The position numbers and the translations under genes were made by a program. 35,214 nucleotides of DNA from an uncultured Clostridia bacterium (lineage in GTDB: Bacteria; Bacillota; Clostridia; Oscillospirales; CAG-272): assembly GCA_944381075.1 (NCBI GenBank), contig CALWJT010000022.1:1-35214 (forward strand). Direction: 5' to 3'. The stretch's first letter is position 1, and each line of letters opens with the position of its first letter. Shown here in pieces: positions 1 through 35,214 of the stretch. The notes below the pieces were generated by a model. That model searched no databases and was not told where the DNA came from. It was given only the letters and a program-made list of their open reading frames with translations.

Positions 1-2
1 AG

Positions 3-2834
3 TCGACGCCGAGACCGGAGCAGCCGCAGACCTATGAATTTCTCGTAGAAAATGAAGGCGCACAAATGTATGTGCTTCAATGCGGCGAGCGTATGAAGCG
101 CAACATTGAGCAGATGATCCGTAAATATTGCCCGGATTATACCTATGACCAGCTGGAAGCTGACCACGAGATGACAGGTTATGAGGGCGATGAAAAGGAA
201 CCGCCGCTGTTTAGACTTGCCGTAGAATACACCATCGACGAAAACGGCCTTACGGCAAGCATCCCTGCGAAGAGCATCCGCTACAATGAGACCAACTACG
301 CTCTGGAATCCATCGTGCTGCTCCCGTATTTCGGCTGCACGACGCTGAAGGAGACCGGAACCGCGGACGGCGTCGGAATGATTACCAGAACGGGCGGCTA
401 TATCTTTATTCCGGATGGCAGCGGAACGCTTCTCACTTACTACAACGATGACGGTACGGTAAAGAGCGGAATCCAGGGCGGCTCCATGTATGGCTTTGAC
501 TATGCGTATGAATCGCTCGACGCGACCAACGTCAATGCGGAAACCTTCCGGATTCCGGTGTTTGGGCTCACCGAATATTATGATGTGACAAACAGCGTAT
601 CCAGAGGCGAGGGTACACCTGCCGTTGGAAACAAGCTTGTGACGGAATCCTATGAAAGAGGCTTTTTTGCAATCATTGAGGAAGGGGACGCTTTCGCTTC
701 GATCCGTGCCAACCTGAGACAAACCGGTTGGGCCGGTGCGTCCGGTACAACGGAATACAGCACCGTATATGCTTTGTTTACGGTCAAGCAGGCCGACTCT
801 GTCGATGTCGGCGGCTCTATTGGTTCGACCAATTCGTCGATGTCGACGACGAGCGACACCAAGTACACGGGCAATTATACCATTCGGTATATCATGCTTT
901 CCGATCCTGCGCTGGCGGAAGAAAATGGAGTATCGTCCTATGATCCCTCTTATATTGGAATGGCAAATGCTTATCGGGATTATCTGATCCGCATCGGCGC
1001 AATCGATGAGCTTTTGACCTCTGAGGTGGAGAGCTCTCTCCCGCTTTATATTCATTCCTTCGGTGCGATTAACGCACAGGATACGTTCCTTTCGTTCCCG
1101 ATCACGGTGAACAAGCCGCTCACGACTTTTGAGGATGTCATTACGATGAGCGAGGAATTGAAAGGCGCCGGGATAACGAATGTCAATTTCATTCTGGAAG
1201 GCTTTGCGAACGGCAATATGTCGAAGCCATATTATCCGTCTTATGTCAAATGGTCATCGGTGGTAGGCGGCAAAGATGGCTTGGAAGAGCTTTTGACGTA
1301 TGCCGAGGAGAACGGAATCGGCATTTATCCTGAATTTGATTTTGCCAACATTGCTTATAAGAAAACATTTTCCGGATTTTCCTTCAGCAAGCATGCGGCT
1401 CAGACCATGAGCGGAAAATATACGACCAAGAGAGAGTATGACCCGATTTTCCAGGTGATGAAGGACTTTGGACTTAAAAATGTCGTTTCCTCCGGGGCAT
1501 ATGCGGATTTGTTCGCAATGTTTGCAGAGGACTACGATAAGTACGACATCGGCGCTATCTCCGCGATGTCTCTGGGAACGGATCTCAGCTCTGATTTCAA
1601 TGAGGATTATCCGCTGACTCGCGAGGATTCCAAGGAGAATACCGAGGATGTCTTGAAAACCATGAAGGACAAATACGGCAAGGTCCTGATTGAGGGCGGC
1701 AATGCCTATGCGCTGGTGTATGCGACCGATGTCGTCGGCCTTCCGTTGGACAACAGCAAGTATCAGATCTCCTCTTATTCCATTCCTTTTATTGGAATGG
1801 TGCTCCACGGTTATATGAATTATGCGGGGAATGTCGTCAATACAGAGGGCGACATCCAATATGAGGTGCTGAAGTCTCTGGAGAACGGTGCGGCCTTGTA
1901 CTTCATGCTTTCCTATCAAAATACGCTGGACATTAAAAACTCTTGGGAGATGGGCTTGTCCGATAACTACTCCATTTCCTTTGATACGTGGAAAGAGGAC
2001 GTGATCCGGTATTACAACATGCTCAATGACGCCGTAAAGGATTTGCAGACGGCCACGATTACCGACCACAGCTTTGTGACGGCTTACCGTTTGGACAGCG
2101 AGGATGCGAACTTCCTGTTTACCCAGTATAATACGACGCTTGCTTCCTTGGCTTCGTCAAAAGAGGCATACTATAACGTAATGGACGAGGTAGACGAGCT
2201 TCGCTTCAATTCGCAGGAATCGGAAGCGTCGCTGCTGATCTATGGAAACCCCAACGACCCGGACGATCCGATCAACGACCGCTGTGAGGTTACCCTGCGT
2301 GACCTGTACAACGCGGCAGTCGAAAGAACGGAGCTGGCAGAGGCGTTTAACCTGAAATACACCGTAGATGGCGTTGTTTCTGTCACCTATACGACCGATG
2401 CGGGGGAGGATACGGTATTCTTTATCAATTATAACAGCTATGATGTGGCCATTGAATATGAAGGAAAGCTGTTTATCCTTGCTGCCGAGTCGTTTATCGA
2501 TGCCGAAGATATTGAAGCCATTTCTGTAAGTGAGCTGACATACGAGGTGGTGACCGCTTATATGCCGTCTTCCGGACAGCTGAGCAATTACCAGTCGGCG
2601 CAGGAAAACTACAATGCTGCTGTCGCATCGGGAGATGCTGTGCAGATTTCCCGTGCCGAGGCTGCTTTGGACAGAGCGATTTCTGCCATTACCAGAACCA
2701 CGACCAATGTAGTGAAGCTTACGGACAGCAATGGAACCGTCGGCTACTTCAATTACACGACTTCTAATGTGATTTATGAGGTCTCTGAAAACCAGTATGC
2801 AGTGCTGGCGTCACAATCTTATATCATCGATTGA
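3..2834 (+). CDS. DUF5696 domain-containing protein (5' end outside window)
   Basis: The reading frame is open to the left edge, so the true start and any signal peptide lie outside the window; at least 943 codons are present. The stretch GYIFIPDGSGTLL (near base 410) and the overall acidic, Tyr/Asn-rich composition match DUF5696 proteins, which in Clostridia are typically encoded beside sugar ABC permeases. The central part (about bases 1080-1800) contains segments such as IGIYPEFDFANI and VLIEGGNAYAL that read like strands of a TIM-barrel glycosidase; this enzymatic idea is inference. The gene is followed after 19 bases by the first permease and is clearly in the same operon. A role in handling or sensing an extracellular glycan imported by the transporter is plausible but unproven. 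Confidence 0.8.
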   Translation, partial: STPRPEQPQTYEFLVENEGAQMYVLQCGERMKRNIEQMIRKYCPDYTYDQLEADHEMTGYEGDEKEPPLFRLAVEYTIDENGLTASIPAKSIRYNETNYALESIVLLPYFGCTTLKETGTADGVGMITRTGGYIFIPDGSGTLLTYYNDDGTVKSGIQGGSMYGFDYAYESLDATNVNAETFRIPVFGLTEYYDVTNSVSRGEGTPAVGNKLVTESYERGFFAIIEEGDAFASIRANLRQTGWAGASGTTEYSTVYALFTVKQADSVDVGGSIGSTNSSMSTTSDTKYTGNYTIRYIMLSDPALAEENGVSSYDPSYIGMANAYRDYLIRIGAIDELLTSEVESSLPLYIHSFGAINAQDTFLSFPITVNKPLTTFEDVITMSEELKGAGITNVNFILEGFANGNMSKPYYPSYVKWSSVVGGKDGLEELLTYAEENGIGIYPEFDFANIAYKKTFSGFSFSKHAAQTMSGKYTTKREYDPIFQVMKDFGLKNVVSSGAYADLFAMFAEDYDKYDIGAISAMSLGTDLSSDFNEDYPLTREDSKENTEDVLKTMKDKYGKVLIEGGNAYALVYATDVVGLPLDNSKYQISSYSIPFIGMVLHGYMNYAGNVVNTEGDIQYEVLKSLENGAALYFMLSYQNTLDIKNSWEMGLSDNYSISFDTWKEDVIRYYNMLNDAVKDLQTATITDHSFVTAYRLDSEDANFLFTQYNTTLASLASSKEAYYNVMDEVDELRFNSQESEASLLIYGNPNDPDDPINDRCEVTLRDLYNAAVERTELAEAFNLKYTVDGVVSVTYTTDAGEDTVFFINYNSYDVAIEYEGKLFILAAESFIDAEDIEAISVSELTYEVVTAYMPSSGQLSNYQSAQENYNAAVASGDAVQISRAEAALDRAISAITRTTTNVVKLTDSNGTVGYFNYTTSNVIYEVSENQYAVLASQSYIID

Positions 2835-2853
2835 TTGAGGGGAGAGGTGAAAT

Positions 2854-3867
2854 ATGACAAATGAAATAAAACTGCAAAACGCAACTGTGTCTGCTCCCAA
2901 GAAGAAACACAGGGGTGCCTCTCTGAATGCAAAAAAAGCGCGAATGGGATGGATTTTTATCCTCCCGTTCGTCATAGGCTTTGTCTTTATTTATGCTAGC
3001 GTTATTTATGAATCGTTTATTTACAGCTTTGCTCAGTATAATACGATTCCGGCGATTCGAGGCGGCGGTTATTCGCTGACCTGGGTCGGGTTTGACAACT
3101 TTGTTACTCAGCTTGTAGGTACGACGGTCGACGAGGAGGGCAGAACCTTTCTTGAGATGATGTTTACAAGCTTTGGACAGCAGGTTTTGGACGTTGTCAT
3201 CATCATCATGTTCTCTCTGTTCATTGCTGTGCTTTTGAATCAGAAGATGGTAGGACGTACGGCATTCCGCGCGATATTCTTCGTTCCGGTCGTTGTCAGC
3301 GCCGGCATTATTGCCAAGATCGACAATACGGCAAGCGCGATTATGGACTCTATGGCGAGTATGGACGGAATCGATCTCGGTGAGGTTAGCGGCGGCGGGC
3401 TCAATGCGCTCGTCAGCGCGATGGACTTCCAGATGATGTTCCAAAATCTGGGCGTGGGATCGGGCTTTATCACGATGATTACCAATCTGGTAAGCAACAT
3501 TTATGACATTGTCAGCCGGTCCGGCGTACAGATGCTGATATTCCTTGCCGGGCTCCAGTCGATCTCACCTTCCATCTATGAATCGTGTCAGATGGAAGGC
3601 GCGACCGGATGGGAAACCTTCTGGAAAATCACCTTCCCGATGATAAGCCCGATGATCTTAGCCAATTCGGTTTATACGGTTATCGACTCCTTCACAGCGG
3701 AATCCAATGAGGTCATGCAGGCGATTCTGGATATTTCGCCGAACGGCGTGCCGAATGGGCAGCAATCTGCCGCTGCTTGGACCTATTTCACGATTGTGAT
3801 TGTATCGCTGGGGCTGATCGCGTTGATATGCAAGAAGTTTGTATTCTATCAACGCCGAAATGACTGA
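2854..3867 (+). CDS. Carbohydrate ABC transporter permease, MalF/LacF-like
   Basis: This 337-residue integral membrane protein is the first of a pair of inner-membrane subunits of a CUT1-type sugar importer. After a basic N-terminus there are hydrophobic segments near residues 30-50, 110-135, 140-155 and in the C-terminal third. The EAA loop that contacts the ATPase is visible at about residues 239-268 (SIYESCQMEGATGWETFWKI, with the conserved G followed by FxxIxxP). The start is supported by GAGAGGTG ending five bases upstream. An insertion around residues 160-205 is longer than in typical MalF-type permeases. The gene sits between the DUF5696 gene and the second permease. No ATPase or solute-binding gene is visible nearby; in Firmicutes the ATPase is often a shared MsmK-type protein encoded elsewhere. 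Confidence 0.92.
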   Translation: MTNEIKLQNATVSAPKKKHRGASLNAKKARMGWIFILPFVIGFVFIYASVIYESFIYSFAQYNTIPAIRGGGYSLTWVGFDNFVTQLVGTTVDEEGRTFLEMMFTSFGQQVLDVVIIIMFSLFIAVLLNQKMVGRTAFRAIFFVPVVVSAGIIAKIDNTASAIMDSMASMDGIDLGEVSGGGLNALVSAMDFQMMFQNLGVGSGFITMITNLVSNIYDIVSRSGVQMLIFLAGLQSISPSIYESCQMEGATGWETFWKITFPMISPMILANSVYTVIDSFTAESNEVMQAILDISPNGVPNGQQSAAAWTYFTIVIVSLGLIALICKKFVFYQRRND

Positions 3868-3886
3868 GAAGGGAGGGGAAATCATC

Positions 3887-4945
3887 ATGAATAACAATCA
3901 GAGTGCGCCGCGCATATTGAAGGAATCCAAAAATAAGATCCGAGTCGATTTTGAGAGAACTTCCCGCAAGGAAAGACTGAAAGCCAAGTATCTGAACAAA
4001 AACTTCTATAAAAAGGTCTTGGTCGTGATTTTTAGACTCCTGCTTCTTATCGGTATTTCTTATATTATCCTGTTTCCGTTTTTCTCAAAGATTTCAGCCT
4101 CCTTTATGAGTCCGATCGACTTTATTCAGAGCGATGTCAAGCTGATTCCGAAGTATCCGACACTGGATACCTATCGATATTTGATTACGGAAAATCACTA
4201 TTTTAAGGCCATGCTGAATACGTTTATTCTATCGTTCAGCTGCGCGGTGATCCAGACCTTCATTTGTGCGTTTATCGGCTATGGATTTGCAAAATTCAAA
4301 TTCAAGGGCCGCGGCATCATGTTTGCACTTGTCATGCTGACGATGATCGTACCGCACCAAATATTGCAGTCCTCCTTTGTACAGAAATTTATTTATTTTG
4401 ACTTCTTTGGCTTGTTCAAGGCGACAGGACTGTATTCGGCGCTGGGCTTCACGCAGGGAATCTACAATACGTATGTGCCGCTTATTTTGCTTTCTCTGAC
4501 GGGGCTTGCCTTTAAGAACGGACTGTTTATTCTCATCATGCGGCAGTTCTACCGCGGCGTCCCGGATGAACTGGAAGAATCGTCCTATGTCGACGGCTAC
4601 GGTGTTTTCAAAACCTTCTTCCATATCATTCTGCCGCTGTCGGTGCCCATGCTGATTACGGTGTTCATCCTTTCCTTCTCATGGCAGTGGACGGATATTT
4701 TCTATATCAACTCGTTTATGCCGTCTTCTGATCACCTGTTCCTTACCAGCAATGACTTCTGGGCTGTGATGCCGGATACCTTGGAGCTGCTGAAGGATCA
4801 GGCGGGAGCGAATTACCAGACCTATGAGATCGCTGTTCAAAATACGGCCGGGCTTTTGGTCATTCTTCCGCTTATCATCATGTATTGCTTCTGCCAGAGA
4901 TTTTTGATCCAGGGAATTGAACATTCCGGCTTTGGCGGGACCTAA
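3887..4945 (+). CDS. Carbohydrate ABC transporter permease, MalG/UgpE-like
   Basis: This is the second permease of the importer, 352 residues from the chosen ATG. I chose 3887 rather than an upstream in-frame ATG (3839) because GGGAGGGG lies 8 bases before it and because 3839 would overlap the preceding permease. A basic cytoplasmic N-terminus of about 45 residues precedes a first membrane segment (VLVVIFRLLLLIGISYIILF). The EAA loop is at about residues 228-257 (ELEESSYVDGYGVFKTFFHI, followed by ILPLSVPML). The gene starts 19 bases after the first permease and ends just before an intrinsic terminator, so the DUF5696-permease-permease operon ends here. The substrate cannot be read from the sequence; a sugar or oligosaccharide is expected from the family. 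Confidence 0.93.
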   Translation: MNNNQSAPRILKESKNKIRVDFERTSRKERLKAKYLNKNFYKKVLVVIFRLLLLIGISYIILFPFFSKISASFMSPIDFIQSDVKLIPKYPTLDTYRYLITENHYFKAMLNTFILSFSCAVIQTFICAFIGYGFAKFKFKGRGIMFALVMLTMIVPHQILQSSFVQKFIYFDFFGLFKATGLYSALGFTQGIYNTYVPLILLSLTGLAFKNGLFILIMRQFYRGVPDELEESSYVDGYGVFKTFFHIILPLSVPMLITVFILSFSWQWTDIFYINSFMPSSDHLFLTSNDFWAVMPDTLELLKDQAGANYQTYEIAVQNTAGLLVILPLIIMYCFCQRFLIQGIEHSGFGGT

Positions 4946-4967
4946 TCCGATCCTAGCAAATCATGGC

Positions 4968-5000
4968 AAAGGACTTCTTGTAAAAGAAGTCCTTTTGCTT
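4968..5000 (+). terminator. Intrinsic terminator of the sugar-ABC operon
   Basis: A 12-bp perfect stem (AAAGGACTTCTT at 4968-4979 and AAGAAGTCCTTT at 4984-4995) encloses a GTAA loop and runs into a T-rich tail (TTTTGCTTT). It lies 22 bases after the permease stop codon. Confidence 0.85.
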
Positions 5001-5161
5001 TGCCGGCGTTCTTTCGGGAAGAACGTACATTTTTCAGAATTTGAATCCGTTTTTCGCCGCATGTATGCTGGATGCGTTTGCAGTCTTCCGCCAAGATGGA
5101 GAAATTTCAGTGAATATGGGGATAAAAAATTGTCGATAACGCTGTTTTTTCTCTTATCGTC

Positions 5162-5190
5162 TTGAAAGGACTTTTGGATTGTGCTATACT
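5162..5190 (+). promoter_or_regulatory. Sigma-A-type promoter of the PHP phosphatase gene
   Basis: TTGAAA at 5162-5167 and TATACT at 5185-5190 are separated by exactly 17 bases. It sits about 47 bases before the gene start, after the previous operon's terminator. The rest of the 4996-5160 interval shows nothing I can assign. Confidence 0.7.
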
Positions 5191-5236
5191 ACCTAAGATA
5201 GGTTAAAAAACAGTCATGAAATCGAGGCGATAAAAA

Positions 5237-6040
5237 TTGAGGGAACATGAGAACATAGGTTCGGGAATGAAAGCCAATTATCATACGCATACGACAAGAT
5301 GCCATCATGCGCAGGGAACCGACCGCGAATATGTGGAATCGGCCATCCGCGCAGGACTCTCGGTGCTCGGCTTTTCGGATCATTCGCCTTATTATTTCCC
5401 GGACGGCTATTATTCAAAGCATCGTATGTATCCGTCGGATATCGAGGGATATGTTGCGTCTCTTTTGAATTTAAGAAAGGAATATGCGTCGGATATCGCA
5501 ATTTTTATCGGATTTGAGGCGGAATATTACCCGAAGTATTTTGATAAGACCTTGGAGATGCTTGCACCATATCCTTATGACTATCTGATTCTGGGGCAGC
5601 ACTTTACGCAAAACGAGATCGGGGAACGGGACGTCTTTCACGGCGGCGGCGAGGAAGCGCTCTCCCGTTATGTCGACGTTTGTATCGAAGGGATAAGCAG
5701 AGGGGTCTTTTTCTATTTGGCGCATCCGGATGTTTTCCGTTTTGAGGGAGAGGACGCCGCTTATGAAAGACAGATGCGCAGGCTTTGCCGGGCAGCGCTG
5801 GACCTGCATGTCCCGCTGGAAATCAACCTGCTTGGAATTCGGGATAAGCGCAATTATCCAAACGAGCTTTTCTGGAAAATCGCAGGCGAGACAGGGAATG
5901 AGGTGATTCTCGGCTGCGATTCCCATGATCCGGAATCGCTGGCGAGAAAGAGCGATTTATGGATGGCAGAGAATCTGATCCGAAAATATGACCTGAAACG
6001 GATCGAGCCGATGGCTCCCTCTCCTTCCGGCGGGCGGTAA
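5237..6040 (+). CDS. Histidinol-phosphatase family (PHP domain) phosphoesterase
   Basis: This is a 267-residue PHP-superfamily metal-dependent phosphatase of the HisJ/HisK type, which in its namesake converts histidinol phosphate to histidinol. The metal-binding motifs are in order: YHTHTTRCHHAQG (H-x-H, near residue 15), GFSDHSPYYFP, GFEAEYYP, LGQHF, YLAHPDVFRF and LGCDSHDPE. Start choice: TTG at 5237 has GAGGCG eight bases upstream; the alternative ATG at 5267 (MKANYHTHT) has a weaker site but would match the usual N-terminus of the family. No other histidine biosynthesis genes are in the window, so the substrate may be another small phosphate ester. It is monocistronic, with its own promoter, and is followed by the fucO promoter. 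Confidence 0.88.
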   Translation: MREHENIGSGMKANYHTHTTRCHHAQGTDREYVESAIRAGLSVLGFSDHSPYYFPDGYYSKHRMYPSDIEGYVASLLNLRKEYASDIAIFIGFEAEYYPKYFDKTLEMLAPYPYDYLILGQHFTQNEIGERDVFHGGGEEALSRYVDVCIEGISRGVFFYLAHPDVFRFEGEDAAYERQMRRLCRAALDLHVPLEINLLGIRDKRNYPNELFWKIAGETGNEVILGCDSHDPESLARKSDLWMAENLIRKYDLKRIEPMAPSPSGGR

Positions 6041-6094
6041 AAACCGTATCCTGTTTGTGTATGACGTCATTCATGAAAAATATACCAAAACTTA

Positions 6095-6123
6095 TTGACT
6101 TCGTCATAAAACGGGGATAAAAT
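6095..6123 (+). promoter_or_regulatory. Sigma-A-type promoter of fucO
   Basis: TTGACT (6095-6100) and TAAAAT (6118-6123) are spaced by 17 bases. Downstream, in the predicted untranslated leader, lie a perfect 10-base palindrome CAGGATCCTG (6137-6146) and a near-repeat TCCTGAAA at 6142 and 6157. These could be an operator, although no regulator is encoded next to it. Confidence 0.75.
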
Positions 6124-6179
6124 GATAAAAGAAAAGCAGGATCCTGAAAGCCTGGGTCCTGAAAATAAGGGAGGTTACT

Positions 6180-7328
6180 ATGTCTTATCGTTTTGTACTC
6201 AATGAAACATCCTACCATGGCAAGGGTGCGATTGAAAATATCGTGCCGGAGCTTCAAACGCGCGGTTTAAAGAAGGCCTTTGTTTGCTCGGACCCGGATC
6301 TTTTGAAGTTCGGCGTTACTCAGAAAGTAACGGCCTTGCTCGATGCTGCAAAATTCCCGTATGAGGTGTATTCCAATATCAAACCCAACCCGACGATTGA
6401 AAACGTCCAGACCGGCGTTGCCGCATTCAAGGCGTCCGGTGCGGATTCCATCATCGCCATCGGCGGCGGCTCCTCTATGGATACGGCGAAGGCCATCGGC
6501 ATTATCATTGCCAATCCGGAGCATGAGGACGTGGCAAGTCTTGAGGGTGCTGTCGTGACCAAAAACAAGGCTGTCCCGACGATCGCCGTTCCGACGACGG
6601 CGGGAACCGCAGCGGAGGTCACCATCAATTATGTCATCACCGACGTAGAAAAGAACCGGAAATTCGTCTGCGTGGACCCGCATGATATCCCTGTCGTTGC
6701 GGTCATCGACCCCGATATGATGTCTACCATGCCGAAGGGCCTTACGGCAGCGACTGGCATGGATGCGTTGACCCATGCCATTGAAGGATATATTACCAAG
6801 GGCGCATGGGAGCTTTCCGATATGTTCCATCTCAAGGCGATCGAAATCATTTCCAAGAGCCTGCGCGGGGCCGTTGCCAATACGCCGGAGGGCAGAGAAG
6901 GTATGGCGCTCGGCCAGTATGTCGCCGGTATGGGCTTCTCCAATGTCGGGCTTGGCATCGTCCATTCGATGGCGCATCCGCTCGGCGCACTCTATGATAC
7001 GCCGCACGGCGTTGCCAATGCCATCATTCTCCCGACGGTGATGGAATACAATGCGCCGGCGACGGGCGACAAGTACCGTGATATCGCCAAGGCGATGGGA
7101 GTCGAGGGTACGGAAAAGATGAGCATCGAGGAGGCGCGCCGCGCTGCGATCGACGCGGTCAAGCAGCTTGCGCGCGACGTCGGCATCCCCGCGGATCTCA
7201 AGGCGATCGTCAAGGCGGAGGACATTCCGTTCCTTGCACAGTCGGCATATGATGACGCCTGCCGTCCCGGAAATCCGAGAGATACAAGCGTTGCGGAGAT
7301 CGCGGAGCTTTATCGTTCTCTGATTTGA
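6180..7328 (+). CDS. fucO: Iron-dependent lactaldehyde reductase / 1,2-propanediol oxidoreductase (FucO type)
   Basis: This 382-residue group III (iron-containing) alcohol dehydrogenase reduces L-lactaldehyde to 1,2-propanediol with NADH in fucose and rhamnose fermentation. The length equals that of enterobacterial FucO and the sequence follows it closely along its whole length from memory. Visible motifs are the nucleotide-binding GGGSSMDTAKAIG, then FVCVDPHDIP, the iron ligands Asp and His in GMDALTHAIEGY, and two more His in VHSMAHPLGALYDTPHG. The start is set by AAGGGAGG five bases upstream. It stands alone between its own promoter and terminator; no fucose isomerase, kinase or aldolase is adjacent, so it may serve methylpentose breakdown encoded elsewhere or general aldehyde disposal. 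Confidence 0.93.
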   Translation: MSYRFVLNETSYHGKGAIENIVPELQTRGLKKAFVCSDPDLLKFGVTQKVTALLDAAKFPYEVYSNIKPNPTIENVQTGVAAFKASGADSIIAIGGGSSMDTAKAIGIIIANPEHEDVASLEGAVVTKNKAVPTIAVPTTAGTAAEVTINYVITDVEKNRKFVCVDPHDIPVVAVIDPDMMSTMPKGLTAATGMDALTHAIEGYITKGAWELSDMFHLKAIEIISKSLRGAVANTPEGREGMALGQYVAGMGFSNVGLGIVHSMAHPLGALYDTPHGVANAIILPTVMEYNAPATGDKYRDIAKAMGVEGTEKMSIEEARRAAIDAVKQLARDVGIPADLKAIVKAEDIPFLAQSAYDDACRPGNPRDTSVAEIAELYRSLI

Positions 7329-7340
7329 TTTTTAAGGCGA

Positions 7341-7374
7341 AAGCCGGACATCCAAAGGATGTCCGGCTTTTTTG
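7341..7374 (+). terminator. Intrinsic terminator of fucO
   Basis: A 13-bp perfect stem (AAGCCGGACATCC 7341-7353, GGATGTCCGGCTT 7357-7369) with an AAA loop is followed by a T run. It begins 12 bases after the stop codon. Confidence 0.93.
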
Positions 7375-7624
7375 TGTGAAGCAGGTGAGGGAAGAGATCC
7401 ATTCGGAAAGTGACAAATAGGCGGGGATCCTTTGAGAAAGACCGGCCTTTCGGCACCCTGTCCGGCTTTGAGATGTATGGAAAACGGTATGTCGCAAGTC
7501 ATTCCACGGCTTTTGCTTCAAAGCCTGTTGCGGACCGCCTCCGCAGACAGTGCAGATGAACATGTCCGGTTCGGATTTTGGTTTTTGGCGCGCAAGCCCG
7601 AAAGTGAAAATCTCAGGGTCGCCG

Positions 7625-7903
7625 TTATACGGGACCGCATTGCTTTTTCCACAAGGTCAGATAATCATTGTAGGTGTAGTACGAATCCGACTGTTCCCGA
7701 TAGCACTTGCAAAAATCTGTGGAACCGCGGGAACGCTTTTCACGTTCCTCCCAGTCTTCGATGTAGAAAAACAGGTCGCTTTTGCTGCTTATGGCAATAT
7801 CCTTCATGCAGAAAAGCTCGCCGCTCTTGGATATACGAATATCGTGGAGTTCGGTGGTATCATAGATTGAAAGGGGAGACCGTGAGTGGAGAATGATCGT
7901 CAC
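7625..7903 (-). pseudogene. Possible small ORF or gene remnant
   Basis: A 92-codon frame on the minus strand begins with GTG two codons after a stop. There is no recognisable ribosome-binding site upstream. Its translation is compositionally protein-like (DLFFYIEDWEEREKRSR, then DFCKCYREQSDSYYTYND) and does not look like a random shadow, but I do not recognise a family. It lies directly against the boundary where base composition turns AT-rich (about 7905), so it could be the tail of a gene interrupted when the HNH island arrived. The other frames in 7380-7900 look spurious, and I see nothing else in that interval. Confidence 0.3.
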
Positions 7904-7979
7904 GGTTCAATATTTGCGCCGTAAGGAGCAAAGAAAAATGGCAAGGAATCTTATTGCCTTTCTATTTGCATAATTTGAG

Positions 7980-8008
7980 TTGACAAAATCACAGTTTTGT
8001 GATACAAT
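7980..8008 (+). promoter_or_regulatory. Strong promoter with internal palindrome, upstream of structured RNA/HNH gene
   Basis: TTGACA (7980-7985) and TACAAT (8003-8008) are 17 bases apart, a near-consensus sigma-A promoter. The spacer holds a perfect inverted repeat, ATCACA (7988-7993) GTTT TGTGAT (7998-8003), whose right arm touches the -10 box. A repressor bound there would block polymerase, so this is an operator candidate. The predicted transcript start, about 8014-8016, coincides with the first base of the closing stem of the structured RNA downstream. Confidence 0.75.
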
Positions 8009-8015
8009 AATTACG

Positions 8016-8160
8016 TAATTCAATAAAACTGACCCTTTTCGGATTATTATTATTCTGAAAATTAACCGACTGATCTTCTGGAACGCTATTATGAGGATCA
8101 CCCTTTGAGGTTTATAGCAATAGGTCGCCCTATGGTCGGTTACATGATTTTATTGAATTA
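8016..8160 (+). ncRNA. Predicted structured RNA (multi-branch, possible pseudoknot) upstream of HNH gene
   Basis: The segment is closed by a perfect 13-bp stem, TAATTCAATAAAA (8016-8028) with TTTTATTGAATTA (8148-8160). Inside are an 8-bp hairpin (8036-8043 with 8054-8061, 10-base loop, one G-U), an 8-bp stem TAACCGAC (8063-8070) with GTCGGTTA (8135-8142), and within that an 8-bp hairpin (8071-8078 with 8093-8100, one G-U) and a 5-bp hairpin ATAGG (8120-8124) with CCTAT (8129-8133) capped by TCGC. GCTAT (8085-8089) in a hairpin loop can pair with ATAGC (8114-8118), forming a pseudoknot. All pairings were checked base by base by eye. I match it to no known riboswitch, T-box, 6S or tRNA-like fold. 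It could be a free small RNA, a leader controlling the HNH gene, or a guide/partner RNA. Confidence 0.6.
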
Positions 8161-8201
8161 ACTTCATCGCAGGAGGCATAGGCATCTTTCCGTATTAAGT
8201 T

Positions 8202-9179
8202 ATGGGAGAGAGCAAACAACAACTTTTGAATTTAAATCGAGAAACCGCTATGCGGCTTTGGAACAAATCCTTTGGCAAGGAAACAAAAGTATCTGATTTT
8301 GCCGGAAGAATAATTGCTAAAGGTGCTTACGATGACCGTAATAGCAAATTCGGATGGAATGTAGATCATATCTTGCCGCAAAGCAGAGGTGGGACAACTG
8401 TAGAGCACAATTTGATTTGTTGCCACATCAAAACGAATGATGAGAAATCTAATATATTTCCATGCTTTAACGCAAACGGAAAAGCTTTTGAAATCATTAA
8501 AGTTCAAAATCATTACGAGATTCGAGCAAAGGGAAAGGAAACTGAAAAAGAGAGTAATTCGGATAAGCTTGATTTATATGATTCTGCATCAGGCGTAAGA
8601 TTCTTTAAGAAGTTAAAAGGTCTCCAAAACAAAAAAAGATTTGTTGGAACGGTGTTCATTAGGTTGAATGGGCTGACCAATACAGCGTTAGTTGATTTCA
8701 TTGAAAAAATGTTAGAACAAGAGAGTCTGTCGTTCAAAATCGAAAGTTCATCGTATGGTGCCAATTTAATTATTGTAGCGCATAACTATAATATGCTGTT
8801 GAAAGAGGACAGCTCTGAGTTGCTTGATAAATGTGTTTTGATGAACACTTATCTATCAAACTATTTCGTCCCATGTGAATATATCAAAGGCTTTGATGTG
8901 TACTATAGGGTTGATTGCTTTGAAGACAAATTCTCAATGTATAAAGAACTTGCTAACATCAATTACACCAATATGAACTATAAGCCAGGTACTTCTTGGA
9001 GTACAGGAATGTATTCTCAGCAGAGTTATCAAAATTCTCTGTTTGTTAATGGTCTCGTGTTAGAAAATACCAAGGCAGGGGAGAAGGTAACTCATCAAAC
9101 TAATTCGGAATACACCGAATACAATTTTGTGTTTACGAATTTGTCTCAAAATTTAAAGAAGGAGGTAAGCGGAAAGTAA
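8202..9179 (+). CDS. HNH endonuclease with unrecognised C-terminal domain
   Basis: This 325-residue protein has an N-terminal HNH nuclease fold at about residues 12-95: RLWNKSFGKE and AGRIIAKGAYDDRNS lead into VDHILPQSRGG (Asp55-His56), followed by EHNLICCHIKTNDEKSN (Asn70, His75). Residues 110-135 are a charged linker. Residues 138-325 form a mixed alpha/beta region that I do not recognise (for example FVGTVFIRLNGLTNTALVDF and CEYIKGFDVYYRVD). No RuvC, methylase or helicase motif is present, so it is not IscB or Cas9. The ATG at 8202 comes right after an in-frame stop and has no Shine-Dalgarno; an AGGAGG lies 25 bases upstream (8171-8176). The gene is much more AT-rich than its neighbours, which suggests transfer. 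A mobile-element homing nuclease or a phage-defence nuclease are both possible. Confidence 0.75.
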   Translation: MGESKQQLLNLNRETAMRLWNKSFGKETKVSDFAGRIIAKGAYDDRNSKFGWNVDHILPQSRGGTTVEHNLICCHIKTNDEKSNIFPCFNANGKAFEIIKVQNHYEIRAKGKETEKESNSDKLDLYDSASGVRFFKKLKGLQNKKRFVGTVFIRLNGLTNTALVDFIEKMLEQESLSFKIESSSYGANLIIVAHNYNMLLKEDSSELLDKCVLMNTYLSNYFVPCEYIKGFDVYYRVDCFEDKFSMYKELANINYTNMNYKPGTSWSTGMYSQQSYQNSLFVNGLVLENTKAGEKVTHQTNSEYTEYNFVFTNLSQNLKKEVSGK

Positions 9180-9204
9180 AATTGCCTTTGCCTCAATGAT
9201 GAAA

Positions 9205-9244
9205 AGGGAGAATGATGGGCGACAATCATTCTCCCTAAATTTTT
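9205..9244 (+). terminator. Intrinsic terminator of the HNH gene
   Basis: A 12-bp perfect stem (AGGGAGAATGAT 9205-9216, ATCATTCTCCCT 9225-9236) with an 8-base loop is followed by AAATTTTT. It closes the promoter-RNA-HNH transcription unit. Confidence 0.85.
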
Positions 9245-9275
9245 ACCTCTCAAAATTTACGTCAGATAAAATAAA

Positions 9276-9308
9276 GAAAAAAGGCTTTGAAATTTTGATC
9301 TCAAAGCC
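9276..9308 (-). terminator. Terminator of tRNA-Pro
   Basis: Read on the minus strand, GGCTTTGA (9308-9301) pairs with TCAAAGCC (9290-9283) and runs into six T residues. It starts 5 bases after the tRNA 3' end. Confidence 0.8.
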
Positions 9309-9313
9309 CAAAA

Positions 9314-9389
9314 TGGTCGGAGTGACAGGGTTCGAACCTGCGGCCTCAACATCCCAAATGTCGCGCGCTACCAACTGCGCTACACCCCG
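9314..9389 (-). tRNA. tRNA-Pro (anticodon TGG)
   Basis: A 76-base cloverleaf is readable on the minus strand. The acceptor CGGGGTG pairs with CACTCCG (one G-U), the D arm is GCGC-AGTTGGTA-GCGC, the anticodon stem CGACA/TGTTG carries loop TTTGGGA (anticodon TGG), the T arm is GCAGG-TTCGAAC-CCTGT, and the 3' end ACCA is encoded. The C1-G72 pair is typical of proline tRNAs. It decodes CCN/CCA-type proline codons. Its 3' end faces the AT-rich HNH island. Confidence 0.97.
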
Positions 9390-9500
9390 AAAATATGAAA
9401 TTCTGTACAAAGCTGCGATTATGATAGGGCAGAAACTGTTTTTTTCTCAAAGCGGCAGTTCATGGTCGTTGTTTTGTACACAGTTTATGGTACCGTTGAT

Positions 9501-9529
9501 ATTATAATCGAAAACTTCATCTTTGTCAA
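9501..9529 (-). promoter_or_regulatory. Consensus promoter of tRNA-Pro
   Basis: On the minus strand a perfect TTGACA (9529-9524) and a perfect TATAAT (9506-9501) are separated by 17 bases. The leader of about 105 bases before the tRNA contains no further tRNA that I can find. Confidence 0.88.
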
Positions 9530-9555
9530 TGCTTTGCAAAACAGGAGATATAAAA

Positions 9556-9590
9556 ATTCTGTCCGGACGATGGAATGCTCCGAACAGAAT
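9556..9590 (-). terminator. Terminator of the membrane-protein gene
   Basis: On the minus strand, ATTCTGTTCGGA pairs with TCCGGACAGAAT (12 bp, one G-U) around an 11-base loop and is followed by TTTTTAT. It lies 10 bases past the stop codon of the gene at 9600-10100. Confidence 0.85.
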
Positions 9591-9599
9591 GAGAGGGCG

Positions 9600-10100
9600 C
9601 TATTGCCGTTTTTGCAATTTTTCTTCTTCCATCAACTGCCGGCGCGCTTTGAAAACCGTTTTATAATAGATATTGGCTTTCTTCTCCAGGACAAGAAAAA
9701 GCATGCTGATGACCTGTATATAGGCGGTCAGGAGAAAGACGGCGGTGTATAAGCGCACAAAAGGATAAGCTTCCGGGTCAAATAGAACAGGGTAAAGCGA
9801 AAAGGTTTGAACGACCATTATCATGCCGCCGACGACTCCGAGCAGCGCCATCATTTTGATTCCAATATAGATGCTCCACGCAAAAAAGACGGCGACAAGG
9901 AACAGAATGATATTCTGGACGGATATTGTGAAATATCCGAGCGCGGCGCCCGTGAGCTCTGCAAGCAGGCACAGAAAACGTGCCGCGAGAAAAACGGCCA
10001 GAACAATCCCGCACCTCCGCTTGCCGGAGACTGCTTCCGGGGTTTCCTGCATGGCGTTGTCGATAAGCTGTTTTGCTCTTATTTTCCGCGGATTTTTCAT
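9600..10100 (-). CDS. Hypothetical four-helix integral membrane protein
   Basis: This 166-residue protein has a basic N-terminus (MKNPRKIRAKQ), four predicted membrane segments at about residues 31-55, 60-78, 82-103 and 115-137, and a highly charged C-terminal tail (KARRQLMEEEKLQKR). I do not recognise a family. The start is supported by GGGAGG nine bases upstream. It has its own promoter and terminator, so it is a single-gene unit. Both ends being cytoplasmic would fit the positive charges, but the topology is inferred. Confidence 0.72.
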   Translation of the reverse strand: MKNPRKIRAKQLIDNAMQETPEAVSGKRRCGIVLAVFLAARFLCLLAELTGAALGYFTISVQNIILFLVAVFFAWSIYIGIKMMALLGVVGGMIMVVQTFSLYPVLFDPEAYPFVRLYTAVFLLTAYIQVISMLFLVLEKKANIYYKTVFKARRQLMEEEKLQKRQ

Positions 10101-10137
10101 AAGACGGCGCCTCCCAGCTCACATGGTTTTCATAGAT

Positions 10138-10166
10138 ATAATATCATATTTGTTATTTTCTGTCAA
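10138..10166 (-). promoter_or_regulatory. Promoter of the membrane-protein gene
   Basis: On the minus strand, TTGACA (10166-10161) and TATTAT (10143-10138) are spaced by 17 bases, about 38 bases before the start codon. Confidence 0.8.
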
Positions 10167-10170
10167 TCAT

Positions 10171-10207
10171 AAAAAAGCACCTTGGAACCAATGCCGCAAG
10201 GTGCTTT
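10171..10207 (-). terminator. Terminator of the protease/cyclophilin operon
   Basis: On the minus strand, AAAGCACCTT (10207-10198) pairs with AAGGTGCTTT (10183-10174) and runs into six T residues. It starts 8 bases after the cyclophilin stop codon. Confidence 0.88.
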
Positions 10208-10214
10208 CGGATTT

Positions 10215-10865
10215 TTATTCTTCCACGATTCGAATGCTGACGATTACGGGCTGGTCCGCTTTGTCAACCGCTCCATTCGTGCCGGACTGGACATCCTCGC
10301 AGATCGCATCCACAAATTCCATGCCGGAGGTGACCCAGCCGAACGCTGCATATTTTCCGTCAAGTTCAGTATTATCCGCGTGCATGATAAAGAACTGCGA
10401 GCTTGCGGAGTTCATTGCCTCTTCGGCGCTGACGAGGGAGGATTCGCCCAGTCTTGCCATGGAAAGGATGCCGCGCGTATGCGAAAGGTCATTTTCGATG
10501 CCATTATCGGAAAATTCGCCGGTAATGGTATCCGGAGAGCCGCCCGTCCCGTCGCCGTTCGGGTCGCCGCCCTGGATCATAAAGCCGGAGATGATGCGGT
10601 GGAACGTGAGTCCGTCGTAAAAGCCTTCGTTTGCAAGCTTGATAAAATTCTGGACCGTGATAGGTGCGACCGTTTCGTCCAGCGCGACCGTGATGATGCC
10701 ATAGCCTTTTACTGTGATCTCCGCATGATGGATGGTGTGTCCCGTCGTATCAATGCTGAGCTCCGGCGTGAATTCTTTTCCGTAGGTTTCCGTTGTGTCT
10801 GCGCACGAGCAGCAGAAAAGCGCCGTGAGGGCGAGCACAAGGATCCATGCAATGGTTTTTCTCAT
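10215..10865 (-). CDS. Secreted/lipoprotein cyclophilin-type peptidyl-prolyl isomerase
   Basis: The 216-residue product from the chosen ATG has an N-terminal signal (MRKTIAWILVLALTALFCCSC) with a Cys-rich lipobox-like end, so it is probably anchored outside the membrane. The cyclophilin domain fills the rest: VAPITVQNFIKLANEGFYDG, then FHRIISGFMIQGGDPNGDGT (the FHR catalytic motif), ARLGESS, SQFFIMHADN and FGWVTSGMEFVDAI. Cyclophilins catalyse proline isomerisation during protein folding. I chose 10865 because the signal peptide begins there; MAKKGKHS at 10890 is possible but would overlap the preceding stop codon. The gene follows the M6 protease by 29 bases and shares its promoter, so a folding role for exported proteins is likely. 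Confidence 0.93.
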   Translation of the reverse strand: MRKTIAWILVLALTALFCCSCADTTETYGKEFTPELSIDTTGHTIHHAEITVKGYGIITVALDETVAPITVQNFIKLANEGFYDGLTFHRIISGFMIQGGDPNGDGTGGSPDTITGEFSDNGIENDLSHTRGILSMARLGESSLVSAEEAMNSASSQFFIMHADNTELDGKYAAFGWVTSGMEFVDAICEDVQSGTNGAVDKADQPVIVSIRIVEE

Positions 10866-10894
10866 AGAATGCTTTCCTTTCTTTGCCATGTATT

Positions 10895-12328
10895 TTAGCT
10901 TCTTTTGATTCGGATGCGCATTTCGGCGCCCGGTGCGTCGAGGACGTCTATTATCAGCTTCCAATCCGGAGAGACGCCCTCCGGGAATCGGTTCAGCGAG
11001 TAGGAACCCGATGCGGCGCCGCAGTAAAGGGAGGAATCAAAGTGTCCGGTGCCGGCGTCGTCCGAGGCGTAGAAGAACGGGTCCTCGGTGATATTCTTTT
11101 CCTTATAGCAGGGGCCGTATTTGATGAAATGGCCGTCCTCGTCCGTGATTTCCGTGAACATATTGCGCAGGCGGATGGCGTTGCCAAGATCGTGCCGTTT
11201 GCCTCCCGGAAGATTCGAGGAGACGCACTGCGCCTTGAGGAACCACTCCCGATTGATCGCTTCGTCGATCTGCCAGATGATGACGCCGCCCTTGGAATCG
11301 CCGGGGGTGAGCTGCGATTCAAAGCCTTCCTTGAGGCGTACCTCGCACAGGAAATATTCGTCCGGATCGGGCGTCGGGATCTTCAAAACGGAATATTTGC
11401 CGGAAAGGGTAGAGAAGAGCGTATATTCGCCGTCCTTTTCGGCTGTGATCTCCTCCGCCCAGCCGAGATAGATGCGCTGATAGGGATCGATATAGGCAGG
11501 TCTTGTGCCGCTTCCCAGATGATTGCCCCAGGACATCAAAGAGAAGTTGAGAGGCAGCGGCCAGCCGAATACCTGTTCTGCCGGCGGGGTATAGCGGCAG
11601 TACATATCCTGCGCGCCGACGTTGTGCGCGAGCTCATGCGCCGGCGTGCCGATGGTGATGGGACCGGTCGAGTTGTATTCGCCGATATTGGATACCCGCA
11701 CGATCTTCACGCCGCCGCTCATTTCGGCGTCGGTCGGCTGGCTGGTCCCGTGCACCATGAAGCGATGGCTTGGGATCGGACCGTTTTCACAGACGATCTT
11801 GGAAAATTCCTCGTCTGCCTTGGTGGAGGCGCGGTCATAGCCCGCATTCAGGATGACGATGGCGAGCTCGTCAGGCGTGACAAGTCCGTCGCCGTTTTTA
11901 TCGTATTTTGCAAAATCGATGTATGGATCGCATGCCGCCACGATGTCGTGGATGGCTTTGGCTGCGGCAGTTTCGTTGTTGTATCCCTCAAGATTGCGCA
12001 GCGCCGCGGGATGGGGCAGCGGGACGGTGATCTCAAGGATCCCCTCGGGCGCATTTTCGCGCTGAGGATGGTCGATGGGAACAGGATAGAACCAGAATTT
12101 TCCAAGTGTCATTTCCTTATAGTAATTCATCATGGAAAATCCGCTCTCGCCGAAGAAGCGCTCATAGCAGTCCTCCGGCTTGGAAATGGCCCATTGCTCT
12201 CCGTAGATGGGAGAGGTCTTGTCATAAAGCAGCTCAGGGTGAGCGGGGTCGTAATCGTTTTTTCCGTTGCCGTTGGGATCAAAGCTTGCAATGACGATCA
12301 GCAGGGGCGCGGGATGGATGGGTTTCAT
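10895..12328 (-). CDS. M6-family (immune inhibitor A-like) metalloprotease
   Basis: This 477-residue protein carries the zinc-protease motif HELAHNVGAQDMY, the extended HExxHxxGxxD of the gluzincin/M6 group, near residue 228, followed by SLMSWGNHLG, the Met-turn-like segment. An EF-hand-like calcium loop, DKNGDGLVTPDE, is present near residue 139. Start choice: ATG at 12328 has AGAGGA seven bases upstream; an upstream ATG would overlap the promoter. From this start there is no signal peptide: the protein begins MKPIHPAPLLIVIASFDPNG, already the first domain strand. M6 proteases are normally secreted, so either this one stays inside the cell or it leaves by another route. It is co-transcribed with the lipoprotein cyclophilin downstream. 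Confidence 0.85.
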   Translation of the reverse strand: MKPIHPAPLLIVIASFDPNGNGKNDYDPAHPELLYDKTSPIYGEQWAISKPEDCYERFFGESGFSMMNYYKEMTLGKFWFYPVPIDHPQRENAPEGILEITVPLPHPAALRNLEGYNNETAAAKAIHDIVAACDPYIDFAKYDKNGDGLVTPDELAIVILNAGYDRASTKADEEFSKIVCENGPIPSHRFMVHGTSQPTDAEMSGGVKIVRVSNIGEYNSTGPITIGTPAHELAHNVGAQDMYCRYTPPAEQVFGWPLPLNFSLMSWGNHLGSGTRPAYIDPYQRIYLGWAEEITAEKDGEYTLFSTLSGKYSVLKIPTPDPDEYFLCEVRLKEGFESQLTPGDSKGGVIIWQIDEAINREWFLKAQCVSSNLPGGKRHDLGNAIRLRNMFTEITDEDGHFIKYGPCYKEKNITEDPFFYASDDAGTGHFDSSLYCGAASGSYSLNRFPEGVSPDWKLIIDVLDAPGAEMRIRIKRS

Positions 12329-12374
12329 GCTGGATTCCTCTCTTTCGTTGGTACTTTGATAAAATAACGTATTC

Positions 12375-12403
12375 ATTGTAGCACAGAGCGCAAATCCGGT
12401 CAA
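12375..12403 (-). promoter_or_regulatory. Promoter of the M6 protease-cyclophilin operon
   Basis: On the minus strand, TTGACC (12403-12398) and TACAAT (12380-12375) are 17 bases apart, about 45 bases upstream of the protease start. Confidence 0.8.
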
Positions 12404-12409
12404 GGACAC

Positions 12410-12442
12410 GCCGCAAAATTCACACTCTGTTCATTTTGCGGC
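12410..12442 (-). terminator. Hairpin at the end of the ABC exporter operon (possible terminator)
   Basis: GCCGCAAAAT (12410-12419) and ATTTTGCGGC (12433-12442) form a perfect 10-bp stem. The right-hand arm overlaps the last codons and stop of the exporter gene. There is no clear T run on the minus strand, so termination may be weak or factor-assisted. Confidence 0.5.
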
Positions 12443-14197
12443 GCCGGCTGACCCGCTGAACTGACTGTTGTAAAGCTCCGCGTAAAAGCCGCCCTTTTCG
12501 AGGAGAGCACGATGCGTGCCGGACTCGACGACGCTGCCGTTTCTCATGACCAGGATGACATCGGCCTCCCGTATGGTGGAAAGCCGGTGCGCCACGATGA
12601 AGCTGGTGCGTCCCTGCATCATCCGGGAAAAAGCGTTCTGGATCTTCATTTCCGTGCGCGTGTAGATGGCGGTGGTCGCCGCGTCATTGATCAACAACGG
12701 CGGCAGGCACAGCATCACCCGCGCGATGCAGAGAAGCTGCTTCTGCCCTTGGGAAAGTCCGCTGTCGTCCGTGATGACGGTATCGTATCCCATGGGCAGG
12801 CGCTTGATGAAGCTGTGTGCATGCGAGGCTTTAGCGGCGGCAATGATTTCCTCGTCTGTGGCGTCCGGTTTGCCAATGGAGATGTTTTCGCGGATCGTGG
12901 CGGTTTTGATCCACGTTTCCTGCAGCACCATCCCATAGTTTTGCCGCAGGCTTTTTCTTGTGATATGCCGGATTTCGGTCCCGTCGATCCGGATTTCTCC
13001 TTTATCCACGTCGTAAAAGCGCATGAGAAGATTGATGAGTGTCGTTTTCCCGCAGCCGGTAGGTCCGACGATGGCAACTCGCTGTCCTGCGCGGACCGAC
13101 AGATGAAAATCCTTTATCAGCGGCTTTTCCTTGGTATAGGAAAAATCCACACCGTCGATTTCGACGTTTCCGTTTGCGTTCTCAAGGACAAGCGCGCCGT
13201 CCTCGTCCGGTATCTGTGCCGGTTCCTCCATCAGCTCGAAGAGCCTTGCCGCGCACGCGAGCGCGTTTTGCAGCTCTGTGACGACGCCGGAAATTTCGTT
13301 GAACGGCTTGGTATACTGATTGGCATAGCTGAGAAAGATGGAGAGGCTCCCGACGGTAAAGGCCGGATCTGTCATGACGGAGAGCGCGCCGACCAGAGCC
13401 ACGCCGGCATAAACAATCCCGTTGACGAAACGGGTGACGGGATTGACCGTCGAAGAGAAGAATACGGCGCTGCGTGAGCAGGATTCCAGCCTCTCATTGA
13501 TTTCGCGGAACGTTTCCTGCGCTTCGGACTCGTGCCCGTAGGCGCGCACGACCTTTTCGTTCTCAATGATTTCGTTGATAAAGGCCGTCTGCTCTCCGCG
13601 CGTCTGTGACTGCTTGCGGAACATGGAATACGTGCGTTTGGAAATAAAGCTTGCCGCAAAAAGGGAGAGCGGGGTGATCAGTACGACGACGAGCGCGATC
13701 TTCCAGTTGATGGCGAACATAAAGATCAGCGTCCCAAGGATGGTGATGATCCCTGTAAAAAGCTGGGAAAAGCCCATGAGCAGTCCGTCGGAGAACTGGT
13801 CGGCGTCGGTGATGATGCGGCTGACGATCTCGCCGTGCGCGTGGGAATCGATATAAGAGATCGGAAGCCTCTGGAGCTTTTCAAAGGTTTCGGAACGCAG
13901 GTCGCGCACAATGCCGTAAGTGATCCTGTTGTTGATGATGTTCATGATCCACTGAAAAAGGGCGGCCGCTGCCGCAGCGATGCCGATGCGGATGAGCAGC
14001 GGGAGAATTTCGTCAAAAAAGACCCTGTCCGGTTCTATAATCAAATCGATGGCGTCTCCAATGAGAATGGGGCCGTACAGCGTCAGGACGACTGATGCTG
14101 CGGCAAGGAGCAGGGAGAGGAGCAGGGCGGGCGTATAGCGTTTCAGGTATCTTAACACTTGGGAAAGCGTGCCGCGCGTCGTTTTCGTTTGCTTCAT
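12431..14197 (-). CDS. ABC exporter half-transporter, subunit 2, with altered Walker B region
   Basis: This 588-residue protein is an ABC exporter half: six membrane segments (about residues 25-300), then an ATPase domain. The Walker A is GPTGCGKTTLINLLM, the Q loop LQETWIKTATIREN, the signature LSQGQKQ and the H loop IVAHRLSTI. The Walker B/D loop reads LLINDAATTAIYTRTE where the family has LLILDEATSSVDTRTE. The aspartate is kept, but the catalytic glutamate is Ala and the D-loop aspartate is Tyr. The start at 14197 is supported by a 4-base ATGA overlap with the stop of subunit 1 and a run of AGGAGG upstream; an in-frame ATG at 14206 is the alternative. Together with subunit 1 it would form a heterodimeric exporter of drugs, lipids or peptides; substrate unknown. 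Confidence 0.9.
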   Translation of the reverse strand: MKQTKTTRGTLSQVLRYLKRYTPALLLSLLLAAASVVLTLYGPILIGDAIDLIIEPDRVFFDEILPLLIRIGIAAAAAALFQWIMNIINNRITYGIVRDLRSETFEKLQRLPISYIDSHAHGEIVSRIITDADQFSDGLLMGFSQLFTGIITILGTLIFMFAINWKIALVVVLITPLSLFAASFISKRTYSMFRKQSQTRGEQTAFINEIIENEKVVRAYGHESEAQETFREINERLESCSRSAVFFSSTVNPVTRFVNGIVYAGVALVGALSVMTDPAFTVGSLSIFLSYANQYTKPFNEISGVVTELQNALACAARLFELMEEPAQIPDEDGALVLENANGNVEIDGVDFSYTKEKPLIKDFHLSVRAGQRVAIVGPTGCGKTTLINLLMRFYDVDKGEIRIDGTEIRHITRKSLRQNYGMVLQETWIKTATIRENISIGKPDATDEEIIAAAKASHAHSFIKRLPMGYDTVITDDSGLSQGQKQLLCIARVMLCLPPLLINDAATTAIYTRTEMKIQNAFSRMMQGRTSFIVAHRLSTIREADVILVMRNGSVVESGTHRALLEKGGFYAELYNSQFSGSAGAAK

Positions 14198-15924
14198 GAC
14201 CGGCATTCCTCCTCCTTTGGAAATTGGGAATAATAGATTTCCGCGTAAACCGGACAGCTTTCCAAAAGCTCCGTATGCGTGCCGATGCCGACCGCGCGTC
14301 CATCCTCAAGCACGACGATTTTATCCGCATGCGCGATGGAAGCTGCGCGCTGAGATACGATAAAGACGGTATGGTCGTTTTCCATTTCTTTGATCGCGTT
14401 TCGCAGGCGCGCGTCCGTTGCATAGTCGAGCGCCGAGGCGCTGTCGTCGAGGATCAGGATATCGGGATCCGCGACGAGCGTGCGCGCGATCCCGAGGCGC
14501 TGACGCTGCCCGCCGGAAAGGTTCTTGCCGTCCTGCTCGATCCTATAGTCGAGTCCGCCTTCCTTGCCTTCTACGACGTCGCGCGCCTGCGCTGTGTCAA
14601 GGGCTTTCCAGATTTCCTCATCGGTCGCGTCGGGCTTTCCCCAGCGAAGATTATCCCGAATGGTCCCGCGGAAGAGCACGGCCTTCTGCATAACAATGCC
14701 GACTTTTTGACGCAGCTGCTCTGCCGTGTAAGCGCGCACATCTACGCCGAAAAGAAGGATTTCTCCGCGGGTCGCGTCATAAAAGCGCGGGATCAAATGG
14801 ACAAGCGACGTTTTTCCGGAGCCGGTCCCTCCGATGATCCCAACAGTCTCCCCGCGCCGGACCGTGAAGCTGATATCCGAAAGGGATTCCTCCGAAGCGT
14901 TCTGATAGGTCAGTCCGACGCCGCGGAAGGTGACGGCGAAATCATCCTGCTTTTCCTTGTTTTTTGAGATGGGGAGCGGCTGTCCGCCGTCTGCGAGCAT
15001 GGCGGCGATCCGATCCGCACAGGCTGCGGCCTTGGTCATGCTGATGATGAGATTGGCGAGCTTGACAAGCTCGACAAGGATCTGGGACATATAGTTGTAA
15101 AGCGCGATGACGGAACCTTGTGTGATCGCCCCCGCCTCTACGCGCAGAGCGCCGGTATAAACAAGGGCGATGATCGCGAGGTTGATGAGCAGATACGTCG
15201 CCGGGTTCATCGGCGCGGAAATTTTTCCGGCAAATTTCTGGACGGCGGTGAGCGCCGTGTTTTGCTCCTTGAAGGTTTTGATTTCGTTTTCCTCATCTGT
15301 GAAAGCGCGGATGACACGCGCGCCGGAGAGGTTTTCTCTTGTGATGCCGAGCACGCGGTCGAGCCTTGCCTGCACCTTCCGGTAGAGCGGAATGCCGGCG
15401 AGCATGATGCCGAATACTACGACGCAAAGGACAGGGATGGCAATGGCGAAAATGACGGCGGACGGGACGTCGATAGTGAATGCCATGATCATCGAGCCGA
15501 ATACGATGACCGGCGAGCGGGAAAACAGACGCAGCGTCAGATTCACGCCGGTCTGTACCTGGGCGATGTCGCTCGTCATGCGCGTAATCATGGTAGAGGT
15601 GCCCATCCGGTCGATATCGGAAAAGGTGAGCGTTTGGGCGTGGTCAAAAAGGGCCTGCCTTAGATTTTTGGAAAAACCGACGGCGGCCTTTGCCGCAAAG
15701 TACTGCGCGACCATGGTGCAGGAAAAGCCGATGAGGGTCAGAAGAACGAGAAGTCCGCACATGCGCAGGATGTAGCCGCTGTCCCCCGCGGCGATGCCGA
15801 CGTCGATGATGCTTTTGACGACAAGCGGGATCATCAGCTCGAAAATGGCCTCCAGTATTTTAAAGATCGGGGCGAGTACCGCAAATACGGTGTAGCCGCG
15901 CATATATTTCAAAATTTTTATCAA
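14194..15924 (-). CDS. ABC exporter half-transporter, subunit 1 (degenerate-site subunit)
   Basis: The 576-residue product starts at a TTG codon (15924) with GGAGG eight bases upstream; the much longer frame to 16089 overlaps the neighbouring gene and has no transporter homology before this point. It has six membrane segments, then an ATPase domain with Walker A GGTGSGKTSLVHLI, signature LSGGQRQRLGIAR, Walker B DILILDDSASALD (Asp replacing the catalytic Glu) and an H loop where Gln replaces His (IVSQRAASI). These two changes are typical of the degenerate-site subunit in heterodimeric exporters such as TM287/288 or LmrCD. It overlaps subunit 2 by 4 bases and lies 56 bases after the QueG-like gene. 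Confidence 0.92.
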   Translation of the reverse strand: MIKILKYMRGYTVFAVLAPIFKILEAIFELMIPLVVKSIIDVGIAAGDSGYILRMCGLLVLLTLIGFSCTMVAQYFAAKAAVGFSKNLRQALFDHAQTLTFSDIDRMGTSTMITRMTSDIAQVQTGVNLTLRLFSRSPVIVFGSMIMAFTIDVPSAVIFAIAIPVLCVVVFGIMLAGIPLYRKVQARLDRVLGITRENLSGARVIRAFTDEENEIKTFKEQNTALTAVQKFAGKISAPMNPATYLLINLAIIALVYTGALRVEAGAITQGSVIALYNYMSQILVELVKLANLIISMTKAAACADRIAAMLADGGQPLPISKNKEKQDDFAVTFRGVGLTYQNASEESLSDISFTVRRGETVGIIGGTGSGKTSLVHLIPRFYDATRGEILLFGVDVRAYTAEQLRQKVGIVMQKAVLFRGTIRDNLRWGKPDATDEEIWKALDTAQARDVVEGKEGGLDYRIEQDGKNLSGGQRQRLGIARTLVADPDILILDDSASALDYATDARLRNAIKEMENDHTVFIVSQRAASIAHADKIVVLEDGRAVGIGTHTELLESCPVYAEIYYSQFPKEEECRS

Positions 15925-15980
15925 TGCAAAAACCTCCGGAAAATCAAAAGAAAATAAAAGGGGAGAAAAGCTTCTGGCTG

Positions 15981-16670
15981 CTATGTTCGTTCTTGCTGGG
16001 CTTTTTGATTGTAGGGACAGGCGCGCATGCAGAGTCCGCAAACGGCGCCTCTGCCGATGTCCCGATAGGTTTTCATATGCTCGGAGCATAGACGTGCGTT
16101 GAGAATGGTGTCTCTGGGCGCACCGTATACATAGTGCGCTCCGGTGATAGCGCCGGCCGGACAGGCGCTTTTGCAGCGCTCGCAGTCGCCGCAGCCATCG
16201 GAGAGGAGCGGCCTTTGCGGTTCGAGCGGCATATCCGTAAGGACGGTGGCGAGCCGGACCTTCGAGCCGTATTCCCTTGTGATCAGAAGTCCGTTTTTGC
16301 CGATAAAGCCAAGTCCGGCGAGGACCGCCGCCGTCTTATGCGGGAAAATGCCGCGGTACGCTTCTTTGTCGGTGTTGGTGCTTTGGGACGCGGCGACAGG
16401 AAGCGCGTCATAGCCGTGCGCCTCGATGAAATCGACGGCGCACAGCGCGAGAAGATCGAGCTTTGTGTTGGTGATCCGATAGTGTTGAAAATAGGGAAGG
16501 GTCGGCTTGCCGTCGATGGTCTCCACCACAGCGTCGGAAAGCTTCCGTACAATGGTGACGGCGAAGGGAAATTTGCCGAGCTCCGCCGGCGCCTTGTCGC
16601 CGAGAGCCGAGAATCCGACGAGCGCGGCCCCATTTTGCTTCAGATGGATTTCGAGTTCCGTTTCCAGCAT
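15981..16670 (-). CDS. QueG-like double-[4Fe-4S] protein (epoxyqueuosine reductase-like)
   Basis: This 229-residue protein resembles the C-terminal two thirds of epoxyqueuosine reductase. Two ferredoxin-type clusters are visible: GCGDCERCKSACPAGA and CGLCMRACPYN, plus a Cys in ARLCSEH. Before them the conserved segment AVLAGLGFIGKNGLLITREY occurs, as in the DUF1730/QueG family. It is clearly shorter than true QueG (over 300 residues), so a different reductive reaction is possible; I therefore leave the symbol blank. The start at 16670 has GGAGG six bases upstream. It is the first gene of a likely operon with the ABC exporter, with a promoter at 16713-16741. Confidence 0.8.
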   Translation of the reverse strand: MLETELEIHLKQNGAALVGFSALGDKAPAELGKFPFAVTIVRKLSDAVVETIDGKPTLPYFQHYRITNTKLDLLALCAVDFIEAHGYDALPVAASQSTNTDKEAYRGIFPHKTAAVLAGLGFIGKNGLLITREYGSKVRLATVLTDMPLEPQRPLLSDGCGDCERCKSACPAGAITGAHYVYGAPRDTILNARLCSEHMKTYRDIGRGAVCGLCMRACPYNQKAQQERT

Positions 16671-16712
16671 GTAATTCCTCCGATATGATGGCCTGCAAAG
16701 AATATCCAAGCT

Positions 16713-16741
16713 ATTTTATCACAAAATGACGCACTTGGCAA
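16713..16741 (-). promoter_or_regulatory. Promoter of the QueG-like/ABC exporter operon
   Basis: On the minus strand, TTGCCA (16741-16736) and TAAAAT (16718-16713) are spaced by 17 bases, about 43 bases before the start codon. Confidence 0.72.
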
Positions 16742-16759
16742 TATTATAAAAGGAAAACT

Positions 16760-16789
16760 GAATATTTTCATGCCCGCGCGGCATATATT
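16760..16789 (+). promoter_or_regulatory. Possible sigma-E-like sporulation promoter of the ylmC/ymxH-type gene
   Basis: GAATATT (16760-16766) and CATATATT (16782-16789) with a 15-base spacer resemble the sigma-E pattern (ATATT then CATACA-T). Genes of this family in Bacillus are sporulation-controlled. The match is imperfect and there is no sigma-A alternative that I prefer. Confidence 0.4.
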
Positions 16790-16840
16790 GTTATAAATAA
16801 AGCAGCGGAAATGCGTGAACCTGCTTGAAAGGAGGCCATC

Positions 16841-17125
16841 ATGAACAAATGCAGCATCAATGATTTAAAGGATAAAGAAGTGATCAACATCTGCGACGGA
16901 AAGCGGCTGGGATACATCAACGACGTGGAGATCGATCTTTGCGCCGGCTGCGTGCTTGCCATCGTCGTTTTGTTCGACTGCCGGATTTTCGGCTTCGGAA
17001 AATGCGAGGAGCTGGTCATTCCCTGGGACAGGATCGGCTGCTTCGGGAAGGACGCGGTGCTGGTCAACGTCGATGTCGCCGTATATGAAAAGCTCGGATG
17101 TGAAAAAAAGCCGGGGAAAAAATGA
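16841..17125 (+). CDS. YlmC/YmxH family sporulation protein (PRC-barrel)
   Basis: This 94-residue protein has the single PRC-barrel-like domain of the YlmC/YmxH family: SINDLKDKEVINICDGKRLG, then a second strand set with IDLCAGCVLAIVVL, and EELVIPWDRIGCFGKDAVLV. The length and the IPWxxIxxxGxDxIL signature match. Members are found across spore-forming Firmicutes and are linked to sporulation; the molecular function is unknown. GGAGG lies five bases upstream of the ATG. It is followed by a weak terminator that overlaps the rpsB promoter. Its many cysteines (six) are unusual for so short a cytoplasmic protein. Confidence 0.88.
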   Translation: MNKCSINDLKDKEVINICDGKRLGYINDVEIDLCAGCVLAIVVLFDCRIFGFGKCEELVIPWDRIGCFGKDAVLVNVDVAVYEKLGCEKKPGKK

Positions 17126-17162
17126 AAAAATTCTGAAAATCTCTTGCTTTATCAGAATTTTT
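17126..17162 (+). terminator. AT-rich terminator of the ylmC-type gene, overlapping the rpsB promoter
   Basis: AAAAATTCTGA (17126-17136) and TCAGAATTTTT (17152-17162) form a perfect 11-bp stem that begins right at the stop codon and ends in T residues. The right arm lies inside the spacer of the rpsB promoter. Confidence 0.55.
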
Positions 17163-17172
17163 ATGATAAAAT
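17144..17172 (+). promoter_or_regulatory. Promoter of rpsB-tsf
   Basis: TTGCTT (17144-17149) and TAAAAT (17167-17172) have a 17-base spacer. The leader to the start codon is about 120 bases, contains GCGCGGCGTGCG-type inverted segments near 17212-17231, and may carry S2 autoregulation; I cannot identify a defined motif. Confidence 0.65.
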
Positions 17173-17300
17173 AAAATAGATTTTCGGGTTTCCGAAAACA
17201 AAATTAAAAATCCGCACACAGCGCGGCGTGCGTTTGGTGCCTTCGGGTCTTGCATGAAATCTGCCGTTCTGTGGAGGAAAAACCAAAAAGGAGAAAAAAT

Positions 17301-18074
17301 ATGTCAGTTGTTACCATTAAGCAGCTTTTGGAAGCTGGCGTCCATTTCGGACATCACACGAGAAGATGGAACCCTAAGATGGCGGAATACATCTTCACAC
17401 AGAGAAACGATATTTATATCATCGACCTTCAGAAAACGGTCGGAAAGATCGACGAGGCCTACAATTTTGTGAGAGAGCTCTCTTCTGAGGGCGGCAATCT
17501 CCTCTTTGTCGGCACCAAGAAACAGGCGGCAGACGCCGTCAAGGAAGAGTCAGAGCGCTGCGGCATGTATTATGTGAACGTCCGCTGGCTCGGCGGCATG
17601 CTCACGAACTATAAGACCATTAAGAGAAGCATCGGCCGTCTTGCATCCCTTGAGAAAATGAAGGAAGAGGGGACCTTTGATCTTCTTCCCAAAAAGGAAG
17701 TGGCGAAGCTTACCAAGGAGATGGAGGATCTGGAGAGAAATCTCGGCGGTATTAAAAATATGCCCGGACTTCCGGACGCTGTCTTCATTGTCGATCCGAG
17801 AAAGGAACACAACGCCGTTCTGGAGGCAAAGAAGCTCGATATCCCTGTCATTGCGATCGTGGATACCAACTGCGATCCGGACGATGCCGACTATATCATC
17901 CCCGGCAACGATGATGCGATCCGTGCGATCAAGCTGATCTCCAGCGTGCTGGCAGACGCCGTGATCGAGGGCAAGCAGGGCGAGCAGTTGACCGAGGCGC
18001 CTGCGGCGGACGCAGCGCCGTCCGAAGATCCCGCTGCGGCAGAAGAGGGAGCGGCGGAAGGCAGCGAAGGCTGA
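17301..18074 (+). CDS. rpsB: 30S ribosomal protein S2
   Basis: The 257-residue product matches S2 throughout: [24 protein letters not shown] at the N-terminus, [70 protein letters not shown] and [15 protein letters not shown]2 is a late-assembling small-subunit protein at the body-head junction. The ATG at 17301 has AAGGAG seven bases upstream; an upstream in-frame ATG at 17250 lies in the leader. The last 25 residues form an Ala/Glu-rich acidic tail that is poorly conserved in the family. It is followed by tsf after 56 bases, the usual bacterial pairing. Confidence 0.98.
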
Positions 18075-18130
18075 CCGCTTTTGTAATTTGGGAAAATGAG
18101 GAATAGAAAATCATAGAGGAGGACAGGAAA

Positions 18131-19057
18131 ATGGCGAATATTTCCGCACAAATGGTCGGTGATCTTAAGAAAAAGACGGGCGCGGGACTGATGGACTGCA
18201 AGCGCGCTCTGGTCGAGACGAACGGAGACGTCGACGCCGCCATTAAAATACTCAGAGAAAAAGGCCTCGCGGCGGCTGCCAAAAAGGCAGACCGGATCGC
18301 AGCGGATGGCTTGGTTTCCATTCTGAAGCAGGGACACACGGTCGCAATGGTGGAGGTGAATACCGAAACGGACTTTGTCGCCAAGAACGCGACGTTTGTC
18401 GAGTTTGTAAACGGGATTCTAAGAACGGTTGTCGCCTGCAAGCCTGCAACGCTGGAAGCTCTCAGCGCCTGCAAATTTGACGGTACGGAGTACACCGTTG
18501 ACGAGACGGTGAAGGACAAGATCTATACCATCGGTGAAAAAATCTCCATTCGCCGCTTCGTCGTCGTCGAGGGGATCACCAGCACTTATGTCCACGGCAA
18601 CGGCGCTATCGGCGTTATTGTAAAATTTGAGGTGGATCCTGCTCTTGAGAGCAATGAAAAATTCATCGAGTTCGCAAAGAATATCGCGCTTCAGGCGGGC
18701 GCTTATGCTACGCCGTATCTGGACCGCGAATCCGTTCCGGCGAATGTACTGGCGGAGGAAAAAGAGGTCGTTCTCGCGCAGATCAAAAACGATCCGAAAA
18801 ACGCGACGAAGCCGGAAGCGATTCTTGACAAAATGGCGGCCGGCAAGCTTGGCAAATTCTATGAGGAAAATTGTCTCTTGGAAAAGGAATATGTCAAGGA
18901 TGACAACATGAAAGTAAACCAGTATATTGCTTCGGTCGAAAAAGAGCTCGGCACAAAGATCAAGGTGGTTTCGTTTGAACGCTTTGAGAAGGGCGAGGGC
19001 ATTCAGAAAAGAGAAGACAATCTCGGCGACGAGGTTGCCAAGATGCTCGGCAAATAA
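18131..19057 (+). CDS. tsf: Translation elongation factor Ts
   Basis: The 308-residue protein promotes GDP release from EF-Tu. The N-terminal UBA-like domain is clear (VGDLKKKTGAGLMDCKRAL, DVDAAIKILREKGLA), followed by the signature EVNTETDFVAKN that inserts beside the EF-Tu nucleotide site, then the two core subdomains including AKNIALQAGAYATPYLDRE and the coiled-coil/C-terminal part ending in LGDEVAKMLGK. AGAGGAGG lies 8 bases upstream of the ATG. It is the second gene of the rpsB-tsf operon and ends 15 bases before a strong terminator. Confidence 0.98.
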   Translation: MANISAQMVGDLKKKTGAGLMDCKRALVETNGDVDAAIKILREKGLAAAAKKADRIAADGLVSILKQGHTVAMVEVNTETDFVAKNATFVEFVNGILRTVVACKPATLEALSACKFDGTEYTVDETVKDKIYTIGEKISIRRFVVVEGITSTYVHGNGAIGVIVKFEVDPALESNEKFIEFAKNIALQAGAYATPYLDRESVPANVLAEEKEVVLAQIKNDPKNATKPEAILDKMAAGKLGKFYEENCLLEKEYVKDDNMKVNQYIASVEKELGTKIKVVSFERFEKGEGIQKREDNLGDEVAKMLGK

Positions 19058-19072
19058 GGCTATGGATACAAT

Positions 19073-19106
19073 AAAAAGGCCGCACGGGATCCCGTGCGGC
19101 CTTTTT
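19073..19106. terminator. Bidirectional terminator between tsf and the P-loop kinase gene
   Basis: A perfect inverted repeat GGCCGCACGGGATCCCGTGCGGCC is flanked by five A on the left and five T on the right (19073-19106). It can act on both the rpsB-tsf transcript (+) and the convergent kinase gene (-). Confidence 0.93.
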
Positions 19107-19134
19107 GACGGACGCTCTCATCTTTTGGCTTTTC

Positions 19135-19620
19135 TCACAGCAGGCGCAGATAAGCGTCCGCTTCCTCTCGGTTCTTGAAAATGTGGATCTCGCGGCCGGC
19201 GCAGCGCTCCAGCAGTTCCATGACGCGGGGACGGCTGACGGCTTGGTAATTCTCGATAAACGCGAGAAATGCTACATCATCCTCTGTTTCTACCCATGGT
19301 ATGTCGGAGCGCGGCTTTCCTTTTCTTTCCCGAACGCCCTCAAGGCATTGCTCGACGGGAATATCCAAAAAGAAAACCGTATCACAGGCTTGCATCCGAA
19401 GCGCCATCGTCGAGTTGTAATTGCCGTCGAGAATCCACTGGTCCTGCTCCATGACCTTTTGCAGATTCCTCTGGAAAACCTCCTTTGGAACGGTTGTTTT
19501 GTCCGGATTCCAATACATCAGGTCCAGATGAAACAATGGTATTTTCGTGATATCATGCAAGCGCTTTGCAAAGGTGCTCTTGCCGCTGCCCGGACATCCG
19601 ATGATAATCGCCTTTTTCAT
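19135..19620 (-). CDS. P-loop nucleotide kinase-like protein (AAA/adenylate-kinase family, FlaR-like)
   Basis: This 161-residue protein starts with a Walker A, IIIGCPGSGKSTFAK, and then has LFHLDLMYWNPDKTTVPKE and WILDGNYNSTMALRMQACDTVFFLDIP. This pattern is typical of the small P-loop kinases annotated as topology modulation (FlaR-like) or adenylate-kinase-like proteins. The probable activity is phosphoryl transfer to a small substrate, not identifiable from sequence. The start at 19620 has AGGAG five bases upstream. It converges with tsf on a shared terminator. A DUF4349 lipoprotein gene lies upstream, separated by its own terminator, so the two are not one operon. Confidence 0.8.
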   Translation of the reverse strand: MKKAIIIGCPGSGKSTFAKRLHDITKIPLFHLDLMYWNPDKTTVPKEVFQRNLQKVMEQDQWILDGNYNSTMALRMQACDTVFFLDIPVEQCLEGVRERKGKPRSDIPWVETEDDVAFLAFIENYQAVSRPRVMELLERCAGREIHIFKNREEADAYLRLL

Positions 19621-19658
19621 CCATACTCCTTTCCTCTTTCTGCCTATCCTCTTCGCTG

Positions 19659-19684
19659 AAAAAGCCGCCGTTTCGGCGGCTTTT
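19659..19684 (-). terminator. Terminator of the DUF4349 lipoprotein gene
   Basis: GCCGCCG (19664-19670) and CGGCGGC (19674-19680), extended by A/T pairs, form a hairpin with T residues on the minus-strand side. It lies about 25 bases past the stop codon. Confidence 0.85.
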
Positions 19685-19708
19685 ATCATAGGGAAAGCAT
19701 TTTTCCTT

Positions 19709-20614
19709 TTATTTCTTTTCTTCCGTATCGGAAGGAGCGGAGTCCTTGTCTGACGGATTCTGATTCCTCCTGCGGTTTTTCTTTTTGCGTTCGACGGAGA
19801 TTATGACAATGGCAATAACGGCTCCGAGAAGCAGGAAGGGAAGTATCCAGAGAAGTCCGATGAAAATTTCACTCATGACGGCCGTAAATGTGCTTATGGC
19901 GCCGGCAAAAGCGTTGCTGACGCGCTGCCAATAGCTTTCCTCGGAAACGGATTGGAGCTCCTTTACCTCGGAGAGTGTGAGGTATACATAGGAATAATTG
20001 ACGGATTTGTCCATCAGCTGCAGCTTCGAATTAAGCGCGTTGATCTCCGTTCGGATCTGCGCAAGCTTATCCTCCAGCGTTATCAGATAGTCGAGCGAGG
20101 TCGTCTGCTCTACCATCTCGGTCAGCCGTTCTTCCTGGATTTTCAGGCTGTCAAGCTGCGCCTGATAATCGTAATACGAGTCGGTGATGTCCTCCGTCGT
20201 AAGAGAAGAACGCAGGATATTGCACTCCGCCTCTATGGCGTCGAGATATTCCTCCGTCTTGTCTGCCGGAATGCGCACGGTATAGGTCGCGTATTGAAGA
20301 GCCTCTGTGTCCTCCGTGATGCTTGTATTCTTTTCTGAGGATTCCGAAATATATCCGCCGAGTGCTTCTGCGGCGGAGGCAATGAGCTCGGAGGCTTTGT
20401 CGAATGCCAGTGTCTCCAGCTCCAGCCGGTAGGTCTTGACGATCTTGAGTCCATCGTCGTCTGACAAAACGGTCTCGTTAGATATACTGGACTGGGAACC
20501 TTCGGAGGGCTTTGACGGATCGCCTGTAAAATTTTCCGAACTATCACTGCCGCAGGAACAAAAAACAGCCAGCACCATAACGGCTGTTAGGATGAGGGCG
20601 ATGATTTTTTTCAT
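19709..20614 (-). CDS. DUF4349 domain-containing lipoprotein
   Basis: This 301-residue protein has a lipoprotein signal (MKKIIALILTAVMVLAVFCSC, Cys at about 21), a low-complexity Ser-rich linker, then the DUF4349 region: IVKTYRLELETLAFDKASEL, a middle VRIPADKTEEYLDAIE strand, and a coiled-coil (about residues 145-190: DYQAQLDSLKIQEERLTEM and LEDKLAQIRTEINALNSKL). A C-terminal membrane helix (about 250-275, GLLWILPFLLLGAVIAIVII) and a basic/acidic cytoplasmic tail follow. So both ends are membrane-attached and the coiled coil is extracellular. Function is unknown; members are common in Firmicutes. GGAGG six bases upstream supports the start. Confidence 0.9.
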   Translation of the reverse strand: MKKIIALILTAVMVLAVFCSCGSDSSENFTGDPSKPSEGSQSSISNETVLSDDDGLKIVKTYRLELETLAFDKASELIASAAEALGGYISESSEKNTSITEDTEALQYATYTVRIPADKTEEYLDAIEAECNILRSSLTTEDITDSYYDYQAQLDSLKIQEERLTEMVEQTTSLDYLITLEDKLAQIRTEINALNSKLQLMDKSVNYSYVYLTLSEVKELQSVSEESYWQRVSNAFAGAISTFTAVMSEIFIGLLWILPFLLLGAVIAIVIISVERKKKNRRRNQNPSDKDSAPSDTEEKK

Positions 20615-20654
20615 ACATTACCTCCTTTTGCTATCATCCTATATATTTGTCTAT

Positions 20655-20683
20655 ATTATACACGGCCAGACCGGAAATAGCAA
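20655..20683 (-). promoter_or_regulatory. Promoter of the DUF4349 gene
   Basis: On the minus strand, TTGCTA (20683-20678) and TATAAT (20660-20655) are spaced by 17 bases, about 40 bases before the start codon. Confidence 0.78.
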
Positions 20684-20770
20684 GAGAAAGGGATATTTTT
20701 AACAATTTAGTTGCAATTTCTTGCCGCTTGGAAGCGGAAAGGTCCATTTTGTGAGGGATCTCATTTCTGA

Positions 20771-20875
20771 AAAAACGCTCCCGACAAGAGCGCCGTCTAA
20801 GAAGACGGGCAGAGATGGACATGAGCCGTCGCTGAAATCCGTTTCTTAGTCTGGCACCCGTTTGCGGGAGCGTTT
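20771..20875 (-). terminator. Structured valS 3' region ending in a terminator-like stem
   Basis: On the minus strand an 11-bp stem (AAACGCTCCCG at its left end 20875-20865, CGGGAGCGTTT at 20783-20773) closes an 81-base interior and is followed by six T residues. The interior can fold two ways: CCGTCT with AGACGG (20793-20798/20803-20808), or CTAAGAA with TTCTTAG (20797-20803/20843-20849); these share bases. It is the end of the DGK-valS transcript. The large loop is unusual for a plain terminator. Confidence 0.6.
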
Positions 20876-20881
20876 GATTTG

Positions 20882-23518
20882 TCATTTGCGGTAGCTTGCG
20901 ATGGAAGCTTCGACGGAGGCGAGCTTTTCTGCATATGCTGCCTTTTTGGCCTTTTCTCCGTCTACCACGGCGGCGGGAGCCTTTGCGACAAAGCTTTCGT
21001 TTGCAAGCTTTGAGGAAATCCGCTCGATTTCGCAGAGAAGCTTTTGCTTTTCCGCTTCCAGTCGGGCGACCTCTTTTTCGACGTCGACCATCTCCGCAAG
21101 CGGAATGAAGAGGGTCGCCTTGTCGGAGACGATCTGCACGCAGCCTTCTCCGTCAAAGGCGTCCGGATATTCTACGGACGCGGCGCCGGCGAGCTTTTCA
21201 AAGAAAGAGGAGACCGCGGGCGAGAACGTCTCATGATCTTGGGATACAACATACAGCTTCGCCTTTTTGGACGGCGGAACGTTCATCTCCGCACGCCGGT
21301 TGCGGATCTGACGGATCGCTGAGATCAGAAGCTCCATGGAAGCCTCTTCCTTGTCAAAGCGCAGCTCCTCCCTGTACTTCGGATAGGGAGCGATGACGAT
21401 GCTCTCTCCGTCGTGCGGCAGGGACTGCCAGATGGTTTCGGTGATGAATGGCATAAAGGGATGGAGCAGCTCCATCGCGCCGCGCAGGACATAAGCAAGC
21501 ACACGGCAGGCGTTCTCATAGTCCCGACCTTCTTTGATGAAAAGGCGCGGCTTGACAAGCTCGATATACCAGTCGCACAGCACGCTCCACAGGAAATCGT
21601 AAAGCTTGGCAAGCGCCACACCGAGTTCGTATTTGTCGAGGTTTTCCGAAACCTCGGCGCAAAGGCCGTTGAATCGGGAGAGGATCCACCGGTCCTCCAG
21701 CCGAAGCTCGCTTGCTTCGGGCAGGGAGGTGTCTTCCATTGCTTCCGGAAGGTTCATGAGAGCAAAGCGCGAGGCGTTCCATATCTTATTGGTGAAGTTT
21801 CGGGCCGCCTCTACCTTTTCCGGAGAGAAGCGCATATCATTGCCGGGCGAATTCCCGGTGAGCAGGGCGAAACGCAGCGCGTCCGCACCGCAGGAATCGA
21901 TGATTTCCATCGGGTCGATGCCGTTGCCGAGCGACTTGGACATCTTCCGTCCTTCGGCGTCGCGGACAAGTCCATGGATGAATACGTTGGAAAAGGGCTT
22001 TTCCTTCATCTCCTCCATGCCCATGGCGATCATGCGAGCGACCCAGAAGGGAATGATGTCATATCCGGTAACGAGCGTCGAGGTCGGATAAAAGGTATCG
22101 AGGTCCTCTGTCTTTTTGGGCCAGCCGAGCGTGGAGAAGGGCCAAAGTCCGGAGGAAAACCACGTGTCGAGCACATCCTCGTCCTGATGGATATGGCGGC
22201 CGCCGCATTTGGGGCATTCCGTGATCTCCGTTTCGGAAACGGAGATTTCTCCGCAGTCGTCACAATAGAAGGCGGGGATCCGATGTCCCCACCAGAGCTG
22301 ACGGGAAATGCACCAGTCTCGGATGTTGTACATCCAGTTGAGATAGATTTTGGAGAAGCGATCGGGGATGAAGCGGATCTCGCCGTCCTCCACGACGCGG
22401 ATGGCTTCCTTTGCGAGCGGTTCCATTTTCACGTACCATTGCAGGGAAGCGAGCGGTTCGAGCGCGGTCCCGCATCGGTAGCAGTGACCGACATTGTGCT
22501 TGCAGGATTCCACCTTCACAAGATAGCCGCCGGCCTCAAGATCGGCGACGATCGCACGTCTTGCCTCATAGCGGTCCATCCCATCGTACGGGTAGCCGCC
22601 GATGATCTTCGCGTGCTCGTCGATGACGGATATCATGGGAAGCTTATGCCGCTTTCCGACCTCGAAGTCGTTCGGATCATGGCAGGGCGTGATTTTCACG
22701 CAGCCGGTCCCGAAATCGCGTTCGACGTATTCGTCGGCGATGACAGGAATCTCGCGTCCCACAAGCGGCAGGATCAGCGTCTTGCCGATAAGATGCGCAT
22801 ATCGCTCATCCTCCGGATGGACGGCGACCGCCGTGTCGCCGAGCATCGTTTCGGGACGGGTCGTCGCAACGATGACCGCCTCGCCGCTGTCCTTCACCGG
22901 ATAGCGGATATACCAGAACGAGCCGTCCTTTTCCTTGTATTCCACCTCTGCGTCGGAAAGCGCCGTCGCGCATTTCGGGCAGAAGTTGCTGATGCGGTAT
23001 CCGCGGTAGATCAGCCCCTTCTGATAGAGGTCGACGAACGTTTTGCGAACGGCCGCCGAGAGGGTATCGTCCATGGTGAAGCGTTCGCGCGTCCAGTCGC
23101 AGGAGGAGCCGAGCGCCTTGAGCTGCTCGATGATGCGCGAGCCGTATTTTCGCTTCCATTCCCAGACGAGCTCGGTAAAAGCCTCGCGTCCGAGATCGTG
23201 CCGCGTGAGTCCTTTTTCACGCCGGAGCGTTTCCTCTACCTTGATCTGCGTCGCGATACCGGCGTGGTCGGTCCCCGGCACCCACAGCGTGCAGTAGCCG
23301 GACATCCGTTTATAGCGGATGATGGTATCCTGAAGGGTTTCGTCCAGCGCATGTCCCATGTGCAGCTGGCCCGTGACATTCGGGGGCGGGATCACGATGG
23401 TGAACGGCTTTTTCTTTTGATCGATTTTAGGGGTGAAATAGCCGGCGTCGCACCATTTCTGATAGAGCGGCTTTTCGATCTCGCCCGGATTGTAGGTTTT
23501 CGGAAGTTCTTTTTTCAT
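20882..23518 (-). CDS. valS: Valine--tRNA ligase
   Basis: The 878-residue protein is a class I aminoacyl-tRNA synthetase for valine. The HIGH-type motif is [17 protein letters not shown] (residues 45-60) and the KMSKS loop is [14 protein letters not shown] (near 525). The editing domain shows [21 protein letters not shown], and zinc-binding-like Cys pairs occur ([27 protein letters not shown]). The C-terminal coiled-coil arm ([20 protein letters not shown]) is present. The ATG follows the diacylglycerol kinase stop by three bases, with AAAGGAG inside the end of that gene, so translation is probably coupled. No T-box leader is found; the operon promoter lies in front of the kinase gene. Confidence 0.98.
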
Positions 23519-23521
23519 CGT

Positions 23522-24523
23522 TTAGGTCTCCTTTGTCGTATGGATGGGTGAGGCGGAGGAAAATATCGGTCCATTCGATTGCTCCTGCGCAAGGGACAGG
23601 CACAGACAGCCTTTGGGAATGGAAAATGAAATGGCTTTCGGCTGGACTTCGATTTGAACGGCTTTGTATGGCGAGATTTCGCCGTCTGCACAGACGCCGA
23701 GCGGACGATAGGATTCCAGCATAATTTTTCTGCACGTCTGGTAGCGGATGAAGGGGTACCGGCTTTTCCCGTCTGCGCCGATATGGCGGCCGGCTTTATA
23801 TTCCGATACGATCCTCGCAAACTGCGCTCTTGTCACTTTGTCGACAAGACAAAGATTCAGGTATCCGTCGTTGAGCAGCGCCGTCGGCGCGACCTTGAAG
23901 CCGTCCCCGTAATAGTTGGCGCCTGCGACCGCCATCAGGGTAAATTCCTTTTCGATGGTTTCCTTATCGTCGATGGTAACGCGGAAGTCCGTTCCGAACG
24001 ATTTCGTAAAAACGCTTGCGACACTGAATAGATATGCGAGCTTGGACGGCACGAGAGCGCTGCGCTTGATTTCCGAGACCTTCTGCACGACGTCGCAGTC
24101 GAAGCCGACGTTGAGGACGTTGATGCAGTACCTTCCGTTGTAGCGGATCAGGTCGAGGGCTTCCGGCTTGCCGAGCAGCTGCCTTTTGACGTCGGAAAAG
24201 AATTCCGGGGAAGAGAACGCTTTGATGAAGTCGTTTCCGGTACCGGTCGGTATGACGGCGACTTCGGCGTTCGGACAGCCGACCGCACCGTTGATGACCT
24301 CATAGAGCGTGCCGTCCCCGCCGCAGGCGTAGAAACGGATGGGGCCTCCCTTGCTTTTTTCACACGCTTCGCGCACATACCGAATGCCGTCTCCGACCGT
24401 GACGGTATGGTAAATTTCAAAATCGACGCCCAGCTCCTCGCAGGCGTAGGTGACGGCGCCAAGTACGGCGGGCAGCTTTTTTCCCTTGCCGGCCGCGGGA
24501 TTTACTACGAATACATGCTTCAT
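23522..24523 (-). CDS. Diacylglycerol kinase family lipid kinase (DagK/YegS/BmrU type)
   Basis: The 333-residue protein has the DAGK catalytic signature: VNPAAGKGKKL at the N-terminus, FYACGGDGTLYEVINGAVG (GGDGT nucleotide-binding loop, near residue 90), and VAVIPTGTGNDFIKAF. A later VAGANYYGDGFKVAPTALLNDG segment matches the C-terminal beta domain. It phosphorylates diacylglycerol or a related lipid, recycling it into phospholipid synthesis. GAGG about ten bases upstream of the ATG supports the start. It is the first gene of the kinase-valS operon. Confidence 0.93.
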   Translation of the reverse strand: MKHVFVVNPAAGKGKKLPAVLGAVTYACEELGVDFEIYHTVTVGDGIRYVREACEKSKGGPIRFYACGGDGTLYEVINGAVGCPNAEVAVIPTGTGNDFIKAFSSPEFFSDVKRQLLGKPEALDLIRYNGRYCINVLNVGFDCDVVQKVSEIKRSALVPSKLAYLFSVASVFTKSFGTDFRVTIDDKETIEKEFTLMAVAGANYYGDGFKVAPTALLNDGYLNLCLVDKVTRAQFARIVSEYKAGRHIGADGKSRYPFIRYQTCRKIMLESYRPLGVCADGEISPYKAVQIEVQPKAISFSIPKGCLCLSLAQEQSNGPIFSSASPIHTTKET

Positions 24524-24561
24524 TGCAGGAAATCCTCTTGATTTCTATATAATTAAAATCT

Positions 24562-24590
24562 ATTATATCTTAATTTCTGTTCTCTGTCAA
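24562..24590 (-). promoter_or_regulatory. Consensus promoter of the DGK-valS operon
   Basis: On the minus strand a perfect TTGACA (24590-24585) and a perfect TATAAT (24567-24562) are 17 bases apart. The predicted transcript begins near 24555, so the structured region further upstream (24.6-25.17 kb) is not part of this leader. Confidence 0.9.
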
Positions 24591-25175
24591 GATCCCGCAG
24601 GAAAAGTCTTGTGCGCCCGGCTGGGAGCTTGTCAGCGGTATGAGACAAAAGAGAGAGCGTCGAAACGCTGTTGCGGAAAATCAGGAAAGAAGCAAAGGAA
24701 ATAGGGAAGATCATGTGTTTTTTCCCTGCGGTCCCTATCGAAGGAGCATGAGGTCGGGCGCTGTTTTTGGCAGGAGGGGAGCGTATGCGGCTCCTATTCT
24801 GTCATGCCTGAACGGACCGTCATGTCACGGATCGTCCGGAATCCAAAGGGGAATGCGGCAAAAAGGTCCGCAGCCCTGTCGGACCGCTTGCGGTCTGACA
24901 GGGCTGCGGACGGCACCTCTGGGCTTTTGCCTGAAAATCGGAGAAGAGTGGTTCGGGCATGGTTTTCCTCTCCTGCGATTGGGACAGGGAGAAAAATGGA
25001 AGGAGCCGCGAGCTTGGGCGGTACGAATCTGCCGCGCTGTTTGTCACGTTGGCCGGCCCGTAAATTACGGGAGCGGACAAAGCCTTCCGGCTTGCCGGCT
25101 CCTTTCCCGGCGCATCTGCCTGAGGGATTTCTCTGCGGAAGGAATGCCTCCTGAAAAAGCTGTCCGCTTCTAAAG
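24591..25175. other. Gene-free stretch rich in hairpins
   Basis: No frame in this interval looks like a protein. It contains a 21-bp stem (24867-24887 with 24890-24910, one mismatch, TCCGCAGCCCTGTC on the left arm), a perfect 15-base palindrome CCCGTAAATTACGGG (25057-25071), and an 8-bp closing pair AGCGGACA (25072-25079) with TGTCCGCT (25161-25168) around CCGG-CTTG-CCGG. The 21-bp stem is followed on the minus strand by CCTTTTT. It could encode one or more small RNAs, or be the remains of a lost gene; I see no promoter that clearly drives it. Confidence 0.4.
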
Positions 25176-25207
25176 AAAGCCCGGCGGAGATCCTCCGCCG
25201 GGCTTTC
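25176..25207 (-). terminator. Terminator of the DegV-family gene
   Basis: AAAGCCCGGCGGA (25176-25188) and TCCGCCGGGCTTT (25194-25206, approximate ends) form a strong hairpin; the minus strand continues TTTCTTT. It lies about 14 bases after the stop codon. Confidence 0.85.
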
Positions 25208-25220
25208 CTTCTATGCTGCT

Positions 25221-26108
25221 TCAGTCCTCGCGCTTTTTTCCCCAGAAAAAGAGCGCTACCGTTCCGGGTCCGGTATGACTGCCGATGGTGGTGCCGATGC
25301 TGTTGATGAGGACCTTTCCGTCGAGCGAAGGAAACCGCTTCTCGACAAGGTCGGCGACGGCGCGGGCATCCTCATAGCAGGCGGATTGGGACAGATAGCA
25401 TTTGCCGGAGTAGTTCAGTCCGCCGTCTGCAAAGGCTTCCATCTTGTCGACGATGGCCTCGATGACTTTTTTCTTTGTCCGGATTTTTTCACGCGGAATG
25501 AGTCTGCCGAGGTGATCGACGTTCATAAGCGGGCAGATCTGCAGGACCGTGCCGAACCATCCGGACGCCTTGGAAATGCGTCCGCCCTTGACAAAAAACG
25601 TAAGGTCGGTCGAGAAGAACCAGTGATGGACCCGCAGCTTGTTCTCCTCCGCCCAGTCGCGTACCTCCTCGAGGGAAAGTCCCTCGTCGCGCAGGTCGGC
25701 GAGCTTATCCATGAGAAGCCCGTAGCCGGAGGAAGCGGCGAGAGAATCTACGATATAGATTTTGCGCTCCGGATATTTTTCCGCAAGCTCATTTCTCGCG
25801 ACGTTTGCCGCATTGACGACGCCGGAAATGCCGGAGGAAAGGCACACATGCAGGATATCGAGTCCCTTTTCGAGAAAGGGCGTGAAATATGCGATGAATT
25901 CGCCTGCGCTGATCTGCGAGGTAGCGGTTTCGGCGCCCTTTGCCATCGCCTGATAAAATTTATCAAAGGACATCGTCCGTCCGAGATCGTCCGCATATTG
26001 CTTTCCGTTCAGCGAATAGTGAAAGCAGATGTAGGAAATCTCCCGCTTTGCGAAATGCTCCGCGGAAAGATCGGCTGTCGAGCAGCAGCTTAAGATGTAT
26101 TTTGCCAT
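25221..26108 (-). CDS. DegV family fatty-acid-binding protein
   Basis: The 295-residue protein has the two-domain DegV fold: YILSCCSTADLSAEHF, then ATSQISAGEFIAYF (the TSQ motif), CLSSGISGVVNAANVA (SSG(I/L)SG lipid-head contact) and RKIYIVDSLAASSGYGLL. The C-terminal half has FFVKGGRISKASGWFGTVL and ends HTGPGTVALFFWGKKRED, all characteristic. DegV/FakB proteins bind fatty acids and present them to the FakA kinase for phosphorylation. No FakA gene is in the window. It follows the hydroxyacid dehydrogenase gene by 69 bases without a visible terminator, so the two may be co-transcribed. Confidence 0.94.
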   Translation of the reverse strand: MAKYILSCCSTADLSAEHFAKREISYICFHYSLNGKQYADDLGRTMSFDKFYQAMAKGAETATSQISAGEFIAYFTPFLEKGLDILHVCLSSGISGVVNAANVARNELAEKYPERKIYIVDSLAASSGYGLLMDKLADLRDEGLSLEEVRDWAEENKLRVHHWFFSTDLTFFVKGGRISKASGWFGTVLQICPLMNVDHLGRLIPREKIRTKKKVIEAIVDKMEAFADGGLNYSGKCYLSQSACYEDARAVADLVEKRFPSLDGKVLINSIGTTIGSHTGPGTVALFFWGKKRED

Positions 26109-26177
26109 AAAAATCCCTTCTTTCTGGAAATATTTTAGGATGGGTTTTGCGTTCGTTCGATGGAAAACGCAGCTTTT

Positions 26178-27128
26178 TTACCGGTTTACCTGATGGATGG
26201 GGCGCCCCGCCAGAAAGGCCCTTAGATTCTCCGCGACGCAGTCGATAAGGCGGATGCGTGCCTCCATGGCGGCCCATGCCACGTGCGGGGTGACATAGCA
26301 GTTCCTTGTTTTGAGATACGGATGCCCCGGACGCATCGGCTCCGTATCCAGAACATCGATGCCGGCGCCGCGCAGCCGCCCTTCCGTGAGCGCCGCGGCA
26401 AGCGCTTCTTCCTCCACTACGCCGCCGCGCGCTGTGTTGATGAGGACGGCGGACGGCTTCATGAGCGCGAGCGTGCGCGCATTGGCGACACCTCTTGTTT
26501 CCTCGGTGAGCGGGCAGTGGAAGGTCAAATAGTCCGAGCGCGCGAAAAGCGTATCCGTATCTGTGAATTCTACCCCGTCGTATCGGACCGGCCGATGGGA
26601 GACGGCGAGCACGCGCATGCCGAAGGCCATGGCGATGCGGCAGACCGCGCGTCCGATGGTGCCGAATCCGAAGATGCCAAGCGTTTTTCCCGCAAGCTCA
26701 TAGGTCGGATAGGCGAGATAGGAAAAGGTCTCGGCGCAGGACCAATCGCCTCTTCCGACGGAGGCGGCGTAATCGTCCGCGCGGCAGGCGAAATGCAGGA
26801 TGAGTGCAAATACGTGCTGAGCGACCGAGTCGGTGGAATATCCCGGGACATTGCATACGGTGATTCCTCTCGCGCTTGCGGCCTGGAGGTCGATGTTGTT
26901 GTAGCCGGTCGCGAAAAGTCCGATGTATCTGAGATTCGGGCAGGCGTCCATGACGTCTGCTGTGAGGTTTGCCTTGTTGCAGATGACGGCACCGCTGTCC
27001 GCGATCGCAGAGGCGAGCTTATCCTGTGCGAGCGTATCGAAAAACCGGACCTCTCCCAGCTCCTCGATGGGAGAGAGGGAAACATCGCCTGTCGTGACGG
27101 TGCATCGGTCGAGTACGGTGATTTTCAT
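26178..27128 (-). CDS. D-isomer-specific 2-hydroxyacid dehydrogenase
   Basis: The 316-residue protein is an NAD(P)-dependent 2-hydroxyacid dehydrogenase. The Rossmann motif is GFGTIGRAVCRIAMAFGM (near residue 150), and the catalytic triad is seen as Arg in NTARGGVVEE, Glu in DVLDTEP and His in VTPHVAW. It interconverts 2-keto acids and D-2-hydroxyacids; hydroxypyruvate, glyoxylate or D-lactate are all possible. I chose ATG 27128 (MKITVLDRCTV) over 27221 because AAAGGA lies upstream and the fold starts there. Immediately upstream is a perfect 16-bp inverted repeat that overlaps the predicted promoter. It is probably co-transcribed with the DegV gene. Confidence 0.93.
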   Translation of the reverse strand: MKITVLDRCTVTTGDVSLSPIEELGEVRFFDTLAQDKLASAIADSGAVICNKANLTADVMDACPNLRYIGLFATGYNNIDLQAASARGITVCNVPGYSTDSVAQHVFALILHFACRADDYAASVGRGDWSCAETFSYLAYPTYELAGKTLGIFGFGTIGRAVCRIAMAFGMRVLAVSHRPVRYDGVEFTDTDTLFARSDYLTFHCPLTEETRGVANARTLALMKPSAVLINTARGGVVEEEALAAALTEGRLRGAGIDVLDTEPMRPGHPYLKTRNCYVTPHVAWAAMEARIRLIDCVAENLRAFLAGRPIHQVNR

Positions 27129-27153
27129 GGGTGAGAATTCCTTTCCGGGATGA

Positions 27154-27191
27154 TATAATGGGAAGCATGCAGAATCATGCTTCCCATTATA
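27154..27191 (-). promoter_or_regulatory. Perfect 16-bp inverted repeat at the hydroxyacid dehydrogenase promoter
   Basis: TATAATGGGAAGCATG (27154-27169) and CATGCTTCCCATTATA (27176-27191) flank a 6-base loop. On the minus strand the right arm supplies TATAAT preceded by TGG, an extended -10 element (TGGTATAAT); no good -35 is seen. The transcript would then begin with a GGGAAGCATG hairpin. It may be an operator, a 5'-stabilising hairpin, or both. Confidence 0.6.
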
Positions 27192-27323
27192 CCATAGCCG
27201 ATGAAAAAAGAAAAGAGGCATGATAAAAATTTCGATCCAAAGAAAGAGATGTGTCCCCGCGGGAGGGGAAGAAGATTTTTTTTGCTGTCAGACAAAATTC
27301 GACATGCTTTTCTGTCTCTCCTC

Positions 27324-27352
27324 TTGACAAACGGGTCTCTTTGAGAGAAAAT
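27324..27352 (+). promoter_or_regulatory. Possible promoter and leader of the ketopantoate reductase-like gene
   Basis: TTGACA (27324-27329) and GAAAAT (27347-27352) are 17 bases apart; the -35 is perfect, the -10 weak. The 337-base interval 27129-27465 otherwise holds the dehydrogenase promoter palindrome (27154-27191) and a GCCGC-GACC-GCGGC hairpin (27434-27447) directly before the ribosome-binding site. Confidence 0.5.
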
Positions 27353-27465
27353 AAAAAAGAAGGCTTTGGGTTTGAGATCGCTTTTGCAGAACCCGCAGCC
27401 GCCGGGCACATCGATATCGAAGGCTCGGATATTGCCGCGACCGCGGCGGGAGGGGGATACAGGAT

Positions 27466-28401
27466 TTGAAAATTGCAATCATAGGAGCCGGCGCGATGGG
27501 CTGCCTTTTCGGCTCCTTTCTTTCGGAAAAGCATGATGTAATCCTGCTCGAGCAGAATGCCGAGCGGGTGGAGGCGCTGAACAAAAACGGCGTTACCGTG
27601 GAGGAGGCCGACGGGACCCGACAGCATTATCCGGTGCATGCGCTCATGAGCGGTACGCCGGTTCCGGGCGTTGAGCTCGTTATCGTTTTTGTCAAGGCGA
27701 CGGTGACGGAAGCGGCGCTTGCGGCCAATCGGACGCTGCTTGAAGGCGGCGCGGACGTCTTAACGCTGCAGAATGGACTTGGAAACGATGAAGTGATCGA
27801 GAAATTTGTCGGAAAAGAGCATATTTTTGTCGGCACGACGAGACATAACTGTGTGGTCACGGGCTCGGACAGCATCTTCCACAGCGGAAACGGCGTGACG
27901 AAGATCGGCTCTCTCTGCGGCAACGACAAGAGAGCAAAGGAGATCGTCGCGGCATTTGCAAAATGCCGCGACGAAATGGTGTTCTGTGAAAATGCGCGCC
28001 GGCTTCTCTGGGAAAAGCTGTTCATCAACATGACGCTCAATTCGCTGTCGTCCGTTTTGGAATGCCGGCTTTATGAGATCTATGCCAATCCGCATACGTG
28101 GACGCTCGCCGGCAGGATCGTAGACGAGGCGATCGCGGTTGCCGCCGCGGATGGGGAGATCTTCGAGAAAAAGCTCGTGCTCGACTCCGTTCAAAAGCTG
28201 TGCGAGGATGCAAAGAATGGCTTTGCCTCTATGGTTCAGGACCGCCGCGCTGGCAGGAAAACGGAGATCGATTTTATCAACGGAGCTGTCGTCAAGGGGG
28301 GACGGAAATACGGAATCCCGACGCCTGTCAATGAGACCGTCGTCGAGTTCGTGCATGCGTTCGAGGAAAGCGACCGCGTGCGGGATAAGCTTTTTGAATA
28401 A
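27466..28401 (+). CDS. Ketopantoate reductase family protein (PanE/ApbA-like)
   Basis: The 311-residue protein starts with a Rossmann motif, MKIAIIGAGAMGCLFGSFL, and continues with the PanE hallmarks VIVFVKATVTEAAL, LTLQNGLGNDEVI, FVGTTRHNCVV, ENARRLLWEKLFINMTLNSL and KTEIDFINGAVV, ending in GIPTPVNETV. PanE reduces 2-dehydropantoate to pantoate with NADPH for coenzyme A. Not all members are true PanE, and no pan gene is adjacent, so the exact substrate is open. The start codon is TTG with GGGAGGGGG nine bases upstream; it is monocistronic with a terminator behind it. Confidence 0.9.
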   Translation: MKIAIIGAGAMGCLFGSFLSEKHDVILLEQNAERVEALNKNGVTVEEADGTRQHYPVHALMSGTPVPGVELVIVFVKATVTEAALAANRTLLEGGADVLTLQNGLGNDEVIEKFVGKEHIFVGTTRHNCVVTGSDSIFHSGNGVTKIGSLCGNDKRAKEIVAAFAKCRDEMVFCENARRLLWEKLFINMTLNSLSSVLECRLYEIYANPHTWTLAGRIVDEAIAVAAADGEIFEKKLVLDSVQKLCEDAKNGFASMVQDRRAGRKTEIDFINGAVVKGGRKYGIPTPVNETVVEFVHAFEESDRVRDKLFE

Positions 28402-28408
28402 GACGGAG

Positions 28409-28442
28409 AAGATACCGCTGGTTTTTCCGGCGGTATCTTTTT
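28409..28442 (+). terminator. Terminator of the ketopantoate reductase-like gene
   Basis: GATACCGC (28411-28418) and GCGGTATC (28430-28437), extended by A-T pairs, are followed by TTTTT. It lies 8 bases after the stop codon. The interval 28445-28660 behind it shows nothing I can assign. Confidence 0.88.
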
Positions 28443-28662
28443 GAAAAAAGAAATGGAAAAGCAGGAAAAATAAAAAAATCTATTGGCAGCAACACCATCT
28501 CTGCGGTTGCCTAATCTTGGGTGGACTTGCTTGCTTTTATTCGATTTTGTGGGAGTTTTACCTATATGTATTTGGAATATTCAGGCGAATTTCGTGGTTT
28601 TTCATAATAAAAGAAAAAACAGATGACAATTCTATTATACATAATGTGCCTATCTAAAGTGC

Positions 28663-28691
28663 TTGCAGTCTGAAAAAATTCTTGCTACAAT
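28663..28691 (+). promoter_or_regulatory. Promoter of the HTH/ADP-ribosylglycohydrolase gene
   Basis: TTGCAG (28663-28668) and TACAAT (28686-28691) are 17 bases apart, about 30 bases before the start codon. The HTH domain of the encoded protein makes autoregulation here plausible. Confidence 0.75.
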
Positions 28692-28721
28692 GAAGAAAAA
28701 AGTGGGAGGCTACATATTATT

Positions 28722-30311
28722 ATGAATATCGGTAAATCTATCGCGAAGCTTCGATGCGATCTGTCTTTGTCGCAGGAAAAATTCGCGGAGCTCATCGGCG
28801 TTTCCAGACAGGCGGTCCAGAAATGGGAGTCTGAGCTGTCGTCTCCGGATATGGAGAACCTTGCAAGGATTGCCAATCAGTTCGGCATTTCACTCGATCT
28901 TTTGGTGCTCGGCAGAGACAAAAGAGAGATGGAGGAGCTTCGGACGGTCAAGAAAATCGAACCTCGCTATGACATGATGACGGGCTGGGATTCCTATTCC
29001 GATACCCTGATGATCGAATATCGTCAGGCAATGGACGAGGGACTGGACCTTGGACAGTATGAAAGCCTGTTTCAGGCGGTTTCCGGCATGCCGAAGGGAC
29101 CCAACAAGGAAAAAATGAGCAATATCCTTTTTGAGCTTGTGATCAATGCCCCACAGCGTGCCGATTATCCTTACAATGAGCCGTCGGACCTGCCGGCGAT
29201 CTTGGCGCTTCGTCCGGAAAGAAAAATCCCCATGGGCACGGTCCCGGCCAATCTGGAGGACAGGGTCCGCGGCGCGTGGCTCGGCAGAATCTGCGGATGC
29301 CTTCTGGGAAAGCCGGTAGAGGGTTGGCGGACCAACGTTATCCTTCCTTTCCTGAAGGAAACGGGGAATTATCCGCTGCACCGCTATCTTTCCAAAAACG
29401 ACGTGACGGAGGAGCGCAAGGAGCGCTATCTCAACGAGTATAAGCTGGCGCTTGAAAACCGCGCATACGCCGACCGCTATGACTGTGCGCCGGTCGACGA
29501 CGATACCAACTACACGGTGATGGCAATGCGCGTGCTGGAAAAATACGGACGCGAGTTCACGCCCTATGACGTTTCCAGAGTATGGCTCGAAGCGCAGGTG
29601 ATTCGTCCCTACTGCACGGCGGAGCGCGTTGCCTACCGCAACTTTATCAATGGCTTTGTGCCGCCGGCCTCGGCGATATATAAGAATGCCTACCGTGAAT
29701 ATATCGGCGCTCAGATCAGAGCCGATTATTTCGGATACATCAATCCGGGCAATCCGGAGCTTGCCGCGGAAATGGCATGGCGGGATGCTTCGATCTCCCA
29801 TGTGAAAAACGGCATCTACGGCGAGATGTTCGTCGCTGCGATGATCGCGGCGGCCGCTGTCTGCGAGGACCTGCCGTCTATTGTCATGGCGGGACTTGAG
29901 CAGATTCCGAAGACCTCGAGACTCTATGAGGCGATCACGGAGGTGCTGGAGTGGTACAACGGCGACGTTTCCGAAAAGCAGGCGTTTGCCAAGATCCATG
30001 AGCGGTACAACGAGCGCAACAGCTATGATTGGTGCCATACGGTTTCCAACGCGATGATCGTCGTGGTCTCCTTGCTTTGGGGCCGGTGCGATTATTCCAA
30101 GACCATCTGTATGGCGGTGGAGACCGGTTTCGATACGGACTGCAACGGCGCGACTGTCGGTTCGATTCTCGGTATGTTCCGCGGAACCAGCATCATCGAG
30201 TCGAAATGGTCAGATCCGGTCAACGGAGCGTTGGACACGACCATTGAGGGGCATACCCGGTACCGTATCGACGATCTTGTAAAAACGACCATGAAGCATA
30301 TTGGCTCTTAA
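28722..30311 (+). CDS. XRE-type HTH fused to ADP-ribosylglycohydrolase domain
   Basis: The 529-residue protein begins with an XRE/Cro helix-turn-helix (residues 4-63: IAKLRCDLSLSQEKFAELIG, then VSRQAVQKWESE and MENLARIANQFGISLDLLV). After a linker of about 110 residues comes an ADP-ribosylglycohydrolase (DraG/ARH) domain, about 180-525: RGAWLGRICGCLLGKPVEG, VDDDTNYTVMAM (metal-binding Asp cluster, near 260), GEMFVAAMIAAAAV and TGFDTDCNGATVGSILG (second metal site, near 470). ARH enzymes remove ADP-ribose from proteins or small molecules. The fusion suggests a regulator that senses or cleaves an ADP-ribosyl-like or nucleoside ligand. GGGAGG lies 12 bases before the ATG. A solute-binding lipoprotein gene follows after 109 bases. 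Confidence 0.88.
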   Translation: MNIGKSIAKLRCDLSLSQEKFAELIGVSRQAVQKWESELSSPDMENLARIANQFGISLDLLVLGRDKREMEELRTVKKIEPRYDMMTGWDSYSDTLMIEYRQAMDEGLDLGQYESLFQAVSGMPKGPNKEKMSNILFELVINAPQRADYPYNEPSDLPAILALRPERKIPMGTVPANLEDRVRGAWLGRICGCLLGKPVEGWRTNVILPFLKETGNYPLHRYLSKNDVTEERKERYLNEYKLALENRAYADRYDCAPVDDDTNYTVMAMRVLEKYGREFTPYDVSRVWLEAQVIRPYCTAERVAYRNFINGFVPPASAIYKNAYREYIGAQIRADYFGYINPGNPELAAEMAWRDASISHVKNGIYGEMFVAAMIAAAAVCEDLPSIVMAGLEQIPKTSRLYEAITEVLEWYNGDVSEKQAFAKIHERYNERNSYDWCHTVSNAMIVVVSLLWGRCDYSKTICMAVETGFDTDCNGATVGSILGMFRGTSIIESKWSDPVNGALDTTIEGHTRYRIDDLVKTTMKHIGS

Positions 30312-30374
30312 GGTCTGACGTCCGGGAAGGCTTTTTGGAGAAAAGTCTTTGGATAGCTGAGAGAATTTAGTAAA

Positions 30375-30391
30375 AATCCGCTTTGCGGATT
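30375..30391 (+). other. Intercistronic hairpin before the solute-binding gene
   Basis: AATCCGC (30375-30381) and GCGGATT (30385-30391) form a 7-bp stem with a TTT loop and no T run. Such hairpins between cistrons can stabilise or set the level of the downstream solute-binding mRNA; that role is inferred. Confidence 0.45.
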
Positions 30392-30420
30392 CTATAAAAC
30401 AATACTTAAAGGAGGCTTTT

Positions 30421-31983
30421 ATGAAACGGTTATTGGCGCTTATCCTGTCTTGTGCAATGCTTTTGATCGTTGTTTTGATGGCCGGCTGCGATGGCAGTGA
30501 GGAGACGACATCCGGCACGAATCCCGCGGGAGAAACGACGTCCAGCAGCGGCGGCACGGGAGAGCAGGGAGAGACAACGAACTCTTCGGGAGGAGACGAA
30601 ACCACGGGTACGACCGCACCCAGCGATACGACCGAATCGCCTGCGCTTTCGTGGGATGAAATGGATCCCTATGCAAAGCCTGCCGGGTTTGAGGACGTGG
30701 ACTTCGGCGGTAGAAAATTTGTGATCGCCGCTTACATCGGCGCGGACGGCTGGGAATCGAACAAGGAAATCTATTCCGACGGTGCGGACAGCATCAGCGT
30801 TGCGGTTCGTGCCCGCAATGACGCCATGGAGAAGCTTTACAACTGTACCATCGAACTGAACGAGTCCGAGGGACCGGGAGCGCTGGTAACGGCGGACATC
30901 ACCGGCGGTCAGCACACGATCGATATGTACGCTCAAAAGTATAACCTGGGCGGCCTTGTGACCTCCGGCTCGAACTATGATCTCTATACGCTTGGGATCG
31001 ATCTTGAAAATCCTTGGTACGATCAGACCTATGTCGAAACCTACAGCATCAAGGATCAGACAGGCAACGTTGAGCTTTACAGCGTTATCGGCGACTGGGC
31101 AATCTCCTGCTTCGAAGCGGCGCATGCAATGGTTTACAACAAGACCGTATATGAGAACGCCGGCATCGAGGATGATATCTATCAGCTTGTCAGAGACAAA
31201 GAGTGGACCATGGACAAATTTATGGAAATGGTCAAGAAGGCTGCGGTAGATAACAGCGGCAACTCCGAATATCATTACAGCGAGGGCGACATCATGGGCT
31301 GGGTCAGAACCGGCCATGCGACACACGGACTGCATGTGGCCTCCGGACTTTCGATTATGAAAAATGAAGATGGTTCTCTGATCTTCTCCGTGCTGGACGA
31401 CTCCGCTGCCTGGAACGACGTGATCGAAACGGCCATCAGCGTTTGGAGCATGCCCGAGGGCGAGACGCTCGGCTACACGGATGTCCGTCTGGCGATGGAA
31501 GGAGGCAAAACCCTGTTCGCTTCCGAGGTCCTTGCCATTCTGGAAATAATGAAGGACTCTGACGTGTCGGTCGGTCTGGTTCCGTATCCGCTTTACAGCG
31601 AATCTCAGGAAAATTATGCGCATTATGCGGATAACCATCTGATGCCGTACAGCGTGCCGATTTCTGTACCCGATCCTCAGGTCGTGGGCGAATTCATGGA
31701 GGTATTTGGGTTCCATTCGAGATATATCGTGCGTGCTGCTTGGGTCGAAGCTTATAGCTATGAATACTGCAGTGATGCGGATTCTGCTGAAATGCTGGAG
31801 CTGATTCTGGATACGAGAACATATGATCCCGGTTATCTCTACTATCCAAACTACGAGGGACAGATTTCCAACATGATATCGTCCGGCAGCAATGCCGTGA
31901 CCAAGTTTGCGGAGCGTTATGCCGCAACTGCAGCGGAATCGGTTGCTACTCTTATTGAGTCCATGACTACCGCAAATAGCTGA
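30421..31983 (+). CDS. Extracellular solute-binding lipoprotein of a carbohydrate ABC importer
   Basis: The 520-residue protein has a lipoprotein signal with lipobox LMAGC (Cys near residue 23), then a Ser/Thr/Gly/Glu-rich linker of about 50 residues, then a family 1-type binding domain. It opens with DVDFGGRKFVIAAYIGADGW and contains NDAMEKLYNCTIEL, HAMVYNKTVYENAGIEDDIY (ligand-lobe segment) and KEWTMDKFMEMVKKAA. This subtype is usually encoded with DUF5696 proteins and sugar permeases in Clostridia, but here no permease is adjacent; the pair at 2854-4945 is the nearest. AAAGGAGG six bases upstream supports the start. It is probably co-transcribed with the HTH/ARH gene and is followed by a bidirectional terminator. 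Confidence 0.92.
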   Translation: MKRLLALILSCAMLLIVVLMAGCDGSEETTSGTNPAGETTSSSGGTGEQGETTNSSGGDETTGTTAPSDTTESPALSWDEMDPYAKPAGFEDVDFGGRKFVIAAYIGADGWESNKEIYSDGADSISVAVRARNDAMEKLYNCTIELNESEGPGALVTADITGGQHTIDMYAQKYNLGGLVTSGSNYDLYTLGIDLENPWYDQTYVETYSIKDQTGNVELYSVIGDWAISCFEAAHAMVYNKTVYENAGIEDDIYQLVRDKEWTMDKFMEMVKKAAVDNSGNSEYHYSEGDIMGWVRTGHATHGLHVASGLSIMKNEDGSLIFSVLDDSAAWNDVIETAISVWSMPEGETLGYTDVRLAMEGGKTLFASEVLAILEIMKDSDVSVGLVPYPLYSESQENYAHYADNHLMPYSVPISVPDPQVVGEFMEVFGFHSRYIVRAAWVEAYSYEYCSDADSAEMLELILDTRTYDPGYLYYPNYEGQISNMISSGSNAVTKFAERYAATAAESVATLIESMTTANS

Positions 31984-31996
31984 GTTTGCAGCATAA

Positions 31997-32029
31997 AAAA
32001 CGGGCCTGCCAATCTGGCAGGTCCGTTTT
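31997..32029. terminator. Bidirectional terminator between the solute-binding gene and pnp
   Basis: AAAACGGGCCTGCCA (31997-32011) and TGGCAGGTCCGTTTT (32015-32029) form a 15-bp stem with one G-U pair and a 3-base loop. A runs on the left and T residues on the right allow use by both convergent transcripts. Confidence 0.92.
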
Positions 32030-32054
32030 ATTGTTGGAACATGAAATTAGAAGA

Positions 32055-34142
32055 TCACAGCGCGTCTTTTCTCGAAAGGTTGATGCGGCCTTTTTCGTCT
32101 GTGCCGAGGAATTTGACGGTGACGGTATCTCCGACAGAGACGACATCCTCCACCTTTTCCACTCTCTTGGTATCGAGCTTGGAGATATGGACGAGGCCTT
32201 CCTTGCCGGGAGCGATTTCCACAAATGCGCCAATGGGAATGATTCTTGTGACCGTTCCGGTATAGCAGCAGCCCTCGACCGGCTCAAAGACGATGGCGTC
32301 GATGATCCCCTTGGCTTCCTTGGCAGCTTCCGTATTGACGGCGAGAATATAAACGGTTCCGTCGTCTTCGATATCGATTTTGGCGCCGGTCTCGGCAACG
32401 ATCTTCTGAATGATTTTGCCGCCGGTCCCGATGACGTCGCGGATCTTGTCGGGATCGATCTTCATCGTGATAAGCTTCGGCGCATATTTGCTGATTTCAG
32501 GGCGCGGCGCGGGAATGGCTTTCAGGAGGATTTCATCGATGATATAATCTCTGCCCTTATGCGTTGTTTCCAGCGCCTGCTTGATGATCTCAGGCGTTAA
32601 GCCGTCGATCTTCAGATCCATCTGGATGGAGGTGATGCCCTTGTGGGTCCCCGCGACTTTGAAATCCATGTCGCCGTAAAAATCCTCAAGGCCCTGAATG
32701 TCGATCATGGTATCCCAGCTGCCGTCCTCCGCGGTGATAAGACCGCAGGAAATACCGGCGACGGGAGCCTTGATCGGTACGCCTGCATCCATGAGGGCAA
32801 GCGTAGAGCCGCACACGGAGGCTTGCGAGGTAGAGCCGTTGGAGCTTACGACCTCGGATACCAGACGCAGCGCATAGGGGAATTCCTCCTTAGAGGGAAG
32901 TACGGGAATGAGCGAACGCTCGGCGAGCGCACCATGTCCGATCTCACGTCTGCCGGGGGAACGCAGGGATTTGGCCTCTCCGGTCGAATAGCCCGGCATG
33001 TTGTAATGGTGCATATACCGCTTTTCCGTGTCGTCGTCCAGTCCCTCCAGCATCTGGGCGTCGCTGAGCGGACCGAGCGTCGCGACCGTCAATACCTGGG
33101 TTTGTCCGCGGGTAAAGAGGCCTGAGCCATGTGTTCTTGGCAGGACGCCGACTTCGGCGGCGAGCGGACGGATTTCATCCATACGTCTGCCGTCCACACG
33201 CTTTTTATCGACAAGCAGCCAGCGGCGGACGATCTTCTTCTGGATCTTATAGATCAGTTCGGGGAGAATGGTCTCCATCTCCGGATATTCCTCGCCGAAT
33301 GTCGCGAGAATATCATCGAGAATGGGCTGCATTCTGGCGTCGCGGACGTTCTTGTCGTCGGTGTCGAGTGCGTGCATGACCGCCTCTTCGCAGTGCGCGA
33401 ACACTTTGTCGAACATATCATGATCCAGCTCGCAGGAAGGGTATTCAAACTTCGGCTTGCCGACGGCGGCGATGATTTCATTGATAAATACAAGCAGCTT
33501 TTTGATCTCCTCATGGGCAAACAGGATGGCGTTATACATATCGTCGTCGGAAACTTCCTTGGCGCCGGCTTCGATCATGACGACCTTTTTTTCCGAAGCG
33601 GCGACGGTAAGCTCCAGCGTGCTGACCTTGCGCTGCTCATAATTCGGGTTGAGAATGGGCTTGCCGTCCACAAGGCCGATGAAAGCGCCGCCGATCGGCC
33701 CGTTCCACGGGATGTCGGAGATGGAAAGCGCGATGGATGCGCCGATCATAGCGGTGATCTCCGGAGAGCAGTCGGGATCGACGGACATGACCGTCAGCGT
33801 GAGTGCGACATCGTTGCGCAGATCCTTGGGAAAAAGAGGACGGATCGGACGGTCGATGACACGGCTCGTAAGGACCGCTTTCTCGGACGGCTTTCCCTCG
33901 CGGCGAAGAAATCCGCCGGGGATTTTGCCGACAGCGTACATTTTTTCGTCATAATCGACGGAAAGAGGGAGAAAATCGATGCCGTCGCGCGGCTTTTCGG
34001 AAGCGGTGGCGCATGCGAGGATCACCGTGTCCCCGTAACGGATCATGCAGGAGCCGTTGGCAAGTCCTGCGACCTTGCCGACTTCCACCTTCAGCGGACG
34101 TCCGGCATATTCATATTCGAATACCTTGTAATTTTCAAACAT
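32055..34142 (-). CDS. pnp: Polyribonucleotide nucleotidyltransferase (PNPase)
   Basis: The 695-residue phosphorolytic 3'-5' exoribonuclease has the standard order: first RNase PH-like domain (GKVAGLANGSCMIRYGDTVI, FLRREGKPSEKAVLTSR), alpha-helical linker, second RNase PH domain (ThSGLFTRGQTQVLTVATLG region, with CGLITAEDGSWDTMIDIQGLEDF), KH domain with the VIGTGGKIIQKI loop, and S1 domain (GTVTRIIPIGAFVEIAPGKE to RINLSRKDAL). AAGGAG lies seven bases upstream of the ATG. It follows rpsO, the usual arrangement. A long imperfect hairpin lies in the upstream leader, as in the RNase III-controlled pnp leader of E. coli. Confidence 0.98.
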   Translation of the reverse strand: MFENYKVFEYEYAGRPLKVEVGKVAGLANGSCMIRYGDTVILACATASEKPRDGIDFLPLSVDYDEKMYAVGKIPGGFLRREGKPSEKAVLTSRVIDRPIRPLFPKDLRNDVALTLTVMSVDPDCSPEITAMIGASIALSISDIPWNGPIGGAFIGLVDGKPILNPNYEQRKVSTLELTVAASEKKVVMIEAGAKEVSDDDMYNAILFAHEEIKKLLVFINEIIAAVGKPKFEYPSCELDHDMFDKVFAHCEEAVMHALDTDDKNVRDARMQPILDDILATFGEEYPEMETILPELIYKIQKKIVRRWLLVDKKRVDGRRMDEIRPLAAEVGVLPRTHGSGLFTRGQTQVLTVATLGPLSDAQMLEGLDDDTEKRYMHHYNMPGYSTGEAKSLRSPGRREIGHGALAERSLIPVLPSKEEFPYALRLVSEVVSSNGSTSQASVCGSTLALMDAGVPIKAPVAGISCGLITAEDGSWDTMIDIQGLEDFYGDMDFKVAGTHKGITSIQMDLKIDGLTPEIIKQALETTHKGRDYIIDEILLKAIPAPRPEISKYAPKLITMKIDPDKIRDVIGTGGKIIQKIVAETGAKIDIEDDGTVYILAVNTEAAKEAKGIIDAIVFEPVEGCCYTGTVTRIIPIGAFVEIAPGKEGLVHISKLDTKRVEKVEDVVSVGDTVTVKFLGTDEKGRINLSRKDAL

Positions 34143-34200
34143 TTTTTGTCTCCTTTTTGTGTTAGTATTTATCTTCAGGCAAAAAATATCCGAAATTGTT

Positions 34201-34247
34201 TAGCACTTAAATACGGCGCGAAGGCTTCGAGCCATATTTAACTGCTA
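34201..34247 (-). promoter_or_regulatory. Long imperfect hairpin in the pnp leader
   Basis: TAGCA, TTAAATA, GGC and CGAA (34201-34222) pair with TTCG, GCC, TATTTAA and TGCTA (34226-34247), giving 19 base pairs broken by three single mismatches, with a short GGC loop. It lies about 60 bases upstream of the pnp start. E. coli PNPase is autoregulated through RNase III cleavage of a similar leader hairpin; the parallel is inference. Confidence 0.55.
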
Positions 34248-34298
34248 TACAAAATCGACTATTTTCCGCCGTGAATCTAGGGGGCTTGAAAACGAGGA

Positions 34299-34324
34299 AA
34301 AGGGACGAACGAAGTCCGTCCCTT
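34299..34324 (-). terminator. Terminator of rpsO
   Basis: On the minus strand, AAGGGACG (34324-34317) pairs with CGTCCCTT (34307-34300) and is followed by TTTTCC. The T run is short, so some read-through into pnp is likely. Confidence 0.65.
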
Positions 34325-34335
34325 CTCAAAAGGGC

Positions 34336-34599
34336 TTATTTGCGGATGCCGAGCTTCTCAATGATAGCACGGTAGCGCTCAATATCCTTTTTCTGAAGAT
34401 AACCGAGAAGATTTCTTCTCTTGCCGACCATTTTGAGCAGTCCGCGGCGGCTGTGATGGTCGTTGTTGTTTCTTTTCAGATGCTCGGTCAGGTCGTTGAT
34501 TCTCGCGGTGAGAATGGCGATCTGTACCTCCGGCGAACCTGTGTCGCCCTCATGTGTCTGATTGGCCGCAATCAGTGCTTGCTTGGCTTCTTTTTGCAT
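34336..34599 (-). CDS. rpsO: 30S ribosomal protein S15
   Basis: The 87-residue protein matches S15: [41 protein letters not shown], then [20 protein letters not shown] and a basic C-terminus. S15 is a primary binder of 16S rRNA. I chose ATG 34599 ([10 protein letters not shown]) because it fits the family length and has GAGGTG seven bases upstream; the longer form from 34617 would use that site as coding sequence. It is transcribed with its own leader and precedes pnp. Confidence 0.98.
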
Positions 34600-34704
34600 G
34601 GTATTCACCTCATTCAAGATTTTGCAGTCCGGCTGACCCAGTATGCGGCGGGTGAAACGCTCGTCGAGCCTTTGATCCGTATACCGAGGGAACGGAGCTA
34701 TGCT
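34600..34704 (-). promoter_or_regulatory. rpsO 5' leader with hairpins (S15 autoregulation candidate)
   Basis: The leader of about 105 bases holds GGAGC-ATA-GCTCC (34694-34706 region) at its 5' end and GCTCG-A-CGAGC further down. S15 often represses its own mRNA by binding such a leader; I cannot confirm which Rfam class, if any, this matches. Confidence 0.5.
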
Positions 34705-34710
34705 CCTAAT

Positions 34711-34739
34711 ATTCTATCATAGGAAAAACAGAATGTAAA
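34711..34739 (-). promoter_or_regulatory. Promoter of rpsO
   Basis: On the minus strand, TTTACA (34739-34734) and TAGAAT (34716-34711) are separated by 17 bases. Confidence 0.75.
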
Positions 34740-34798
34740 GAGCTTTTCCAAAAAAATAAAAATTTTTCGTCGATCTCTCGAAAAATCTAAAATATATG

Positions 34799-34827
34799 TT
34801 GCAAAACATCGTCTCATGATGTAAAAT
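34799..34827 (+). promoter_or_regulatory. Promoter of the aldolase gene
   Basis: TTGCAA (34799-34804) and TAAAAT (34822-34827) are 17 bases apart. The spacer holds ACATC (34806-34810) and GATGT (34818-34822), a small inverted repeat that could be a repressor site. Confidence 0.7.
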
Positions 34828-34897
34828 ATAAGTATGTCATCAATAAATGCGGATTATGCGGAAGCCATCCGGTATCCGCGGAAAAGAGGTATGAAAA

Positions 34898-35214
34898 ATG
34901 GGTATTGTTACCACCACCGAAATGTTCAAAAAGGCCTATGAGGGCGGATATGCGATCGGCGCCTTCAATATAAACAACATGGAGATCATTCAGGCGATCA
35001 CCGAAGCTGCGGCAGAGGAAAAATCCCCTGTCATTCTTCAGGTTTCGGCGGGCGCGAGAAAATATGCCAAGCATGCGTATCTGATGGCACTCGCTAAGGC
35101 TGCCGTGGAGGATACGGGTATCGATCTTGCGCTGCACCTCGATCATGGTGCGGATTTTGAGATCTGCAAGTCCTGCATCGACGGCGGATTTTCTTCCGTC
35201 ATGATCGACGGCTC
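34898..35214 (+). CDS. fba: Class II fructose-1,6-bisphosphate aldolase (3' end outside window)
   Basis: The first 105 codons are present, starting at ATG 34898 with AGAGGT seven bases upstream. The translation begins MGIVTTTEMFKKAYEGGYAI, continues with GAFNINNMEIIQAITEAA, SPVILQVSAGARKYA and LALHLDHGADFEICKSCID, which is the N-terminal third of a zinc-dependent class II aldolase; LHLDHG carries the catalytic Asp and a zinc-ligand His. The enzyme cleaves fructose-1,6-bisphosphate in glycolysis. The remainder, with the second zinc ligands, is outside the window. Confidence 0.93.
   Translation, partial: MGIVTTTEMFKKAYEGGYAIGAFNINNMEIIQAITEAAAEEKSPVILQVSAGARKYAKHAYLMALAKAAVEDTGIDLALHLDHGADFEICKSCIDGGFSSVMIDG

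What the first reader, a model, noticed from the sequence alone, without database searches (positions are those of the whole stretch)
7980..9244. Structured RNA plus HNH nuclease: candidate undescribed RNA-nuclease cassette
A near-consensus promoter starts transcription at the first base of a 145-nt segment closed by a perfect 13-bp stem, with three or four internal helices (8, 8, 8 and 5 bp) and a 5-bp loop-loop pseudoknot (8085-8089 with 8114-8118). It ends 42 bases before an HNH endonuclease gene, and the unit closes with a strong terminator. HEARO/IscB elements have the same order (RNA upstream of an HNH-containing nuclease), but this protein has no RuvC domain. The whole unit is AT-rich, as expected for an acquired element.
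Basis: partly seen in the sequence, partly recalled or inferred. Interest (0 to 1): 0.82.

Follow-up and report, generated by a model that had tools for sequence, protein, structure and literature searches.

The report
RNA–HNH nuclease mobile cassette
A small mobile DNA cassette in a bacterium pairs an already catalogued but functionally unexplained structured RNA with its own DNA-cutting-enzyme gene, and in most copies examined the two sit together, which gives the orphan RNA a likely partner that can be tested.

Summary
At 8016-8160 there is a real, strongly covarying pseudoknotted RNA behind an 11/12 sigma-70-like promoter, 41 nt before an intact HNH gene (8202-9179), closed by a terminator (9205-9236). 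The RNA is not undescribed: it is Rfam RF03112, 'Staphylococcus-1 RNA' (126 bits; gathering 87.7), typed sRNA. I found no mention of its partner in the papers I could search; the source survey is not held. Of 24 loci with the full-length HNH protein, 21 carry RF03112 just upstream (17 above gathering, 4 diverged below it). The three without it are one clade with a degraded HNH active site. Five of five other loci reached through the RNA carry the HNH gene. DNA homology between most distant loci is confined to the cassette, and cassettes 93% identical sit in two bacterial families, so it moves as a unit; in 5 of 21 copies it lies by a tRNA 3' end. No guide-like stretch shared by the loci is visible, and the protein has no RuvC or PLMP match, so it is not HEARO/IscB. 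The C-terminal domain looks ferredoxin-like, without significant match. Best reading: a ribonucleoprotein in which a dedicated, non-guide RNA controls an HNH DNase, probably for defence. That is inferred; a cis-acting leader is the main rival.

The parts
7980..8008 (+). sigma-70-type promoter, extended -10
   Evidence: 11 of 12 matches, spacer 17, TG before -10; hexamers in the alignment consensus
8016..8160 (+). structured RNA, Rfam RF03112 (Staphylococcus-1 RNA)
   Evidence: 126.1 bits, gathering 87.7; covariation; fold z -4.36; ends taken from the P1 stem, not mapped
8016..8028 (+). P1 5' strand, pairs with 8148-8160 (13 bp)
   Evidence: 10 of 13 pairs with change on both sides, 87.4% of cells paired
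8148..8160 (+). P1 3' strand
8036..8061 (+). P2 hairpin with loop of variable length (3-16 nt over 20 loci)
8065..8071 (+). P3 5' strand, pairs with 8134-8140
   Evidence: 6 of 7 pairs with change on both sides
8134..8140 (+). P3 3' strand
8072..8078 (+). helix strand pairing with 8093-8099; crosses P4 (pseudoknot)
   Evidence: 95.7% paired, 3 pairs with change on both sides
8093..8099 (+). partner of 8072-8078
8085..8089 (+).
   Evidence: 91.6% paired, 2 pairs with change on both sides
8114..8118 (+). P4 3' strand
8100..8111 (+). small hairpin RCC-CUUUGA-GGY, near-invariant
   Evidence: 60 of 60 cells pair, but 45 of 500 shuffles do as well; inconclusive
8120..8133 (+). P5 hairpin
   Evidence: 94.9% paired, 3 pairs with change on both sides
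8171..8176 (+). AGGAGG Shine-Dalgarno-like, unusually 25 nt before the ATG
8202..9179 (+). HNH nuclease gene, 325 aa; HNH part in aa 1-110 (D55, H56, N79 intact), C-terminal ferredoxin-like domain aa ~125-325
9205..9236 (+). intrinsic terminator, 3' end of the conserved unit
9314..9389 (-). tRNA-Pro (TGG), 3' end facing the cassette: likely insertion neighbourhood, not part of the unit

Best explanation
The unit is a self-contained mobile cassette making a ribonucleoprotein: a Cas9/IscB-type HNH DNase and a dedicated ~145-nt pseudoknotted RNA made from the same promoter (shown by sequence: promoter-like site, RNA structure, gene order, co-inheritance; inferred: that the RNA is released from the transcript and binds the protein). 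Because no guide shared by the loci is visible, I infer that the RNA controls the nuclease rather than aims it: it holds the HNH protein in a safe or poised state, and infection or another intrusion that disturbs or consumes the RNA frees the DNase to cut DNA (defence by abortive infection or restriction). It would work like the RNA-guarded toxins AbiF/RCd22 and ToxIN, with a DNase in place of an RNase. Binding, inhibition, DNA cutting and defence are all inferred.
For: 21 of 24 full-length loci carry the RNA upstream; 5 of 5 loci other than the window that were reached through the RNA carry the HNH gene (RNA; gene). The 3 without RNA form one clade (100/100) that has lost D55 and N79, and in one member H56, so RNA and nuclease residues went together. 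Strong covariation. The pair moves alone. Island- or phage-like settings in some: IMG/VR contig with two ORFs that I read as serine recombinases, integrase beside L073 and SIR2/NB-ARC/TPR protein beside L072, a type I specificity subunit about 5.8 kb from L015. Patchy: 3 of 59 relatives, 3 of 325 genomes of the order.
Against: No terminator-like site between RNA and gene, unlike AbiF (passages) and ToxIN (recalled), so an excess of free RNA is not built in. No RNA-binding site is identified: the most conserved C-terminal motif (D-K-C-x3-N-T-Y, aa 209-217) is kept in the clade that lost the RNA, and no fold was matched significantly. The co-loss is one evolutionary event. Defence genes are not consistent neighbours: of 20 near neighbours sent to Pfam, 3 look mobile- or defence-like (integrase, SIR2/NB-ARC/TPR, AAA_21), and others are housekeeping or unknown; PADLOC matched 2 of 10 further neighbours and has no model for the protein itself.
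Confidence: 0.42

Rival explanations
1. The RNA is a cis-acting leader of the HNH mRNA: it senses something or is bound by the HNH protein and sets its translation or stability. It has no separate life as an sRNA.
For: In the 21 RNA-bearing loci it lies upstream on the same strand as the gene, about 40-45 nt before the start codon in 14 of 20 (those figures run about 1 nt high). No terminator separates them. The Shine-Dalgarno-like AGGAGG is 25 nt from the ATG, and a conserved UCUUUCC can pair with it or with bases after the ATG; 10 of 10 leaders folded (of 14 aligned) are more stable than the mean of their shuffles, but weakly (z -0.7 to -2.5).
Against: P1 closes the RNA at the predicted 5' end and does not touch the Shine-Dalgarno site, so no expression platform is visible. 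In my judgement the core is more conserved than a leader needs. Rfam types it as an sRNA gene.
Confidence: 0.27
2. A selfish homing-type element: HNH cuts DNA at or near tRNA 3' ends so that the cassette is copied in, and the RNA assists the cut or the copying.
For: Cassette-only transfer between families (93% over 1357 bp, L072/L073). In 5 of 21 contexts ARAGORN finds a tRNA within 600 bp, in all five on the tRNA's 3' side; L004 has a further tRNA-like Rfam match only (34.3 bits), and L018 lies by the 23S rRNA 3' end. 30-nt direct repeats flank the L072 cassette 1359 bp apart and resemble a tRNA-Arg 3' end (my reading).
Against: The tRNAs differ (Pro, Arg, Ser, Trp) and 16 of 21 contexts have none within 600 bp by ARAGORN. 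Tyrosine integrases, one of which lies by L073, explain tRNA targeting without the HNH protein. No copy of the tRNA 3' end was found on the far side in the window, L073, L079, L081 or L082.
Confidence: 0.13
3. An RNA-guided nuclease, HEARO/IscB- or Cas9-like, with the RNA as guide or scaffold.
For: Same order (RNA upstream of HNH) and a Cas9/IscB-type HNH (weak). The P2 loop does vary, 3-16 nt.
Against: Among RNA columns filled in at least 10 of 20 loci the longest run of unpaired variable columns is 2; the length-variable P2 loop columns were not in that count, but the loop is 3-5 nt in 8 of 20 loci. No RF02033 match, no RuvC or PLMP domain, no repeat array nearby. A guide supplied by a separate RNA is not excluded.
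Confidence: 0.08
4. The RNA acts in trans on other host genes and only travels with HNH as a fellow passenger of islands.
For: Rfam type is sRNA; the core carries a conserved CUUUGA loop (15 of 20 loci identical).
Against: Linkage in 21 of 24 loci over Clostridia and Mycoplasmatota, and loss together with active-site residues.
Confidence: 0.1

Closest known systems
Rfam RF03112, Staphylococcus-1 RNA
   Same: It is this RNA: 126.1 bits, whole model 1-127 matched
   Different: The entry as the tool returns it names no function or partner; this work adds the HNH link, a crossing helix (8072-8078/8093-8099) not in the nested structure line, and range to Mycoplasmatota
HEARO / IscB (OMEGA) and IshB
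   Same: RNA directly upstream of an HNH-containing nuclease; HNH subtype
   Different: No HEARO RNA match, no RuvC, no PLMP/RRXRR match, no shared guide segment; different C-terminal domain
AbiF/Abi_2 with ncRNA RCd22 (RF03085)
   Same: Mobile two-part unit, structured ncRNA with an effector, found in prophages; ncRNA binds and neutralises its toxin (PMC12373285, passages seen)
   Different: Effector is HNH, not Abi_2; no terminator between RNA and gene here; binding not tested
ToxIN type III toxin-antitoxin
   Same: RNA pseudoknot co-transcribed with an effector (PMC5772629, start of abstract)
   Different: ToxI is a repeat array and ToxN an RNase (PMC8860590, start of abstract, for type III); here one RNA copy and an HNH DNase
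DUF3800 RNA motifs
   Same: Putative structured RNA associated with a nuclease-type protein (one passage of PMC10910872)
   Different: Other protein fold and other RNA; not compared here

Membership tests
RF03112 Staphylococcus-1 RNA | covariance-model score over the gathering threshold | tested here: met
   126.1 vs 87.7 bits, full model
RF03112 Staphylococcus-1 RNA | independent covariation of its helices | tested here: met
   27 of 42 pairs with a change on both sides, 0 of 500 shuffles as high
HEARO/IscB (OMEGA) | omega RNA (HEARO RNA, RF02033; accession recalled) | tested here: not met
   in the window only RF03112 and a tRNA reach gathering; at 7900-8320 only RF03112 at E up to 1
HEARO/IscB (OMEGA) | RuvC nuclease domain | tested here: not met
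   Pfam reports HNH families plus one sub-threshold SMC_ScpB match; NCBIfam Cas9/IscB matches cover the HNH part only
HEARO/IscB (OMEGA) | variable guide segment in the RNA | tested here: not met
   longest unpaired variable run 2 among columns filled in at least 10 of 20 loci; P2 loop 3-16 nt, 3-5 nt in 8 of 20
IshB (HNH without RuvC) | N-terminal PLMP/RRXRR domain | tested here: not met
   no such Pfam match to E 1; family definition recalled
CRISPR type II / Cas9d | repeat-spacer array and full-length Cas9 | tested here: not met
   only a 24-bp, 2-copy repeat at 6500-11000; Cas9d profile matched over aa 53-87 only. Other cas genes were not searched for
Type III toxin-antitoxin | tandem-repeat RNA, terminator between RNA and gene, RNase toxin | tested here: not met
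   single RNA copy, no terminator-like site between RNA and gene, HNH domain
Type III toxin-antitoxin | RNA neutralises the protein | not testable with these tools
   needs expression experiments
AbiF/Abi_2 + RF03085 | Abi_2 domain and abiF RNA motif | tested here: not met
   neither reported
Intron-borne homing endonuclease | self-splicing intron around the gene | tested here: not met
   no intron family at gathering in the window
TIGR-Tas | tandem dual-guide array and Nop-type domain | tested here: not met
   no array near the gene, no Nop domain in Pfam; family definition recalled

The most novel reading that the evidence does not exclude
RF03112 is the dedicated RNA subunit of a previously unrecognised class of mobile ribonucleoprotein, an RNA-gated HNH DNase with a new C-terminal domain, in which a guide-less structured RNA switches a Cas9-type nuclease on or off during phage or plasmid invasion.
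Probability: 0.35. Interest if true: 0.88.

Novelty: new variant of a known kind. Interest (0 to 1): 0.62.

Why it matters
An orphan RNA family gains a partner that it accompanied in every locus reached through the RNA (5 of 5 besides the window), which turns 'function unknown' into a direct experiment: does the RNA bind and control the HNH protein? If it does, Cas9-type HNH nucleases are run not only by guides but also by a structured RNA without a guide, which bears on how RNA-nuclease systems arise. The clade that lost both RNA and active-site residues is a natural control.

Tried and rejected
Guide hypothesis: scored unpaired variability over 20 loci, no shared candidate segment; columns filled in fewer than 10 loci, which include most of the longer P2 loops, were left out of that count. 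The complement of the conserved CCCUUUGAGG occurs nowhere else in the window. Plasmid and phage collections are nearly empty for protein and RNA: one Mycoplasmopsis cynos record (L015; RF03112 at 65.4 bits, below gathering) and partial HNH-only matches (Roseovarius, Mesomycoplasma, one unannotated phage record); viral contigs gave one contig. Phylum-wide RF03112 search found only the window (1 of 398), but it scored at most 8 candidates per genome; an exact pattern over 398 genomes of the phylum found none (the window itself does not match that pattern). Empty-site comparison inside the genus failed: matches outside the own locus fell on the tRNA stretch. Repeat of the window's tRNA-Pro 3' end: none. 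Fold searches: nothing at E <= 0.001 for the whole protein or the C-terminal domain; the best for the domain are PII-like, designed ferredoxin-like, LarC2 and ACT-type folds at E 0.02-0.14, so the fold class is named with caution and no homology is claimed. Homology confined to the cassette has exceptions: L074 and L075 also share a 266-bp stretch nearby, L004 and L012 a 261-bp stretch, and the RNA-less L086/L087/L088 share longer flanks; matches up to 150 bp were not printed in that comparison. Staphylococcus genomes could not be reached, so I cannot say whether the Rfam seed loci carry HNH genes. The paper I recall as the source of the family (Weinberg 2017, NAR) is not held: its supplement may mention the HNH neighbour. 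Full-text searches for the family name and accession found nothing (one search had no occurrence of the name in the 15 papers listed), and searches joining HNH with noncoding RNA and defence terms listed no such system (lists seen, not papers). Small hairpin 8100-8111: pairs in all loci but is not beyond chance. Tree: the dead clade is one event, its place unresolved; L037, L035 and L015 are long branches. Rough translations of short relatives made in that script were printed and stored, not used in the tree.

Full report
OBSERVATION. RNAfold gives -39 kcal/mol for 8016-8160, z -4.36, none of 200 shuffles as stable. The 13-bp stem 8016-8028/8148-8160 is exact. cmscan against Rfam identifies the segment as RF03112, 'Staphylococcus-1 RNA', 126.1 bits against a gathering score of 87.7. 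I recall that the family comes from the 2017 Weinberg survey; that paper is not held, and searches of the library for the name or accession found nothing.

COVARIATION. I aligned 20 upstream regions by sequence only (L092 was found later and is not among them) and counted the named structure, including the crossing helix 8072-8078/8093-8099 against 8085-8089/8114-8118. 91.1% of 811 cells pair, 27 of 42 pairs have changes on both sides (shuffled mean 14.4), 83 cells have such a change (mean 27.0), and 0 of 500 shuffles reach these values; the number of further pair types, 52, is reached by 7 of 500. Sliding the partners by 1 to 3 columns gives 29-48% paired. The shuffles do not keep relatedness, the slid control does. 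The pseudoknot is well supported. A further small hairpin (8100-8111) pairs in every locus but is not beyond chance.

THE PROTEIN. ORF 8202-9179 (325 aa) matches Pfam HNH_4 above its cut-off (25.2 vs 22); Cas9d, Cas9 and IscB models match the HNH stretch and little more (aa 51-115), far below their cut-offs; PADLOC has nothing. D55, H56 and N79 are the catalytic pattern by analogy with Cas9 HNH (recalled). AlphaFold2 gives pLDDT 79.0, pTM 0.57 for the whole and 85.3 and 0.82 for the C-terminal part alone, with strand-helix-strand-strand-helix-strand order. Foldseek found nothing at E <= 0.001, no Pfam family covers the part convincingly (best of 21 members E 0.011), and no PDB sequence matches its profile. 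It looks like a ferredoxin-like domain without named relatives.

PARTNERSHIP. I reached 24 loci with the full-length protein (one, L012, cut by its contig end): the window, L002-L015 (14 loci), L018, L031-L037 (7 loci) and L092. RF03112 lies just upstream in 21: 17 above the gathering score and four below it (L032 81.5, L015 65.4, L037 43.8, L035 42.4 bits). All 21 keep D55, H56 and N79. Five loci other than the window were reached through the RNA: G010 and G054, G623 and G1488 and one IMG/VR contig (this contig and G623 had also been found by protein); all five carry the HNH gene. The ten genomes or records searched around known loci hold one RNA copy each. In the phylum of G835, 47 of 392 genomes have some match to the protein, 8 of them full-length, the others over the HNH half only. 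Of the HNH-only loci (with L019) 23 were scanned and 23 showed no RF03112 (E up to 1, up to 0.1).

CO-LOSS. The three full-length loci without RNA (L033, L034, L036; none at E up to 1) changed D55 to G or E and N79 to L or K, and L036 also H56 to Q. They form one group with 100/100 support. In L036 the gene starts 2 nt after another ORF, leaving no room for the RNA. Of 12 positions kept in the 20 RNA-bearing rows used (L012 left out; at most one exception allowed) and changed in all three, 10 lie in aa 1-110 and 2 in the C-terminal domain, whose D-K-C-x3-N-T-Y motif is kept. So RNA and catalytic residues were lost together, but this is one event, and the C-terminal motif is not simply the RNA site.

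A MOBILE UNIT. DNA homology between distant loci is mostly confined to the cassette: window 8017-9235 against L094, with only the tRNA matching besides, 8003-9234 against L004, 8017-9234 against L077. Other pairs match over part of the cassette only. L072 and L073, from different families, are 93% identical over 1357 bp with no other match over 150 bp. Exceptions are L074/L075 (a further 266 bp), L004/L012 (261 bp) and the RNA-less L086/L087/L088. L072's copy lies between 30-nt direct repeats 1359 bp apart that resemble the tRNA-Arg 3' end beside L073 (my reading). In 5 of the 21 RNA-bearing contexts ARAGORN finds a tRNA within 600 bp, each with its 3' end towards the cassette: window (Pro), L073 (Arg), L079 (Arg), L081 (Ser), L082 (Trp). 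With an assumed chance of 3% per locus, 5 or more of 20 has probability 2.6e-4; with 5%, 2.6e-3. L018 sits by the 23S rRNA 3' end. One copy lies behind two ORFs that I read as serine recombinases in an IMG/VR contig. Of 121 ORFs near 17 loci I sent 20 near neighbours to Pfam: integrase, SIR2/NB-ARC/TPR and AAA_21 proteins, but also IMP dehydrogenase, RecA, a tRNA methyltransferase and others; 10 others went to PADLOC, of which 2 match.

NO SHARED GUIDE. Among RNA columns filled in at least 10 of 20 loci the longest run of unpaired, variable columns is two. The length-variable part is the P2 loop, 3-16 nt (16 in the window), 3-5 nt in 8 of 20 loci. That speaks against a built-in guide common to the family.

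MECHANISM. I think a ribonucleoprotein is most likely, with the RNA controlling an HNH DNase. The nearest working parallels are AbiF, whose ncRNA RCd22 binds and neutralises the protein (PMC12373285, passages seen), and ToxIN (PMC5772629, start of abstract). Against a plain antitoxin stands the missing terminator between RNA and gene. A cis-acting leader remains a serious rival: the AGGAGG lies 25 nt before the ATG and the leader can fold, though weakly. Binding, inhibition, defence and RNA processing are all untested.

VERDICT. Observation confirmed; interpretation partly supported. A known orphan RNA gains a protein partner in 21 of 24 loci, within a mobile cassette whose function is open but directly testable.

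Noticed in passing
   Followed up: partly
L038-L059, L019: Short relatives matching only the HNH half (about 100-145 aa) are frequent in the G835 phylum, some beside ORFs that read like serine recombinases (L040-L042); in some the D of the D-H pair is H. No RF03112 in the 23 loci scanned.
   Followed up: partly
L044:138-1827 and L081:6924-8413: A short HNH gene in G1137 sits behind a RecA-like ORF and a tRNA, the same setting as the RNA-HNH cassette of G908 (recA, tRNA-Ser): possibly one shared insertion site.
   Followed up: no
L049:1507-2778: A 423-aa protein (code 4) that appears to hold more than one copy of the HNH-like unit in tandem.
   Followed up: no
L072:9340-9369 and 10699-10728: 30-nt direct repeats (90% identical) enclose the RNA-HNH cassette and look like a tRNA 3' end: a minimal 1.36-kb island.
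   Followed up: partly
window 8161-8212: Shine-Dalgarno-like AGGAGG 25 nt before the ATG, with a conserved UCUUUCC that can pair with it or with bases after the ATG: possible translational control.
   Followed up: partly
L072:10966-13743: SIR2/NB-ARC/TPR protein next to the cassette, resembling known kinds of defence proteins.
   Followed up: no
L094:5148-5223: In G1488 (same family as the window's genome) the cassette lies about 2.9 kb from a tRNA-Pro (TGG), the same tRNA that stands beside the window's cassette.
   Followed up: partly
L078:7634-8458: A different HNH protein (Pfam HNH, HNH_2) is encoded close to the L078 cassette.
   Followed up: no
L092:1688-2488: An RlaP-type gene (RNA repair polymerase-beta family) starts about 100 nt from the RNA of G1488, on the opposite strand.
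   Followed up: no
L006:5117-5205: A group II intron fragment (Rfam RF02001, cut by the contig end) lies just downstream of the L006 cassette.
   Followed up: no
window 7625-7903 (-): A 92-aa ORF without Pfam match in the stretch before the cassette; may be a remnant.
   Followed up: no
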